NCBI RefSeq assembly: GCF_900473965.1
Contig: NZ_UCNJ01000012.1
Location: 186,001-250,000, forward strand
Length of the DNA stretch: 64,000 bases
Direction: 5' to 3'
From: Synechococcus sp. UW179A
GTDB lineage: Bacteria > Cyanobacteriota > Cyanobacteriia > PCC-6307 > Cyanobiaceae
The position numbers were made by a program, and so were the translations under genes. This document shows positions 1 to 64,000 of the stretch, one piece after another (the first letter of the stretch is position 1; every line of letters starts with the position of its first letter). The notes below the pieces were generated by a model, which had not been told where the DNA came from, did no database searches, and was given only the letters and a program-made list of their open reading frames with translations.

Positions 1-1519
1 CAAATCGAACCCGGATTGCGGGAGCCGATGTGATTGTGCCGATGTTGAAACGATGCAGTCTTGCGATGGTGTTGTCGCGAATCACAAAACGCCCGTCATC
101 CGTGCTCTCCAGCTTTCGGTAGCGGGGATAAGCACCGAGACAATCGCCACCGTGTTCGAGAAATCGCAGACACCACTCCCAGTCATTCTGTTCCAGCGTT
201 CTGTATGAGCTTGTGCTGCGAATGGCATCAAGCGTTTCGTCAGGTCTGAAACCAGGTCCACACGCCAGTGTCGTCAGATGTTGCAGCAGCACGTCTAACG
301 GTTGGTTGGGTGGGCGTCGTTCTTCCACCATGCCGTTGTCGAGCCCACGACGAACGGCGCTCAGTTCGAGTAGTTCCAGGGCATTGGTCGGCATGAACAG
401 CACCTTTGATGTTCCACCGGGTAAGTGCGCTGAGCGTCCTGCACGCTGCAGCAGGCGCGCGAGATTTTTCGGTGAACCGATTTGAACAACTCGTTCAACG
501 GGCTGAAAGTCCACTCCCAGATCAAGCGAGCTGGTGCAAACCACCCAGAGCATCGACCCCGCTTTGACAGCAGCTTCGATCGCCTCCCTTTCACTGCGAT
601 CAAGGGCGCTGTGATGGAGGGCCAGCAAACCTTCCATCTCAGGGCAGGCGTAGCGCAGACACTGGAACCAGCGCTCAGCCTGATTGCGGGTATTGGTAAA
701 CAGCAGAGTGCTGGTGCAGGGTTCCATTTGCCCGATTAGATCTTCGTAACGCCTCAATCCGAGGTGACCACCCCACGGAAATCCATCGATGCTGTCGGGA
801 AGGATGCTCGTGACATCCAGTCCCCGCTTGGGGGCTCCAGTGATCAGGCATGGCTCATAACCCTCGCCAAGGGCATGCCGGGCTGATTCCTCAAGATTTC
901 CGATTGTGGCGCTGATAGCCCAGGTCTGCAGTTGAGGACGTTGTTGACGCAACCAGCTCAGTGCGAGTTCCGTCTGGACGCCTCGCTTGCTTCCAATCAG
1001 CTCATGCCACTCGTCAAGGATGACGGTCTCGAGGGTCTTGAACAATGATTCGCAATGGCGACCCGCCAGCAGTACGCAGAGTGATTCCGGTGTGGTGATC
1101 AGAATTTCAGGTGGGGTTCTGGTCTGGCGGTTTCGTTCAGCTGAAGCGGTATCTCCATTTCTGATCCCCACTCGCAAGGGCCAGCCCATGGTCTCGATCG
1201 GTTGCTTGAGTGCTACAGCAAGGTCACGGCTCAGTGCTCTTAATGGCGTGAGATATAGCAATCGGACACCCGACTGCACAGTGGGTGTCTCGAGCATGCG
1301 CGCGATTGGGCCCATCACGGCGGCATACGTTTTCCCTGACCCCGTTGGTACCTGGATCAGACCGCTGAACCCCTGCAGGTGGGCTTCCCATGTGCGGATC
1401 TGGAAGGGAAGCGGTGCCCACCCCTGATGTTCAAACCAGTCGAGGACCGGTGAAAGCAGCCGCTGCGGATTTCGGGCGCTCTTATTCCAATCGCGGTGGT
1501 CGTGAGATTTCTGATTCAC
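1..1519 (-). CDS. Ligase-associated Lhr-type DEXH-box DNA helicase (C-terminus cut by window edge)
   Basis: ATP-dependent superfamily 2 helicase of the large helicase-related (Lhr) type that accompanies an ATP-dependent DNA ligase in a bacterial DNA-damage set. Reading the minus strand from a GTG gives Walker A PTGSGKT (about residues 58-64), LTPLRAL (motif Ia), TTPES, the Walker B-like DEWHE (about 169-173), SATIG (motif III), then a second RecA domain with LLFTNTRNQAE, CTSSLDLGVD and QRAGRS. The GTG overlaps the stop of the upstream ligase gene in a GTGA arrangement, which fixes the start and implies translational coupling. About 506 codons are visible and the C-terminal winged-helix and Lhr-core parts lie outside the window. 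The assignment is firm from the motifs plus the neighbours; the substrate is not shown by the sequence. Confidence 0.9.
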   Translation of the reverse strand, partial: MNQKSHDHRDWNKSARNPQRLLSPVLDWFEHQGWAPLPFQIRTWEAHLQGFSGLIQVPTGSGKTYAAVMGPIARMLETPTVQSGVRLLYLTPLRALSRDLAVALKQPIETMGWPLRVGIRNGDTASAERNRQTRTPPEILITTPESLCVLLAGRHCESLFKTLETVILDEWHELIGSKRGVQTELALSWLRQQRPQLQTWAISATIGNLEESARHALGEGYEPCLITGAPKRGLDVTSILPDSIDGFPWGGHLGLRRYEDLIGQMEPCTSTLLFTNTRNQAERWFQCLRYACPEMEGLLALHHSALDRSEREAIEAAVKAGSMLWVVCTSSLDLGVDFQPVERVVQIGSPKNLARLLQRAGRSAHLPGGTSKVLFMPTNALELLELSAVRRGLDNGMVEERRPPNQPLDVLLQHLTTLACGPGFRPDETLDAIRSTSSYRTLEQNDWEWCLRFLEHGGDCLGAYPRYRKLESTDDGRFVIRDNTIARLHRFNIGTITSAPAIRVRF

Positions 1520-3225
1520 GTTGACTGCGTTCGGTTCACCAATTGATCGCAGAGCGTTTGAGCATCTTCGATGGTGTTGGCGTTGTCGGCCGTGCGGTCC
1601 CTCCGCCATCGCAGGATCCTGGGAAAACGAACCGCAAGTCCACACTTGTGACGCTTTGAGGCCTGAATGCCCTCAAATCCGATTTCGAAGACCAGTTCTG
1701 GGTCCACCGAACGGGTTGGACCGAAGCGTTCACGGGTGTGACCGCGGATCCATCGATCTAGTTCGAGGATTTCGGCATCGTTCAACCCGGAATAAGCCTT
1801 GGCAAACGTCACCAGCTGACGGGAGTTCGCTGGCTCTGATGGCCGGTCCCGGAGTGCAAAGGTGTAATCGGTGAACAGGTTGGCTCGGCGTCCGCGGCCA
1901 GCTTGTGCATAGATCAGCACCGCATCCAGGGTCATCGGATCGCGTTTGTGCTTCCACCAGTGTCCGCGCTTGCGACCACTCAGATAGGGGGACTCCAGAT
2001 GCTTGAGCATCACCCCTTCGGCACCCTGCTCCACGGCCTCTTGGCGCAGTCGATCCAGCTGATCCCAACGTTCCAGTTGTTGTCCACTGCTGAGTCGGCA
2101 ACGCCACCCCGCCGGTTTTGCGTCCATCAGTTGTTGAAGATCACTGAGTTGTTCCAGCCGCTCCTGCAGAGAGGTCGAGCGCAAATCTTTTCCGCCTCGT
2201 TCCAGCAGGTCATAGGCCACGAAACTGACCGGGCACTCAAGCCGTAGTTTGCGACAAACGCTTTTTCTGCCGAGTCGTCGTTGCAGATCACTGAAGGGTC
2301 TTGGTTGCTTTTCAAGCTCTGCCCAGCAGATCACTTCGCCATCAAGCACCGTGTCGGCGGGAATCGCTACCGCCATGTCAATCAGTTCCGGGAATTGCTC
2401 ATTGATCAATTCTTCGCCACGACTCCAGAGATACGTTCCTGTTTCACGCTGAATCAGCTGGCCGCGGATGCCATCCCACTTGTGTTCCACCCACCATTCC
2501 GATGCCGATGTGGCCTCGAGCGTGTCCTGTTTCAGCGGACTGGCCAAAAAAAAGGGATAGGGCACTGGTCCTCTGTTGGTGCGTTCTGCATCGGCGATCG
2601 CGGTCAGGGTGCGAAACCATTGTTCTGTCGCAACCCCAGGGTTCATCAGTCGCTCCAGAACCAGGGCCTCCTCGAGCTGAAATCCTGATGCAATTGCCTT
2701 CACGACAAGTCCGCGGGCAACACCAATACGGAAGCCGCCTGTCAGCAGTTTGTTGAACAGAAAGAGGCGTTCACAAGGTAGTGACTCCCAGATCGCAAGC
2801 ACAGTGTTGCTTTGTTGATCAGGTTCCATCGCTGCAATGGCAGGCAGCAGTTCTTCCATCCACCAGTGCATTGGTGGTGAGCTGCTGAGTTGATCAATCC
2901 AGGTCGTCACGGCTTGGTTGTGATTGCGAGCCGTTATGTCGTTTCTCAGTTGTGGCCAGAGCAGAGAGAGGGTTTCCGCTGAATCGCCGACATGGCTCTG
3001 ACAGTCATCGAATAGCCAGTCAGGCATTGCACTCGCCTGCTGAAGAATCTCGCGCAGCCGGCGACCGGTGATCAATCGTTTGCGCCGTTCACCCATGAGC
3101 AGCAACACCGACCAGGCTGCGTCATGAGCATCGGCTCGCTGCAGATGTCCAGCGATCAGCTCAATCTTGCGTTTCGTTCCAGTGCTCTGATCCAGTTCCT
3201 CGATCAGAGCCGCGAAAGCATCCAT
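1516..3225 (-). CDS. ATP-dependent DNA ligase (ligase of the Lhr/exonuclease DNA-damage set)
   Basis: Seals DNA nicks with ATP through a ligase-AMP intermediate. The nucleotidyltransferase signature EHKWDGIRG lies near residue 250, with the AMP-accepting Lys in KWDGIR. Later motifs are LDGEVICW, FVAYDLLE, AEGVMLK and WWKHKRDPMTLD (motif V-like), followed by an OB-fold C-terminal part. The N-terminal 240 or so residues form the helical DNA-binding domain. The length of about 569 residues suits the family that occurs beside Lhr helicases. The longest ORF begins at 3276 inside the preceding gene, so I chose the ATG at 3225, giving MDAFAALIEELD as N-terminus and a 25-bp gap. The stop overlaps the helicase start by four bases. 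It is distinct from the NAD-dependent LigA used in replication. Confidence 0.9.
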   Translation of the reverse strand: MDAFAALIEELDQSTGTKRKIELIAGHLQRADAHDAAWSVLLLMGERRKRLITGRRLREILQQASAMPDWLFDDCQSHVGDSAETLSLLWPQLRNDITARNHNQAVTTWIDQLSSSPPMHWWMEELLPAIAAMEPDQQSNTVLAIWESLPCERLFLFNKLLTGGFRIGVARGLVVKAIASGFQLEEALVLERLMNPGVATEQWFRTLTAIADAERTNRGPVPYPFFLASPLKQDTLEATSASEWWVEHKWDGIRGQLIQRETGTYLWSRGEELINEQFPELIDMAVAIPADTVLDGEVICWAELEKQPRPFSDLQRRLGRKSVCRKLRLECPVSFVAYDLLERGGKDLRSTSLQERLEQLSDLQQLMDAKPAGWRCRLSSGQQLERWDQLDRLRQEAVEQGAEGVMLKHLESPYLSGRKRGHWWKHKRDPMTLDAVLIYAQAGRGRRANLFTDYTFALRDRPSEPANSRQLVTFAKAYSGLNDAEILELDRWIRGHTRERFGPTRSVDPELVFEIGFEGIQASKRHKCGLAVRFPRILRWRRDRTADNANTIEDAQTLCDQLVNRTQST

Positions 3226-3250
3226 GCCGAAAGGGGGCTCTGACGCGTGC

Positions 3251-3601
3251 TCAGTAATTCCAGAGATTGTCCTCATTGGGACCCGTCACCTGGACGTTGC
3301 AGCCGTTGATTCCGGCTGAAGCGCCGTTGAAAGCCTTCACGTAGCGGGTCGCTGATTCGGGTTCGCCGACTTCACTTAGGGCACGCTGAAGACGGGCGAG
3401 AGCGCTTCCGACCTGATCACGCGTGAGTGCTCCGTTCGCCAGACCTGTGCAGATGGCCTTCGCCGCTGTCGCACCATCAGCGGGGAACACCACGGTATTG
3501 ATCTGCTCAATGGTGATCGTGGTTTGCTGGGAGAGCACTGGTGCTGCGGTTGCGCTGATCAAAACCATGAGGCCGGTCAATGCAGAGCTGCGGGTCGTCA
3601 T
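3251..3601 (-). CDS. Small exported protein of unknown function inside the DNA-repair set
   Basis: I do not recognise this 116-residue protein. Residues 1-24 form a signal peptide ending at a PVLSQ-like site, so the product is probably exported to the periplasm or thylakoid lumen. The mature part has two Cys (in AICTG and GCNVQ) that could form a disulfide, and it reads as a small helical domain. It lies between the exonuclease upstream and the ligase downstream on the same strand, with short gaps, so it is probably co-transcribed. An exported protein inside a cytoplasmic DNA-repair set is unexpected. The position may be incidental, and the function is unknown. Confidence 0.7.
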   Translation of the reverse strand: MTTRSSALTGLMVLISATAAPVLSQQTTITIEQINTVVFPADGATAAKAICTGLANGALTRDQVGSALARLQRALSEVGEPESATRYVKAFNGASAGINGCNVQVTGPNEDNLWNY

Positions 3602-3642
3602 GGTTACGGGACGGTGCGTCAGGAGTGGAAGTTGAGGTTAGT

Positions 3643-4620
3643 TCAGTTGAGCTGATCGAGTGGTTTGGCGTCGAGCCCATATCGCTCGCGCAGATAGCGT
3701 GCCAGCACATCGCTTTGACCATGGGTGACGTAAACCGTTTGGGCACCGCTATGAAGCACCGTTTGGATTAATCCTTGCCAGTCGGCATGGTCGCTGAGGA
3801 CGAAACCTCGCTCATAGCCGCGACGACGACGCGCTCCTCGCACAGCCATCCATCCCGAGGCAAAGGCTGTTTGTGGTGACTTGAACCGTCGCATCCAGGC
3901 GGAACGATGGGCTGAGGGTGGTGCCAGGACCAGACGTCCTGCAAGAGAATCCTTGCGCGGCAGATCGCTCACGGGTCTGCTTGACGTCATTGCTACACCG
4001 GCCTCGCGGTAGTGGCGCGTGACAGTTTCTACGGCACCGTGCAGCAGCACTTCCTCCTCAACACCGATGGCATTCAGCTCTGCCAAGAGGCGCTGAGCTT
4101 TGCCGAATGAATAACAAAACAACAGTGAGGGACGTTCACGATCACCATGCCACCAGTCTCGGATTTGTGCTGCCACTCGTTTGCCCGACTCCCAGGCATA
4201 GATCGGCAACCCGAATGTGGCTTCAGTGATCAGCACGTCGCAGGGCACGACCTCAAAGGGTTCGCAGCTCGGGTCTGGGCAACGTTTGTAATCGCCGGTC
4301 ACCACCCAAACCTGATCCTCGACAAGCAAGCGAATCTGAGCAGATCCCAGCACATGACCAGCGCTATGGAATGACAAACATGCCTGATTGAGCCAGAACT
4401 CATGGCGATAAGGCATGGAATGGAGCGTGATGTCTCGCCCTAAGCGTTGTCGCAGTACACCTTCACTGACATCCACAGCCCAGTATTCGCCGCAACCAGC
4501 CCTGGCGTGATCGGCATGGGCGTGAGTGATCAAGGCTCTCGATACGGGCCTTGAGGGATCGATCCAGGCGTCCGCTGCTCTGCAATACAGACCGCTGTCG
4601 GTTCGCTCGAGAACGTTCAT
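3643..4620 (-). CDS. Ligase-associated DNA exonuclease, metallo-beta-lactamase fold
   Basis: A 325-residue member of the metallo-beta-lactamase/beta-CASP nuclease superfamily, the exonuclease partner of the Lhr helicase-ligase set. The metal-binding signature THAHADHARAG lies near residues 32-42. VVTGDYK and a C-terminal YVTHGQSD follow, which fits a two-metal nuclease site. FSGH-type features (SFHSAGHVLGSAQI) match the SNM1/Pso2-like group. It is upstream of the small exported protein and ligase on the same strand, so it probably heads this transcription unit. Known partners act on damaged DNA ends. That role is taken from the family and was not shown here. Confidence 0.87.
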   Translation of the reverse strand: MNVLERTDSGLYCRAADAWIDPSRPVSRALITHAHADHARAGCGEYWAVDVSEGVLRQRLGRDITLHSMPYRHEFWLNQACLSFHSAGHVLGSAQIRLLVEDQVWVVTGDYKRCPDPSCEPFEVVPCDVLITEATFGLPIYAWESGKRVAAQIRDWWHGDRERPSLLFCYSFGKAQRLLAELNAIGVEEEVLLHGAVETVTRHYREAGVAMTSSRPVSDLPRKDSLAGRLVLAPPSAHRSAWMRRFKSPQTAFASGWMAVRGARRRRGYERGFVLSDHADWQGLIQTVLHSGAQTVYVTHGQSDVLARYLRERYGLDAKPLDQLN

Positions 4621-4673
4621 CCAACAACTCTGGCAAGCCTGATCTGCTGCTGCGTCTTGGGTGTCTGGGTGCG

Positions 4674-5606
4674 TTACTTGCTCATTGCGAGCATTCGTCT
4701 GATCGGCGCTTCCGCTTTGGAACGAATCGATTCCTCCATGGTGATCTGCGGCGACAGTGTTTCAAGACAGTCGCGCAGTTTTTTGAGGCTGTTCATGCGC
4801 ATGTAGGGACAGGCATTACAGCTGCAGCCATCGAGGCCGGGGACATCCAGCAATGTTTTCTCAGGGACCCGTTGCTTCATCTGGTGAAGGATCCCTGGCT
4901 CTGTGAGAACAATGAATGTGTTGGAGGCACTGGTTTCGGAGTGAACCAGAAGTTTGCTGGTGGATCCGATGAAATCGGCAAGATCCAGAAGGTTTTCCTG
5001 ACATTCAGGATGGGCGATCACCTCAGCCTCTGGATATTCCAGTTTGAGTTTGAGAAGTGCTTCTTCACTGAAGGTTTCATGCACAAAACAGCGTCCAGGC
5101 CAAAGCGTGAGTTCGCGTCCGCTCTGACGTTCCACCCAACGTCCGAGATTGCGGTCAGGAGCAAAGAGCACGGGTTGTTGCTCTGGCAGCTGTTTCACCA
5201 GATCGACGGCATTGCTGCTGGTGCAGATCAAATCACTCTGGGCTTTCACGGCAGCCGTGCAATTGATGTAGCTCACCACCAGGTGATCCGGATGACGTTC
5301 GCGAAAGCTGGCGAATTCATCGGCTGGGCAGTCATCTGCCAGTGAACAGCCCGCATCAATATCGGGGAGCACCACTGTTTTTTCAGGACTGAGGATCTTG
5401 GCCGTCTCCGCCATGAAGTGCACCCCGCAGAACACGATCACATCGGCATCAGTGTTGGCAGCCTTCCTGGACAGCTCAAGCGAGTCACCGATGAAATCGG
5501 CGATGTCCTGAATTTCGGGCTCCTGGTAATAGTGCGCCAGGATCACGGCATTGCGTTCCTGGCGGAGCTGGTTGATCGCCGCGACGAGTGCGGTGTCAGA
5601 GCTCAT
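4674..5606 (-). CDS. nadA: Quinolinate synthase NadA
   Basis: Condenses iminoaspartate with dihydroxyacetone phosphate to quinolinate, the first pyridine intermediate of de novo NAD synthesis, using a [4Fe-4S] cluster. The start [17 protein letters not shown] and the [14 protein letters not shown] segment are diagnostic. Cluster Cys candidates sit in FCGVHF, in INCTAA or HPECQE, and in [14 protein letters not shown] near the C-terminus. The length of 310 residues is normal for the family. The gene is divergent from the phosphoesterase gene that follows and separated from the exonuclease by about 50 bp. Confidence 0.95.
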
Positions 5607-5648
5607 CGGGGCCTTCTGGGGCAGGATGGGACCAGCCTAGAAGTCGTT

Positions 5649-6515
5649 CTGACATCACTCCGTGTTGCCATTGCCGGAGACCTCCATGGTGACTGGGGGA
5701 AAGGAGATGTGGATCTGATTGAGCAACTGCAACCTGATGCACTCCTTTTTGTGGGAGATCTCAGTGATGGAGATCTGCGTTTGGTCAAGAGCATCACCCA
5801 GCTGTCGCTGCCTGTGGCCGTCCTGCTTGGAAATCATGACCGTGGACGCGACAGAAGCGGTGGTCTGCTGCAACAGCAGATCACGATGCTGGGTGCCCGG
5901 CACTGTCCATGGAAATTGAGGGAATGGAGCGAGCCTGCGCTGGCGGTGGTTGGTGCCCGACCTTGTAGTGCAGGGGGTGGATTTCACCTCTCGCAGGCGG
6001 TGCAAGCGGTGTTCGGGCCAATCACGGAAACACAGTCGGCCGACTGGATTGTTGCTGCTGCCAACCGGGCTCCCGAGCACTGGCCCTTGGTCGTGCTGGC
6101 TCACTCCGGTCCGACCGGACTGGGATCAGCTGCGGACAGCCCGTGCGGCCGTGACTGGAAACAGCCCCATATCGACTGGGGAGATCGGGATCTGGCCATG
6201 GCTTTGGATCGCATGCAGCGAACCCGTCCTGCAGACCTTGTGGTGTTTGGCCACATGCACCATCAGCTCAAGGGACGACGCGGTGAACGGATCACGTTTT
6301 ATCGGGATCGAAGAGGCACCTGCTTTGTGAATGCCGCATGCGTGCCAAGAGTTGGTGTGGATGAATCAGGTCAGCCTCTTCATCACCTCACCTGGGTCGA
6401 GTTCACAGGAATCGAACCTTCCTTAATCAGTCACCGTTGGTACCGCCCCAGTGGTGAACTGATCTATGAACAAACACTGCTTCGTGCTGCCATGACAGGG
6501 CAGGCGCCATGCTGA
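5649..6515 (+). CDS. Calcineurin-like metallophosphoesterase (cyanobacterial type)
   Basis: A dimetal phosphoesterase of unknown substrate. The five metal-ligand blocks are all present: AGDLHGDW, VGDLSDGD, LLGNHDRG, LAHSGPTG and FGHMHHQ. The family fits a cyanobacterial metallophosphoesterase of about 290 residues. No ATG, GTG or TTG exists in frame between the nadA start region and the conserved LRVAIAGDLHG strand. The nearest in-frame GTG (around 5529) would place the start deep in antisense nadA, so I placed the start at a CTG (5649), which is uncertain. The stop overlaps the next gene's ATG by seven bases, so the two are translationally coupled. Confidence 0.82.
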   Translation: MTSLRVAIAGDLHGDWGKGDVDLIEQLQPDALLFVGDLSDGDLRLVKSITQLSLPVAVLLGNHDRGRDRSGGLLQQQITMLGARHCPWKLREWSEPALAVVGARPCSAGGGFHLSQAVQAVFGPITETQSADWIVAAANRAPEHWPLVVLAHSGPTGLGSAADSPCGRDWKQPHIDWGDRDLAMALDRMQRTRPADLVVFGHMHHQLKGRRGERITFYRDRRGTCFVNAACVPRVGVDESGQPLHHLTWVEFTGIEPSLISHRWYRPSGELIYEQTLLRAAMTGQAPC

Positions 6516-7603
6516 TTTATGTCTGCGTGAGTACGCATGGCTATGGCCATGCCGCCCGTCAGGCCGCTGTTCTCATTCAGTTGCACCGACTCCGGCCCGA
6601 TTGGCATTTGGTGATCAGTTCAAGCGTGGATGAGGTTTTCCTCGCTCTTGTGCTCCGTCATGTGCCGGTCGATAGAAGGTCAGTTCGCTGGGATGTGGGC
6701 ATGCTGCAGGCCGATGCCCTGGGTGTGGATCAACAGGGAACCCTCCAAGCTCTTCAGAAACTCGAGAACGAGCTGCCAATGCTTGTGCAACGAGAGGTTG
6801 ACTGGATTCGAGCCCAGGACAGCCAGTGTGTTGTTGTTGCTGATATTCCGCCTGCTGCCGCTGAGCTTGCCCGTCAGCTGGATGCAGCTCTGGTTTGGAT
6901 GGGGAACTTTGGCTGGGATGAGATTTATGCACCCCTTGGTGGTGCATTTCTTGGCTGGGCCGATAGGGCCACATCGGCTTATCAATGCGGAGCGCTTCTG
7001 CTGCGCTGCCCTCTGTCGTTGCCCATGAAGTGGTCGCTGCCTGAGCAGGCGCTGGGACTTGTGTCAGCAGATCCAAAGCCGATTTCACTGGATCTGGAGC
7101 GGCGTCTTCGCGCTGATGCTCGAAAGAAAGTGCTGGTGGGTTTTGGTGGCCTTGGCTATTCCCTTCGACCTGACCTTTTCAAATGCTGGCCTCAACATCT
7201 GTTTCTGTTGCCTGCACCGAAGGATTCCAGGTTGTTCGAGCAGCTTGCTGGGATCACGAATGTTCTGCTCTTGCCTGAGTCGATCAGATTTCTGGATGTG
7301 ATGCCGTTCTGTGATCGACTTCTCGGGAAGCCCGGATTCAGCAGTTTTTGTGAGGCGATGACCTGCGGTCTCGGACTTCACGTGGTGGAACGTCAGGGGT
7401 TTGCTGAGGCGTCAGTGCTGATGAACGGTTTGCGAACACATGCGGCCCACAAAATTCTCACTCGGCAATCCCTGGAGAAGGGTGACTGGAAGCTGGATCG
7501 GCCTCTGGAACCTGCTGCTGGTGCGCCCCTCAGAGTTGGTGGGGCCGCCCAAGCCGCTGAGGCGATTTGTTTGGTCGCAGCCAACACTGTTAAGCAAGGC
7601 TGA
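6509..7603 (+). CDS. MurG-like GT-B glycosyltransferase family protein
   Basis: A 364-residue protein with the two-domain GT-B layout. The N-terminal STHGYGHAARQ (about residues 8-18) matches the glycine-rich G-x-GHxxR acceptor loop of MurG/GT28-like enzymes. The C-terminal FGGLGYSLR, LLPESIRFLDVMPFCD and KPGFSSFCEAM correspond to the nucleotide-sugar binding half. Donor and acceptor cannot be told from the sequence. It overlaps the phosphoesterase gene by seven bases, so both are made from one mRNA. No membrane segment is apparent, so it is probably cytoplasmic or peripherally membrane-bound. Confidence 0.75.
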   Translation: MLIYVCVSTHGYGHAARQAAVLIQLHRLRPDWHLVISSSVDEVFLALVLRHVPVDRRSVRWDVGMLQADALGVDQQGTLQALQKLENELPMLVQREVDWIRAQDSQCVVVADIPPAAAELARQLDAALVWMGNFGWDEIYAPLGGAFLGWADRATSAYQCGALLLRCPLSLPMKWSLPEQALGLVSADPKPISLDLERRLRADARKKVLVGFGGLGYSLRPDLFKCWPQHLFLLPAPKDSRLFEQLAGITNVLLLPESIRFLDVMPFCDRLLGKPGFSSFCEAMTCGLGLHVVERQGFAEASVLMNGLRTHAAHKILTRQSLEKGDWKLDRPLEPAAGAPLRVGGAAQAAEAICLVAANTVKQG

Positions 7604-7704
7604 TTTTTTTAATTAAGTCAGCTTATCTGCGCTTCAAAGCATTTCTGTCCCTGGACTTTTGCGCTTTGCTTGACAAGCGCAGCCACCGTGACGGTTATTC
7701 GCCT

Positions 7705-7723
7705 GTCACAGCCCCACTGTGAT
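7705..7723. repeat. Inverted repeat overlapping a second hairpin upstream of the lysozyme-like gene
   Basis: The arms TCACAG and CTGTGA are separated by CCCCA and form a small perfect hairpin. Its left arm is shared with an upstream imperfect hairpin (GTGAC with GTCAC around a TTATTCG loop), so the two structures exclude each other. The region lies roughly 130 bp before the exported lysozyme-like gene and could be leader or operator sequence. The arms are in the reverse order from a CRP site, so I do not call a CRP box. Confidence 0.35.
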
Positions 7724-7851
7724 CGTTGGGATCGGTTCGACACAGTTTGCCCGTGTTTTGCAGCACTGGATTCGTTGAATCCATCGAATCAGGCAATGAA
7801 TTCACTGCAACTGTGATTTCAGCGTTCTGCTCTGCCCCTTGATTGTTTCGT

Positions 7852-8598
7852 ATGACTTCCCTTGCTCTCACCGCCTGTCGTTGCATCCCAGGCGCTGTTG
7901 CAAGTGTTGTTCCACTGCTCACCATTCTCCCTGCTCCTGAGGCACGTGCAGCTCTTCCTGCATTGCAAAGTTCCCGTTCCAGGTTGGTGATGCTTGAAGA
8001 AGATGCCAAGACTTCGGCTCTCCCTTACGTCATTACTCCTGAGCGTCGAGCGATGCTCAACACCATTCGTTTCGCAGAGGGCACCTGGAAGGGTGGTCAC
8101 GATCTCGGATATCGCGTCATGTTCGGTGGTGGTCTGATGCCATCCATGGATCGCCACCCCAACCGTGTGATCTATTCTTCCCGTTATGCAAGTGCTGCTG
8201 CTGGTGCTTACCAGTTCATGCCATTCACTTGGGATATGGTCAAACGTCGTCTTGGCGTGAGAGGGTTTGGTCCCGAAGTACAGGACCAGGGAGCGCTTTT
8301 TCTCATTCAAAGACGGAAAGCACTCAAGTTGACTGATAGCGGTGTTATGAGTCCATACCTTGCTGCGAAGTTGGCACCCGAGTGGGCTTCCTTTCCCACT
8401 TTGCGTGGAAGAAGTTATTACGGACAACCCGTGAAGCGATTTGCAAATCTACAGGGATTTTTCAATGTGAATCTTGCTCAATTGCGCAAGATTCGTGATG
8501 AGCGTCGCTCAGCCCTTTCGGCACAGAGATCAGGTCAATCCAAGTCTGGTGTGCTCTCTGATTGCTTAGGACCGGCCTTCTCATGCGAGATGCCCTGA
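7852..8598 (+). CDS. Exported lysozyme/endolysin-like muramidase (GH104-like)
   Basis: A 248-residue exported protein. Residues 1-33 form a signal peptide ending in PEARA. The mature part carries TIRFAEGTW with the likely catalytic Glu, then YRVMFGGGLM, a conserved HP pair, and SAAAGAYQFMPFTWD. This order matches the lambda-endolysin-like (GH104) fold. The role is presumably cleavage of peptidoglycan glycan strands in the periplasm during growth or division. No phage genes lie nearby, so it reads as a resident cell-wall gene. I chose ATG 7852 over a TTG nine bases upstream. It converges with the TPM gene with a 15-bp gap. Confidence 0.8.
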   Translation: MTSLALTACRCIPGAVASVVPLLTILPAPEARAALPALQSSRSRLVMLEEDAKTSALPYVITPERRAMLNTIRFAEGTWKGGHDLGYRVMFGGGLMPSMDRHPNRVIYSSRYASAAAGAYQFMPFTWDMVKRRLGVRGFGPEVQDQGALFLIQRRKALKLTDSGVMSPYLAAKLAPEWASFPTLRGRSYYGQPVKRFANLQGFFNVNLAQLRKIRDERRSALSAQRSGQSKSGVLSDCLGPAFSCEMP

Positions 8599-8613
8599 AG
8601 CATCCCGCATGAC

Positions 8614-9411
8614 TCAGCTCTCTTGGTTGGATTCGTTCAACTTTCGTCCGACAGTCGCCCCGGCGATTAGATAAGCACCGATTCCTCCAGCCATGAATCC
8701 CATGCCGTTGCGTATCAGCGGCAGGAACTCGCTTGTTCGTGTCACCACGGGGGCAACCCCGAACACACCGAAAAGCATGACCCACAGTGGCGACAGTAAT
8801 AACAGCCAGCCCCAAGCAATTCGCTCACCTTCTTTGCGTGGATAGGCTGCGAAGCCTGCAATCAATCCACCGAGGATTGAGGTGCTAAGCGTCCAGAGCC
8901 ACTGTTCCGTTGGAAGGCCCGGTACAACCTGGCATCCGCCTCGATCCAAGCAGAGTTCCACCGCATCCAGTGCCGCCAGGATGGCGCCGTCCTCTCCGTG
9001 ATCCTTCACATAAAACTGATTGCCATAGCGGGTCTGTAATTCAACCCACCAGGTGCGTGGCATCAGCGCAAACAGAGCATCGCCCACATTGAAGTTGAGC
9101 AGATTGCCCCCACGCGGATCCGCCACCAGCAGCAGGCTGCGCTCGTCCAGTCCCCAGAAATCCTTCACGGCTAGACCAGGTGTTCGCTCGTATTGCGTCA
9201 GCACTCTCAGCTTCCAGCCGCTGCGTTGTTCAAAGGCGTCGAGAGAAGTTTCCAGTGACTGGCGCTGTGTTTGGCTCAGAGCCTTGGCGAGGTCAATCAC
9301 CGGTGTCGGATGGTCTGGGAGCAGATCGGGATTGTCGATTGCCCCGGCGGGCGCGGCGAACATCACCAGCAGCACCGACAGGCTCAGTAGGGCCTTCAGG
9401 CCACGCATCAT
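8614..9411 (-). CDS. TPM-domain (TLP18.3/Psb32-like) membrane-anchored protein
   Basis: A TPM-domain protein of the type linked to photosystem II repair in cyanobacteria and plants. It begins with a signal peptide (RGLKALLSLSV to PAGA). The TPM domain follows (PVIDLAKALSQ, SGWKLRVLTQYERTPG, LLLVADPRGGNLLNFNVG), and two hydrophobic segments near the C-terminus (WLLLLSPLWVMLFGVFGV and MGFMAGGIGAYLIAG) should anchor it with the domain on the lumenal or periplasmic side. The ORF is open to 9426, but the tandem ATG at 9411 gives a more typical signal peptide. It is divergent from the methyltransferase gene. Photosystem repair is inferred from the family. Confidence 0.8.
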   Translation of the reverse strand: MMRGLKALLSLSVLLVMFAAPAGAIDNPDLLPDHPTPVIDLAKALSQTQRQSLETSLDAFEQRSGWKLRVLTQYERTPGLAVKDFWGLDERSLLLVADPRGGNLLNFNVGDALFALMPRTWWVELQTRYGNQFYVKDHGEDGAILAALDAVELCLDRGGCQVVPGLPTEQWLWTLSTSILGGLIAGFAAYPRKEGERIAWGWLLLLSPLWVMLFGVFGVAPVVTRTSEFLPLIRNGMGFMAGGIGAYLIAGATVGRKLNESNQES

Positions 9412-9458
9412 TGCTTGAACACCCATGATTTAAAGCGAGTGCACGCCATTCTCACCAC

Positions 9459-10667
9459 ATGAAGGCCTTAGATGTGCCCTGTCCCGAATGGCTACGGGAG
9501 CGACTGCAACAGCATGGCCAGCGGGTGCCCTTCTCCACCTTCATGGAATGGGCCCTGCATGACCCTGATCACGGCGCCTATGGCAGTGGTCAACTGCATG
9601 TGGGCACGACTGGTGATTTCGTCACCTCTCCATCCCTCAGTGAGGATTTCTCAAGCCTGTTGATTCATCAGCTGATCGAATGGCTGGAGTTGCTGGGCGT
9701 TCGCCATCCAGAAGGCCGGCTCTCAATCGTGGATGTGGGGCCTGGTGAGGGTGATCTCATCGCTCAGTTGATCCCCCTTCTCCAAGTTTCCGCAGCTGAA
9801 TGGCTGCCGCGTCTGGAGTGTGTTCTTGTCGAAATCAACCCTGGGATGCAGCAGCGCCAGAGAGCGCGGCTCGAGTCAGTGGGTCAGATTCCCTGCCGCT
9901 GGGTCTCATTGCAGGAGCTCGCCGCTGAACCGGTCAACGGCATCATGATTGCTCATGAACTGCTTGATGCTCTGCCGGTCGAGCGTCTCATTTTGAAAGG
10001 AGGATCACTTCGGCGGCAGATGGTCACTCTTCAGGCCTCTGGTGCATCGAAGGCTCTGCTCCGATGGGACGACGATCCCTTGCCTGTGCCAATGCAGGCT
10101 CAAATCCAGGAGTGTGCGGATCGTGATGCTTTCGAGCTTCCGCCAAGGGGAGCGTTGGATGGATGGGCCACGGAATGGCATCACTCCGTGCAGCCCTGGA
10201 TGAAGCAGGCCTGTGCAGCCATGACCGATGGTCTGTTGTTGGTGGTGGACTACGCCTTGGAGTCAAGCCGGTATTACAACTCGCGGCGAGCTGATGGAAC
10301 GCTGGTGGCCTACAAACGCCAACAGGCATCCTCTGATGTTCTGCGTGATGCGGGTTCTCAAGACATCACCGCTCACCTGTGCATCGAATCATTCGTGGGA
10401 GCAGCTTCAGAGGCTGGCTGGAATTTTGCCGGCCAGTGCCGTCAAGGAGAAGCGCTGCTTGCGTTGGGTCTGGCAGCGCGGCTGACAGCGTTGCAGCAGA
10501 TGCCTGCTGATCAGCTGGCGGAAGCATTGCGTCGAAGGGAAGCTCTGCTGAGACTTGTAGACCCCAGTTGTCTCGGGGAGCTGCGTTGGTTCGCCTTTCT
10601 TCGCAACGCACCAACTGCAGTAAGCAATGAACTACTCGACAGTCGTTTCCTGCGGGAACCGACCTAA
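9459..10667 (+). CDS. SAM-dependent methyltransferase, MidA/NDUFAF7 family
   Basis: A 402-residue class I methyltransferase. The N-terminal block with MEWALHDPDHGAYG and GDFVTSPSLSEDF is diagnostic for the family (PF02636). The SAM-binding motif IVDVGPGEGDLIAQL lies near residue 90, followed by LVEINPGMQ and AHELLDALPVERL. Mitochondrial members methylate an Arg of a complex I subunit. In cyanobacteria an NDH-1 target is conceivable but not shown. The stop abuts the end of aroB on the other strand, so the genes converge with no spacer. Confidence 0.85.
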   Translation: MKALDVPCPEWLRERLQQHGQRVPFSTFMEWALHDPDHGAYGSGQLHVGTTGDFVTSPSLSEDFSSLLIHQLIEWLELLGVRHPEGRLSIVDVGPGEGDLIAQLIPLLQVSAAEWLPRLECVLVEINPGMQQRQRARLESVGQIPCRWVSLQELAAEPVNGIMIAHELLDALPVERLILKGGSLRRQMVTLQASGASKALLRWDDDPLPVPMQAQIQECADRDAFELPPRGALDGWATEWHHSVQPWMKQACAAMTDGLLLVVDYALESSRYYNSRRADGTLVAYKRQQASSDVLRDAGSQDITAHLCIESFVGAASEAGWNFAGQCRQGEALLALGLAARLTALQQMPADQLAEALRRREALLRLVDPSCLGELRWFAFLRNAPTAVSNELLDSRFLREPT

Positions 10668-11795
10668 TCAGGCGAGGGATTCAAGGCAACGACTGACATC
10701 CTCGTCGCTGATTTCGTCACTGATGATCACGTTGCCGATCCGGGTCGGCAGGACGAAACGCAGTCGCCCGTGTCGAACCTTTTTATCGCCTTGCAAGGTC
10801 CGCAGTGCTGCCTCCCGATCAAGGGTTGGCCAGGCCACAGGTAAACCGGCTTTCTTGATGAGTTTCAGCTGGCGCTGTTGATCAGCTTCGCTCCAGAGAC
10901 CTTTCTGGACGGCGAGGCGCCCAACTGCCGCCATGCCAATCGCCACGGCTTCGCCATGCAGCCACGTTCCGTATCCGGTGAGGGTCTCAACCACATGACC
11001 GAAGGTGTGCCCGTAATTAAGGATTGCGCGGCGGCCTCCCTCCTTTTCATCGTCAGCGACCACCAATGCCTTGGCTTCCGCTGAGAGCACAAGAATGTCA
11101 TGAAGCAACGTCGGATCCATTGCTGTGGGATCAGAGAGGTCTGAGGCCTCCTCCAGACGTCTGAACAGGCCAGGGTCTCCAATCACCCCGTATTTGATCA
11201 CTTCGGCCATGCCAGCCCGGAATTCCCTCACAGGAAGCGTGTTGAGTGTCAAAGGATCGATGACAACCAGGCGCGGCTGGTGGAAGGCTCCGATCAGATT
11301 CTTCCCCTTCGGATGGTTCACACCGGTCTTGCCACCGATGGAGGCATCCACCATGGACAGAAGAGTGGTCGGAACCTGGACGATGCCGATACCGCGCAGC
11401 CAGCATGCCGCCGCAAAGCCCGTCATGTCACCGACAACGCCACCTCCAAGCGCCAGCATTAGGGAGGTGCGCTCAAGACCCTCCTGTTGAGCCTTGTCGA
11501 GGATCAAACTCAGTGTTTGGAGTGTTTTTCGTTCCTCGCCCGCATCGATTTCCAGCAGCACCGGGTTGAATCCTGCAGCTTTGAGTCCATTCAGGCAGAT
11601 GTCGCCGTAAGGTCCGGCGACATCAGGGTTGCTCACTACAAGAATTTTGGTCCCTGACCGAATCGGCAAATCGGCCAGTGCAGCGCCGATCGCTCCCACC
11701 ATCGAACAGCCGATGATCACGTCGTAGGGATTGTGCTCAAGGGACACCGTGATCCTTGTGTGTTCCTGCAAGTCAGCTGCCTGCGCTGTGCTCAT
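10668..11795 (-). CDS. aroB: 3-dehydroquinate synthase
   Basis: Second step of the shikimate pathway, converting DAHP to 3-dehydroquinate with NAD and a divalent metal. Clear motifs are [15 protein letters not shown] (NAD binding), [44 protein letters not shown] and HGEAVAIGM, with metal ligands in EVIKYG and the two His motifs. The longest ORF starts at 11906, but [12 protein letters not shown] from ATG 11795 leads directly into the usual first strand ([15 protein letters not shown]). The length of 375 residues fits the family. It is divergent from the ABC permease. Confidence 0.95.
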
Positions 11796-11872
11796 GGGCC
11801 GATGCTGCGGTTGCGATCCGCGGGCGATTGGATCGACTGACCCTATCCTCAGCCGCAGGCTGATCGAGTTCG

Positions 11873-12769
11873 ATGAACCCTGTCTCCAGGCCAGACCGGC
11901 GAACAAGCCTCACCGCTTGGGCTTTTCTTGCGCCAGCGCTCATGCTGTTGAGTCTTTCTGTGCTCATTCCAGCCGCCATGGCTCTGGTGATCAGCTTCAC
12001 GCAGACAGGGCTAGATGTTTCAGAGCCACTGCGGTTCATCGGCCTGGCCAACCTGCGCAGGCTTGCTGGTGATCCGATGTTTTATCGCGTACTGGGCACC
12101 ACCCTCGTTTATCTCGTAGGTGTGGTGCCTCCAATCGTGATTGGTGCTTTGATCTTGGCCGTGCTCGTCAATCGGGTTCTGCCTGGGATCCATTGGCTAA
12201 GAGCTGCGTTCTACACACCTGTGTTGGTTTCGATCGTTGTCGCAGCCATTGCCTTCCGTTGGCTTTATGCAGAGAACGGCTTGATCAATGGCTGGCTCGA
12301 AGCCTTGATCGGATCCGGTTTCATTCCCATCGAATTTCTGACCAACCCTTTGCTGGCACTGCCTTCCGTGATGCTTGTGACCCTTTGGAAAGGCTTGGGG
12401 TATTACATGGTGATTTTTCTCGGTGGCCTTCAGGGAATTTCCAAGGAGCTCTACGAGGCTGCCGAATTGGACGGCAGTGAGGGCTGGAGGAAACATCTCG
12501 ATATCACCCTTCCTCTGCTGCGTCCCTACGTGACTCTGGTGGCAGTGATGTCAGCCATCGCTGCCACAAAGGTTTTCGAGGAAGTGTTTCTGATGACGCA
12601 GGGAGGACCTGCCGACTCAACCAGAACCCTCGTTTATTACGTGTATGACCAGGCTTTTGCAGAACTTGAGATCAGCTATGCCTGCACCGTTGGTCTTGCC
12701 CTGTTCCTGATTGTTTTGCTGCTGACGGCGATTAGGTTTGCTTTCGGCGAGGAACGTTCACTGATTTAG
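11873..12769 (+). CDS. Sugar-type ABC transporter permease (MalF/UgpA-like)
   Basis: A 298-residue inner-membrane permease with six predicted hydrophobic segments. The EAA loop that contacts the ATPase reads [20 protein letters not shown] near residue 200. The family is the carbohydrate/glycerol-3-phosphate permease group (CUT1). No partner permease, binding protein or ATPase lies beside it, so its other subunits must be encoded elsewhere. The ggt cluster in this window already has its own two permeases. The substrate is unknown. Confidence 0.85.
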
Positions 12770-12821
12770 ACCACTCCTTTGAGGGTCGGATGGCAAGCTT
12801 CAGTGAAGGACATCAGTGGCC

Positions 12822-13988
12822 ATGGCCAGCGCTGCCGGAACAATTGGAGTTGTTGGGGGTGGTCAGCTCGCACTGATGCTGTGTGAAGCAGCAAAGACAC
12901 GGAATGTTGATGTGATCGTGCAAAGTGCGTCTGACCAGGATCCGGCGATGGCTGTCGCTCAGGGGCAAGTCTTGGGTGCAGCCTCAGATGCTGCCGCAAC
13001 TGCGGAATTATTGAAGCGCTGCCAACACATCACTTTTGAGAATGAGTGGATCCCTGTTGAAGCGTTGCGAGCTTTGGATAGTGATGGAGTGCTGTTTTCC
13101 CCTTCCCTCGACAGTCTGCTGCCGTTGGTGAACAAGCTGTCTCAACGCCGAATGCTGGATGATTTAGCGATTCCAAGTCCGGCTTGGGTTGCTCTGGATG
13201 AGATCAACACCGACTCGCCGGCTCTCCCTTCTGGCTGGACGTTTCCAGTGATGGCCAAAGCGGCTCATGGCGGTTACGACGGCAAGGGGACCTGTGTGGT
13301 CAGCGATCTCAAGTCTCTTCAGGATCTGTTGAGCAGCGTGTCAGTTGAGGATTGGCTACTGGAAGCCTGGGTCACTTACGAACGTGAACTGGCGCTGGTC
13401 GTCAGTCGCGATCAGCACGGACGAATCCGTAGCCTTCCACTGGTGGAAACGCATCAGAAGAATCAGGTGTGTGACTGGGTTCTTGCTCCTGCACAGTCGG
13501 AGCAGTTGTTGGAAGCCACTGCATACAACATTGCTGCATCCCTGCTCACAAGCCTCAATTACGTGGGAGTGATGGCTCTTGAATTCTTTTATGGCCCAGC
13601 AGGTTTGATGGTGAACGAAATTGCGCCACGCACGCACAACTCTGGCCATTTCTCCATTGAAGCGTGCAGCAGTAGTCAATTCGATCAGCAGCTCTGCATT
13701 ACAGGAGAGCTGCCAGTGCCGGCATCAGATCTTGTGGTGCCAGGTGCGCTCATGGTGAATCTTCTTGGTTTGTCTTCTGAGGGCAGCGAACCGCTGCAAT
13801 CCAGGCTCGCTGCTCTGGAGGCCATTCCCAGGTCCCACCTGCATTGGTATGGCAAGCAGGAAGTGCCTGGAAGGAAGGTTGGACATGTGACTGTGCTGCT
13901 TAAGCAAGCCGAATCCGATGCTCGTGGCCAGGAAGCTCAAAGCCTTCTGAAGCAAATCCGTGAGGTCTGGCCGAATCCCTTACATTGA
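12822..13988 (+). CDS. purK: N5-carboxyaminoimidazole ribonucleotide synthase
   Basis: ATP-dependent carboxylation of AIR in purine synthesis, using an ATP-grasp fold. The N-terminus IGVVGGGQLALMLCEAA is diagnostic. MAKAAHGGYDGKGTCVV is the ATP-grasp loop, and EFFYGPAGLMVNEIAPRTHNSGHFSIEAC carries the metal and substrate residues (shown only as family features; key stretch NEIAPRTHNSGH). A GTG at 12816 would add two residues; I prefer ATG 12822. A 6S RNA candidate follows directly, as is usual for purK in cyanobacteria. Confidence 0.94.
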   Translation: MASAAGTIGVVGGGQLALMLCEAAKTRNVDVIVQSASDQDPAMAVAQGQVLGAASDAAATAELLKRCQHITFENEWIPVEALRALDSDGVLFSPSLDSLLPLVNKLSQRRMLDDLAIPSPAWVALDEINTDSPALPSGWTFPVMAKAAHGGYDGKGTCVVSDLKSLQDLLSSVSVEDWLLEAWVTYERELALVVSRDQHGRIRSLPLVETHQKNQVCDWVLAPAQSEQLLEATAYNIAASLLTSLNYVGVMALEFFYGPAGLMVNEIAPRTHNSGHFSIEACSSSQFDQQLCITGELPVPASDLVVPGALMVNLLGLSSEGSEPLQSRLAALEAIPRSHLHWYGKQEVPGRKVGHVTVLLKQAESDARGQEAQSLLKQIREVWPNPLH

Positions 13989-14021
13989 CACCGGACTGCC
14001 TGGTTGGTGACAGCCTTTTTC

Positions 14022-14209
14022 TAGTGCTCTGATCTGACTCTCTTTCGACTTGGGGCGACTGTCGTGAAGGCGCCGTAGACCGGCCTTGTAGCCGGAAACG
14101 AATCCTCACTTTGTTGCCCCTTCTGGTAAATCCAGGTCGAACACTGGGGCTCGCACGGTCAGGTGGTCCACCCCAAAACAGCATGGGTTTTCAGCGAACC
14201 GAACACTAG
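14022..14209 (+). ncRNA. ssrS: Putative 6S RNA (ssaA/ssrS) downstream of purK
   Basis: A GC-rich non-coding stretch of about 188 nt whose ends pair: CTAGTG at 14022-14027 with CACTAG at 14204-14209. Internally GGGGCGAC (14052-14059) pairs with GTTGCCCC (14113-14120), allowing one G-U, and CCGGC/GCCGG form a small hairpin between them. The length, closed-end topology and place immediately after purK match cyanobacterial 6S RNA, which binds RNA polymerase by mimicking an open promoter. The exact ends and the central bubble were not confirmed by folding. The alternative is a long purK 3' UTR. Confidence 0.6.
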
Positions 14210-14301
14210 GGTTGAACCTAAAAGTTGAACCCACATATTTGGTCATGCTAAGTATTCCTGAGTGCTTGATTAGGAGCTATTGAGCCAGGTGAGTTCGAGA
14301 A

Positions 14302-14330
14302 CGAACCCAAAAGGCGAAAGCTTTGGTTCG
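14302..14330 (-). terminator. GAAA-loop hairpin, possible terminator for a minus-strand ORF
   Basis: CGAACC and GGTTCG close a stem that continues through A/T pairs and a GC pair onto a GAAA loop when read on the plus strand. Read on the minus strand it starts three bases after the stop of a 55-codon ORF and is followed by TTCTC, so it could terminate that ORF. The T-run is weak, so processing or 6S-related structure is also possible. Confidence 0.4.
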
Positions 14331-14332
14331 GG

Positions 14333-14500
14333 TCAACCATGGTCAGGCTCGGGAAACAGGTTGCCGTCTTCATCCAACACTTCCACGACATTCACGACCT
14401 TGAGGTATGGGGTCTGAAAGTCCTCCTCATCGACGACTTCAAACTTCAAAGAGGCCTGGAATTTATTATTGCCAAAGTCGATGGTCAATTGATCTGTCAA
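14333..14500 (-). CDS. Possible small acidic protein, antisense to the 14339 ORF
   Basis: A 55-codon ORF from a TTG, too short for many gene finders. Its translation is strikingly protein-like: strongly acidic, with KFEVVDEEDFQ, VVNVVEVLDEDGN and a FPEPDHG end. A stable hairpin lies three bases after the stop. The base composition here is higher in GC than the surrounding island, like a core gene. Against it are the TTG start and the lack of a clear ribosome binding site. It competes with the plus-strand ORF at 14339-14653, and only one is likely real in the overlap. I do not recognise the family. Confidence 0.4.
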   Translation of the reverse strand: MTDQLTIDFGNNKFQASLKFEVVDEEDFQTPYLKVVNVVEVLDEDGNLFPEPDHG

Positions 14501-14653
14501 TATGATTGGCTAGATGAACTAGCGTTAGTTGCTCAGTTTGAAAGAATCTATGGAAATGAAATTGATTTGAATATTACCTACGCAGTAGGTGATGGCAATG
14601 ACATTGGCCTTTATACTGACCCTCAGACTCTTTCAGGTATGAACTTTTGGTAG
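14339..14653 (+). CDS. Hypothetical protein (uncertain; conflicts with a minus-strand ORF)
   Basis: An ATG-initiated ORF of 104 codons just after the 6S RNA candidate. The first 50 residues have an unusual composition (FIQHFHDIHDLEVWGL) of the kind produced by reading an acidic gene antisense. The second half (DELALVAQFERIYGN, YAVGDGNDIGLYTDPQT) looks more natural and has no competing frame. I see no signal peptide, membrane segment or known motif. It may be a chance ORF, or its true coding part may be only the downstream half. Confidence 0.35.
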   Translation: MVRLGKQVAVFIQHFHDIHDLEVWGLKVLLIDDFKLQRGLEFIIAKVDGQLICQYDWLDELALVAQFERIYGNEIDLNITYAVGDGNDIGLYTDPQTLSGMNFW

Positions 14654-14712
14654 ATGTGATCAACTGCACTTGATCGGGATTGTACTTAGATCATGCTTCC
14701 TTTTTTTAGTCA

Positions 14713-15162
14713 ATGAAACTGCCAACCCTCCTCGGTTCTCTGCTCCTCTCAGCATCGTCTGCCATTGCTGATGACTTTCTTTATTTGAGGTGCAAGCTGT
14801 CAGTTGATATGGTTATTACTAATCCAGCAACATCCGAAACAGTTGAAGATAGAACAATGGAAGACATATCAACTCTTAAAATAAACTTTGCGAAGAAAAC
14901 AATTCTCGACTCTCGCTCTGAAGGAACACTTGATATTGCCATTCAAGATAAAATTTTGACAATACCTCAGAGAATTGATGACAAAAAATTGAAGTTAATT
15001 GATATAGGCAAGATTAAATTAACTCCACCTTATCTTATGTCTGGTAAAGGAACAGCAATATACAAATCTAAGAATCAAACATCGACTTACAGCTACGAAG
15101 GTCTGTGCAAAGAGGTTGATGCATCAGTTTTTGAGAAGGCTTTGAAAGAGTCTGAGAGTTGA
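14713..15162 (+). CDS. Small exported protein of unknown function
   Basis: A 149-residue protein with a signal peptide (MKLPTLLGSLLLSASSAIA, cleaved before DDFLYLRC). The mature part is beta-rich and polar with two Cys (YLRCKLS and EGLCKEV) placed near the two ends, suggesting a disulfide-closed domain. It lies in the AT-rich island. A decayed copy of the same family lies 2.2 kb downstream (16985-17425), with matching signal peptide and C-terminal GLC..VFEK motif, so the family has duplicated here. The function is unknown. Confidence 0.7.
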   Translation: MKLPTLLGSLLLSASSAIADDFLYLRCKLSVDMVITNPATSETVEDRTMEDISTLKINFAKKTILDSRSEGTLDIAIQDKILTIPQRIDDKKLKLIDIGKIKLTPPYLMSGKGTAIYKSKNQTSTYSYEGLCKEVDASVFEKALKESES

Positions 15163-15762
15163 AGCATCGTGCTTTGAGTCTGCCAGTCACCTGATGCGAC
15201 TACTGACAGGGTGGATCTATAGCTCCAATGGGTGATCTGTCTGCGTTCTCACACTGCAAGGGTGTTGGAGCAGTCTGATTAACCTTGAACCATCAGCAAG
15301 TCGACCAGGCGTACAGGAGAGACCTTGAGTCAGCGTCATCACTTGATCTGATCAGGCAACATAACGGCAATTGAGGAAGTGTTGATTGTCTAGTCATTGC
15401 ATCTGGCTGCCTGTATTAGGCAGTCCTTGCGCTGTTCTCTGTATTAAGTGGTGGTTGGCTTTCCTCTATACATAAGTCGTTGCTTCCTCTGTACAGTGGT
15501 GGTTGGATTGTTTTCCTTAATTAAAGTGTGGTAGGCAAAAGCTACAATGTTTAATTGCTTGATGCAGTGCTTTGTGGTGCTTCCTTCCGCCTCTACATCA
15601 GTCATTGTTCAGCGATACCTTGGGCTCTCCACAAGACCCTGCGAAGCAATGTCTAGGGTAGAAGCAACACTTAAGAACTCTTGTAGGCCCATCTTGGCAC
15701 TTCTCAGAGCGCGAGCGAGGAGTATAACTATGTAATGTTGTAACGCGGCTTATCTTGTTAAA
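15163..15762. other. Gene-free stretch with short repeats and a possible gene remnant
   Basis: No convincing gene. It contains a minus-strand reading frame remnant (about 15200-15292), a CTGCCT/AGGCAG hairpin (15407-15423) and two exact 11-bp copies of GTGGTGGTTGG spaced 48 bp apart. A 62-codon ORF at 15547-15735 has no protein-like features. Confidence 0.5.
15407..15535. repeat. Short imperfect tandem repeat region with hairpin
   Basis: GTGGTGGTTGG occurs at 15448-15458 and 15496-15506 (48-bp period), each next to a TCCTCT(A/G)TACA-like segment. A degenerate third copy, GTGTGGTAGG, lies at 15526-15535. A perfect 6-bp inverted repeat around GTATT precedes them at 15407-15423. The role is unknown. 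Confidence 0.5.
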
Positions 15763-15897
15763 TCACTTCAGCACTTTATGGGCGGTTCCGTCACCGTCAT
15801 ACTTATCTGTATTGTAGAAACCACCCCTTGTACCGAAGTACAGGGTGACTAACACGAATGGAATAGAAACATACAAAAGAACTGTGGATAAAGTCAT
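15763..15897 (-). CDS. 44-residue single-span membrane protein, unknown function
   Basis: A short ORF starting MTLSTVLLYVSIPFVLVTLY, which is one clear membrane span. It continues with a glycine-rich polar tail (FGTRGGFYNTDKYDGDGTAH) and ends KVLK. The clean span and charged tail look like the small thylakoid or plasma-membrane proteins common in cyanobacteria, but I cannot name it. It is the only minus-strand candidate in this part of the island with such composition. No partner gene is adjacent. Confidence 0.6.
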   Translation of the reverse strand: MTLSTVLLYVSIPFVLVTLYFGTRGGFYNTDKYDGDGTAHKVLK

Positions 15898-16024
15898 TTT
15901 TGATCTGAAAAACCCAGTTTGATGTCTCTATGCTAGATGCAAGTCCGTTCAATGTCAGGCTCTACTGCCAGTTGAGTTTCATGTGATCGCTACTTCACAG
16001 TCGCTCATAGAGTGATCGGAGTAG

Positions 16025-16210
16025 TCATGGCAGCGAAGGCCCATGAATCGGGTTGTCTTTCAGTCTCCATTGCGGCTGCAGTCCATAACGATTGTTCTTA
16101 ACTGATATTGAATTTTGTAATTGTTCAAAAGATAGAGTCCAGTCAAAGTGACCTTCTAATTTCGGACCTTTTGCTAACTCGAAAAACCAAGAAAAATACA
16201 CGGCGATCAT
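16025..16210 (-). CDS. Hypothetical small protein
   Basis: A 61-codon ORF with ATG start. It begins hydrophobic and aromatic (MIAVYFSWFFELAKG) and ends with a basic, proline-rich tail (QWRLKDNPIHGPSLP). No known motif was recognised and no ribosome binding site is obvious. It sits between the 44-residue membrane protein and the Nif11 peptide gene, on the opposite strand from the latter. It could be real or chance. Confidence 0.35.
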   Translation of the reverse strand: MIAVYFSWFFELAKGPKLEGHFDWTLSFEQLQNSISVKNNRYGLQPQWRLKDNPIHGPSLP

Positions 16211-16329
16211 AAGTGATACTATTTGCTTAATTAGGCTTACAAGAGTGAGCTACTATTTGAAATCAAGCGAACTAATCTTACAAATAGAACTTTTAGAGTA
16301 TTGTTTAATCTTTTTGTTCGGCAAGTTGA

Positions 16330-16683
16330 ATGATTAATAGTTTTTGCTGTTTACCATTCCTTGTCAGTTTTGGTCAAAAGCGAAATTGTAAACATCAATT
16401 CATTAGGTCAGCCCAGGAAGACCTCTTGAATCTAGTCTTTATCAATCCTGAATTCAGGAAATCCATTACTGAAGCTACAACTCCGGAAGATGCCGTAAGG
16501 CTTGCTGCAGACTTTGGTATTAAAATTACTGTAGAGGATCTACTTTCAGCATTCCAATCCAAGATGTCAGAACTTTCCTCGGAGGAGCTAGAAGCGGTAT
16601 CTGGAGGTCAAAAGCAAGGCAACACTCATGCACATACAAGATGTGAAATTGATTGTGGCCAGGATCCCCCAGATGATAAATAG
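16330..16683 (+). CDS. Nif11-type leader RiPP precursor peptide (prochlorosin-like)
   Basis: Residues 26-93 form a Nif11-like leader: SAQEDLLNLVFINPEFRKSI, then TPEDAVRLAADFGIKIT and LSSEELEAVSGG ending in the double-glycine cleavage site at residues 92-93. The 24-residue core that follows starts QKQGNTHAHTRCEIDCG and contains Thr99, Thr103, Cys105 and Cys109, so one or two (methyl)lanthionine rings are possible. Marine Synechococcus and Prochlorococcus use such leaders with a single promiscuous LanM enzyme encoded elsewhere; none is in this window. Leaders of this family normally begin near the Ser of SAQEDLL, but no ATG/GTG/TTG is there. The ATG at 16330 adds 25 uncharacteristic residues, so the true start is doubtful. 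A strong terminator follows 16 bases after the stop. Confidence 0.75.
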   Translation: MINSFCCLPFLVSFGQKRNCKHQFIRSAQEDLLNLVFINPEFRKSITEATTPEDAVRLAADFGIKITVEDLLSAFQSKMSELSSEELEAVSGGQKQGNTHAHTRCEIDCGQDPPDDK

Positions 16684-16699
16684 TCTTATCAGTCACTTC

Positions 16700-16727
16700 A
16701 AGCCTCGTTAATAGCGAGGCTTTTTTT
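16700..16727 (+). terminator. Rho-independent terminator after the Nif11 peptide gene
   Basis: AAGCCTCG (16700-16707) pairs with CGAGGCTT (16715-16722) around a 7-base loop and is followed by a run of T. It ends the transcript of the RiPP precursor, so the gene is an independent unit. Confidence 0.85.
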
Positions 16728-16984
16728 GTAGGCTGGAATTATTTAGACGCGCTTTTTGTATCTAATTTTCACGGACTCAGACCAGACAATGCGATTAGAC
16801 GGTGTTGTTGTGGCAAAGCAAAGCTCAAGGTTTTGTTAGGGACTACGCGGTTGTTAGCATTAATAAATTATCGAAGAATTAGTATTTCAACTTGGCATCC
16901 CAACTCAAAAGACTTCTTAAATATAATCTCGATTGATCCTGAACTAGGGTATCTATTGCAGCACCTATGTCACCGGAAAAGCAA

Positions 16985-17425
16985 CCAGTGATCAATCTTT
17001 TTTAGTTTATTCCTCTCAGTATCATCAGCTATGGCTGATGACTATTTCTATGTTGAATTTAAAATAAATGGGCTATTTCGATGAAGATCTTGAATTAAAC
17101 AATCGCAGAAAGTTTTGGCGTTGCTGAAATATAGTATTTTGGAGGCGGTGTTTGCAATTAGTTGAATGATGTCTTCGATGAGGTGTGAATAGGATTAAGT
17201 TAAGGTGGTTCAATAATCGACTGTTGAAGTGCAGGAGGAGGTTCATGGAAACAATGTAAGTTTTGCCTCCAGTGATTTCATTCAGCCAAATATTCTTTAC
17301 CTAACTGCAGGGTATTTTCTCATTCAAGATGATGTTTATTCCTATTCACTTTAGGTACATGGTCTATGCATAGAGTTGATTTACCAGTATTTGAGAAAAT
17401 CTGGTGTCTTCCTGAGAGCTAATGT
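16985..17425 (+). pseudogene. Decayed paralogue of the exported protein at 14713
   Basis: The reading frame at about 16992 gives SIFFSLFLSVSSAMADDYFY, which aligns residue for residue with the signal peptide and mature start of the 14713 gene (TLLGSLLLSASSAIADDFLY). The start codon is lost, a TGA precedes this stretch in frame, and another TGA stops it about 28 codons later. Near the end, GGTCTATGCATAGAG followed by a one-base deletion and LPVFEKIW matches the intact gene's GLCKEVDASVFEKAL. The middle is diverged. It is therefore a frameshifted, stop-interrupted copy. Confidence 0.7.
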
Positions 17426-17486
17426 TCTGAGCCTTTGTTTTTCATTCCCCTAAAGGAGCTAGAGATAACCCTGAAATTTGGTCCTA

Positions 17487-17720
17487 ATGGGGGATGTGCT
17501 TTTTTCTTGGGCTTGCGATGGTAAAGCAGCACTGAGGGCATCTGTGAAACCACAAGAGATTGACGCGATGTATTGGAAGTATCTGCAAGGAATTAGCTAC
17601 CACCACTTTAAGGGTTATCTAAGGCAATTAGATGCTGAAGAGTATTTTTCTGATCTCTATCCAGGTGTCTTGAAGAAGCTAGAAGCCTGTGCTGCTATTC
17701 GTGTGTGTGAGGATGAATAA
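17487..17720 (+). CDS. Hypothetical protein, coupled to the next gene
   Basis: A 77-residue protein of unknown function, mostly helical and soluble (KPQEIDAMYWKYLQG, YHHFKGYLRQLDAEEYF). It contains three Cys. Its TAA stop overlaps the next ATG as TAATG, so the two genes are translationally coupled. A TTG nine bases upstream is possible; I chose the ATG. The family was not recognised, and the base composition is that of the island. Confidence 0.55.
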   Translation: MGDVLFSWACDGKAALRASVKPQEIDAMYWKYLQGISYHHFKGYLRQLDAEEYFSDLYPGVLKKLEACAAIRVCEDE

Positions 17721-18058
17721 TGAAAGTGTTACTTGTTTTTTTATCTATCATGGCATCACCTCTTTCAGCTAGTGCTAGTGAATGGATCACATTTGATAAG
17801 GCAACAGACACCGCTTATTATCAGGTGCGGCATGAAAGAAGGATTGAAAATATTTCATATATAGAAACCAGGCTTATCACTAACGGTCATCATATTTCGA
17901 TAGCTGACAGTGATTATCAGGCTAATTGTAAAGATGGCATTGTAATTGGTAAGTACGGAAAAAATCATTTAGATGCTTATGGAACATGGATATCAACTGA
18001 AACAGGTAGACCTTCTTCGATCTATATTCAAAAACTCTATGATTTTGCTTGCGAATGA
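17720..18058 (+). CDS. Small exported protein of unknown function
   Basis: A 112-residue protein with a signal peptide (MKVLLVFLSIMASPLSASA). The mature part is beta-rich with Cys in YQANCKDG and at the C-terminal DFACE, so a disulfide between them is likely. The pattern of an internal Cys after a polar strand and a terminal Cys resembles small surface or periplasmic proteins, but no family is asserted. Translation is coupled to the preceding gene through TAATG, suggesting that a soluble partner and an exported protein act together. Confidence 0.6.
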   Translation: MKVLLVFLSIMASPLSASASEWITFDKATDTAYYQVRHERRIENISYIETRLITNGHHISIADSDYQANCKDGIVIGKYGKNHLDAYGTWISTETGRPSSIYIQKLYDFACE

Positions 18059-18740
18059 ATAGGATCCATGAATGCATGTTTCCATTATTCCATGATTGAA
18101 GCAGCGACAATCTTTTTATGCACTGATCCTTAAGCTGTTTTCTATAATTTAAAAAATTAGGTCATTTCTTTTCATCATGTGCTGTTCTTCTGGTGGTGTT
18201 AAGACTTGGCATTAGCATCTATAGGATGAGCGTTAGTTTGGTCGGCGGGGAGTTTTAAGGAAGATAAGATGACTTTTTCTTTCCACACTCATTCGCTGAC
18301 CATAACGGTTCCTCCACTTTGTATTCGCACTGCCCCCTTTTTTAGACAGCTTATTGTGAGTAATTCTTTTTGGATTAATGGTAGCTAGGAGTGTTTTTAC
18401 TTCATCACCACTACATTGCTTTCTTTACTTCTTTGACTCATCAATCCAGATTAGGCAGATCAGTTCTTTCCTGCTTGAGTAGCTCTATGTAGAGGTGACG
18501 AAGTGCTTAGTTATATTGTCTCTTTTCAATGAGTATAAACTGAGGATAAGCGTTATCTGCTTGCGCTTAAATGACCTTTTCTTTACCAATGTTGTAGATT
18601 TTTTCAGTGTTTTGTCAGTTTGCGGCAATATTTGCTGCATAACATGATTGCAATATTCTGAGGCACTATGTTGATTTTGTTTTTTGCATGGACTACATTT
18701 TCCTAGATACTCATGTGTGAAGTTATGAAGGTTTGTACAA
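18059..18740. other. AT-rich gene-free stretch
   Basis: No supported gene. A 39-codon ORF from ATG at about 18269 has an AGGA upstream but a composition without recognisable features. I found no tRNA, terminator or strong repeat. Confidence 0.4.
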
Positions 18741-19466
18741 TTAACTGAGGTTTGAATCTAGCCACTGTTTTACTATTTCGGATGTTGCTTGCGGCTTTTC
18801 CCAGATTAAGTTATGACCACACGATTCAAGGATTGTAGTTTGACACTGTGTTTGTTCTTGTAGGTGCTTAAACTGTTCATACGGTTTTATTAATCTATCT
18901 TCAGCCCCTGCTATTGCAAATATTGGACATTGGATATTACGGATATTTTTATGGACGTTTGGGTTGTCAAGTATGGCTTTTATTTGCCTTAGAAAGGTCT
19001 CGTGACCTATTCGGTTAGCCATTGCCATCCATCGGTTAGTCATGACATCCCTTTTCTGTTTATTTGTAAATCCCTCTGCTACCATTGATCTCAGAGAACA
19101 CAACGTTCTCCCAGATTTCAGATCTTTGTAGAGAGTATGAATAACTTCTAGATACTGAGGAGGTGCTTCGGACCAAGATGAAATCAATACCAAGCCTTTG
19201 ACTTGGGAACCGATCCTGCTTGCTACTTCCTGTGCGACCCATCCACCCATCGAAAAACCAACCAAAAGAAGATCTGAGTCAGAATATTGCTTCACAACTT
19301 TACTGGTCATTTCTTCTAACGATGTTTCTAAAGTGAATATATCGCACTTTGTACGACTGAGTTTGGGATATTCGTTGAGGGCAAGATTTAATTCCAGCAT
19401 TGAGTCGAGATCGCAACCAAATCCAGGTAGTAGCACTGCTAATAATTTGGAGTTATGGAGTGTCAT
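18741..19466 (-). CDS. Alpha/beta hydrolase (BioH/esterase-like)
   Basis: A 241-residue soluble hydrolase. It has the oxyanion region LLPGFGCDLDS, the nucleophile elbow VGFSMGGWVAQ (Ser in GFSMGG, near residue 92), the acid residue in AGAEDRLIKPY, and the catalytic His in SCGHNLIWEKP, in the usual order. This arrangement is like BioH and related carboxylesterases. The substrate is unknown. It stands alone in the island with no operon partner. All three catalytic residues are present, so the gene appears functional despite the AT-rich, accessory surroundings. Confidence 0.8.
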   Translation of the reverse strand: MTLHNSKLLAVLLPGFGCDLDSMLELNLALNEYPKLSRTKCDIFTLETSLEEMTSKVVKQYSDSDLLLVGFSMGGWVAQEVASRIGSQVKGLVLISSWSEAPPQYLEVIHTLYKDLKSGRTLCSLRSMVAEGFTNKQKRDVMTNRWMAMANRIGHETFLRQIKAILDNPNVHKNIRNIQCPIFAIAGAEDRLIKPYEQFKHLQEQTQCQTTILESCGHNLIWEKPQATSEIVKQWLDSNLS

Positions 19467-19826
19467 CTTGATTAAATCTTTGTTTTTTTGAATTGGTGAA
19501 CTTGTTTTTCCGAACGTTGGATGTAGATCTTGCTTTGTTGACGACCTGTTTCAGGTACTCAAGTTCCATCCATTCCTAGCAGTTACCTAAATCTAAACCA
19601 AGTCTGCTGAACAGTTTTTTCTGTTTTTGCGATCAAGCTCAAAACATTATATTTGAATGCAAGTGCTAGTTGTAAATATTACTTAAGTTTTTTGGTCAAA
19701 ACCCTTTGTGTTTTAATTAATTTTATGGCATCTGATTTGTTAATGCGTTTTTATTATTTCCAGTTTAAGTTTCTTTTATATCAAGCATTTTCCGATTTGT
19801 TTGGATATTCGAAATTCAGTTTCTCA
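19467..19826. other. AT-rich gene-free stretch
   Basis: Contains only a hydrophobic 63-codon ORF (19653-19844, plus strand) that runs into the 3' end of the next gene and is Phe/Leu-rich as expected by chance in AT-rich DNA. Nothing else was seen. Confidence 0.4.
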
Positions 19827-20177
19827 TTATTCAGCACAATCTGAGGAAAGGCGTTGGGTCTCTAATTCTTCTCGCTTGGCCTCCCATAAATCAGCGCGGT
19901 TGGACCATTCATTTTGAAACTGTTTGCTATTTTGGCTTCTCAGTTTACATCTTATATATTCAAATCGTCTACGTCCTGCTGCTCCGCCAATCCAGGATTG
20001 ACTTTCATGTCCACAACTCGCGTTGATATACTCTTTTCGGGCTTTTTTATAATCCTCTTGCTCTGCAGAATTAATATTTTCCAAGGTTACTGTAAAGATG
20101 TCGCAATTGGCGTGGACTAAGGTGTGTGTTTCTAAGGCAGTTACCAGCATTAGAAGATAAAGAGTTTGGATTTTCAT
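19827..20177 (-). CDS. Small exported protein of unknown function
   Basis: About 116 residues from ATG 20177. A signal peptide (MKIQTLYLLMLVTALETHTLVHA) precedes a mature part with four Cys (ANCDIFT, NASCGHES, IRCKLR, SDCAE), enough for two disulfides, and a charged helical C-terminus (DLWEAKREELETQ). The longer ORF from 20204 adds MGMMKAATN, which does not fit a signal peptide start. The function is unknown. Confidence 0.6.
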   Translation of the reverse strand: MKIQTLYLLMLVTALETHTLVHANCDIFTVTLENINSAEQEDYKKARKEYINASCGHESQSWIGGAAGRRRFEYIRCKLRSQNSKQFQNEWSNRADLWEAKREELETQRLSSDCAE

Positions 20178-20385
20178 GTTGGTGGCTGCTTTCATCATTC
20201 CCATACCAGGTTGCCTAAGTGACGGTCCATCCGCATTGCTTTAGCAAAAACAAAACGTCACTTTATCCTTCTTCTCCTTGAATCGGTGTGTCAGGTTCAT
20301 GTTAAGTTGATTGACTCGTGGTCTTTTTTGTGAACTGCAGAGTGCAAATTTGTACTATTCACATTTTTCCGTGGTGTCTACGTAT

Positions 20386-20622
20386 CTATAGATGCCCTTC
20401 TTGGGATATTGATTTGGTTCGAAATCCAGTGCGAAACACTTGTTTTCCTATCAGAGTTCGATAATTGACACATAAAAATAGTTTCATTTTTAGATCTTGC
20501 CCGGTTTTGAACAAAGCATAGACTGGTTGTCTTCCTTTTTCTTCTCCAAAAACTAGCTGACGACTTGTTTCCTGGCCATGTTTATTGTGCGCTTCAGATC
20601 TAACCTCGAATTTAATCTCCAT
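20386..20622 (-). CDS. Hypothetical protein (weak)
   Basis: A 78-codon ORF rich in basic residues (HNKHGQETSRQLVFGEEKGRQ, then LKMKLFLCVNYRTLIGK). It has no signal peptide or membrane segment and no recognised motif. It is divergent from the exported protein gene at 20652, with only about 30 bp between them. The composition is plausible but support is weak. Confidence 0.3.
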   Translation of the reverse strand: MEIKFEVRSEAHNKHGQETSRQLVFGEEKGRQPVYALFKTGQDLKMKLFLCVNYRTLIGKQVFRTGFRTKSISQEGHL

Positions 20623-20651
20623 TGGATTGGATCTTGCTAGGTTTATCCTAT

Positions 20652-21011
20652 ATGTCTAATGATGTGAAAACCATTACTGCTTTCGCTTCAGTCTCCTTGG
20701 CTAGCTTTTCAATCTTTTTTTCTGCACCGATAGCGGCCAATGAATTGCCTCTTGATACTTGGAAATCAATAATGGATCACGCTCAAACTCAATATGATAA
20801 GGGTAATTTGACTGGGGCCTGTACTCATGCAACCAATCTTGCACATTTCATGAATTTAGAGATTTATAAGGTTGGTCAAACAGGTAATCAGTCCCTTAAG
20901 CGTGATGTGACGTTTTTGATGTGGGATTGGCAGACCTATGTTGGCAAATATTGTGGTGGTAGACCATTACTTAAAAAATCAAGACTTTGGAACGAAATCG
21001 AACGTCAATAA
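20652..21011 (+). CDS. Small exported protein of unknown function
   Basis: A 119-residue protein from ATG 20652 with a signal peptide (TAFASVSLASFSIFFSAPIAA, cleaved before NELPL). The mature part is helical, with two Cys (TGACTHA and GKYCGGR) and aromatic-rich stretches (MDHAQTQYDKGN, LMWDWQTYVG). This two-Cys helical layout recurs in small exported picocyanobacterial proteins, but the function is unknown. The longer ORF from 20622 gives an N-terminus unlike a signal peptide. Confidence 0.65.
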   Translation: MSNDVKTITAFASVSLASFSIFFSAPIAANELPLDTWKSIMDHAQTQYDKGNLTGACTHATNLAHFMNLEIYKVGQTGNQSLKRDVTFLMWDWQTYVGKYCGGRPLLKKSRLWNEIERQ

Positions 21012-21737
21012 TTTTTTCTTCTTTTCTGGAATTTAAATGGCGTACGTCTTTCTACCTTTGTTTCTACGCCTTCATCACGTATTGATCATTCATGCGTAAA
21101 AACCAATTTGCTCAACTTTTTGTACTAGTCAGTTGTCGCGTTGTTTTTTAAGCTTATGAATTTTACCCCCTCCCCTTGATTGCCTCAATGTCTCTGTTCA
21201 TTGTGGTTTTTTGTAAATCTAGGTTTTATAGGGAATGTTATCGAGATCAGACCGATTAATTCTTTCTTGCATTCGGTTCGTCTGTTTTCCTTCTTAGTGA
21301 TTAGAACCTGGTTATTACTTCTCTCTAGGTTTGTTGTTATACTCTTGCAGGTCGTTTAACACTCTTGACACCTTTCGCAAGATCTCTAGGTTAATTCACA
21401 CACTCTACAGTCATCATTGCAGCTTGATGACGGATTTGAGTTGTTTACAACGTCTGTTTGCTATGAAAGCGTTATGGTAGTACGCATTTTTGTTGGTTTA
21501 TGGAAGGTCTAGCATTGAGAACGACTCTGCAACTAACCTCGTCACGCTTAATTTTTCTGGCTTGATCTCTATCCGAACGGTTGTTCTTTAAGACCTTGTC
21601 CAACGTTATTAGCTGCACCTAAGTGTATATTTGAAAATGTTCTGAGGCCGCTTCCAGAGATCAATCTAATCGTCTTGATTTCCGTAAAAAATTGAGTGCT
21701 TCAATTCCCTCGTGGGAGTGTTTTATGGGCCCAATGA
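21012..21737. other. AT-rich gene-free stretch
   Basis: About 730 bases with no ORF of protein-like composition on either strand and no RNA gene or clear repeat recognised. It is the longest empty interval in the window and separates the small-ORF cluster from the 21738 gene. Confidence 0.4.
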
Positions 21738-22250
21738 TTATAGAAATTGTTTGATCTCAGACTCGAATGTGATAACACCATGATTTAGGCCATCTTCTCC
21801 AGTGAATAGAGCTAAACACCCAATTGCATTTGGAAATGCCTCACGTGTCTTCACGACAAAGTGACTCAGGTCATTGGCAGACCACAAACATTCGCTTCCC
21901 TCGCGCCGCTCGGTCTGAAGAAGCCCATAACCCTCCGCGAAGCGACAACCAACGTCTTCACCACGGCGACTTAGCATCTCAGAAAAAGCGTCTTCGTGTC
22001 CGTTTCTTCTTGACAGTTCAAGCCACTCTTTGATCTCTGGTATATCGATTGCTGCTGAAGCCGGCACCAATTGACTGAGAGTCCCGACTGAACAGACTTG
22101 AGCAGAACTTGGTGATTTGCGAGCATCAACGACGACAACTGGGCAATCAATCGGCGACCATTTTTGCTTTTCAGTCAGCTGTTTGGCGCATTCAATCAGC
22201 ACAGAACGATGGACTTTTAGTAAGGCATCGAGTCGTTTCTGAACATTCAC
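21738..22250 (-). CDS. Hypothetical soluble protein
   Basis: A 170-residue soluble protein, GTG start. It has an N-terminal helical part (KRLDALLKVHRSVLIECAKQL), a strand-rich segment (CPVVVVDARKSPSS), then charged helices and a C-terminal domain (AIGCLALFTGEDGLNHGVITF). The GC content is nearer to core genes than its neighbours. No catalytic motif or known family was recognised. It has no operon partner. Confidence 0.6.
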   Translation of the reverse strand: MNVQKRLDALLKVHRSVLIECAKQLTEKQKWSPIDCPVVVVDARKSPSSAQVCSVGTLSQLVPASAAIDIPEIKEWLELSRRNGHEDAFSEMLSRRGEDVGCRFAEGYGLLQTERREGSECLWSANDLSHFVVKTREAFPNAIGCLALFTGEDGLNHGVITFESEIKQFL

Positions 22251-22648
22251 TGGCGACTCGCTGTTCTGAACAGATTATTGCCATGAATATTGCTTTTGAG
22301 ATCCCTCCGGAATTATTTATCAAGCTTCGTCTCTGACTCAGCGGCAGATGAAGGCTCAGTCAGTCAATACCTATCGTTCGGCTCGGAGCCAAAGTCTGTG
22401 TTTTTCTGAATTGTTCTTGTCCTGCTCCTATTTGGGCTTTCGGCTAGTTGTCTAATGCCTTCATGAATGCTGCCACTCCTCGTTTTGGGTGTGGATTTGG
22501 CCGCTCCAGGCATTGATGCTCGGCGTGACTGATCCGTTGTCCGATCCCCTCTGAGAGCTCGTGTCCAACCTGAAGTTGCACAAACCGACCGTCTTAAGCC
22601 AACCTTAAGGAGTTGCTTCTTTCCCTTGGGTTAAAGCCCCCTGTCGTC
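22251..22648. other. Gene-free stretch
   Basis: Promoter region of the minus-strand gene on the left and the small plus-strand gene on the right. No RNA gene or repeat recognised. Confidence 0.4.
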
Positions 22649-22828
22649 ATGGCCGCAATCATCCGTTTTACCTCCGGCCCCGAACCCGTATGGCGCCGTT
22701 GTCTTGAGCGCTGCTGGTCTCTGGAATGCGACATTGACCCTCTGATCCTTCAGGCCCGTTGGCTTCATCACCAAGGCCTCCATCAGGAGGCTTGCGCTGT
22801 GGAAGAAGAGCTTCACCCTGTTTTTTGA
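22649..22828 (+). CDS. Small conserved-type hypothetical protein
   Basis: A 59-residue protein from ATG 22649 (MAAIIRFTSGPEPVW). It is rich in Trp, Cys and His (RRCLERCWSLECD, RWLHHQGLHQEACAVEEEL). The base composition is higher in GC than the surroundings, like core genes. The longer ORF from 22613 adds a 12-residue prefix without support. No function is known; the Cys/His content could bind a metal, but no defined site is seen. Confidence 0.5.
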   Translation: MAAIIRFTSGPEPVWRRCLERCWSLECDIDPLILQARWLHHQGLHQEACAVEEELHPVF

Positions 22829-23321
22829 GTTTCTTTGGACTGATTGCTTGAAGTCTCATTGACCTTTTAGAGCAGTTTGAATACTGCTGAACGCTCAGTC
22901 GACTTTTGTGGAACATTGATTGTCCATGGTCAACGATTGATGTATTGACCTCTTTGCCGCGAGCTCCTGCTATATCTCAAGTGATCTTGTCTCTTCGTGA
23001 ATATTGGCGTGTCCAACAAATGAATTGCAGCATTTTATGACCTATCAAAGTTCAATTGGCGCGCGATTCTGTTCCATTTGGTCTACATCGTTGGTTTTTG
23101 AGCGATTTTTGCCTCTTACAACTCATGGTTGATTGGCCGAGTGGCCAAGGTTTTTGTCTGTGTTCAAAACGACCGAATCCAGGTAATGGTTGTAGTTTCC
23201 TCTTTCATGCCCATTGCTTCCTTGTTTGATTCAAACCGCCTTTCATCCAGTCTTTGATTCTTTATCTGTTTTTAGGAGTTGCCTTAGTTTCGCTATGATC
23301 TTCAAAGATCTGTAACCACTT
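22829..23321. other. Gene-free stretch
   Basis: No supported gene on either strand. A tRNA D-arm-like string at 23135-23150 is isolated and does not fold into a tRNA. Confidence 0.4.
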
Positions 23322-23747
23322 GTGGCTCGACGTTATCTCGTCATACCAGTAGTTCTTTTGGGTTTTATGGTTAATTCTTGTTCGATGGGCTACCCATCAC
23401 GATCTGAAGCAGAGACTGCTTGTAATGAATGGGAAAGCCAGCAGGATGAAGTTGATTATGAGCGAGAGTTGCTGGGTTTCGAGAAAAGGAGAAAATTTGA
23501 GCAAGATAATCCAAGGCCTGATGCCGCTTTCTGGGATGATGAAATTCTTGAGTGGGAGAAGCAAAAAATAGCTTATGCTTCAAAGATAATTAGTGAAAAT
23601 GTAGCCATCAGTCCACGCCTCTGCCAAGAGCAGCAAGAATCATCCCAGTTCTTAGGTTTTGAGAACAATGCAATTATAAATGGCACTTATCAGGATGCAG
23701 TGGGTAAAAAGGGTGAGTGGACAGTCGTTAAGCATTTCCGTTATTAG
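23322..23747 (+). CDS. Putative lipoprotein of unknown function
   Basis: A 141-residue protein from GTG 23322. The N-terminus RRYLVIPVVLLGFMVNSCS is a lipoprotein signal with the lipobox-like VNSC, so Cys20 would be lipidated. The mature protein is strongly charged and helical (WESQQDEVDYERELLGFEKRRKF as family-free coiled-coil-like region, key part EKRRKFEQDN) with a C-terminal strand region. It is membrane-attached in the periplasm by prediction. The function is unknown. Confidence 0.65.
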   Translation: MARRYLVIPVVLLGFMVNSCSMGYPSRSEAETACNEWESQQDEVDYERELLGFEKRRKFEQDNPRPDAAFWDDEILEWEKQKIAYASKIISENVAISPRLCQEQQESSQFLGFENNAIINGTYQDAVGKKGEWTVVKHFRY

Positions 23748-23934
23748 TCTTTCGAGCCACTTGGTTGGGTTCTTGTGTTTACTTGTTCAGTGCTTTGTGG
23801 ATTGAAGCTTTGGAGATTTTTGAACCTCACTAATGTAAGTATCTGAAGTGTTACGGAGGCTTGTTCTATAATGTTGTTGTACAGCGCTAGATCTCGTTGA
23901 TTGAGACGGGTAATGCTTTTTTCTTGCCGTGAAG

Positions 23935-24240
23935 ATGAATTTTTTTTCTAAGCAAAAACGACGTCTTTCTCTCAACAAAGAAGCCTTGCTGTTCAATGCA
24001 GGTTCTATGTTTGACTATTTTGCGTTGTTTTTTTTAATTTCAACCGCTATAGAAAAAGCCTATAATCGCCAGGTTCCCACTTATTATGAATATGGATTTA
24101 TTGCTGTAACTCTTTTTTCCTGGCTTTTGGGATTGCCGTATGAATGGAAATTACGCTGGGCAAGATACGTAGGAGTTATCTATGTTCTTTCTATGGTTTT
24201 AATTCTTTGCATCTACCTATCGATCGGATTGCCTAGCTGA
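23935..24240 (+). CDS. Three-span membrane protein of unknown function
   Basis: A 101-residue protein with a basic N-terminus (SKQKRRLSLNKEA) and three predicted spans: MFDYFALFFLISTAI, EYGFIAVTLFSWLLGL and VGVIYVLSMVLILCIYLSI. By the positive-inside rule the N-terminus is cytoplasmic. ATG 23935 is preferred to the in-frame GTG 23929. It lies at the edge of the AT-rich island and has no operon partner. The family was not recognised. Confidence 0.6.
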   Translation: MNFFSKQKRRLSLNKEALLFNAGSMFDYFALFFLISTAIEKAYNRQVPTYYEYGFIAVTLFSWLLGLPYEWKLRWARYVGVIYVLSMVLILCIYLSIGLPS

Positions 24241-24294
24241 ATAAGGACATAAATCAGTGCTCCACAGTTTTTTATATCCCTGCTTTTAGTTTGT

Positions 24295-24570
24295 TTAAGG
24301 GTTGCAGATTTCAATGCGCCTTAGCAGTTCCTCCTTATTGAGCTGCGTGACCACAAACACTTCCTGAGCGCTTGTGCCCTTACGGGCAAGCATCTTGAAA
24401 CCGCCTGATACCGGTATCGAAACGCGCAGCTGAAGATTTGAGCTACGTCCGCGAACTCTTGAAATCACACCTGGAGTGATCGTTTGGATCTCAGGATCCC
24501 TGGCAAGAACCTTTAGCCAGGGGATCAACCCTTCGACATAGGTGCTGTGCGTGATGACCAGGCGCCCCAC
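24295..24570 (-). CDS. DUF2103-type protein
   Basis: A 91-residue protein beginning GRLVITHSTYVEGLIPWLKVLA, a typical start for the cyanobacterial DUF2103 group, described as predicted metal-binding. It continues with a basic beta-rich part (ISRVRGRSSNLQLRV) and a QLNKEELLRRIE tail. The start is GTG 24570, whose codons overlap the start of the divergent gene by 17 bases. The function is not established. Confidence 0.7.
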   Translation of the reverse strand: MGRLVITHSTYVEGLIPWLKVLARDPEIQTITPGVISRVRGRSSNLQLRVSIPVSGGFKMLARKGTSAQEVFVVTQLNKEELLRRIEICNP

Positions 24571-24877
24571 AGAGAATTACTGCTTGCTGAAACTTGAGCT
24601 GGTCGAAGCTAATGGATTTGGCTACAGAGAAGAGAGAGTTCTGCCTGCCATGCTCCAATCCGTCGACAGGCTGCTTCGTGAGGTGACTGGCCCGTTGCAG
24701 GATCGTTGCGGCCCTCAGGCCAGGGTGCTGACGGCAGAGGTTCACGGCGACGAAGTCCGTGGTTTGGCCTTTTGTCCTGGAAAGGTTCTCCGATACGTTT
24801 TGGCAGCGCGCAATAGACGCATCAAAACAACTGAAATGCTTCGCTTGGCTCGCACAAGCAGGCAGCCTGCTGCCTGA
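24554..24877 (+). CDS. Conserved-type hypothetical protein, divergent from DUF2103
   Basis: A 107-residue soluble protein from ATG 24554. It reads as an alpha/beta domain (YCLLKLELVEANGFGYREER, MLQSVDRLLREVTGP, LTAEVHGDEVRGLAFCPGK) with a basic C-terminus. No family is recognised. Its 5' end overlaps the 5' end of the DUF2103 gene on the other strand by 17 bases, so the two start regions constrain each other and probably share one divergent promoter zone. An upstream TTG/ATG at 24542 is less likely. Confidence 0.55.
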   Translation: MTRRPTENYCLLKLELVEANGFGYREERVLPAMLQSVDRLLREVTGPLQDRCGPQARVLTAEVHGDEVRGLAFCPGKVLRYVLAARNRRIKTTEMLRLARTSRQPAA

Positions 24878-24902
24878 TCGGTAGCCAGATCAGCTTTGTT
24901 GG

Positions 24903-26300
24903 TCAGTCAAGCTCATTGATCACGACCGAGCTGAGTGCCTGCTCGACTTTGTTTTGAAACAATTTTGTGTCTACTCGTAGTAGCAGCAAGCCTGCCGCTA
25001 AAAGACCGAAAGCTTGGACGACGAACACTCCGGCATAGGCCTCAAAGCTGTTCTGAGATCCAGTGATTTCGCCAAAGATGCTCAACAACGCTCCGCCGCT
25101 GATGGTGGCCAGCCCCCGTGCATAGGCCTGAGCCAAGCCCCAGACTCCGATAAATGTTCCTGCCATCAGAGGCGAAGTCAGACCGAGCATCAGCGTGAGG
25201 CTTGCATTGGTGCTGATTCCGGCTCCTACGCCGAAAAGGAACAGTGCTTTCTGGAAGAGCGATGTTGAGGCCAGAGATCCTGATACCACCATCATCAACA
25301 CGAAGAGTGCAGAAAGCACTCCACCGCTCAGAGCTGTCCGTTGGGCGCCAAGTCGAGGTGTGATCAAGAAGCCTGTTGCACCAATTCCCAGCAACGTTCC
25401 AACCCCCCACACGGCATTTAGCCGCGTGCTCGTGCAGAGATCCATGGCGAACACCGCTCCGCCGTAGGGCTCCAGCACAGCTTCCTGTAGAAACAACGCG
25501 AACGTGAACAGGGACAGAACAACAAAGAAATACCCCACCTGTGGGGATTGTTTCAGCACACTCCATGCGCCACTGAGAGAAATGTTCTGATTGATCGCCA
25601 GTGGTGGCTGATCTTTGGAATTGCCGGTTTTCAGACGTGGCTCCACCCCTGCAATTGAAGCCACGACAAGCGTGAAGATCACCAGGGGTGCCACCGTGAT
25701 CAGCCTTTCCACTCCAGAGATCAGATTGGTCAGCTCAGCGGTTTCGCATGAGGAGCCAAGAAACGAACTCAGTAGAATGGCTCCTGCGACGATGCCCACC
25801 ATCAGCATCGACCACACAACAGACACCAGGGCAGGTCGCTGTTTTTCAGTGCTCACATCAACCAGTAGCGCTGCAAATGGGGTGGAACTGGCTGCAATGG
25901 CCAGCCCATAGAACACAAACACCAGGGCGAGGATCAGCCCTCTCCAGATCACATCAGCCTCACTGCCTGCTTGAGATGCTTCTGCCAGCCAGAGAACGTT
26001 GCGGCCTGCAATCCACGTCAATAGGCAAAACGCCGCTGCGCCGCCAACAATGAAGGGTGTGCGCCGTAGTTGATTCCAACGGCAGCGATCCGATTGCTGT
26101 CCAAACCAGATTCTGGAGAAGGCAACCAGTTGCTGACTGCCGAGAGCCAGTGCGGTTAGCGCGGCAGGCACCTCAAATTCATCAATCAGCAGTCTGTTGA
26201 AGATGCCAAGGGTCAGAACTGAGAGAGCACCGAGACAGGCCTGAAACAGACCAAGACGCAATGCAAGGGCAATGAACCGTGCTGATCCCACCGGCTGCAA
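24903..26300 (-). CDS. BCH/PucC-family major facilitator-type membrane protein
   Basis: A 465-residue protein with about twelve hydrophobic spans, in the PucC/Bch2 branch of the major facilitator superfamily found in phototrophs. Indicators are the N-terminal LGLFQACLGALSVLTLGIFNRLL, FGQQSDRCRWNQLRRTPFIVGG and VYGL-like AIAASSTPFAALLVDVSTEKQRPALVSVVW (abbreviated family cue: LVDVSTEKQRP). Members are linked to assembly of chlorophyll-binding antenna complexes or chlorophyll transport in the thylakoid. The start is a TTG at 26300, with GTG nine bases later as an alternative. It lies downstream of clpS on the same strand. Confidence 0.85.
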   Translation of the reverse strand: MQPVGSARFIALALRLGLFQACLGALSVLTLGIFNRLLIDEFEVPAALTALALGSQQLVAFSRIWFGQQSDRCRWNQLRRTPFIVGGAAAFCLLTWIAGRNVLWLAEASQAGSEADVIWRGLILALVFVFYGLAIAASSTPFAALLVDVSTEKQRPALVSVVWSMLMVGIVAGAILLSSFLGSSCETAELTNLISGVERLITVAPLVIFTLVVASIAGVEPRLKTGNSKDQPPLAINQNISLSGAWSVLKQSPQVGYFFVVLSLFTFALFLQEAVLEPYGGAVFAMDLCTSTRLNAVWGVGTLLGIGATGFLITPRLGAQRTALSGGVLSALFVLMMVVSGSLASTSLFQKALFLFGVGAGISTNASLTLMLGLTSPLMAGTFIGVWGLAQAYARGLATISGGALLSIFGEITGSQNSFEAYAGVFVVQAFGLLAAGLLLLRVDTKLFQNKVEQALSSVVINELD

Positions 26301-26327
26301 AAGCGATTCGCTGACCTTAGGTGGCCC

Positions 26328-26624
26328 TTAGCAGCGCTCCACTGGAGCCATCGTCAACCCCTCCGAAGCAAGTTGTTGGTGATACAACTCGGCTTGTTCC
26401 AGCGGACCACACCAGACCTCCGCACGGCCTTCTCCGTCGATACGACGGGCCAGAGCCCAGGCACGATCTGAATTCATGCCGGGAATGATCTTGCAGAGGC
26501 ACTCCACCACATGTTCAAACGTGTTCACGTCATCGTCCAGCACGATCACGCGTGCTTCCGGATAGCGCTGAGTTGTGCCCTGGCGTTCAAGAACCGTTGC
26601 TGCACCGGGTGATGACGAAGTCAT
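26328..26624 (-). CDS. clpS: ClpS-family adaptor of the Clp protease (ClpS2-like)
   Basis: A 98-residue adaptor that delivers N-degron substrates to the ClpC/ClpP protease. The core VIVLDDDVNTFEHVVECL matches the ClpS D-D-x-N-T/S substrate-binding loop. RRIDGEGRAEVWCGPLEQAE corresponds to the segment where canonical ClpS has a conserved His (H66 in E. coli); here the aligned position is Asp. This suggests an altered N-degron specificity, as described for the cyanobacterial ClpS2 group. It is divergent from petN, and clpP is encoded 2.6 kb away. Confidence 0.85.
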   Translation of the reverse strand: MTSSSPGAATVLERQGTTQRYPEARVIVLDDDVNTFEHVVECLCKIIPGMNSDRAWALARRIDGEGRAEVWCGPLEQAELYHQQLASEGLTMAPVERC

Positions 26625-26696
26625 GAGGTCTCGTGAACAGACGGGATGAATCCGCAGGGAAGCTTAGTTACACTGCCGTCATCCAAGAGATCCACA

Positions 26697-26798
26697 ATGC
26701 TTTTCACCCTGGGTTGGGCTTCTCTCGCAGCTGTGTTCAGCTTTTCGATCGCCATGGTGGTGTGGGGTCGCAACGGTGACGGCTCCATTAATTTCTGA
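26697..26798 (+). CDS. petN: Cytochrome b6-f complex subunit 8, PetN
   Basis: A 33-residue protein with one membrane span ([18 protein letters not shown]) followed by [13 protein letters not shown]. The VVWGRNG end is the hallmark of PetN, which is needed for stability of the cytochrome b6-f complex in the thylakoid. It is too short for usual ORF cut-offs. It is divergent from clpS, and the stop is followed one base later by the GTG of a second tiny membrane protein gene. Confidence 0.93.
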
Positions 26799-26799
26799 C

Positions 26800-26934
26800 G
26801 TGTACGAGACGCTCCAGTCTCCTCTGGTCAATCAAGCACTTGCTGTTACAGCTGTAGCACTGCTCGTGTTCGTTAGTGGTTCTGTGATTTATCTGTCCAC
26901 GATTGAGTGGAGAGATCGACGACGTCGTCGGTGA
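26800..26934 (+). CDS. 44-residue single-span membrane protein directly after petN
   Basis: GTG at 26800, one base after the petN stop, opens a 44-codon frame: YETLQSPLVNQALAVTAVAL then LLVFVSGSVIYLSTIEWRD, ending in a run of five Arg. It has one clear membrane span with the basic tail predicted to be cytoplasmic/stromal. The tight spacing means it is almost certainly on the petN mRNA and translated by coupling. I do not recognise it; a small b6-f or photosystem-associated subunit is one possibility by context only. Confidence 0.65.
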   Translation: MYETLQSPLVNQALAVTAVALLVFVSGSVIYLSTIEWRDRRRRR

Positions 26935-26983
26935 CAGTGTGTTCGAAACTGCTCTTTTGAGTCGGAGCTTGCAGCGTTGCCGC

Positions 26984-28438
26984 ATGCAGCTGTTGCGTTC
27001 AACAGCCACGCTGGCTGGTATTTCGTTGCTGCTTGGATCTGGTTTGATCGGATTGCGCTTAACGAATCGTGGCCTGCACTGGGCTGATGACAGTTCAGCT
27101 TCGTCCTTGGCTCAATTGTCAGGCGCTCTGATTCTTGTCCAGAGTTTCCGTGGTGATCCGAAACGAACTGTTCCGTCGCTCTGGACAGATCGTTTGGGTG
27201 TTAAGCCAGCTTCTGATCTTTGGCAGCGATATGGCCGTTCGATCTGGTGGCAGGGGTGGTCACAGGACGGTGATGCCTATCTGATTCTGTCGTCCTCAAC
27301 GTTTCCTGCCGAGATTGAAGGGCTTCAACGTCAGCGTGTGGGATCGATGGAGGTTCTGGCTTCAGACGCACTGCATCGCCAGCAGCTGCTGCAACGGCTG
27401 AAAACCAATCAGGTCTCAACAACCAAGCTTCAGCCCGACAGTCTCTTGGGATCCTGTCTTCAGGCCTTGTCGGAGAGCCCCGGGGTCATCTGGAATGCGG
27501 ACGCCCTTGCAACACTCAGCGGAACGCTTGCGCCCTTGCTCCAGCAGGGTCGAGAAGGTTGTGTTCAGCTACGACTTCAGTCCAATCAACTTCTCTGGAA
27601 TGGCGTCATCGGGCGTCGACCGTTGAGTTCCCTCACCCAGCAGACCTCGGTGTTAGTCCCAGGGCCTTTTCATGCCAGTTCGAGTCAGACACTCACTGAT
27701 CTGAACTCCGGTAACGCAAGATCACCCGAAGCAACATCCACCGAAGCAACATCCACCGAAGCAAAATCCAGCGATCTCACGTTGCTTCAGATCAGTGGAA
27801 AGCGTGTGGATTTGATTCTGGGAACTCTGCTGTCGCGTCAGATCATTCAGGCGCCACTCGAGGAGCTTTACGGAATCAACGGTGGTATGCGATCCAAAAT
27901 CGCTGATCTTCCGTTTTCCATGAGGCTGCAGAGCCGTCCTAGCGGTGTTTATAAAGCTGGTTTGCAAATTCAATTGCCATTGACTGGGAGTCGTGAGCAA
28001 TGGACATCAATTCTCGAAGCGGTGTCGGATCGCCTTGATTCCAGGGGATACCAGAAGCTTCAGCAGGTTCCGGCTTCAGCCGAGCCTTCCAGTCTTTGGC
28101 AGCTGCGCGATGATCCCGATCAGACCATCGTTGGTGGCTGGGAGATCATCAACGATCAGAAGGTGCCCGTTTTAAGCATCGGATTTGGAACAAAACCTGC
28201 TGATCAGCCTTTCCTCGCACCTCTCTTGCAGAAGCACTCCTACTCGCTCAGGATTACGGCTGACCCCAAGCATTTAACGCAACTTGGTTTCCTTGGAGGT
28301 CTGTGGCCGAAGCCTGTGCAGAGCGCATCGACTCTCAACATTGAGATCAGACCTCTCAACTCCTCAGGAGCCAACCAGTCAGCCCGGCAGTCGTGGTGGA
28401 GAGTGCACGGGAGCCTGAACCTGGCTCCTGACTCTTAA
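26984..28438 (+). CDS. Membrane-anchored protein of unknown function with in-frame repeats
   Basis: About 484 residues from ATG 26984. An N-terminal span (TATLAGISLLLGSGLIGLRL) precedes a large extracytoplasmic or lumenal region with repeated alpha/beta segments (LILVQSFRGDPKR, WQGWSQDGDAYLIL, WEIINDQKVPVLSIGFGTKP). A linker near the middle contains EATST-type repeats coded by a tandem 15-bp sequence (27728-27772). It is probably expressed behind petN and the 44-residue gene. The general layout recalls cyanobacterial DUF3352-like proteins, but I do not assert that family. It converges on thf1, overlapping its 3' end by four bases. Confidence 0.65.
   Translation: MQLLRSTATLAGISLLLGSGLIGLRLTNRGLHWADDSSASSLAQLSGALILVQSFRGDPKRTVPSLWTDRLGVKPASDLWQRYGRSIWWQGWSQDGDAYLILSSSTFPAEIEGLQRQRVGSMEVLASDALHRQQLLQRLKTNQVSTTKLQPDSLLGSCLQALSESPGVIWNADALATLSGTLAPLLQQGREGCVQLRLQSNQLLWNGVIGRRPLSSLTQQTSVLVPGPFHASSSQTLTDLNSGNARSPEATSTEATSTEAKSSDLTLLQISGKRVDLILGTLLSRQIIQAPLEELYGINGGMRSKIADLPFSMRLQSRPSGVYKAGLQIQLPLTGSREQWTSILEAVSDRLDSRGYQKLQQVPASAEPSSLWQLRDDPDQTIVGGWEIINDQKVPVLSIGFGTKPADQPFLAPLLQKHSYSLRITADPKHLTQLGFLGGLWPKPVQSASTLNIEIRPLNSSGANQSARQSWWRVHGSLNLAPDS
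27728..27772 (+). repeat. In-frame 15-bp tandem repeat
   Basis: Three adjacent units of GAAGCAACATCCACC (the third with two changes) encode EATST-like pentads in a linker of the large membrane-anchored protein. The unit length keeps the reading frame. Confidence 0.85.
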
Positions 28439-29115
28439 TCCTGGGATGCTTTTTCAGCCCTCTGTCGCTCACGTTTGCGTCGTTCGGCTGCGAGCGTTTC
28501 TTCCATGAGTTCAACGGCCTGAACCATCTTTTCGAGATTGCTGCGGTAGAGACTCAGATCCTTCTCCAGGCGAGGACGAGACAATCCGATCTGCTCACCG
28601 ATGGCGTGCACCGTTTTGCTCAGTTCTTCGGGATCATCACTCTCATTGCCCTGAGCTTCGGAGAGCAGACTGAACAATCCAACGGCTACGAGACGGGAAT
28701 AGTGGAAGTCATCCTCTGTCACCGCTGAAAGGCCGGTTGCCAGAGGTTCTGGGGCACCTTTCCCCTTTGACTTCAACCAGGTTTGGACGTCGTCAACAGT
28801 GTGGCCCTGAACGGCCTTCGTACTCCCTTGCGCAAGAGCCTTAATTTCATCGCCGTCAAACCCATTGCAACTGCAGAGAGCGGAGAACAACGGTTCAAGT
28901 TGTTTCTCCGGGCGATACCCCTTCGTGAAGGCATGGAAGACCTGACACAACCCCACTGCGAATAACGCATTGATCCTGAAGTGGGTTTGATGACTCAGCA
29001 GGTGCAGTTCCACCAGCAGCTCATCTGCTGTGCGTCGATACAGCGAAGGAATGACGTAAGGGAAAGCTGTGTGAAAGGCTTTCTTGCTGTCAGCGATCGT
29101 CTGGGACCCAGTCAA
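28435..29115 (-). CDS. thf1: Thylakoid formation protein Thf1/Psb29
   Basis: A 226-residue protein needed for thylakoid biogenesis and photosystem II repair, known to work with the FtsH protease. Diagnostic parts are TIADSKKAFHTAFPYVIPSLYRR (key TIADSKKAFH), DELLVELHLLSHQ, YDALFAVGL-like NALFAVGLCQVF, and a long C-terminal coiled coil (LEKMVQAVELMEETLAAERRK abbreviated to MVQAVELMEETL) that carries RKRERQ. The start is TTG 29115; no closer ATG fits the conserved N-terminus. It is divergent from clpP. Confidence 0.93.
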   Translation of the reverse strand: MTGSQTIADSKKAFHTAFPYVIPSLYRRTADELLVELHLLSHQTHFRINALFAVGLCQVFHAFTKGYRPEKQLEPLFSALCSCNGFDGDEIKALAQGSTKAVQGHTVDDVQTWLKSKGKGAPEPLATGLSAVTEDDFHYSRLVAVGLFSLLSEAQGNESDDPEELSKTVHAIGEQIGLSRPRLEKDLSLYRSNLEKMVQAVELMEETLAAERRKRERQRAEKASQD

Positions 29116-29196
29116 GCTTTTCTAAGGCTGTCTTTAAGGCAAGACCATAGCGCTGCTGTTGCCGCCGTTAAGATTCAGTGAGTCAGCAGGTCCAAC

Positions 29197-29787
29197 ATGA
29201 TCCCCATCGTGATTGAGGAATCCGGACGCGGGGAAAGGGCGTTTGATATTTATTCGCGCTTGCTGCGCGAGCGAATCATCTTTCTCGGTGAAGCTGTCAC
29301 AAGTGAGTCGGCCAACAGGATTGTTGCCCAGCTGCTGTTTCTTGAAGCAGAGGATCCTGAAAAGGACATCTACCTCTACATCAATTCTCCGGGAGGATCT
29401 GTTTACGACGGTCTTGGCATTTTTGACACCATGCAGCACATCAAGCCCGATGTTCATACCGTCTGCGTCGGCCTTGCAGCCAGCATGGGTGCGTTTCTTC
29501 TGTGTGCGGGTACTAAAGGAAAGCGAAGCAGCCTTCAGCATTCACGCATCATGATTCACCAGCCTCTCGGTGGGGCAAGGGGACAGGCCAGTGATATTCG
29601 TATTCAGGCTGACGAAATTCTTTTCTTGAAAGATCGTTTGAATAGGGAGCTTGCTGACAGAACCAGTCAACCTCTTGACAAAATCCAGACCGATACTGAT
29701 CGCGATTTCTTTATGTCCCCATCTGAAGCCAAGGATTATGGATTAATCGACAGCGTTATTGATAAACGTCCCGTACATTCGGTTTGA
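29197..29787 (+). CDS. clpP: ATP-dependent Clp protease proteolytic subunit ClpP
   Basis: A 196-residue serine peptidase that forms the Clp barrel. The triad is intact: Ser in [11 protein letters not shown], His in MIHQPLGGA, Asp in [23 protein letters not shown] is the oxyanion and handle region. Cyanobacteria carry several ClpP/ClpR paralogues; which one this is cannot be settled here. It is divergent from thf1 and followed by a bidirectional terminator shared with ftsH. ClpS, its possible adaptor partner, lies nearby. Confidence 0.94.
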
Positions 29788-29801
29788 TTGCGATCAGATT
29801 A

Positions 29802-29826
29802 AAAAACTCCCTATAAGGGAGTTTTT
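29802..29826. terminator. Bidirectional terminator between clpP and ftsH
   Basis: AAAAACTCCC and GGGAGTTTTT flank a TATAA loop, giving a hairpin with an A-run before and T-run after, so it can act in both directions. Confidence 0.85.
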
Positions 29827-29864
29827 ATGTTTTAAGTTTGCCCTTGTTTTGTTAAAGCTAAATC

Positions 29865-29898
29865 AAAAAAATTCCAGGTTTAATTTTGAGCCTGGAAT
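29865..29898 (-). terminator. Terminator after ftsH
   Basis: ATTCCAGG (29871-29878) pairs with CCTGGAAT (29891-29898). Read on the minus strand the hairpin is followed by T residues (29865-29870), so it terminates ftsH about 20 bases after its stop. Confidence 0.8.
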
Positions 29899-29920
29899 GA
29901 GTAGTATTTAATTATTAGGG

Positions 29921-31834
29921 TTAGTTCAAAACTGGAGAGAATCGATCTTTCTCTGGAATTGTGGTGTAATTAGCGAGAACTTCGCGGAATTCATCACCAT
30001 CCATCGTCTCTTTTTCAATCAGTAATTCAACAAGACGGTCCATGGCTTCACGTTGACCTTGAACAAGGCTCAAAGTCTCTTCGTAGCACTGCATCACGAT
30101 GCCTCGAACCTGCTCATCGATTTGCTTTGAAGTGCCTTCAGAGGTGTCGCTGCGCGTCATCAGATCTCTGCCGATAAACACTTCCTGGCTTCCACCTTCT
30201 GTCGACATCTGGCCAAGACCACTCATTCCATAGCGCGTCACCATCTGCCGAGCGATTGAGGCAACCATCTGGATGTCTCCGCCAGCTCCGGTGGTGACTT
30301 CCGCGTATCCAAAAACAACGTCCTCAGCGGCACGTCCGCCAAGAGCTCCCATGATCCGTGCTTTCAGCTGCGAACGGGACACGAGCATTTGTTCTTCATC
30401 GGGAGAGAACCAGGTCAGACCCTGAGCTTGTCCTCGTGGAATCAGGGTGACTTTCTGGACGGGATCGTGATCCTTCACCAGGCTGCCGACCAAAGCATGC
30501 CCCACCTCGTGATAGGCGATCAATCGCTTACTGCGGCCGTCAGTCAGAGGGTGACCTTCCAATCCCGCGATGATGCGGTCAACGGCATCATCGATTTCAG
30601 CAAGGCTGATGGTTTCCTTACGACGACGGGCTGTGAGTATCGCTGCTTCATTCAGAAGATTGGCGAGGTCAGCGCCTGTGAAGCCAGGGGTCCTCCGAGC
30701 GATGCTTTCTAGAGAAAGATCGGGAGCAAGCTTCTTGTTGCGTGAGTGGACCTTAAGGATGGAAAGGCGACCCTTGATGTCAGGAGCATCGACTGTCACT
30801 TGACGGTCGAAACGGCCAGGTCGCATCAAGGCTGAGTCGAGAACGTCGGGGCGGTTGGTCGCCGCAATGATGATGATTCCACTGTTGCCCTCGAAGCCAT
30901 CCATCTCGGTGAGCAGTTGGTTCAGTGTTTGCTCACGTTCGTCATTGCCGCCACCGATTCCAGCTCCTCGCTGACGTCCGACTGCATCAATTTCATCAAT
31001 AAAAATCAGACAAGGGCTGTTTTCCTTCGCGCGTTTGAACAGGTCCCTGACTCTGCTGGCACCTACACCAACAAACATTTCAACGAATTCTGAACCCGAT
31101 AGGGAAAAGAAGGGAACACCAGCTTCTCCTGCAATGGCCTTGGCCAAGAGTGTTTTGCCGGTGCCTGGAGGTCCAACCAGCAAAACACCCTTAGGGATCT
31201 GGGCTCCAACAGATGTGAATTTTTCAGGCTGCTTCAGGAACGTCACGACCTCTTCAAGGTCTTGCTTGGCTTCGTTGACGCCTGCCACGTCGTCAAACAT
31301 CACACCTGTTTCCGCTTCCATCGCAAAGCGGGCCTTAGTTTTGCCAAATTGCATGGCCTGACCTGGGCCGCCTGGCATGTTATTGCCACGGCGTGCCAGG
31401 AAAATCAAGGAACCAATGAGAAGCAGCGGGAACAACAGATTTCCCAGGATGCCAAGAGCAGGTGGAGCAGTCTTAGGAGGGTGAACATCAAAACTGATGC
31501 CTTCTGATTTGAGGGTATTGATCAGTTCAGGTGCCAATCCAGGCAGGTCAACTCTCAAGCGTTGGACACGGTTGTCGAGATCGGGATCAACCGCTTCTAC
31601 CACCGCATCACGGCCGCCGTCGTAGATGTCAACGGAAGTCACTCGACCAGCTTCTACGTAGTCGAGGAAGCGGCCGTAGCTCATCCTCGCTACAGCTGTG
31701 TTGCGTGGGGCCACTGTGGGGCCGCCTGGCTTCAGGTTGCTCAGGGCCCCGCTGCCGAAGAATTGCAATGCCAGCAGCAGAGCAACAGTGATGGGAAGTC
31801 CCCAGAGAAGGATCTGCCGCCAGCGCTGATTCAT
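29921..31834 (-). CDS. ftsH: ATP-dependent zinc metalloprotease FtsH (thylakoid type)
   Basis: A 637-residue membrane AAA+ protease that removes damaged proteins such as photosystem II D1. It has two N-terminal spans ([18 protein letters not shown] and [19 protein letters not shown]) with a lumenal domain between. The AAA domain follows: Walker A GPPGTGKT at about 221-228, Walker [11 protein letters not shown], and the [12 protein letters not shown]. The zinc site is HEVGH at about residue 440. Overall it resembles the thylakoid FtsH2-like proteins. The Thf1 gene nearby encodes a known functional partner. Confidence 0.95.
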
Positions 31835-31896
31835 GGCATTAATGAGGATTCGACGATCGTAAGAGCTTCGGGTTACAAACTGTGCAGTTGTTCTAC

Positions 31897-33126
31897 CTAA
31901 AGACTGCGCAAAGCCGTAATCGGATCAAGTCGTGCTGCGCGCCTTGCAGGAACAACACCGAAGAACAGTCCGATTGAACCTGAAAGCCCAACTGTCAGAA
32001 GCACTGTTGGTACACCAATGGCCGCTGGGAGTGGGGTGAACAAGGCCACCGCCGCGATAGCTCCATAACCGGCTGCTGTTCCAATGACCCCTCCCAGGCT
32101 GGACAGAACCAGAGATTCGACCAGAAACTGACGCAAAACATCCGAGCTGCGTGCACCAAGTGCTTTTCGGAGTCCGATTTCCTCGGTTCTCTCGCTCACG
32201 GATACCAACATGATGTTCATGATGCCGATTCCGCCGACGAGCAAAGAAACACCTCCGATGGCACCAAGCATCAAGGTCAGACCACCAGTAATGGTGCCAA
32301 CGATCGTCAGTGCGTCCTGCTGAGAGCGAACAGCGAAGTCGTCATCGCGAAGAATGCGATGCCTTTGACGCAGAAGATTGGAGATTTGGAATTTCGCCGC
32401 ACTTGTACTTTTTTCATCTCTGGCCTCGGCACTGATGAAACTGAGGCTGACTCCATAGGTCGGGTCGCGCCCTGTCAGGCGGCTGACCATGGTGGTCAGT
32501 GGGATATAGGCGTTTTCATCCTGATTGGACCCGAAGACCGCTCCCTTGGGGGCCATCACACCAATCACACTGAAACTCTGATCACGGATGCGCAGGGAAC
32601 TACCAATGGCTCCGCCGCCTGGAAACAGTTTGTCGCGTAGATCAGGACCGATTACCACAACGGTTCGTGCTGCCTGGACGTCCTGTTCGCTGATGAAACG
32701 TCCCCGTCCCACTTCAAAACTTCTGACAGGTAGGAATTCCGGTGTCACTCCAAAGATGGCTGCGGTGCTACTCCTTGCCCCAGACTGCACCACCTCGTTG
32801 GCATTGATCTGAGGAGCCACGCGCTTAACGCTGGGGACCTGTTGAGCAATTGCCTCAGCATCCTCCAGTACCAGAGTGCGGGGAAAAGCAACCCCCTGAC
32901 GCCTTGTGTCGTTACTGCCAGGCACGACGAACAGCACATTGGCTCCCAGATTGCTCAACTGGCTTTCAGCAAGATTCTGGGCACCACGTCCCACCCCGAC
33001 CAGCGTGATCACGGAGGCATTGCCGATCACAATGCCGAGCATGGTCAACAGGCTGCGCAACCTGTTGGCCTTCAGGGTGTTGAGGGCCATACCGATCGTT
33101 TCGGCGATGGGCAGATTGCTGGCCAT
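31897..33126 (-). CDS. MacB/FtsX-type ABC transporter permease
   Basis: A 409-residue permease with the MacB-like order: a first span at [20 protein letters not shown], a large extracytoplasmic MacB_PCD-type domain (residues of about 50-270), then three C-terminal FtsX spans with [15 protein letters not shown] and [15 protein letters not shown]. Such proteins move peptides, lipids or macrolides with a periplasmic adaptor and outer-membrane partner. No ATPase lies next to it. It is downstream of pyk on the same strand, and only 16 bp separates them. Confidence 0.85.
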
Positions 33127-33142
33127 GGATGAATGCTCAGGC

Positions 33143-34927
33143 TCAGAGCATCGTGTCGAGTTTCACGGCCATGTTGCTGCCCGTTCCTCGATGAACGGCT
33201 CCTTCCTTGACTAGAAGGGTCACAACCTCGCCCTCCAACAGATCGCGGGTCGCGTTGGCAATGCCTGCAATCACGGGGATGCCAAGACGCTGGGCAATAA
33301 CCGCTGCATGGGAATTCTCTGCGGGGGTTTCAGTGATCACCGCTGCGGCGTCTCTGATCGCGTCGAGATAGTCAGCATCCGTATCGGTGGCCACAAGAAC
33401 CTCCCCGGGTTCGAGCTTGGCGCAGTCACTTGCGCAAGTTGCGATGCGCACTTTTCCGCTGATCGATCCGCTGCCGAAGCCTGTCCCACGACCGAGCACA
33501 GCGCTCACGATGCCCACCTTGATCAGATCAGTGGAGCCGCTGACGCCAGCCAGGGTGCCAGCGGTCTGAACACAAAGGTCTCCGTCATTGAGCACGCCCA
33601 GCTCCTGCGCTACTCCCATGGCGAGAGTGAAGGTTGCGGTTGTGCTCTGCTGAGTTTCGATTAGCAATGGGGTCACACCCCAGACAAGTTGGAGTTTCCT
33701 GGCAACTGACACCTCTGATGTCACTGCGAGGATCGGGGTGGACGGCCGAAATTTACTCACGTTGTGTGCGGTGGAACCGCTTTTGGTGAGCGGCAGAATT
33801 GCGGCCGCATTGAGCTGTCGGGCAATGCTGCTGACTGCGCCACTAATGGCATTGGGAATGGTGCTCGGCAGATGCGTATCGATCGGGCGTTGCGGGTAGT
33901 CCCGTTCAATTCGCCGGGCGATCGTGGCCATCGTCTCCACGGCTTCCACAGGAAAATCTCCCACTGCAGTCTCATTGGAGAGCATCACTGCATCGGTGCC
34001 ATCAAGAATGGCGTTCGCCACATCGCTGACTTCAGCACGTGTGGGACGAGGGCTTGAGGCCATCGAATCCAGCATCTGTGTGGCAGTGATGATCGGTATG
34101 CCAAGGCTGTTGGCCTTGTGGATCAGATCCTTCTGCAGCAGAGGAACCTCTTCGGCAGGCATTTCAACGCCGAGATCACCCCGGGCCACCATCACTCCGT
34201 CACACAGGGGGAGGATGGCGTCGATCTGATCAATCGCCTCAAATTTCTCGATCTTGGCGACCACTGGGGTCGAGAAGCCGTGCTTCCTGATCAGCTCGCG
34301 AATTTCCTGCATGTCCGAGGGATTACGGACGAAACTCAACGCGACCCAGTCCACTCCCTGTTGCAGGCCGAACGCCAGATCCTGACGGTCCTTGGTGGTG
34401 AGTGCTCTAACGGATAGCTGAACATCAGGGAAATTGACTCCCTTGTTGTTGGACAGCACTCCGCCAACGCTCACAACGCAGTGAAGGGTCTGGTCAACCT
34501 CATCCACACGGTCAACTTTCATCTCGACCCTTCCGTCGTCGAGAAGGATGCGACTGCCTGCCGTGACCTCCTCTGCAAGCCTTTCATAGGTGACCGTGGC
34601 AACGGTCTGATTGCAACGAACTTGTTTAGACGTGAGTGCGAAGTGATCACCCTTCCCCAGGGTGATCGGCCCTTCTTCGAAACGACCCAGTCGAATTTTC
34701 GGTCCTTGAAGATCCTGCAGGATTCCAATGTGAACCCCGAGCTCATGCGCCACCTGGCGGATGGTGGCGATCCGGGCCGCATGCTCGGAGTGGTCTCCGT
34801 GCGAGAAGTTCAGTCGAAATGTTGTCGCGCCTGCTTGAACCAGTTCCCGAATGCGTTCGGGACTCTCGGTGGCTGGGCCGATCGTGGCAACGATCTTAGT
34901 TCTTCGGGTCAGATCGAGCTCGGCCAT
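33143..34927 (-). CDS. pyk: Pyruvate kinase with C-terminal PEP-utiliser-like domain
   Basis: A 594-residue enzyme forming pyruvate and ATP from phosphoenolpyruvate. It begins with TRRTKIVATIGPATESPE and continues with RLNFSHGDHSEH, MVARGDLGVEMP and TATQMLDSMASSPRPTRAE, all standard catalytic blocks. The C-terminus has an extra domain with VLVATDTDADYLDAIRDAAAV and AAVIAQRLGIPVIAGI, resembling the mobile PEP-utilising domain found in many bacterial and cyanobacterial pyruvate kinases. The final residues (MAVKLDTML) end close to the permease gene. Confidence 0.94.
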   Translation of the reverse strand: MAELDLTRRTKIVATIGPATESPERIRELVQAGATTFRLNFSHGDHSEHAARIATIRQVAHELGVHIGILQDLQGPKIRLGRFEEGPITLGKGDHFALTSKQVRCNQTVATVTYERLAEEVTAGSRILLDDGRVEMKVDRVDEVDQTLHCVVSVGGVLSNNKGVNFPDVQLSVRALTTKDRQDLAFGLQQGVDWVALSFVRNPSDMQEIRELIRKHGFSTPVVAKIEKFEAIDQIDAILPLCDGVMVARGDLGVEMPAEEVPLLQKDLIHKANSLGIPIITATQMLDSMASSPRPTRAEVSDVANAILDGTDAVMLSNETAVGDFPVEAVETMATIARRIERDYPQRPIDTHLPSTIPNAISGAVSSIARQLNAAAILPLTKSGSTAHNVSKFRPSTPILAVTSEVSVARKLQLVWGVTPLLIETQQSTTATFTLAMGVAQELGVLNDGDLCVQTAGTLAGVSGSTDLIKVGIVSAVLGRGTGFGSGSISGKVRIATCASDCAKLEPGEVLVATDTDADYLDAIRDAAAVITETPAENSHAAVIAQRLGIPVIAGIANATRDLLEGEVVTLLVKEGAVHRGTGSNMAVKLDTML

Positions 34928-34987
34928 CCTTGCCGTCGGAAACCAGCGGAATCTACCGTCATGCCCTCAACCTACTGATGACCTTCC

Positions 34988-35317
34988 TTGCTCCTCAACG
35001 ACTATCAACTTCAATCCCGTAACACGGCCCGATACCCCGATGCCGGCAACAATCTGATCTATCCAACCTTGGGATTGACAGGTGAAGCCGGTGAGGTCGC
35101 CGACAAAGTCAAGAAACTGATCCGCGATCGTGGAGGCGTTGTAGATGAGCGCTTCACCGAGGACGTGGCTCTAGAGCTGGGTGATGTGCTCTGGTACGTG
35201 GCGCAACTCGCTACGGAACTTGGTCTCAGCCTCGAACAAGTGGCATCTGCCAATCTCCGCAAACTCAAAAGTCGTTCCCAACGCGGCACCCTCAAGGGGG
35301 AGGGTGATCACCGTTGA
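34988..35317 (+). CDS. MazG-like nucleoside triphosphate pyrophosphohydrolase
   Basis: A 109-residue all-helical protein of the MazG/NTP-PPase superfamily. It has LTGEAGEVADKVKKLIRD, carrying the first ExxE metal-binding pair, and ALELGDVLWYVAQLA, carrying the second acidic motif. Members clean up non-canonical nucleotides. The only suitable start is TTG 34988. It is divergent from pyk, with about 60 bp between the two genes. Confidence 0.8.
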   Translation: MLLNDYQLQSRNTARYPDAGNNLIYPTLGLTGEAGEVADKVKKLIRDRGGVVDERFTEDVALELGDVLWYVAQLATELGLSLEQVASANLRKLKSRSQRGTLKGEGDHR

Positions 35318-35335
35318 GAACCAAGTGATCTGTGG

Positions 35336-35638
35336 TCAGCCGTACATGCCGAAACCGCCAGCGAAGGCGAAGCTTGCAGACATGAGTAACTGCTGCATCA
35401 GGCTCAGGGCAATGAAGGCCAGAATTGCCGAGAGATCCAGTCCACCGAGCGGCGGGATCAAGCCACGAAAGGCATTCAAATAGGGATCGGTAATCGAACT
35501 CACAGTGCTGAGCACAGGATTTCCCCAGTCGAGATTGGGGAACCAGCTCAGTAGGACTCGCACGATCAAGACCAGCGAGTAAATCTGGAGTGTCTGGGCA
35601 AGTACTTGAAGGACTGTGGACACAAGCTCGATGGCCAT
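35336..35638 (-). CDS. YggT-family membrane protein
   Basis: A 100-residue protein with a hydrophobic first half (ELVSTVLQVLAQTLQIYSLVLIVRVLLSWF as family cue; key piece RVLLSWFPN) and TDPYLNAFRGLIPPLGGLDLS, typical of YggT/Ycf19-like proteins. A second span lies near the C-terminus. In cyanobacteria and chloroplasts such proteins affect membrane organisation and cell or nucleoid shape; its exact role here is unknown. It converges with the MazG-like gene and follows scpB on the same strand. Confidence 0.8.
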   Translation of the reverse strand: MAIELVSTVLQVLAQTLQIYSLVLIVRVLLSWFPNLDWGNPVLSTVSSITDPYLNAFRGLIPPLGGLDLSAILAFIALSLMQQLLMSASFAFAGGFGMYG

Positions 35639-35662
35639 GGAAACCGCGGAATTAATAGAACT

Positions 35663-36211
35663 CTATGCAGCCTGGGATGGTTCGGAGCTACCTCCCAGGT
35701 CAGGAAGGACTGAAAACGTTCGGTGAAATTTCTCGGAGAGGGTGATCCAGTAGGAGCGACCTTCGCTTTGACGCTTGCGTTCGATGAAGTTCTGGTTCAC
35801 CAGTTCCTTGATGTGGTCGTAGGCACCAGAACCTCTGAGATCAACAAGATCAGACTGAAGAATCCTTTTTTTCAGCGCAACTGTGGCCAGGGTCCTCAGC
35901 GTTGCTGTTGAGAGATTCACGGGCAGCAGATCGCGCACAAGTTCACCCAGGCCAGGACGTAACTGCAGGCTGTAACGACCGTTGCTTTGGTTGATCTCCA
36001 AAGAGGTGTCTCGTTGGGCGTAGCCAGCAATCAGGATGAGCATTCCCTGCTCGGTCTCCGATTCGGAAAGACCAACTAGGGAGGTCAGCTCCTGCAGGCT
36101 CACTGGTCGCCCTTTTAAGTACAAGATCGCCTCTAGACGTGCGGGAAGTGACACCAGAGACACAGCGTCCTGAGGGCTTTGACTGCCTTGTTGGTCGCTT
36201 CTCTGGTCCAA
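35663..36211 (-). CDS. scpB: Segregation and condensation protein B
   Basis: A 182-residue kleisin-binding partner of the SMC-ScpA condensin complex. Two winged-helix domains are visible: LPARLEAILYLKGRPVSLQEL and LRTLATVALKKRILQSDLVDLRG with YDHIKELVNQNFIERK. This matches the family's usual length and layout. The TTG start at 36211 sits about 55 bp after ilvA on the same strand. It probably acts in chromosome segregation in the cytoplasm. Confidence 0.88.
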   Translation of the reverse strand: MDQRSDQQGSQSPQDAVSLVSLPARLEAILYLKGRPVSLQELTSLVGLSESETEQGMLILIAGYAQRDTSLEINQSNGRYSLQLRPGLGELVRDLLPVNLSTATLRTLATVALKKRILQSDLVDLRGSGAYDHIKELVNQNFIERKRQSEGRSYWITLSEKFHRTFSVLPDLGGSSEPSQAA

Positions 36212-36265
36212 GCCAGCATCCTTGAGTCCGACAAGCCAAGGTAACGCCCATCCCAGTACGCGCCA

Positions 36266-37789
36266 TCAGGGACCCAGAAAAATCCGGTAGGCGGGATTGG
36301 ATGTCTCTTCCCAGCTTGGATAGCCCAGATCCCTCAGGACGGCATGCCATGACTCGAGATCGTTGGGGCTGACCAGCACCCCTACAACGATCCGCCCCAC
36401 ATCGGCACCATGGTTGCGATAGTGAAAGATGCTGATACTCCAGTTTGAGTGGAGCGCATTGACAAACCGCATTAGCGCACCAGGTCGTTCCGGGAACTCA
36501 AAGCGGTAAAGCAGTTCTTGAGTTGGCTCCGCTGACTTCTGGGGTAAACGCCCCCCCACCATGTGTCGCAGATGGACCTTGGCCAATTCGTCGTCACTGA
36601 GATCCAGGCATTCGTACCCATTGCTGCTCAGCAAGGCCAGGAGACCGCTCCGGTCCTGGAAATCCCTTACCTGCACACCCATAAAAATGTGGGCCTGATC
36701 ACCGGCGCCCATCCGATAACTGAATTCAGTGAGGCTGCGCTTTTGCAGGAGCTCCGAAAGTTTGCGCAAGCTGCCGGGCTGTTCCGGAATCTGCACGGCG
36801 AACATGGCCTCGCGTTCCTCACCGAGCTCAGCCCGTTCTGCAACAAAGCGCAGACGGTTGAAATTCATATTGGCGCCGCAGGCAATTGCCACAAGCTGCT
36901 TGTTTTTAAATTGCCGTTTTGAAACATCAGCTTTCAGACCTGCAACAGCCAAAGCTCCAGCCGGTTCCAGAATCGATCTGGTGTCTTCAAAGACATCTTT
37001 AATTGCTGCACAGATCTCATCGGTGCTCACCGTGACGATGGCATCCACGTACTTCTGAGCCAGTCGGAAGGTGTGTTCTCCCACCTCACGAACAGCTACT
37101 CCATCCGCAAACAACCCCACTTGCGGCAGCCGGATTCTTTCTCCGGCCTCCAGAGACAAGGTCATTGCGGCGGCGTCATGAGGTTCGACGCCTATTACTT
37201 CGATATCAGGCCAGAGGCTCTTGACGTAAGCGGCCACCCCTCCGATCAGCCCGCCCCCGCCGATGGCTACATAAATCGCGTCTGGGCGTTGTTGGCTTTG
37301 GCGCAGGATTTCCATCCCAACAGTTCCCTGACCAGCGATCACCTCTGGATCATCAAAAGGATGGATGAAACAGAGACCATCCTGTTCGCTGCGTCTTTTT
37401 GCCTCCGCATAGGCCTCGTCGTAGGTCTCTCCGTGAAGGATCACCTCTCCACCAAGTTGGCGAACCGCCTCCACCTTCACGCTGGGGGTGGTGATGGGCA
37501 TGACGATCACCGCTCTGCATTGCAGATGGGACGCGCTTAGAGCAACGCCCTGGGCATGGTTGCCTGCGCTCGAAGTGATCACACCGCGTGAGCGTTCATC
37601 GTCCGACAATTGAGCCATGCGGTTGTAAGCACCGCGCAGCTTGAAGGAAAAGACCGGTTGTAGATCCTCACGTTTGAGCCAAACACGATTGTTCAGACGC
37701 CGGCTGAGATTGGTCGCTGTCTCGAGCGGGCTCTCGCGGGCAACGTCGTAAACCCTCGCGCGCAGGATCCTTTGCAGGTAATCATCCAT
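36266..37789 (-). CDS. ilvA: Threonine ammonia-lyase (biosynthetic threonine deaminase)
   Basis: PLP enzyme converting threonine to 2-oxobutanoate, the first step to isoleucine. The PLP lysine lies in SFKLRGAYN, the phosphate-binding loop in SSAGNHAQG, and the glycine loop in [12 protein letters not shown]. The C-terminal third carries two ACT-like regulatory domains ([14 protein letters not shown] and [14 protein letters not shown]), so the enzyme is probably inhibited by isoleucine. ATG 37789 ([15 protein letters not shown]) fits the family better than the longest start at 37819. About 507 residues, as expected for the long form. Confidence 0.94.
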
Positions 37790-37866
37790 CGAATCAGTCT
37801 GACAACCAGAGGCTTTCACGGGCAGCAGGCACGCCTCGTAGATTGACTCAATCTGCCGGGAGGCTC

Positions 37867-39810
37867 ATGCACCTGAGCGATCTATCGCATCCCAATCAGC
37901 TGCATGGTCTATCAGTGGCCGAGCTTGAAGATGTTGCGGCCCAAATCAGACAGCGTCATCTGGAAGTTGTCTCCAACAGCGGTGGTCACCTCGGTCCTGG
38001 CCTTGGGGTTGTTGAGCTCACTCTTGCCCTCTATCAAACCCTGGATTTGGATCGTGACCGGGTGGTCTGGGACGTTGGTCACCAGGCCTATCCACACAAG
38101 CTGATCACTGGTCGCTACTCCGATTTCGATTCGCTCAGACAGAAGGGCGGAGTGGCGGGATATCTCAAGCGCTCTGAAAGCACTTTCGATCATTTTGGTG
38201 CTGGTCATGCCAGTACCTCCATTTCAGCTGCACTGGGAATGGCCATGGCCCGGGACCGGCTTGGCCAGGATCACAAATGCGTTGCAGTCATAGGCGACGG
38301 AGCACTCACCGGTGGAATGGCCCTTGAGGCCATCAACCATGCGGGTCATATGCCCAACACACCCCTTTTGGTGGTGCTCAACGACAACGACATGTCCATT
38401 TCCCCGCCCGTCGGGGCTCTCTCAAGTCATCTGAATCGGATGAGGCTTAGCCCTCCAATGCAGTTTCTCTCAGGAAGCGTTGAAGAAAGCATGCGTCATC
38501 TGCCGTTTATGGGTGGTGATCTCCCTGCTGAACTCAACCGACTCAAGGGCAGCATGCGCCGTCTGGCGGTGCCCAAGCTCGGTGCTGTCTTCGAAGAACT
38601 TGGCTTCACCTATATGGGGCCTGTGGATGGTCACGACATTGCAGAGATGATGAGAACGTTCCAGGAAGCTCACCGCGTTGGTGGTCCAGTTCTGGTGCAT
38701 GTGCTCACTACCAAAGGCAAGGGCTACCCCTATGCGGAGGCCGATCAGGTGGGTTATCACGCCCAGTCGGCTTTTGACCTCAATACCGGTAAGGCCCGAC
38801 CGAGCAAAACCCCCAAACCTCCCAGCTACAGCAAGGTTTTCGGACAGACCCTGGTCAAAATCTGCGAGCAGAACCCTCGTGTTGTCGGAATTACAGCAGC
38901 CATGGCCACCGGCACGGGTCTGGACTTGCTGCAGAAAGCTTTGCCCGATCAATACATCGACGTGGGCATTGCTGAACAACATGCGGTGACCCTGGCTGCT
39001 GGCATGGCATCCGATGGTCTTCGGCCTGTTGTGGCCATCTACAGCACTTTCCTGCAAAGGGCTTTTGACCAGTTGATTCACGATGTGGGGATTCAGAAAC
39101 TACCGGTCACATTCGTGTTGGACCGTGCTGGGGTCGTCGGTGCCGATGGCCCGACCCACCAGGGTCAGTACGACATCAGCTACATGCGCGCCATCCCCAA
39201 CTTCACTGTGATGGCTCCGAAGGATGAGGCTGAACTCCAACGCATGCTGGTCAGTTCCCTCAAGCACGATGGACCGTGTGCAATCCGGATTCCGAGGGGC
39301 CCCGGTGAAGGTGTTCCTCTGATGGAAGAGGGGTGGGAGCCGCTACCGATCGGTTGTGGCGAAGTCCTCCGCTCGGGGGATGATCTGGTGATCGTGGCCT
39401 ATGGAGCCATGAATGCCAAAGCGATGGCGACAGCTGAAATCCTTGCCTCTCAGGGGATTCAAGCCACGGTCGTCAATGCTCGATTCCTCAGACCTCTCGA
39501 CACAGAATTACTGCACCCACTGGCCAAGCGCATCGGTCGACTGGTCACCATGGAGGAAGGATCACTGGAAGGCGGCTTTGGTTCCGCGGTGATTGAGTCC
39601 CTTCAGGAATCTGAACTCCATCTGCCTGTCATGAGGCTGGGAATTCCAGATGTTCTGGTGGACCATGCCACGCCACAGCAGAGTTTCGAAACGCTTGGCC
39701 TGCTGCCTGATCAGATGGCTGAGAGAATCCGAGAACGCTTCAACTTGATCACCACCCAGATTCAGAACAGCTCAGAAACTGGCGTTGAAATCCCATCAGT
39801 TCGAAGCTGA
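37867..39810 (+). CDS. dxs: 1-deoxy-D-xylulose-5-phosphate synthase
   Basis: Thiamine-dependent first enzyme of the MEP isoprenoid route, condensing pyruvate and glyceraldehyde 3-phosphate. [14 protein letters not shown] and the ThDP motif [16 protein letters not shown] with NDNDMSISP lie in the N-terminal half. [34 protein letters not shown] and IPRGPGEG mark the transketolase-like second half. ATG 37867 ([15 protein letters not shown]) is the expected start rather than 37843. It supplies precursors for carotenoids and the phytol of chlorophyll. It is divergent from ilvA. Confidence 0.96.
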
Positions 39811-39816
39811 AAGCAC

Positions 39817-39840
39817 AAAAAAGGGTGGCCATGCCACCCC
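39817..39840 (-). terminator. Terminator after psaK
   Basis: GGGTGGC and GCCACCC pair around a CAT loop. On the minus strand the hairpin is followed by six T, so it terminates psaK, 30 bases past its stop, in the gap to dxs. Confidence 0.8.
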
Positions 39841-39870
39841 GAGATTCCAATCATTCAGTTCAGGGTCTTT

Positions 39871-40128
39871 TTAAAGAACCCCTCTGGTCGCCAGGCCGAG
39901 GATGGCGCCCATTCCAATCACATGACCAAGGCTTGTTGTAGCCAGCAGTGAAGCGTGGCTCATTCCACCGAAAAATGCTGGATTGGGCAACTGGGCCCCC
40001 TCGTTCGGAAATTTGATCGCAGCTTTGCCGATCACAATGGCGATGACGTTGCAAACAATCATCACGAGCCCCACCTTTGGAGACCAGGTAACCGTGGCTG
40101 GAGCAATGGCCAGAAGTGGAGCGAGCAT
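39871..40128 (-). CDS. psaK: Photosystem I reaction centre subunit PsaK
   Basis: An 85-residue thylakoid protein with two spans: AIAPATVTWSPKVGLVMIVCNVIAIVIG (the WSPKVGLVMIVCN part is diagnostic) and ATTSLGHVIGMGAILGL. The loop NEGAQLPNPAFFGGMS joins them. PsaK sits at the edge of the photosystem I complex and is involved in antenna or state-transition contacts. ATG 40128 (MLAPLLAIAP) was chosen over a TTG at 40143. It has its own downstream terminator. Confidence 0.93.
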   Translation of the reverse strand: MLAPLLAIAPATVTWSPKVGLVMIVCNVIAIVIGKAAIKFPNEGAQLPNPAFFGGMSHASLLATTSLGHVIGMGAILGLATRGVL

Positions 40129-40195
40129 GAAGAACAGAGGCAACGATTTATCTTCCAGCCTTTAGGCACTCACGTACAACTCTTGTAAAAGTTGT

Positions 40196-40486
40196 TCATC
40201 GGAGTGCTTTTTGATACCCGATCAATCCTGCGACGATCACGGCATTGCTGAGGGTCAGGAAAGCTTCAGCCCCACCATGCAGGGCATCAATAGCCACCAG
40301 TTCCGATCCGAATTTCAGCTCGGCAATCAGAGCTGCTCCAATCGTGATTCCGACAAACAACAGTGTGAGTTGAAAACCACGACGGCTCAGAGTGGGAAGT
40401 AACCGCCGTTGACCCAGGTAATAGAGAAAGATCAGATATGGAAAGAGGGAGAGCGCAAACAATGGTGATGGATCGAAGTCAGGCAT
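40196..40486 (-). CDS. DUF3593 membrane protein
   Basis: A 96-residue membrane protein with MPDFDPSPLFALSLFPYLIF at the start and two further hydrophobic segments, characteristic of the cyanobacterial/plastid DUF3593 family. The motif YLGQRRLLPTLSRRGFQLT follows the first span. Its ATG overlaps the stop of the DUF2499 gene by one base (TGATG), and these two families are usually adjacent in cyanobacteria. The function is unknown. The longer ORF to 40528 would run into DUF2499. Confidence 0.82.
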   Translation of the reverse strand: MPDFDPSPLFALSLFPYLIFLYYLGQRRLLPTLSRRGFQLTLLFVGITIGAALIAELKFGSELVAIDALHGGAEAFLTLSNAVIVAGLIGYQKALR

Positions 40487-40794
40487 CAGATCTGATCCTC
40501 CACGTTCGTTGGCCCTTTGATTGACCATGCGGCCCAGGCCAGCATGGCGTTGCCGATCAGGGTGAATGATGCTTGGAACGTGACCAGCCAGCGCAATTCT
40601 TCAGCGTTGTCGTAGAGATGCCATGTGCATGCTGCCATTGCACTGATCAGCGCTGGAAGCATCGCCCAGGCGATTCGCCGCGTAGTGGTGTTCTGACCAT
40701 CAGGTTTGTATTGATGAATCAGCACGATGGCCATCAGCCATTCAGCTACTGAGGCCCAATGAATCCACCATGTCCCCAGCGATAGCGCGTGCAT
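40486..40794 (-). CDS. DUF2499 membrane protein
   Basis: A 102-residue protein with three hydrophobic segments. It opens HALSLGTWWIHWASVAEWLMA and has WHLYDNAEELRWLVTFQASF and a final span LTLIGNAMLAWAAW, the hallmark layout of DUF2499, which is also found in plant chloroplasts. It is translated just before DUF3593 with a one-base overlap, so the pair likely forms a membrane complex. The function is unknown. Confidence 0.85.
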   Translation of the reverse strand: MHALSLGTWWIHWASVAEWLMAIVLIHQYKPDGQNTTTRRIAWAMLPALISAMAACTWHLYDNAEELRWLVTFQASFTLIGNAMLAWAAWSIKGPTNVEDQI

Positions 40795-40860
40795 GTCAGT
40801 TCAATGGAGTCGTTCACCGTAACGGTTGAACACTTGGATAATGGTCAGATCAACTGTTGA

Positions 40861-41946
40861 TTGCTGGTGAAGGCGTTTCGCAGTGGGCGGAAGTTGAGCA
40901 TCCTGCTCTGTGGTTATTACGGCGAGCACAATCTCGGTGACGATGCTCTGCTTCAAGTGCTGGTTTCGCAAATTCCTTCCGATTGGGAACTTGTGGTGAC
41001 AGCTAGGGACGCAGACGCTGTTCATGCCTTGGTTCCCGGGGTGTCGACAGTGAATCGTCGCTCACTATCGGAAACCATTCAGGCCCTGAACCATGTTGAT
41101 GCTCTCGTTCTTGGCGGAGGCAGTTTGCTTCAGGACGGAACCAGTTTTAAAAGCCTTCTTTACTATCTCGTTCTTCTCTGGATTGCCCGTTTCAAGCGGA
41201 TTTCAATTCTGCTCTGGGGTCAAGGACTAGGCCCACTGCATCGTCGACTCAGCCAAATCCTGGTGAAGCACACTCTCTCTGGCGTGAGCGCTGTGTCTTG
41301 GCGTGATCCAGGCTCGATGGGGCTTGCAAAGCGCTGGGGACTCAATGTTCCGATGGTGATGGGCCCTGATCCAGTCTGGCGTCATCCCTCGCCAGCTTGG
41401 ACGGGAGGCGACAGGCTGATCCTCTGCTGGAGACCCACTCGTCTGTTGGACAGCAAGGGCTGGAGCGCTCTTCTTGAGGCGGTGGATCGTTTGAGTTCCA
41501 GTGGATGTTCTGAGGTGATCTGGCTGGCCTTCCACGCAGACCAGGATGCGTCGCTGTGGAATGAACTTCATAGTCGTGATCTGATTCCTGAGGGATTGTT
41601 TCTCCGTTCCGTTCAGATGCAGGCAGAAACTCTTGAACAGGTCCAGCCCTTGTTCAGTGAAGCTTCACTGGTCATCGCCATGCGTCTGCATGCTTTGATT
41701 CTTGCCGCAACGGCAGGTTGTCCGACCGCGGCGCTCAGCTATGACCCGAAGGTGAAGGCAGCAGCGCAACTAGCCGCTTTGCCATGGGTGGATCTGAACA
41801 ATCAGCTCAACTCCGAGCAGTTGATCCATCAATGGCAGTTAGCAATGACGGCTGAGCGAGATGGTTCGCAAATCGAACAATTGAAGCGTGATGCACAGCT
41901 TCACCAGATCATGCTTGTTGAGGAACTCGGAAAACTATCGGCTTAA
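40861..41946 (+). CDS. csaB: Polysaccharide pyruvyl transferase family protein CsaB
   Basis: A 361-residue soluble protein with a GT-B-like fold. The start region ILLCGYYGEHNLGDDALLQVL and the later LVLGGGSLLQD, WGQGLGPLH and AMRLHALILAA motifs are those of the pyruvyltransferase CsaB group, which adds ketal-linked pyruvate to cell-surface polysaccharides, here perhaps for S-layer or wall anchoring. Candidate starts are TTG 40861, GTG 40867 and TTG 40894; none has a clear ribosome binding site. Its last 12 bases overlap the 3' end of ggtA on the other strand. Confidence 0.88.
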   Translation: MLVKAFRSGRKLSILLCGYYGEHNLGDDALLQVLVSQIPSDWELVVTARDADAVHALVPGVSTVNRRSLSETIQALNHVDALVLGGGSLLQDGTSFKSLLYYLVLLWIARFKRISILLWGQGLGPLHRRLSQILVKHTLSGVSAVSWRDPGSMGLAKRWGLNVPMVMGPDPVWRHPSPAWTGGDRLILCWRPTRLLDSKGWSALLEAVDRLSSSGCSEVIWLAFHADQDASLWNELHSRDLIPEGLFLRSVQMQAETLEQVQPLFSEASLVIAMRLHALILAATAGCPTAALSYDPKVKAAAQLAALPWVDLNNQLNSEQLIHQWQLAMTAERDGSQIEQLKRDAQLHQIMLVEELGKLSA

Positions 41947-42909
41947 ACGAAGACCTGTTTCAACGTTGAAGAGGATTTCGTCTTCAGCCCGCCATGTCAA
42001 TCTGATTTGTTCTGGGATGGTCTGTTCTGGAGGTGCCATCATTCGAATCAGTCCTTGTTGCGTTTCTAGGAACAGCAACTGGGAATTCCCCAGCCATTCT
42101 CTCGATTGGAGCTTGCCGGATAATCCTGAATCAGAAAAACGAATGGATTCTGGTCTCACGGCGCGAACATGATCTGAATCATCTTTCAGACAATTGATTT
42201 GCGGTCTACCGATGAATCGAGCAACAAAAAGACTGTAAGGGTTGTGATAAAGATTGTATGGCGTGTCAATCTGTTCTATTTTTCCTTCATGAAGTACAGC
42301 GATTCGTTGTGCCATCGCCATGGCTTCATGTTGGTCATGAGTCACATAGATGGTTGGTTTCCTTTGTTCCAAAACAAGCCTTCGAAGTTCTGGACGTATA
42401 TCTTCTCTCAATTGTGCATCCAGATTACTCATCGGTTCATCCAGAAGATAAACCTCAGGCTCTCTGATCAGTGCCCGGGCTAAAGCAACTCTTTGACGCT
42501 GACCACCTGATAGCTCAGCAGGGCGGTTGCCGGCTCGATTCCAAAGTTGAACCAGATCGAGAATCTGTCTGATCTTTGATGTTCTATCGCGCTTTGATAT
42601 GCCACGTATTCGCAAACCGAGTTCGAGGTTTTCAAACACAGTCAGATGGGGAAGTAGTGCATAGCTTTGAAACACCATGCCAACACTTCGCTCTGCAGGT
42701 GTCAGGCTTGTGATGTCACGACCACTGATGTGAATGGATCCGGCGCTAACAGGATCAAGTCCTGCAATTAAGCGCAATGTTGTGCTTTTGCCGCAACCAC
42801 TTGGACCAACGAGAGCGAGACATTCATTGTCTGCGACATTCATGGTCAAACTTTCAACAATCCATTGCTTGTTGATGTTGCGTCCGACTTGTCTGAGTTC
42901 AAGTGTCAT
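41935..42909 (-). CDS. ggtA: Glucosylglycerol ABC transporter, ATP-binding subunit GgtA
   Basis: ATPase of the compatible-solute importer, 324 residues. Walker [10 protein letters not shown] is at 35-43; the signature LSGGQRQRVALARAL, Walker B VYLLDEPMSNLD and switch THDQHEAMAMA follow. A C-terminal OB-type regulatory domain of the MalK/UgpC kind is present after about residue 240. It is the last gene of ggpS-ggtB-ggtC-ggtD-ggtA, and overlaps ggtD by four bases. The operon context decides the substrate call. Confidence 0.9.
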   Translation of the reverse strand: MTLELRQVGRNINKQWIVESLTMNVADNECLALVGPSGCGKSTTLRLIAGLDPVSAGSIHISGRDITSLTPAERSVGMVFQSYALLPHLTVFENLELGLRIRGISKRDRTSKIRQILDLVQLWNRAGNRPAELSGGQRQRVALARALIREPEVYLLDEPMSNLDAQLREDIRPELRRLVLEQRKPTIYVTHDQHEAMAMAQRIAVLHEGKIEQIDTPYNLYHNPYSLFVARFIGRPQINCLKDDSDHVRAVRPESIRFSDSGLSGKLQSREWLGNSQLLFLETQQGLIRMMAPPEQTIPEQIRLTWRAEDEILFNVETGLRLSR

Positions 42910-43721
42910 CCCTTAACAGCTCCGGTGGTTAAGCCCGAAACAATCGGTTTCTGGAAAACCATTACCAATAGGATGAGAGGAATTGATCCAATAACTGTAG
43001 CTGCTGCGTAAGGACCGTAGGGAACGGAATGAATCGACGAGCCTGCGATTCTTGCCATTGCAACAGGAAGTGTCAACTTATTTGAGTCGCTGATCCACGT
43101 GAGAGCAATTGGGTATTCATTCCATGAGAATAGAAAAACAAGAATCGATGTGCTTGCAATGGCTGGAGAAATGAGTGGAAGCAAGATCCAACGAAATCGT
43201 TGTAGAACGCTTAACCCTTCAACTCTTGCAGCATCTTCGAGTTCTGGAGGAAGATCAGAAAATGCATTCGTAAGTAAGAGAACTGCCAGAGGTTGCGATA
43301 GTGCTGCGTAGGGAATTGCAAGTGCAATCAGACTATTTCCAAGTTGTAGATACCGGGCGATTTCCAGCAAAGCCAGAAAGAGCAGTACATAGGGAAATAG
43401 TGCGCAACCAATTAGCAGACATTTGATGATCAGCGCACTTCGTTGTCCAAGCTTGCTGAGGCTGTAACTTGCAGGTATTGCTAATAACAGTGTTAGGGCT
43501 GTAGAGATGGCTCCTGCGAATAAACTATTGAAGAGATAGCGAATGAAAGGAGGATTGCTTTGTAGAACACTTTGATAATGAGCGAGTGTCCAACGCTGTT
43601 CCAGTGGAGCAAACGGTGTGACTAGTGCTTGATCAGTGCAGAACGAGGTGTAGAGCTGCCAGGCCAAGGGGCTGAGGGACCAGATCAATAGAGCGATAAT
43701 CACGAATCGTGCTGCTTTCAT
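42906..43721 (-). CDS. ggtD: Glucosylglycerol ABC transporter, permease GgtD
   Basis: A 271-residue inner-membrane permease of the MalG type with six spans. The EAA loop reads EDAARVEGLSVLQRFRWILLP near residue 180. The ATG 43721 overlaps the ggtC stop by four bases (ATGA), which fixes the start against the much longer ORF beginning at 43862. It works with GgtC as the transmembrane pore. Uptake and re-capture of leaked glucosylglycerol is the known role in marine cyanobacteria. Confidence 0.9.
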   Translation of the reverse strand: MKAARFVIIALLIWSLSPLAWQLYTSFCTDQALVTPFAPLEQRWTLAHYQSVLQSNPPFIRYLFNSLFAGAISTALTLLLAIPASYSLSKLGQRSALIIKCLLIGCALFPYVLLFLALLEIARYLQLGNSLIALAIPYAALSQPLAVLLLTNAFSDLPPELEDAARVEGLSVLQRFRWILLPLISPAIASTSILVFLFSWNEYPIALTWISDSNKLTLPVAMARIAGSSIHSVPYGPYAAATVIGSIPLILLVMVFQKPIVSGLTTGAVKG

Positions 43722-44593
43722 TTTGCAAAGGCTCCTGTGGATCGGTTTCTCACCGCAGTGATCACGAGCCACGCAATGACAATCAGTGAACTGAGAATTG
43801 CGAAGCTGCCAATCATGATGGTGGCGCTGTATCCAAAATCGAGAAACCGCAGAGCATTCCAATAGGCATAGAGAGCAATGCTTTCCGTACTGCTGGCCGG
43901 ACCTCCTCCAGTCATCACCTGTACAAGATCAAAGACTCCGAAGGCTTGAGCAAGACGGAACATCAATGCAAGACCCAGGTAGGGAAGCAGAAGAGGAATC
44001 GTGATGCGCCGCAGGCAAATCCAGGGACCTGCTCCCTCCAGCTTTGCGGCTTCGTAGAGATCAGTAGGAATGGTCTGCAGGCCAGCAAGCAGAATCAGCG
44101 CCACAAATGGGGTTGTTTTCCAGATATCGGCGTAGACGGTGGTGATCCATGCAATGGATGGTTCACCCAGAGCATTGAGTGAACGACCCAATCCCGATTG
44201 CAGCAGACGGTCGATGGGTCCGTAGGGAGTGTTGAAGATCCATCTCCAGCCAAGAGCCATCACTGTTGTGGGTAGGGCCCATGGAATTAATGAGGATGAT
44301 CTGATCAGTGCTCGCTTTCGTAACGGCTGATTGAGGATCAAGGCAATGACCAAGCCAAGCACAACTTCAGCCGTCACCGAGACAAAGGCAAAGCGAAGGG
44401 TCTGCAGCAGGTCCTGCCAGAAACGGGCGTCCTGCATGAACCGTTGCCAGTTGGCGCCTTGATTCGGGATGGCCACCAGGCCAGTCATCACCGAATCTGC
44501 ATGAAAGCTGAGCCAGACGTAGCGAAACAGCGGCAATGCAAACACCGCAATCAAAAAGATTAGGGACGGAATCAGAAGGATCAGCAATGGCAT
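43718..44593 (-). CDS. ggtC: Glucosylglycerol ABC transporter, permease GgtC
   Basis: A 291-residue MalF-type permease with spans beginning PLLILLIPSLIFLIAVFALP. The EAA loop is YEAAKLEGAGPWICLRRITIP near residue 195. Its ATG overlaps the stop of ggtB (TAATG), and its stop overlaps ggtD, so the three genes are translationally linked. The partner permease is GgtD. No unusual features. Confidence 0.9.
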   Translation of the reverse strand: MPLLILLIPSLIFLIAVFALPLFRYVWLSFHADSVMTGLVAIPNQGANWQRFMQDARFWQDLLQTLRFAFVSVTAEVVLGLVIALILNQPLRKRALIRSSSLIPWALPTTVMALGWRWIFNTPYGPIDRLLQSGLGRSLNALGEPSIAWITTVYADIWKTTPFVALILLAGLQTIPTDLYEAAKLEGAGPWICLRRITIPLLLPYLGLALMFRLAQAFGVFDLVQVMTGGGPASSTESIALYAYWNALRFLDFGYSATIMIGSFAILSSLIVIAWLVITAVRNRSTGAFAK

Positions 44594-45870
44594 TAGGGAG
44601 CTGCTCCTGATGCTTCAAGCACCTGACTTGTGGACCGCTCTGCTTGTTGCATCCCTACTGGAGGGGCTGTCATTCCTGTGAGTGTGGCGCTTAGTTTTCT
44701 CTGTAAAACATCACTGATCTGTGCATAGAGAGGAGTCTCTGGTCTCGATCGGGCATACTGCAATGCTTCACCGATGGATTGCAATGAAGGATTTTTCTTC
44801 AGCAGGTTTTGATCATTGAAGATCGCTCTTTGAGTTGGTGTATATCCGTATTTGGTATACAAATAATGTTGAGATTCCTCACTCGTTAGAAATTTAAAAG
44901 CCTCAATAGTTGATTCAGGATTTGCGGATCCCTTTAAAAGACTCAATCCCCAGCTTCCCAGGGTTGAAGCAGGTTGATGACCCGTTTGTGCCACCATCGT
45001 TGTAATTCCTACTTTATTTCTGACCGGACTGTCTTTCTTTTGTAATTCAGCCCAGGCATAGGGCCAATTGCGCATAAAGGCTGCCTGGCCAGATTTGAAG
45101 CTCTGCAAGGCCTCAGGCTCAGCAAAGTTGGTGACGGCTCGTGGACTGATTCCTTGTTTAATCAGGTCATCAAGCCATTGCGCAGCGGCGACTCCTGGTG
45201 GTTGATCCAGGCCAATCTTTCCGGTTTCTGGTGCAAACCATTCACCACCGAAACCGTCAATAATTTCAAGAAAAACACAACTTAACCCTTCATATTGCCT
45301 GCCTTGCCACACATAGCCGTAGGGGATCTTTCCGCTAGACTGTAGTGACTTACTGATGCTCTCTAGGTCCTCCGGTGTCTGAGGGGGCTGATCCATCAGA
45401 TCGGTGCGCCAATAGAGAAGGCCGATGTCAGCAGTCAGCGGCCAACGCAGCAGTGATCCCTGGTAATGGTTTCCTTCACTGGCACCTGTAGCAAGAGCGT
45501 TCACCTCATCGTTGGTGAAATAGCTGTCAAGGGATTCGAGCCAGCCCGCTTTTGCATATTTCGGCACCCACGTTACGTCCATTAGCAGTCCGTCAAAGGG
45601 CGTGTCCCCCAATAAAAGACTGCTGATTGCTAAGTCTGAAATTGCCTCGGTTTCCAAAGGACCCCGGATCACATTGAGATGAATACGGCCCTGGTGTTGT
45701 TGATTAAAGCTTTTGACCAGTTCAGCAGTTGAATCAGCAAATGGAGCCGGCATCAGAATGGAGACGTGATCTGGTTGCTTTGCAACAACAGAAATTCCCA
45801 ATAGAACGCTGGCAATCGCGATGATGGAGACCATCAACAGCCTGAACGATCGCTGCCTAATCCAGAGCAT
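44593..45870 (-). CDS. ggtB: Glucosylglycerol ABC transporter, substrate-binding protein GgtB
   Basis: A 425-residue extracytoplasmic solute-binding protein (family 1). The N-terminus after ATG 45870 has a basic region and a hydrophobic stretch (LLMVSIIAIASVLLGISVVA) that acts as signal or anchor; there is no lipobox Cys, so it may stay membrane-tethered. LLMDVTWVPKYAKAGWLESL and AFMRNWPYAWAELQ are typical binding-protein motifs. The gap to the ggpS stop is four bases, which supports this start over 45939. Confidence 0.9.
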   Translation of the reverse strand: MLWIRQRSFRLLMVSIIAIASVLLGISVVAKQPDHVSILMPAPFADSTAELVKSFNQQHQGRIHLNVIRGPLETEAISDLAISSLLLGDTPFDGLLMDVTWVPKYAKAGWLESLDSYFTNDEVNALATGASEGNHYQGSLLRWPLTADIGLLYWRTDLMDQPPQTPEDLESISKSLQSSGKIPYGYVWQGRQYEGLSCVFLEIIDGFGGEWFAPETGKIGLDQPPGVAAAQWLDDLIKQGISPRAVTNFAEPEALQSFKSGQAAFMRNWPYAWAELQKKDSPVRNKVGITTMVAQTGHQPASTLGSWGLSLLKGSANPESTIEAFKFLTSEESQHYLYTKYGYTPTQRAIFNDQNLLKKNPSLQSIGEALQYARSRPETPLYAQISDVLQRKLSATLTGMTAPPVGMQQAERSTSQVLEASGAAP

Positions 45871-45874
45871 CGTT

Positions 45875-47365
45875 TTACTCCTGGGTTTCGAGTGCACCCA
45901 TTTGTTCAGCAGCCCAGTCCGAAACTGTGAAGGCCTCAACAGCGGAGCTCATTTTCTCCATCCTTTCCATTTGCTCTGAAGTGGGCATATCAATAGCGGT
46001 GTCAATCGCAGTGTCCATTTGTTTGTGCGAATAAGGATTAGTAAGAACTGCACCATCAAGAATCACTGAAGCCCCTGTGAATTCAGAAAGTACGAGAACT
46101 CCAGCCTGTCCCTTTCTGGCAGCTGCATATTCTTTGGCGACCAGATTAAGACCATCACGCAGTGGGGTGATCCAGCAGATATCTGCTTGCGCAAACCACG
46201 CCACCATTTCCTCATAGGGAATTCTGCGTGTTGAGAATCGAATTGGAACCCAGTCAATTTTGCTGAAACGTCCGTTAATTCGACCAGCTGTTTCTTCGAT
46301 CAGTCGCTGCGTATCTTCATAGATCCGCATTCCCGAAGCGGCGGCGACACAGGCCAGCATTAGGACAACTTTCCCGTGAAGGTCAGACCGACGTTCAAGA
46401 AGTCGCTCAAAGGCTAACAACAACTCTTCGTTCCCTTTCGTGTAATCGACTCTGCTTGCTGAAAGGATGAGCTTTCTGCCTTTTTTTGTGTCTTCGTCAA
46501 TTCGTTCCGATAAATGCTGAACATGCGAATCTTTCGTGAGTGCTTGAATAACATCTGGAGATGTTCCTACTGGAGATGATAAAAGTCTTACTTTTCGTCC
46601 TCGATAGTTCAGCCAAGGTGTTTCAGACGGCTCTGTTAATGCTGAGCCGCAGCCAAGAAATCGAAGAGGAACACTTTGTTTTTCTCCTTTTTCAACGCCT
46701 AAAAGACAATTCGCGGCCCTTGCGAAATTCTCTGTGTAGCGTGGAATATGAAAGCCAACGACGTCACAACTGAGTAAGCTTTCCAAGATTTGCTTCCGCC
46801 ATGGAAGAATTGAAAAAACATCACTACTGGGGAATGGTGTGTGATGGAAAAAAGCAATTTTAAGGTCTGAACGTTTGCTGCGAATGTATCCAGGAACAAG
46901 CCAAAGATTGTAGTCATGGACCCAAACCGTAGCGCCGGGAGCTGCCTCTGAGCAGGCTGCATCGGCAAATCGTTGATTAACTTCTTCGAAAATACTCCAA
47001 TCTGTATTGTTGACATCAAAGTAGTTTGGGAAGGTGTGTAAGATTGGCCAGAAAGATTCTTTTGAAGTGACGTGGTAAAAGCTTGAAATCTGTTCCTGTT
47101 CTAACGGTATTCTTCTCAATGTGAATGAAGCTGGTTCATCCATCGCGATTCTTTCATCTTCGGCATTGCTTAGGTCATTGACCTGGCGCCAAGCAATCCA
47201 GGTGCCGTTGTCTCGGTCTCTAAATAAGTTTCTAAGAGTAGGAATAATGCCATTCGGACTTTTCTGGTCACGCCAGATTCTTTCACCTGCTTCGTCTTTT
47301 GCTTCATCAAATGGTGTCCGATGATAAAGAATAATGAAATTGCTGCTGCCTATGTTCAAATCCAT
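45875..47365 (-). CDS. ggpS: Glucosylglycerol-phosphate synthase
   Basis: GT20-family enzyme that makes glucosylglycerol 3-phosphate from ADP-glucose and glycerol 3-phosphate, the compatible solute of moderately salt-tolerant and marine cyanobacteria. The 496-residue sequence has FYHVTSKESFWPILHTFP, VWVHDYNLWLVPGYIR, GFHIPRYTENFARA and DGLNLVAKEYAAAR, as in the OtsA-like fold. It heads the ggt transporter genes, so synthesis and uptake are co-regulated, presumably by salt. There is no fused phosphatase domain; the phosphatase must be encoded elsewhere. Confidence 0.95.
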   Translation of the reverse strand: MDLNIGSSNFIILYHRTPFDEAKDEAGERIWRDQKSPNGIIPTLRNLFRDRDNGTWIAWRQVNDLSNAEDERIAMDEPASFTLRRIPLEQEQISSFYHVTSKESFWPILHTFPNYFDVNNTDWSIFEEVNQRFADAACSEAAPGATVWVHDYNLWLVPGYIRSKRSDLKIAFFHHTPFPSSDVFSILPWRKQILESLLSCDVVGFHIPRYTENFARAANCLLGVEKGEKQSVPLRFLGCGSALTEPSETPWLNYRGRKVRLLSSPVGTSPDVIQALTKDSHVQHLSERIDEDTKKGRKLILSASRVDYTKGNEELLLAFERLLERRSDLHGKVVLMLACVAAASGMRIYEDTQRLIEETAGRINGRFSKIDWVPIRFSTRRIPYEEMVAWFAQADICWITPLRDGLNLVAKEYAAARKGQAGVLVLSEFTGASVILDGAVLTNPYSHKQMDTAIDTAIDMPTSEQMERMEKMSSAVEAFTVSDWAAEQMGALETQE

Positions 47366-47425
47366 TTGGATGAACTCCCATATGATTTTGGTTTAACTCC
47401 ACGATTCAGCTCATCAGTGTTTCTG

Positions 47426-47998
47426 TTAAGCAATGGAATTACTCTGTTCAGACACCAAAGTATTTAGCACGTCCTGTGCATGGCCAACCGGTCTGACGCC
47501 AGTCCAGCGTGCACGTAAAACACCTTCGGGATCGATCAAAAACGTATGTCGAAGTGAGTAGGGTGCCATCCACGACCCGTACTGACGACTCACCTTGCCT
47601 TCAGGGTCGGACAACAAGGTGAAGTCAAGTCCTTCGCTGCTGCAAAATGATTCGTGATCATCAACGCTGTCGGCTGATACAGCTGCGATGTCGCAGAGAT
47701 GAGCGTTGAATTCTTTTAGGGATTCTTGGAAGCCGTGAGCTTCAATTGTGCAACCGGACGTGAAATCTCTTGGGTAAAAATAAAGAACCAGCCAGCGGCC
47801 AGACCAGTTTTCCAGACTCCAATTTTGTGACGGACCTCCACCCAGGGTGCCTGGGAGAACGAAATTGGGTGCTTGATCACCAATTTCTGGAAGCTTGCCG
47901 CCTAGTGCCCGTGCCTTGGACGGTTTCCAGAACAGAGCTACTGCCCCAGTCACTGTGATGCCGAGAAAGTCTCGACGCTTCAGTTCAAACTGGGGCAT
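47426..47998 (-). CDS. Peroxiredoxin of the Bcp/PrxQ type, probably exported by Tat
   Basis: A 190-residue thiol peroxidase. The N-terminus KRRDFLGITVTGAVALF is a twin-arginine-type signal, so the enzyme likely acts in the thylakoid lumen or periplasm. The mature domain starts GDQAPNFVLPG, and the peroxidatic Cys lies in FTSGCTIEAHGF. The usual PrxQ resolving Cys five residues after is absent, replaced by His-Gly; later Cys in HLCDIAA or FCSSEG could substitute. It reads LVLYFYPRDFTSGC and TFLIDPEGVLR, as normal for the family. Confidence 0.85.
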   Translation of the reverse strand: MPQFELKRRDFLGITVTGAVALFWKPSKARALGGKLPEIGDQAPNFVLPGTLGGGPSQNWSLENWSGRWLVLYFYPRDFTSGCTIEAHGFQESLKEFNAHLCDIAAVSADSVDDHESFCSSEGLDFTLLSDPEGKVSRQYGSWMAPYSLRHTFLIDPEGVLRARWTGVRPVGHAQDVLNTLVSEQSNSIA

Positions 47999-48010
47999 GT
48001 TGGTAACGAT

Positions 48011-48247
48011 TCAGACTTTGGCCAGGTCGATGCCAAGAGACTTGGCATAGGCACCCAGGCCTTTCTTCTGGATGGTCTTTAGGGCACGGGTCGTGATCCG
48101 AAGATTCACCCAGCGGTTTCCCTCGGCCCACCAGAGTCGGCGCTGCTGCAAATTGGCCTGCTGCAGCTTTTTGGTTCTGATATGGGAGTGGCTCACTGCC
48201 ATTCCGTTGTTGGCACGCGTACCAGTGAGCTGACACACCCGGGACAT
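48011..48247 (-). CDS. rpmB: 50S ribosomal protein L28 (bL28)
   Basis: A 78-residue ribosomal protein. It starts [20 protein letters not shown] and has the expected basic core [19 protein letters not shown], ending in [21 protein letters not shown] 48247 is the natural start, not the longer ORF from 48298. It lies between htpG and the peroxiredoxin gene on the same strand. Confidence 0.95.
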
Positions 48248-48308
48248 GATGACGATCCTTTGTTTCTGTGACCAATGGCCAAGCAGCCAATTTAGCAAAC
48301 TGACCCGG

Positions 48309-50210
48309 TCAGGTCCCCTTACTCACAAGCTCGGACAGCAGCTTGGCACTGCGTGTCTGGAAGCCTGCTAGTTCGTTGGGTTCCAGCCCTCCCACTCCTA
48401 GGCGTGCCATGTCGTAGAGATGCAAAGCAAGTTCCGAGGCCAGTCTTTTGCTAGGGGAAGACTGCTCGGTTCCGACAAGGACACCACCTGCAGAAAGTTT
48501 CAGAAGTCCTTCGACAAGTGGATGCCGACGGTTGATCAGCAGCACGTGATGGTCAGGCAAACCTGGCAACCTTTGTTCCATCAGAGCTCCCATGTCATTC
48601 ATGCGTCGCATCTGCTCCGGAAGCAGGATCATCGCTGGTGGAGCGTCTTCACCGCCTTTCAGCGCCTGCACCTGAATGGTGACTTTGTCGTTGTTCAGCG
48701 ATTCTTTGATCAGGTTTCGGATTGATTCACTCTGTGTTTCACCATCCTGATCACTGATTTCTGGCTTTTCATCGCGAAGACTCTCGTCCAGTTCCGCATC
48801 CACTCTTTGGAATTTGAACTGTTCATTTGTTGCCTCAAGCCATGGCAGAAACTGACTATCGATTACAGTTTCGGCGAAAATGATCTCGGCTCCCTGACTC
48901 TTCCAAAGGGACAATGCACCCGCCTGGGCAACTTCATCAGTGCAGTACAGAATTCGTTTGGATTGCGTGTCTGAAAGTCTGCTTTGATAAGATGTTAACG
49001 TTGTGTAATTTTTTTCTCCTGCACTGATTGGTTCTGCTTCTCCATCAGATACTTCTGCAGTTGTTGTAAATAAGATCAATTCTGAAACCTGCTCTGCAAA
49101 CTTTTCGTCCTCCATGGCGCCAATTTTTACAAATGGAGCCAGAGAGTCCCAAGCTTCAGCATATTGTTCTGGATTATCTTTTTTGAGGTTTTTTAATCTG
49201 TCAGCGACTTTTTTGGCAACAAAGTTACCAATAGATCTTACTTTTCGATCGGTTTGCAGAGCGCTTCTGCTCACGTTCAGGGGAATGTCAGGGGAGTCAA
49301 TAACTCCTCTCAAAGGTAGAAGATAGCGTGGGACGATTTCTTTGATTGAATCGCTCACATAGACCTGATTGCAATATAAGCGAATATCACCTTTTTCCCA
49401 ATCAGCTCGTCCTACGGATTGAGGGAAGAAGAGAATTCCTTGCAGAGTATAGGGATAGTCGGTATTGAGGTGGACCCAGAGCAGTGGATCTCCCTGAAAG
49501 GGATAGAGATAGTGGTAAAGGTCGATATAGTCCTGGTCGGACATTTCTCTGGGATTTCTTCTCCAGGCAGGATTACGCTTGTTGACACTTTCGCCCTCGA
49601 GTTGAACATCGATGGGCATGAAGTCGCAGTACTGAGTGATCAGTGTGCGTAACCTTGCAGGCTCCAGATACTCCAACTCATCCTCCATTAAATGGAGGAT
49701 GACATCAGTTCCAGGCTCAGCTCTTTCGTGACTCTCCAGTTTAAACGCGGGAGATCCGTCGCACACCCAGCGAACTGCTTCACTGTCGGCACGGGCTGAG
49801 CGTGTGATCAGCTCCACTTCTTTGGCGACCATGAAACTGGAATAAAAGCCAAGACCAAAATGGCCAATAATTGCATCTGATTCCTGTTTGTATTTCTCTA
49901 GAAAGTCTTCTGCACTGGAAAACGCTACTTGGTTGATGTACTTTTTTACTTCATCGGCTGTCATTCCGATTCCGTTGTCACTGATTTTGACTGTCTTTGC
50001 TTCTCGATCAACCGTGATGTTGATCAGACCCTCATTCCCTTCAGAGCAGTCGCCTGCCATTGCTGCCATGCGGCGTTTGCTGATGGCATCAGTCCCGTTG
50101 CTGACCAGTTCTCTTAGAAATACCTCGTGGCCTGAATAAACGGCCTTCTTGATGATTGGGAAAATGTTTTCGGTATGGATCTGAATCTGACCCTGTTCAA
50201 GCACCGACAT
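48309..50210 (-). CDS. htpG: Molecular chaperone HtpG (bacterial Hsp90)
   Basis: A 633-residue Hsp90 chaperone. The N-terminal ATPase domain has [15 protein letters not shown] (metal- and ATP-binding Asn), [23 protein letters not shown] and [14 protein letters not shown]. The middle and C-terminal dimerisation domains follow. ATG 50210 ([15 protein letters not shown]) is preferred over 50216. Cyanobacterial HtpG supports heat, light and phycobilisome stress. A ferredoxin gene lies upstream on the same strand. Confidence 0.96.
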
Positions 50211-50288
50211 CAGCACGCATGACTTTATTAAAAATTAGTCATGGTGGGTGCTGTTGATCAAGAGGTTGCTTGGTGAGTTTCCCGAACG

Positions 50289-50519
50289 TCAGCAGCTCTG
50301 GGTGCGTTGGAGCTCTGATCGTTCCTCTGGGAGGATCGCGCCTTCGATGGGGCAGATTTGAAGGCATACGCTGCAGTTAATGCAGGTCTCGAAATCAATC
50401 CAGTAATACTCAGTCCCTTTTGTGTTTTTACCCTTCCCAGGCGTGATGCAAGCAACAGGACAGGCTTCGACGCAATCTGCTGCTCCTTTGCAGACATCGG
50501 TCACGATCGTGTGGGCCAT
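50289..50519 (-). CDS. Bacterial-type ferredoxin (two iron-sulfur clusters)
   Basis: A 76-residue electron carrier. Two Cys motifs are visible: CKGAADCVEACPVACI and CINCSVCLQICPIEG. The first has the altered spacing typical of a 3Fe-4S or 7Fe ferredoxin, the second is a standard CxxCxxCxxxCP 4Fe-4S motif. It is the bacterial-type soluble ferredoxin, distinct from the plant-type 2Fe-2S protein encoded at 52631. Its redox partner is unknown. Confidence 0.9.
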   Translation of the reverse strand: MAHTIVTDVCKGAADCVEACPVACITPGKGKNTKGTEYYWIDFETCINCSVCLQICPIEGAILPEERSELQRTQSC

Positions 50520-50543
50520 GCATCCATTCAGCGACGTTCGATC

Positions 50544-51722
50544 TTAGTGATCGATCCATTCGAGGCTGTCACAGCCCGACTGATTCAGGCGATCGAGCGC
50601 TTCTGCATGATTGCCACAGGCACGATGGTCAAGCACGCTGATTCTTCCCTGTTGGTGGAGTGCCATCTGGCGTTGTATTGCCGACTCCAGTGTCTGCGTG
50701 GGTCCATAACAGATCAGCGCAGCGCTTTCTTCATGGGTGGTGGTGATGGGGTCTCCTGGAAGATCCCTGATGTCATCGACGCAGTAGCTGAATCCCAGGC
50801 CTGTCGCTTCTGCACCTTCACCGCCAAGTTTCCTGACCAGTGAGTCGTATCGTCCGCCTCGGGCAATGACTACAGGTGCAGATGTTCCTTGACAGACCAG
50901 TTGCAGCACGATGCCGTCATAAAGCTCGTAATGAGGTTGGAATGTGGGGTCAAGTTGCAGTTGGAGCCCTGACTTCTCAGCAAGGGGATCCAGATGGGTG
51001 AAGAGTCTCTGCAGCTGTTGAAGCACCTCTTGATTCGGATACTGCGCATTGAGTGAGTGAAGGATGTCCTGGGGAGTGCCGCGTCGGTCGAGCCACAGGG
51101 CCAAATTCTCTTGGGCACGGTTCTCTAATCCCAGCTCTTGCAGGCCCAGGCGGTCGTACTGACTCAAACAAGCACGGATCCTGTTTCTCTGTCTGGATTC
51201 AAATGGTTCCAGCAGCAAGTCCATCAGACTGGTATGTCCGATCAACAGCCTCGGTTGATGGGTCTTGTTCAGGTTTAGGCCTTTCAGTGATGCCAACAAA
51301 AGACTGAACAATTCAAGTTCCGACTCAACTCCCAGGCCTCCGAACAGTTCAACGCCGCAATGCAGGTTTTCCTCAATGCACTGACCTCCTTCATCGGCTG
51401 TTCTTGACTCGAAGACCGTTCCGCAGCTCCAGAGTCTCAGAGGTCGCTGACGCTCTAAGAGCCTTGTAGAAGCTGCTCGGGCGATGGAGGCTGTCAGTTC
51501 CGGTCTCAATCCCAGTGGTTCATCCGAGACAAGTCGCACAATGTCGCGGCTGTCGATGGCTCCTCCTGCTTTCAGAGTGTCCATCCGTTCAATTCGGGGA
51601 GGTGTGACTTCCTCGTATCCCCAAAGACGAAACACTTCGGCCAGGGTTTCCCTGAGTTCCTGGTTGCGTTGAACCTGCTGAGGATTGAGATCTCTCACGC
51701 CTGAGGCGGGTTGCAGGGCCAT
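50544..51722 (-). CDS. hisZ: ATP phosphoribosyltransferase regulatory subunit HisZ
   Basis: A 392-residue class II aminoacyl-tRNA-synthetase paralogue that forms a complex with short HisG in the first step of histidine synthesis. GVRDLNPQQVQRNQELRETL starts the fold; LRPELTASIAR (motif 2-like) and ARGGRYDSLVRKLGG (motif 3-like) follow. It lacks a C-terminal anticodon-binding domain, so it is not a true HisS. The gene sits between the ferredoxin and the inositol-phosphatase-like gene. Confidence 0.9.
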   Translation of the reverse strand: MALQPASGVRDLNPQQVQRNQELRETLAEVFRLWGYEEVTPPRIERMDTLKAGGAIDSRDIVRLVSDEPLGLRPELTASIARAASTRLLERQRPLRLWSCGTVFESRTADEGGQCIEENLHCGVELFGGLGVESELELFSLLLASLKGLNLNKTHQPRLLIGHTSLMDLLLEPFESRQRNRIRACLSQYDRLGLQELGLENRAQENLALWLDRRGTPQDILHSLNAQYPNQEVLQQLQRLFTHLDPLAEKSGLQLQLDPTFQPHYELYDGIVLQLVCQGTSAPVVIARGGRYDSLVRKLGGEGAEATGLGFSYCVDDIRDLPGDPITTTHEESAALICYGPTQTLESAIQRQMALHQQGRISVLDHRACGNHAEALDRLNQSGCDSLEWIDH

Positions 51723-51764
51723 CGCGCCTGTCGCTGCTTCGATCAGGATCCCATGGCTTGGGTT

Positions 51765-52634
51765 TCAGTTTGCGTAGAGCCCTTCTGCGAGAGGCTCGAT
51801 GTCCTCGAGCTCCTTTTGTAGATCGGTATGAAGCCCAGGACCTGTGGCAAGAATGCGTCCGGATGACACGTCGTAATTTTTAGCTCTGTAATCACTGACT
51901 TCGCCTCCTGCAATCACCACCAGAGCAGCGCCGGCTGTTATGTCCCAGGGGGACAATCCTCGTTCCCAGTAACCGTCGAGTCGTCCTGCAGCCACATAAG
52001 CCAGATCAACGGCTGCGGCACCACCGCGCCGAACACCCCTTGTTTTGTGGGTTAGTCGGCAGAACTCCGCGTAGTTGTTGTCTGAGCGTTCCCTTCGGTC
52101 GTAGGCGAATCCCGTGACCAGAAGACTGTCTTCCAGCGATGAGCAGCCGCTCACTTGGATGCGTTGGTCATCAAGGAAAGCTCCTGTGCCGGGACAGCAC
52201 CAGAACACTTCCTGTAAAAACGGAACAGCCACTGCCCCGAGAATCGGAAGACCTCTCCAGAGCAAGCCCACCGATGTGGCGAAAAAGGGGTAGCCATGCG
52301 CGAAGTTCGTGGTGCCATCGAGAGGATCAACACACCAGCACAACTCCGAAACATCCCCCTTTGCACCCGATTCCTCAGCGAGAACTGATATCTCGGGGGT
52401 TGCCTCACCTAGACCGCTCAGCACAGCCTTTTCGGCAGCCAAATCGGCATTCGTCACCAAATCTCCAGCCCTTGCTTTCTGTTGGATGGAGACAAGTTGC
52501 CCGTAATGCTGCATCAGCACCGATCCACCCAAATTGGCCGTCGCTCTAGCGATCTGGCTCAGCTCTTCAAGTCTGGGCGGTGTCAGGCCGGCGTCTGCAG
52601 CGGCTGCAGCGCAATCAAGATGTTGCTTCGTCAT
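51765..52634 (-). CDS. Inositol monophosphatase family protein
   Basis: A 289-residue Mg-dependent phosphatase of the SuhB/IMPase group. It carries the metal-binding motif CVDPLDGTTNFAHGYPFF, preceded by ILAEESGAKG-like VLAEESGAKGD with a further ligand, and the second-domain WDITAGAALVVIAGG. The substrate could be inositol phosphate, PAP or another sugar phosphate; the sequence does not decide. Its ATG overlaps the 2Fe-2S ferredoxin stop by four bases, so the two are coupled. Confidence 0.88.
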   Translation of the reverse strand: MTKQHLDCAAAAADAGLTPPRLEELSQIARATANLGGSVLMQHYGQLVSIQQKARAGDLVTNADLAAEKAVLSGLGEATPEISVLAEESGAKGDVSELCWCVDPLDGTTNFAHGYPFFATSVGLLWRGLPILGAVAVPFLQEVFWCCPGTGAFLDDQRIQVSGCSSLEDSLLVTGFAYDRRERSDNNYAEFCRLTHKTRGVRRGGAAAVDLAYVAAGRLDGYWERGLSPWDITAGAALVVIAGGEVSDYRAKNYDVSSGRILATGPGLHTDLQKELEDIEPLAEGLYAN

Positions 52635-53014
52635 TCATTCCAGGTTTCGAGTTCCTCGAGGGGGATGTCGCGAGTGATTTTGCCCCGGCCGAAGTGGCGA
52701 CCGAACTGCAGGTCGTAAACCTCATCCTCATCCTGTGTTTCCGCGACAAGCGGGCCAGTGGCTCTGGCTACACAAAGCAGTCCATACCCTTTAGCTCTCA
52801 GTTCTCTGGACAGTCCCATGGCCTCATGCTGATCCAGTTCGCCCTGTTGGATGCGAACCGCGCAGCTTGTGCAGCAACCGTTTCGGCAAGAAAAAGGCAG
52901 TGGATCTCCCTGCTTTTCAAAGCTTTGCAGGATGTAATCACCCTCCGCTACTTCATGGGAAATGACCCGACCTTGTTGTCTCCAGTGGATGGTGACCCGA
53001 TGAGTCGGCCTCAT
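52631..53014 (-). CDS. Plant-type 2Fe-2S ferredoxin
   Basis: A 127-residue soluble protein with the 2Fe-2S loop CRNGCCTSCAVR and a later Cys in LLCVARATG, the usual 4-Cys pattern of chloroplast-type ferredoxins. It has an N-terminal (VTIHWRQQGRVISHEV) and a C-terminal extension compared with PetF, so it is probably an auxiliary ferredoxin and not the main photosynthetic carrier. Translation overlaps the next gene by ATGA. Confidence 0.87.
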   Translation of the reverse strand: MRPTHRVTIHWRQQGRVISHEVAEGDYILQSFEKQGDPLPFSCRNGCCTSCAVRIQQGELDQHEAMGLSRELRAKGYGLLCVARATGPLVAETQDEDEVYDLQFGRHFGRGKITRDIPLEELETWNE

Positions 53015-53066
53015 TCAATGCAGTTGGAAACGCCCTGCTACATTCTGACTTGCCAGACGAGCCCCT

Positions 53067-53153
53067 GGAGAGGTGGCCGAGTGGTCGAAGGCGCAGCACT
53101 GGAAATGCTGTATAGGGGCAACTCTATCGAGGGTTCGAATCCCTCCCTCTCCG
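53067..53153 (+). tRNA. tRNA-Ser (GGA anticodon)
   Basis: An 87-nt cloverleaf. The acceptor GGAGAGG pairs with CCTCTCC followed by a G discriminator base. The anticodon stem CAGCA/TGCTG holds CTGGAAA with anticodon GGA. It has the long variable arm of serine tRNAs and the T-arm GGGTTCGAATCCC. No CCA is encoded. Confidence 0.95.
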
Positions 53154-53160
53154 TTTTCCT

Positions 53161-53184
53161 CCGGTCCTACGGGACCGGTTTTTT
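53161..53184 (+). terminator. Terminator after tRNA-Ser
   Basis: CCGGTCC pairs with GGACCGG around a 4-base loop and is followed by six T, seven bases past the tRNA end. Confidence 0.9.
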
Positions 53185-53290
53185 ATTGGAACGTTTTCAG
53201 CAATAGATCTTCAATGAACGATGCCTTAAGGACTGATCCATCAACGATCCTCCTAACGTTTTAAACCCAATGCGCACATCCATCCGTTGA

Positions 53291-54106
53291 TTAGCCGAAT
53301 CGGCCTGAAACATAATCCTGTGTGGCTTGTTGAGATGGTGAATTGAAGATCATTTCTGTGTCGTTGAACTCCACGAGATAGCCGACTTTCCCAGAGCCTC
53401 CTTCGACCGCCTCAGCATTGAAAAAAGCAGTCATATCACTCACTCTCAAAGCCTGCTGCATGTTGTGTGTGACGATAACGATTGTAAAACTATTCTTCAA
53501 TTCATGCATTGTTTCCTCGATTTTCAATGTAGAGATTGGATCCAATGCCGAGCAGGGCTCATCCATCAGGATCACTTCTGGTTGAATTGCAATCGTGCGT
53601 GCAATGCAGAGACGTTGTTGTTGCCCTCCGGATAGGGAGTAACCGCTTTCATTGAGCTTATCCTTGCATTCGTCCCAAACAGCGGCTTGGCGAAGAGAAC
53701 GCTCAACTAATTCGTCCATATCTCCTGAGTAGCCATTGATTCGTGCTCCGAAAGCAATGTTTTCGTAGATACTTTTGGGGAACGGATTCGGTTGCTGAAA
53801 TACCATCCCAATACGGCGTCTAACTTCCACTGGGTCGACTGAGGGGGCATAAAGATCTGCTCCATCGAACAGCACGCGCCCATTGAGGGTGCACCCCTCA
53901 ATCAGATCATTCATCCGGTTCAGTGCTCTCAGAACCGTTGATTTTCCACAACCTGATGGACCGATGAATGCGGTAACTTTCCCTCGCGGAATGTCGCAGT
54001 AAACGTTTTTGACAGCTTCATAGCTGCCATAGCTGATTGTTGTGTTTTGAATGGAGAGGCAGATGTCTGTTGAGGCTTCTGTGCTCGTCGTGCTGGTTGA
54101 AGTCAT
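53291..54106 (-). CDS. pstB: Phosphate ABC transporter, ATP-binding protein
   Basis: The ATPase of the high-affinity phosphate importer, 271 residues. Walker [10 protein letters not shown] is at 49-57, the signature [16 protein letters not shown], Walker [13 protein letters not shown], and the switch His in [23 protein letters not shown] is typical of PstB. ATG 54106 was chosen; the ORF is open to 54181 but that would overlap pstA. It is the last gene of pstC-pstA-pstB. Confidence 0.94.
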
Positions 54107-54167
54107 GAGGGCATACTGGCTTTGTGGAACAACTGGAAACCCAAGTGATGGATTGAAGACTGCTGGT

Positions 54168-55073
54168 TCAATTGGCAGCAAAGCGTCTCAGCCACCGAGC
54201 AAACAGATTGATGAGCAGAATAAAAAGCACAAGCACAAAAGATGCTGCCCATGCGAGTTCATTCTGTGCTTCGTATGGCAGTGTTGCAAAGTTATAGATC
54301 AACACGGAAAGTGTTGCGATTGGGTTGAAAATCGAATCGAACCCCCGCGGCCAGAATGGAGAGAAGAGAGCTGTGAAAATCAACGGAGCTGTCTCTCCTG
54401 CCGCTCTGGCAATGGACAGCACGACACCCGTGGCAATAGGTGTGAAGGCTGAAGGAAGAGTGATTCTCACAATTGTGACGAATTTGGATGCACCCACACC
54501 CAATGCAGCGCGACGGAGGTCGTCTGGAACTAATTTTAAGCCTTCATCGGTGGTCTTAATCACCGTTGGTAGCATTAAGATGGACAATGCAAAACCACCA
54601 GCAATGGCGCTGTAGGAATTTCCAAAAATTATTTTGGTTTTCACAATAATGGTGTAAACAAAAACGCCGGCAATAATCGATGGGACTCCAGACATGACGT
54701 TGGTCCCGAATCGAATGAATTGAGAAAATCCTCCCCCGCCTGAGTACTCAGCAAGAAAAATTCCACCTCCCACACCAACTGGTATTGCGACCAGAGCCGA
54801 TAGGAAGGTCACGAGGAGCGTGCCGATTACTGCATTGCCGATACCTCCACCTTCAAGGCCTGTGGATGGTGCAGTAAACAGATTAAGGTTGAGCGCAGCA
54901 CCACCCTTGATCAGCACATAAGCCAGTACTGCAATGAGTGGTAGAACTGCAAGAGCTGAAAATAAACCCGCTAAAAATGTAAGGAATTTACTGAGTAAAT
55001 TGCGTCTTAAACCCTGTTTGTAAGACAGGTCAGGAACGTCTCTTTTCAGGCTGGCAGTTGGTGAAATTACCAT
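54168..55073 (-). CDS. pstA: Phosphate ABC transporter, permease PstA
   Basis: A 301-residue inner-membrane permease with six spans. Spans and loops include [38 protein letters not shown] and the EAA-type loop [21 protein letters not shown]. It pairs with PstC to form the phosphate pore. Only four bases separate it from pstC, and the pstB start lies 61 bases downstream. The phosphate-binding protein PstS is not in the window. Confidence 0.93.
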
Positions 55074-55077
55074 TATT

Positions 55078-56025
55078 TCAATACTTGAGACTGAGACGTT
55101 TGACCAGCCATTGGGCCAGGATATTCACCGCCAAGGTGAGAATCATCAAGATGAATGCTGCATACATCAACGAAGAAACCTGACTCCCGTCCGCTTCTCC
55201 AAACTGATTGGCAAGCATGGCTGAGATGGTGTTTCCAGGTGCCAGTACAGACCAGCTGAAGGAGTTCGAATTGCCAATGATCATTGTGACGGCCATTGTT
55301 TCACCCATCGCACGTCCCAGTGCGAGCATCACTCCGCCCACAATTCCAGAGATCGCAGCGGGCAGCATCACGTTGAGAATTGCTCCCCAGCGTGTCGTTC
55401 CAACGCCGTAGGCGGCTTGACGCAGCCTCATGGGCACCTGATTCAATGAGTCCCTAGAGATCGCAGTGATGATTGGCAGAATCATCACAACCAAAATTAA
55501 AACCGCTGGCACGATTCCAGGCCCCATGGGATCTGTTGAAAAGAAAGGAATCCAGCCGAGGGTTCTGTGCAGGATTTCCAGAAACGGGCGGATAAACGGC
55601 TCCATCACGAAGATGGCCCAAAGGCCTAAGACCACTGAGGGAATTGCTGCTAATAACTCCACCATCAACCCGATCAGCGTTCGGATTTTCAGGGGAATGA
55701 TGTTTTCGGTGATGAAGATCGCTGTTCCTACCCCAAGAGGTACTGCAATGAGTAATGCCAGCAGCGATGTCAGCAGCGTTCCGTAAATTGCTGTGAAGGC
55801 GCCGTATTCGTCTTTGACGGGATTCCAGTTTGAGGTCACCAAAAATGACCAGCCATATCGGCCCATGGAGTCCAGCGATCCCCAGAACACAACGATGAGG
55901 ATGGCCAGCAGCACCATCGCCACCACCGAGGCCAAAACGACCACCAGGATCCTGAAGCCGGAATCAACCGATTTCTCCACCGGCGGACGACGCCGTAAGA
56001 GATACAGCTCCAACGATCTGGGCAT
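55078..56025 (-). CDS. pstC: Phosphate ABC transporter, permease PstC
   Basis: A 315-residue permease with a first span VVLASVVAMVLLAILIVVFWG and further spans; the EAA-type loop is RQAAYGVGTTRWGAILNVMLP. LLAAIPSVVLGLWAIFVM is a PstC hallmark. It heads the pstCAB unit on the minus strand, divergent from dnaK across about 145 bp. No convincing Pho-box repeat was seen in that interval. Confidence 0.93.
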   Translation of the reverse strand: MPRSLELYLLRRRPPVEKSVDSGFRILVVVLASVVAMVLLAILIVVFWGSLDSMGRYGWSFLVTSNWNPVKDEYGAFTAIYGTLLTSLLALLIAVPLGVGTAIFITENIIPLKIRTLIGLMVELLAAIPSVVLGLWAIFVMEPFIRPFLEILHRTLGWIPFFSTDPMGPGIVPAVLILVVMILPIITAISRDSLNQVPMRLRQAAYGVGTTRWGAILNVMLPAAISGIVGGVMLALGRAMGETMAVTMIIGNSNSFSWSVLAPGNTISAMLANQFGEADGSQVSSLMYAAFILMILTLAVNILAQWLVKRLSLKY

Positions 56026-56170
56026 TCTGTGTGCAACAGACCAGTGAAACGTACCGGTCCAACGGGGTCCAAATCACTAAGGGCTCGTTAACCCACCCTT
56101 TGGGCTTGCGTGTGCGGGGACTGGGTGAGAGCTGTTTGGGCCGTTACCGTAGGACTTCACACAGGCGTTT

Positions 56171-58165
56171 ATGGGCCGGATCGTCGGAATCGACCTGGGT
56201 ACCACCAATTCCGTCGTGGCTGTTCTTGAGGCCGGGCGGCCCGTGGTGATTGCCAATGCGGAGGGCACCAGGACGACTCCCTCCGTTCTGGGTTACACCA
56301 AAGACAATGAACTTCTGGTGGGTCAACCGGCTCGTCGCCAGCTGGTTCTCAATCCCCGTAATACCTTCTCCAATCTCAAGCGTTTTGTTGGTCGGGCCTG
56401 GGAAGAGCTCGACGATGGATCTCTCACCGTTCCCTACACGGTTCGCTCCAACAGTCAGGGCAATGTCCGCGTGGCTTGTCCCCAGACCGAGCGGGAGTAT
56501 GCCCCCGAAGAACTCGTGGCCAGCATCCTGCGCAAGCTGGTGGATGACGCCTCCACCTATCTCGGCGAAGAAGTTGAATCGGCAGTTATCACTGTTCCTG
56601 CTTACTTCAATGACGCTCAGCGTCAGGCCACCCGAGATGCCGGTCGGTTGGCTGGCATCAATGTTGAGCGGATTCTCAATGAACCCACCGCAGCTGCCCT
56701 CGCCTACGGCTTTGATCGAAGTGCGGTTCGGCGAGCCCTCGTTTTCGATCTCGGAGGAGGAACCTTCGATGTGTCTCTACTGAGGATCGCCAATGGGGTT
56801 TTCGACGTCAAAGCCACCAACGGTGATACCCAGCTAGGCGGTAATGACTTCGATCAGCGCATAGTTGACTGGCTAGCGGAAGCTTTTCTCAAGGAGCATG
56901 ATGTCGACCTAAGGCGTGATCGTCAGGCACTTCAGCGACTCACCGAGGCGGCCGAAAAGGCCAAACAGGAGCTTTCCGGTGTGACCTCCACACCCATCTC
57001 CCTGCCCTTCATTGCTACGGGTGCAGACGGTCCCCTCCACATCGAAACAACATTGGACCGCGAAACCTTCGAGAGTTTGTGTCCTGATCTTCTCGACCGT
57101 TTGCTCGTTCCGGTGCAGTCGGCACTCAGAGATTCCGGTTGGGCTGCTGATGACATCGATGACGTGGTGCTTGTTGGAGGCAGCACGCGCATGCCGATGG
57201 TGCAGCAATTGGTCAGAACACTGATCCCGAATGACCCCTGCCAATCGGTCAATCCGGATGAGGTCGTTGCCGTGGGCGCCGCTGTGCAGGCGGGAATCAT
57301 CACCGGAGAATTGCGGGATCTTCTGCTCAATGACGTCACACCCCTTTCGCTGGGTCTGGAAACCATTGGAGGTTTGATGAAGGTTTTGATTCCGCGTAAT
57401 ACCCAGATCCCTGTTCGTCAGTCCGACGTGTTCAGCACATCGGAGCCCAATCAGTCATCAGTCGAGATTCATGTCTGGCAAGGAGAGCGCCAGATGGCGA
57501 CAGACAACAAATCACTCGGACGTTTTCGACTCTCGGGAATTCCTCCAGCGCCTCGCGGTGTGCCTCAGATCCAGGTTGCCTTCGACATCGATGCCAACGG
57601 CATTCTTCAGGTGAGTGCAACGGATCGGACAACGGGCCGTAAGCAGTCGGTGACCATCCAAGGGGGGTCAACGCTCAGTGAAGATGAAATTCAGGGTCTA
57701 CTCGCTGAAGCCGAAGCACGTGCAGATGAAGACCGTCGCAAGCGCTCCACAATCGAGCGACGTAACTCGGCGATGACCCTGGTGGCCCAAGCAGAGCGAC
57801 GCCTACGCGACGCCGCTCTGGAGCTTGGTCCCTACGGAGCTGAACGTCAGCAAAGAGCCGTTGAGATGTCGGTTCGTGATGTCCAGGATCTTCTTCAGCA
57901 GGACGATCTGCAGGAGCTAGAGATGGCTGTGAGCGGACTTCAAGAAGCGCTGTTCGGTCTGAACCGCCGTCTCACAGCTGAGCGTCAGACCGAAACTGGA
58001 CCACTTCAAGGTCTGAAAAGCACCCTTGGCACTCTCAAGGACGAGCTGTTTGCTGAAGACGACTGGGATGAAGACCCATGGGCATCGCCACAGTCCCGTT
58101 ACGACGGACGCATGAGAGGTGGCCGAAGAGGGATTGACCCCTGGGACGATGACAACTTCCGCTGA
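56171..58165 (+). CDS. dnaK: Hsp70 chaperone DnaK (DnaK3-like)
   Basis: A 664-residue Hsp70. The ATPase domain shows GIDLGTTNSVVAVLEAG, ILNEPTAAALAYG, FDLGGGTFDVSLL and VLVGGSTRMPMVQ. The substrate-binding domain contains LSLGLETIGG and FDIDANGILQVSATD. The C-terminus is extended and acidic (DEDPWASPQSRYDG), as in the membrane-associated cyanobacterial DnaK3 branch; a paralogue elsewhere is expected. It is followed by a dnaJ gene that starts 17 bases before its end, which agrees with the dnaK3-dnaJ pairing. Confidence 0.92.
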   Translation: MGRIVGIDLGTTNSVVAVLEAGRPVVIANAEGTRTTPSVLGYTKDNELLVGQPARRQLVLNPRNTFSNLKRFVGRAWEELDDGSLTVPYTVRSNSQGNVRVACPQTEREYAPEELVASILRKLVDDASTYLGEEVESAVITVPAYFNDAQRQATRDAGRLAGINVERILNEPTAAALAYGFDRSAVRRALVFDLGGGTFDVSLLRIANGVFDVKATNGDTQLGGNDFDQRIVDWLAEAFLKEHDVDLRRDRQALQRLTEAAEKAKQELSGVTSTPISLPFIATGADGPLHIETTLDRETFESLCPDLLDRLLVPVQSALRDSGWAADDIDDVVLVGGSTRMPMVQQLVRTLIPNDPCQSVNPDEVVAVGAAVQAGIITGELRDLLLNDVTPLSLGLETIGGLMKVLIPRNTQIPVRQSDVFSTSEPNQSSVEIHVWQGERQMATDNKSLGRFRLSGIPPAPRGVPQIQVAFDIDANGILQVSATDRTTGRKQSVTIQGGSTLSEDEIQGLLAEAEARADEDRRKRSTIERRNSAMTLVAQAERRLRDAALELGPYGAERQQRAVEMSVRDVQDLLQQDDLQELEMAVSGLQEALFGLNRRLTAERQTETGPLQGLKSTLGTLKDELFAEDDWDEDPWASPQSRYDGRMRGGRRGIDPWDDDNFR

Positions 58166-59093
58166 ACCGGACTACTGGTCATTGCTTGGTCTGGAGCCTG
58201 GTGCAGCTCCCGACGCGCTCAAGAGAGCATTCCGGCGTGAAGCCAGACGCTGGCATCCCGATCTGAACGGGAACGATCGTCACGCCGAAGAACGCTTCAA
58301 GCTTGTCAATGAGGCTTACGCGGTTCTCAGCAACCCAGACCGCCGCAAGGAATGGCAGTCGCGCCAACGCGGAGGCGTTGCAGCCACTGACCCATTCAGC
58401 AGAGGATTTCCCGATTTTGAGGACTACCTTGCTGTTGTTCTTGGTCTAGAGCGTGAGCCTGTTCGCAGAGAGCAGACGCAAGGGGAGCAAGACGTTCGAG
58501 AGCAGTCGGCGAATCACAGCGAAAGATCTGAATCGCCCTACGGGGCTCACTGGCCAGAGGCCTCTCCTCAGCCACCGCCTCCGGTCCGTAGTGAAGATGA
58601 TCTGGAAACCGTTGTTGATCTCACGCCGGATCAAGCCCTGCACGGCACAACCGTGGAGCTGGAGCTGGGGGACGGCACTCTGGTTGAAGTTGGTACCCCG
58701 CCTCGCGCGGGAGACGGTTGGCGGTTGCGTCTGGAGGGCGTAGCCCTCGGAGGACGCGATCATTTCCTGCACCTGCGGGTGATCACGGATGACGGCCTGC
58801 GCATTGATGGCCTTCGGGTGCATTACCGACTTGAGTTGCTGCCTCCGGATGCCGCGCTTGGTTGTGCGGTGGATGTGCCTACTCTTTCTGGCCCGGTGAC
58901 ACTTCAGGTCCCTCCCGGTTCATCCAGTGGACGAATGTTGCGATTGCGTGGTCGCGGTCTTCGGCTCGGAGACGATTGCGGTGATCAGCTTGTGGAGATT
59001 GTGATCGTGATCCCGGCGGAGCTGGATGACGATGAACGAGCGCTTTATCAACGCCTGCAGGAACTCAGTCTTGAGCGCGCCAACGGTTTCTAA
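58149..59093 (+). CDS. dnaJ: DnaJ-type co-chaperone partner of the adjacent DnaK
   Basis: A 314-residue J-domain protein. The N-terminal J-domain has DYWSLLGLEPGAAPDALKRAF, RRWHPDLNGNDRHAEERF with the HPD motif, and YAVLSNPDRRKEWQ. Zinc-finger repeats are absent. The C-terminal substrate-binding domain has DGWRLRLEGVALGGRDHF and GDCGDQLVEIVIVIP, so it is of the DnaJ/CbpA-like type II class. ATG 58149 overlaps the dnaK end by 17 bases, implying coupling. It should stimulate the ATPase of that DnaK. Confidence 0.88.
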   Translation: MTTSAEPDYWSLLGLEPGAAPDALKRAFRREARRWHPDLNGNDRHAEERFKLVNEAYAVLSNPDRRKEWQSRQRGGVAATDPFSRGFPDFEDYLAVVLGLEREPVRREQTQGEQDVREQSANHSERSESPYGAHWPEASPQPPPPVRSEDDLETVVDLTPDQALHGTTVELELGDGTLVEVGTPPRAGDGWRLRLEGVALGGRDHFLHLRVITDDGLRIDGLRVHYRLELLPPDAALGCAVDVPTLSGPVTLQVPPGSSSGRMLRLRGRGLRLGDDCGDQLVEIVIVIPAELDDDERALYQRLQELSLERANGF

Positions 59094-59135
59094 GCAGCTG
59101 TTCCGATGAGAGACTGATGTTGACGATTGATCAGC

Positions 59136-59558
59136 ATGTTGGTTCACGTGCTTCTGTACGACGCAGGACAGGACAGCGAAGGCATTCACTCCCTGGAGCT
59201 CTCAGGTCAGACGGTGGTGCTGATGTTTGAGAACCGCGACGATGCCGATCGCTATGCTGGACTTCTGGAAGCGCAGGACTTCCCAACTCCCAGCGTTGAA
59301 GCTCTCGATCGTGAAGAGATCGAGTTGTTCTGTCGTGAAGCGGGTTATGAGGCCCGATTCGTCTCTGATGGTTTTGTTCCAAAGTCGGACGATGAACGTC
59401 TGATGCTGGCGCCACCGAGTGCCAATCGCGACGTGGCCAATTGGCAGGAGCAGGATCCGGAACAGGATCTAGCCCAGGCGCAGGGACGCGCCCCGCAGGA
59501 CGAATCTTCCGTTCAGGATCTTGATGATGTGCGGCGGCGTCTTGAGGGTCTTCTATAG
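59136..59558 (+). CDS. DUF3110 protein
   Basis: A 140-residue soluble protein with a DUF3110 core. VHVLLYDAGQDSEGIHSLEL and TVVLMFENRDDADRYAGLL form the first half, and EIELFCREAGYEARFVSDG the second. A disordered acidic Gln-rich stretch precedes the RRRLEGLL end. It lies in the dnaK-dnaJ-DUF3110-murQ run on the same strand, and only two bases separate it from murQ. The function is unknown. ATG 59136 begins the conserved strand, and a longer start at 59127 is possible. Confidence 0.8.
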   Translation: MLVHVLLYDAGQDSEGIHSLELSGQTVVLMFENRDDADRYAGLLEAQDFPTPSVEALDREEIELFCREAGYEARFVSDGFVPKSDDERLMLAPPSANRDVANWQEQDPEQDLAQAQGRAPQDESSVQDLDDVRRRLEGLL

Positions 59559-59560
59559 AC

Positions 59561-60553
59561 ATGTCCGAATCTCTTTCCATCGGTGCCGAGTCCAACTCTT
59601 CGTTGGTGTCTCCCTCGGAAGACCGTGGCTATCTGCTAACCGAACAGGTGAATCCTGCAAGTGATCACCTTGATCAGCTCTCCACCGATGCACTGGTCGA
59701 CCTTTTCATCGACGAGGACCTCAGGCCCCAGCAGGCCGTGTTTGGAGCAAGAAAGTCTTTGAGCCTGGCGATCGACGCCATTGCTGAACGACTGCAGCGG
59801 AGCGGCCGCTTGTTTTACCTGGGTGCAGGGACTTCTGGACGACTTGGCGTTTTGGACGCTGCAGAATGTCCACCCACCTTCTGCAGCCCTCCAGAGCTTG
59901 TTCAAGGAATTCTTGCCGGAGGTGCACCGGCGCTGTTGCGCAGTTCCGAGGGTCTTGAAGATCTTGAATCAGCTGCAGTCACTGATCTTCAAGAACGTGG
60001 TTTCGGCTCGAAAGATTGTCTGGTCGGAATTGCCGCTGGAGGAACGACGCCCTATGTCCGCGGTGGACTGAGCTACGCCAAAGAGCTCGGCGCGCTCACA
60101 ATTGCCATGGCCTGTGTTCCTGTGGAACAGGCTCCTTTGCCTTGCGCAATTGACGTGCGGCTGTTGACAGGCCCTGAGCTGTTGACAGGTTCAACACGTC
60201 TGAAAGCTGGAACAGCCACAAAAATGGCCCTCAATATCCTCTCAACAGGGGTAATGGTTCGGCTTGGCAAGGTCTATGGCAACAGGATGGTCGACGTTGC
60301 CGCTAGCAACAGCAAACTTGTCGATCGCTCCATTCGAATTCTCAGAGATCTGCTTGGTATGGAACGCGAGATAGCTCTCGACTTGTTGGAACGCGCCAAG
60401 GGATCGGTGAAACGTGCACTGCTGATGGGCAGCTGTGATTTACGCGCCGACGAAGCTGATGCCCTGTTTGAAGCGCATGGAGCTGATCTAAGAGCAGCGT
60501 TAGACAGTCAAGGACAGTCTCTCCCTGTTCAGCGTTCAAAGCTTCCCCAGTAG
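59561..60553 (+). CDS. murQ: N-acetylmuramic acid 6-phosphate etherase
   Basis: Cleaves the lactyl ether of MurNAc-6-phosphate, giving GlcNAc-6-phosphate and lactate, in recycling of cell-wall sugars. The 330-residue SIS-domain protein has YLGAGTSGRLGVLDAAECPPTF, GIAAGGTTPYVRGGL and STRLKAGTATKMALNILSTG. The catalytic Glu is in DAAECPPTF. Its end overlaps the 3' end of mtnP on the other strand by 25 bases. The pathway partner kinase or transporter was not seen here. Confidence 0.93.
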   Translation: MSESLSIGAESNSSLVSPSEDRGYLLTEQVNPASDHLDQLSTDALVDLFIDEDLRPQQAVFGARKSLSLAIDAIAERLQRSGRLFYLGAGTSGRLGVLDAAECPPTFCSPPELVQGILAGGAPALLRSSEGLEDLESAAVTDLQERGFGSKDCLVGIAAGGTTPYVRGGLSYAKELGALTIAMACVPVEQAPLPCAIDVRLLTGPELLTGSTRLKAGTATKMALNILSTGVMVRLGKVYGNRMVDVAASNSKLVDRSIRILRDLLGMEREIALDLLERAKGSVKRALLMGSCDLRADEADALFEAHGADLRAALDSQGQSLPVQRSKLPQ

Positions 60554-61443
60554 GGACTGGTGAACAGGTCGAGGCGCTGACGCGTTGCTGCAGGAACGGC
60601 ATCTGGAGCCGTCATCAGAGCATGTTCAAGGGCTCGGTGGGCTGGGGATTCGGGCCGTTGTTGACTGAAGCTGCCCATTAACCCTTCCAGGATTGGCCCG
60701 GTTGCCGTTGCATTGGCTTTGAGGTTGTCCACCACCATGTCTACGGTGACGGCGTCATGGTCATCGTGCCAGCAGTCGAAGTCAGTCACCATGCTGAGTG
60801 AGGCGTAGGCGATCTCGGCCTCTCTCGCCAATCGCGCTTCCGTGTGGTTAGTCATCCCGATCACATCGCAACCCCAGCTTCGGTAAAGCTCGCTTTCAGC
60901 ACGGGTTGAAAAAGCGGGGCCTTCCATGCAGAGATAGGTTCCACCACGATGCAAATGATGTCCCACGGGCATGGCGGCCGATGCCGATGTTGCCAGCCAC
61001 TCACTGAGGGTGGGGCAGAACGGATCAGCCAAGCTGACATGTGCAACGCATCCGTCACCGAAGAATGACTGAGGGCGTTGCCTGGTCCGGTCGATGAACT
61101 GATGAGGCACGACCATGTCGCGTGGCCTCAGGTGCTCTCTCAGCGAACCCACGGCGGAGACTGAAATCAGCCAACGCACGCCAAGGCTGCGCATAGCCCA
61201 GATGTTGGCTTGATAGGGCACTTCGCTGGGAAGCAGATGGTGCCGACTGCCATGGCGAGCCAAAAAAACAACCTCAACGCCATTAAGGGTTCCGACCCTC
61301 AACGCATCTGATGGCTTGCCGTAGGGAGTGTCGGTATTCACCTCCTGAACAGATTCCAGGTTGCTAATGGAATACAGACCGCTGCCGCCGATCACTCCTA
61401 CCCGGGCGGAATCCAGCTCTGGACTTGAGGCTGTTTGACTCAT
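60529..61443 (-). CDS. mtnP: S-methyl-5'-thioadenosine phosphorylase
   Basis: Phosphorolyses methylthioadenosine to adenine and methylthioribose-1-phosphate in methionine salvage. The 304-residue sequence has [36 protein letters not shown] and [22 protein letters not shown] with EVIGMT-like [21 protein letters not shown] 61443 ([12 protein letters not shown]) gives the normal N-terminus; the ORF open to 61596 is over-extended into the divergent cyclophilin gene. The final residues overlap murQ by 25 bases. Confidence 0.9.
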
Positions 61444-61504
61444 GGTGTGGTTGAGGTCGGCCTGCACAACCACCTGCCTAGCATGGTGTTTTCGGATTGA
61501 CGCC

Positions 61505-61948
61505 TTGACGACCGTTCTCATGTCCACGGACGCTGGCGATATCAAGCTGGAGATGTTCGAACAGGACGCTCCAAACACCGTTGCCAATTTTGTCAAGCTG
61601 GCGCGCGATGGCTTTTACGACGGGCTGGCCTTCCACCGGGTGATCGACGGTTTCATGGCTCAAGGAGGATGCCCCAACAGCCGCGAGGGTTCAAGAGGAA
61701 CTCCTGGCACCGGCGGTCCTGGGTACATGATCGATTGCGAAATCAACAGCAAAAAGCATGTCCCCGGCTCGTTGTCGATGGCTCATGCCGGACGCAACAC
61801 AGGTGGTAGCCAGTTCTTCATCGTCCATGAGGCTCAGCCTCACTTGGATGGTGTGCACACTGTTTTCGGATTGACCGGTGATATGGACGTGGTCATGGGC
61901 ATCAAGAACGGCACACGCATTAACAAGGTCACCGTTCAGGACCAGTGA
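61505..61948 (+). CDS. Cyclophilin-type peptidyl-prolyl cis-trans isomerase
   Basis: A single-domain soluble isomerase of about 147 residues. Characteristic motifs are [22 protein letters not shown] (key [13 protein letters not shown]), [19 protein letters not shown] and [10 protein letters not shown]. The catalytic Arg is in FHRVI, and the Phe and His of the active site are present. TTG 61505 gives [17 protein letters not shown], which matches the first beta strand; ATG 61520 is a shorter alternative. The last codons lie in a tandem 15-bp duplication. Confidence 0.9.
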
Positions 61949-61964
61949 ATTCAGGACCAGTGAA
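61935..61964. repeat. Perfect 15-bp tandem duplication joining two convergent gene ends
   Basis: TTCAGGACCAGTGAA occurs twice in a row (61935-61949 and 61950-61964). The first copy encodes the QDQ-stop end of the cyclophilin, and the second, read on the minus strand, encodes the IHWS-stop end of ribBA. Confidence 0.95.
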
Positions 61965-63564
61965 TTAATGCGGCCTGGTTTCCCTCTGGGAACCAGGCCG
62001 TTTCCTCCTTCGCATCGACGAGTGAGCTGCGTTTTAGTTCTTTGCGCTCCAATGTCTGGGGTGGATGGGTGATCTGCTGTTCATTCACCGTATGTAGGAG
62101 ACCAAGCCTTGAAGTTTCCGGCCAGCTTGCCATGGTTTCAAGCATTGCCTTGATCGAGCCTGAGTCAGGATCTGATCCCTGTAACGACCAGACAAAGCGT
62201 GGTCGTTCCCACAACGCCAGTAGGCGAGGCCCCTGCTCAGCCTGCAGCTGAATGCCGCTTGTTTCACTGAGCTTTTCCACACGGTGGAGCAGATCAGAAA
62301 GAATGCCGTCATCGGTTGAGCTGCTGTCAAGACACAGGACCCAGTGAGAGCCGAATTGGATCGCATCCAGCAGATGCCCCAGCTTTTCTTTTTTGGTTGC
62401 CAGATATCTGGCATTGAAATCACCGACAGGTGCTTTCATTGGCACACGATTCACCACCTCAAGGCCATAACCACCTAGGCCTGCGATTTTTCTGGGGTTA
62501 TTGGTGAGCAAATTGAGCCGGTGAATTCCTAGGTCACTGAGAATCTGTGCACCGACCCCATAATTGCGCAGATCAGGGGCAAATCCAAGCTTCTCGTTGG
62601 CTTCAACCGTGTCCAAGCCGCCTTCCTGCAGGCTGTAGGCCTTTAATTTGTTGATCAGACCGATGCCCCGACCCTCCTGGCGCAGATAGACAACAACTCC
62701 TTCGCCTTCTTTTTCGATGTGCTTCATCGCCATATGCAGCTGAGCGCGGCAGTCACATCGCATGGATCCAAAGGCATCACCCGTGAGGCATTCGGAATGC
62801 ATCCGTACTAATACTGGTTCGCTCAGGTTGATGGGATCGCCCTTGACCAGGGCGACATGTTCACTGCCATCAAGCGCATTGCAATAACCAATAGCGAGGA
62901 AGGAACCAAATTCCGTGGGGAGTGAGCACTGAGCCGATCGCACAACAAAGCGTTCGTTATCGAGTCGGTAGCGAATCAGGTCTTCAATGCTGATCAGCTT
63001 CAGACCGCGTTCACGTGCATAGATCTTCAGTTCCGGAAGCCGTGCCATCGAGCCGTCCGGGTTTTGAATCTCACAGATGACACCGGATGGATAAAGGCCC
63101 GACATCTGGGCAAGATCCACTGCGGCTTCGGTGTGCCCTGCACGCTTAAGAACACCTCCTGGGCGAGCTCTGAGCGGGAAGATATGACCGGGCCTGCGCA
63201 AATCCGATGGTTTGGAACCCGGTCGGATCGCCACCTGGATCGTGCGGGAACGGTCGTCCGCGGAGATTCCTGTGGAGACTCCATTTTCAGGGCCCGCATC
63301 GATGCTCACGGTGAAGGCCGTTTGATTGGAATCGGTATTGCGATCCACCATCAGCGGCAGATCAAGCGCATCCAGGCGCTCTCCCTCCATGGCTAAACAG
63401 ATCAGCCCACGCGCGTCCGTGGCCATGAAATTGATCTGTTCAGGGGTGGCGAACTGGGCTGCACAGATCAGATCCCCTTCGTTCTCCCGGCGTTCATCAT
63501 CCACGACCACTATGCACTCTCCATTTCGGATGGCGGCGAGTGCATCGGGAATCGAATCAAACAT
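61951..63564 (-). CDS. ribBA: Bifunctional 3,4-DHBP synthase / GTP cyclohydrolase II with C-terminal extension
   Basis: The first enzymes of riboflavin synthesis, 537 residues. The N-terminal RibB domain has [16 protein letters not shown] and [29 protein letters not shown] (key [15 protein letters not shown]). The RibA domain has [23 protein letters not shown] with its Zn Cys residues, [19 protein letters not shown] and LGVGAQIL-like [12 protein letters not shown]. About 140 residues beyond the RibA fold have no recognised domain. ATG 63564 ([15 protein letters not shown]) is chosen over 63633. It is divergent from argC. Confidence 0.94.
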
Positions 63565-63673
63565 GGGAGTCGCTACCTCGTTATGAGCTACGGAAACGGC
63601 CACCGTTCCGGGCGTCCTTGAAGCTTTACCCATTATCGACGTCGGTACGATCGACCGATGTGCCTTCGCTGGA

Positions 63674-64000
63674 ATGGGGATTCAACGGGTTGCTGTGGTT
63701 GGTGCCTCCGGGTACGGAGGTCTGCAGACCCTTCGCCTCCTGAGCGCCCATGCAGCGTTTGAAATCACTTACCTGGGAGGGGAGCGTTCCGCAGGTCGCT
63801 CCTGGAGTGAGATCTGTCCGTTCCTGCCGCTCGCTGACGAGCTGACCGTGGACAGTCCAGATCCCGATCGAATTGCTGCGGCAGCTGATTTTGCAGTGTT
63901 GAGTCTTCCCAACGGTCTTGCAAGTCAGCTGGTGCCTCCTCTGCTTGAGAAGGGCGTCAGGGTGGTGGATCTCTCCGCTGATTACCGCTATCGCAGCCTG
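63674..64000 (+). CDS. argC: N-acetyl-gamma-glutamyl-phosphate reductase (cut by window end)
   Basis: Third step of arginine synthesis, reducing N-acetylglutamyl phosphate to the semialdehyde with NADPH. The 109 visible codons show [18 protein letters not shown] (NADP-binding GASGYGG), [30 protein letters not shown] and [12 protein letters not shown], typical of ArgC. ATG 63674 ([13 protein letters not shown]) fits. The gene runs off the right edge, so the catalytic Cys region is outside the window. It is divergent from ribBA. Confidence 0.93.

Follow-up and report, generated by a model that had tools for sequence, protein, structure and literature searches.

Is a small open reading frame (ORF) that resembles a peptide precursor and stands alone in a genomic island still a working gene? 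The locus analysed here is the ORF at positions 16330-16683 (plus strand, 117 codons from its ATG) in 64,000 nucleotides of Synechococcus sp. UW179A DNA, this whole stretch being the window. An earlier note, made from the letters alone, had described the ORF as an orphan Nif11-leader RiPP precursor within an island, consisting of a Nif11-like leader and a core of 24 residues, two of them Thr and two Cys, followed by a strong terminator and having no modification enzyme beside it, and had considered either thioether rings, as made by a dispersed LanM in marine picocyanobacteria, or another Nif11 pathway.

The gene and its family

The HMM search bears out the leader: the NCBIfam model TIGR03798 matches residues 32-93 of the ORF with 45.2 bits (cut-off 32.3) and Pfam Nif11 matches with 25.7 bits (cut-off 23.8). 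TIGR03798, the alignment of homologues, nhmmer and dN/dS delimit a Nif11-type leader of 68 codons ending in GG at 16405-16608 on the plus strand, preceded by an in-frame extension of 25 codons from the ATG at 16330 to position 16404, as seen from the ORF and from comparison with relatives. The leader ends in ...SELSSEELEAVSGG, an acidic ELSxEELExxxGG motif with its GG-type cleavage site. The core QKQGNTHAHTRCEIDCGQDPPDDK (16609-16680, plus strand) follows the GG as described, its 24 residues including Thr6, Thr10, Cys12 and Cys16 and no Ser, and it is related to the core of locus L027 in the congeneric genome G017. From 16405 to the stop the frame is undamaged over 92 codons. The predicted terminator corresponds to an intrinsic terminator with a 10-pair stem and a T run (16700-16722, plus strand), found by a hairpin scan and by folding (-13.9 kcal/mol, z -3.9, equalled by one of 200 shuffles); between 16000 and 17200 there are two terminator-like sites compared to a shuffle mean of 0.8. 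Judged by its sequence, the gene genuinely belongs to a known kind and descends from Nif11-leader RiPP precursors.

A leader sub-clade shared with one congeneric genome

Searching 60 genomes with the protein gave matches in 12 of them including the window's own, the close ones all lying in G017 (3.3 Mb, one contig), with the best being 66-68% identical. The leaders of this sub-clade follow the consensus MSAQEDLLN..TN.E.R.SIT.ATT.EEAV...KMSELSxEELEAVxGGK, their N-terminus reading MSAQEDLL or similar and that of the window gene RSAQEDLL. A profile of eight sub-clade leaders finds matches at 1e-10 in four of 31 congeneric genomes and scores above 130 bits only in two, i.e. in the window's genome with this gene and in G017 with at least seven genes, all intact, a lower bound from scoring the best 150 of 230 candidates. 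Across 400 genomes of the family at least three have matches at 1e-12, scoring the best 12 candidates in each genome. The candidate member in G192, the third of these genomes, was rejected, being an ordinary Nif11 precursor (L118). Scanning genome contigs with the window protein and with the leader alignment returned 114 and 438 pattern-matching stretches, respectively, none of which was confirmed; near records may be absent from these scans. Besides this gene, the window's own genome contains one clade relative, L039, whose core of six residues (KGRTVG) lacks Cys. The wider clade in G017 also includes GG leaders followed by cores without Cys (L063, L064, L070 and L087 near 2256).

Loss of the leader start codon

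By homology the first leader codon lies at 16405-16407 and reads AGG, leaving the window gene without a start codon at the place where the leaders of the family start. ATG stands at the aligned first codon in all 14 intact homologues examined, drawn from 15 loci besides that of the window: 12 gave an ORF with a search pattern that need not begin with Met, Met nevertheless aligning in all 12, and L069 and L070, both with Met, complete the set, leaving out the frameshifted copy L065. The frameshifted G017 copy has ATG at its leader start as well. Among 89 leaders of the examined loci in two genomes, 85 begin with ATG, two with TTG, one with ATC and one with AGG, the latter being the window gene; these leaders are the pattern-recognised part of the precursors of both genomes, in a register favouring an initial Met, with L067 shifted by one codon and counted as ATG. 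The leader with ATC is L085, a classic leader near position 10940 on the opposite strand when the G017 island is read in window orientation, making it a second candidate for start loss. The AGG of the window gene is possibly a base error of the draft assembly.

The gene might still be a working precursor using another start, either the ATG at 16330, giving 117 residues with the 25-residue extension, or the in-frame TTG at 16426-16428, giving a leader seven residues shorter and keeping 61 of 68 leader residues; we regard this as possible although doubtful. It is favoured by the frame being open from 16330, by the intact core and terminator and by the low dN/dS of the leader. Pairwise dN/dS with intact paralogues amounts to 0.07-0.17 in six of seven pairs, much like the values among the intact ones, dS being saturated for the seventh paralogue L027, and the window gene has three private changes at otherwise invariant columns compared to zero to four in the other seven leaders. 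Accordingly, the coding sequence was constrained for most of its history, and the start loss looks recent. Maturation may also tolerate an altered N-terminus, because the enzymes involved mainly read the leader towards its C-terminal end: ProcM reportedly needs only about three quarters of it (PMC10783134) and the C39 protease LahT150 recognises its last 13 residues (PMC6363468).

The sequences around both alternative starts argue the other way. The extension has no clear counterpart among the seven upstream frames of homologues with which it was compared, showing weak likeness to those of L046 (reached by 103 of 5000 shuffles) and L027 (161 of 5000), which is slight for seven comparisons; this likeness counts for an alternative start, as does the protein match to the L046 gene, which begins at query residue 2. 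The upstream DNA is not alike, none of 12 homologues standing out and the best being reached by 56 of 1000 shuffles. Upstream of 16330 the computed pairing energy to a generic 16S tail amounts to -1.7 kcal/mol, upstream of 16426 to -4.3 kcal/mol; compared to random 20-mers of the region (median -2.4, 5% point -7.2) neither start stands out, and the AGGA before the TTG is not distinct from random stretches. No promoter-like site was found upstream of the gene on the plus strand within 16000-17200, the total number of such sites there being at shuffle level. The ATG at 16330, from which the ORF was originally read, is probably accidental and the extension probably exists by chance.

The island and its remnants

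The placement of the gene in an island holds, the G+C content being 37-49% from about 14.0 to 25.0 kb and 54-58% in the flanks. A profile built from seven intact leaders, leaving out the window's, finds the gene by nhmmer at 1.6e-49. At 8e-6 it additionally finds a fragmentary second copy from that leader subfamily, a remnant at 16908-16980 (plus strand), the next best match in the 64 kb being at 0.33. G017 has a matching island with the same flanks (left 90% and right 75% identical) and a shared block corresponding to 17434-18060 at 73% identity. It contains two sub-clade copies on the same strand, one intact and the other disrupted by frame changes and an in-frame stop. In the interval between both copies, a motif scan picks up eight classic precursors, all on the opposite strand. 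None of these eight is present in the window island, the precursor array having been either lost in the window or gained in G017. In three other congeners, G001, G003 and G011, the left flank and the right-hand anchor are only 3-4 kb apart, as read from match coordinates, and there is no sub-clade match. The window copy could possibly be what remained after recombination of two direct copies arranged as in the G017 island; we do not claim this reading of the sequences, because an insertion in G017 explains the order of the parts equally well.

Several further features accompany the island. A 6S RNA (Rfam RF00013, 92.1 bits; 13990-14173) is placed after the gene at 12816-13988 and immediately before the low-G+C region, adjoining the island edge as if it marked it. 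A 149-residue ORF with a signal-like start (14713-15162) has no Pfam or NCBIfam match, and its DNA has matches at several places in G016 (contigs 45 and 48) as well as in G002, which looks like a multi-copy family in relatives. The minus strand at 15769-15900 encodes a possible membrane micro-protein, MTLSTVLLYVSIPFVLVTLYFGTRGGFYNTDKYDGDGTAHKVL, likewise without Pfam or NCBIfam match, the surroundings of which recur once per genome, at 85-88% identity, in G017, G011, G001 and G026. Two small ORFs at 17478-18058 without Pfam or NCBIfam matches are also present in the G017 counterpart of the island, in DNA of 73% identity.

The core and its relation to the leader

Aligning the window core THAHTRCEIDCG with the L027 core THRHTACVIDCG gives a local score of 56, reached by none of 20,000 shuffles (maximum 42), both cores having an identical T-x3-T-x-C-x3-C spacing. 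None of the other eight cores stands out against the window core, the best score being reached by 151 of 2000 shuffles. Among 400 family genomes, three contain a DNA pattern for HTxCxIDC, and only in the window's genome and G017 does it stand behind a Nif11 leader; the match in G078, a short frame without leader, was dropped as chance. Cys together with Ser or Thr is present in 82 of the 89 cores from the examined loci of the two genomes. The L027 gene resembles the window gene further in its leader, which is 75% identical in amino acids; it differs by having an ATG, by stopping right after DCG and by lying elsewhere in its genome among other precursors. A difference of four bases, as judged by eye, gives the window core seven more residues than that of L027.

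The DNA tree places the window leader beside L038 and L060 (support 83/93) and the L027 leader beside L046 and L053 (92/96), both forks falling below the mark of strong support. This grouping differs from the kinship of the cores and suggests that leader and core may have been exchanged as modules, the leader being nearer to L038/L060 and the core having the same source as that of L027. The protein tree, which does not resolve the position of the window leader among the eight sub-clade leaders, weakens this reading, as does the first third of the leader being closest to L027 (17 of 22 residues); the last third is closest to L060 (22 of 23) and L038 (21 of 23). A more far-reaching reading, combining a two-species sub-clade, modular leader/core exchange, translation from a replacement start and selection on a rare T-x3-T-x-C-x3-C core, appears unlikely to us.

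Maturation enzymes and other pathways

The genome of the window (3.06 Mb in 35 contigs, estimated to be 99.97% complete) contains 117 Nif11 matches, 115 of them above the cut-off, three with an internal stop within the match, and one inside the window. Its only LANC_like match is on another contig (C25), in agreement with there being no modification enzyme beside the precursor. This LANC_like gene encodes an intact ProcM-like LanM of 1127 residues with the CCG motif HLCCGTFG, which shares 90% identity with one LanM from G017. Upstream of it there are TolC-like and HlyD-like ORFs, named so from our reading of the ORFs, a C39 ABC transporter assigned by family match and a second ABC transporter. 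The genome search therefore confirms the dispersed LanM anticipated by the earlier note and also finds C39 transporters, the genome having four C39 domains. With 117 Nif11 matches, one LanM and four C39 domains, the orphan status of the gene is normal for the family; ProcA/SyncA-type genes in Synechococcus generally have no enzyme next to them, as described in PMC10783134. The same paper reports 79 precursors and a YcaO for UW179A, and two ProcM-like enzymes, 143 precursors and two YcaO clusters for BIOS-E1-4. The earlier note had made its claim depend on a Nif11 match and on a modifying enzyme or homologous precursors in the genome or its relatives, and all three were found.

G017 has two LANC_like and two YcaO matches. 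Its second LanM (1106 residues, with a CCG motif and 43% identity to the main enzyme) is absent from the window's genome and lies with its own adjacent precursor, which has a different leader, at locus L112 (8473-11793 and 12408-12677). On the comparison of two genomes, a pairing of the sub-clade with this second LanM is conceivable, though the enzyme has its own adjacent precursor.

That the gene is instead a precursor of another Nif11 pathway, e.g. for a YcaO-dependent azole-type product, we consider quite improbable. The genome does have one YcaO on the same contig (C12:377426), and some wider-clade cores of G017 lack Cys (L063, L064, L087 and L070, mentioned above); yet this YcaO is about 175 kb away from the gene and there is none in the neighbourhood, all seven intact sub-clade cores of G017 contain Cys together with Ser or Thr, and the Thr/Cys spacing is kept in the homologous core of L027. 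SPASM radical-SAM proteins, pointing to a further Nif11 pathway, gave no match in the window's genome, G017, G004 or G022. A chance open frame, for which its small size and missing pathway neighbours might speak, is refuted for practical purposes by homology, i.e. by the TIGR03798 score above cut-off, the nhmmer match to a model built without the gene and the homologous core.

Discussion

Our analysis suggests with moderate probability, as the likeliest reading of the sequences, that the gene is a former prochlorosin/SyncA-type precursor that is now decaying. Its descent from Nif11-leader RiPP precursors stands, whereas its being a working precursor has become doubtful because its start is lost, the second copy is a fragment and the island copy of the relative is frameshifted. 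There is no sign of long decay, since the frame is undamaged, both Thr and both Cys of the core are kept and the terminator is intact; in-frame starts persist at ATG 16330 and TTG 16426.

In class II lanthipeptide biosynthesis a LanM binds the leader, dehydrates the core and adds the Cys residues (PMC9872173). The ancestral product of the locus would have been a 68-residue Nif11 leader with its core. Thr6 and Thr10 of this core would be dehydrated by a promiscuous ProcM-like LanM whose gene lies elsewhere, and the addition of Cys12 and Cys16 would result in one or two methyllanthionine rings; the conceivable patterns are overlapping rings (6-12 and 10-16), nested rings (6-16 and 10-12), a single ring or none. 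A C39 transporter would then cut after the GG and export the product. With AGG at the leader start the native product would no longer be made from its own start, so that little or nothing may be translated from the gene, which we infer to be silent now.

The gene resembles the ProcA/SyncA precursors (prochlorosins/synechococsins) of marine picocyanobacteria in the Nif11 leader with its ELSxEELExVxGG motif and short Thr/Cys core, in being one of many dispersed orphan genes served by a promiscuous CCG-motif LanM elsewhere, and in the C39 exporter. It differs by the missing native ATG and by a leader beginning with SAQEDLLNLV instead of MS/TEEQL, the N-terminus described as slightly conserved in ProcA/SyncA (PMC10783134); within its sub-clade it is the one copy of its genome, compared to at least seven intact ones in G017. 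With the Nif11-like leader peptide family of RiPP precursors described by TIGR03798 (N11P; Haft 2010, PMC2887384) it shares profile positions 9-68, the GG and a variable core; positions 1-8 are unmatched, presumably because the leader N-terminus differs. The gene kind is already known. The sub-clade, the core shared across genomes and the start loss were not found in print, and the literature searched, most subscription journals lying outside it, contains none of four peptide strings taken from the leader and both cores.

A core conserved in two genomes is unusual for a family the cores of which are described as not conserved, making it a reasonable candidate for function. The changed start codon, the adjoining fragment and the frameshifted copy in the island of a relative together may outline a route by which orphan prochlorosin-type genes fade. 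Precursor counts obtained with leader models, 117 in this genome, can consequently include genes that are perhaps not translated.
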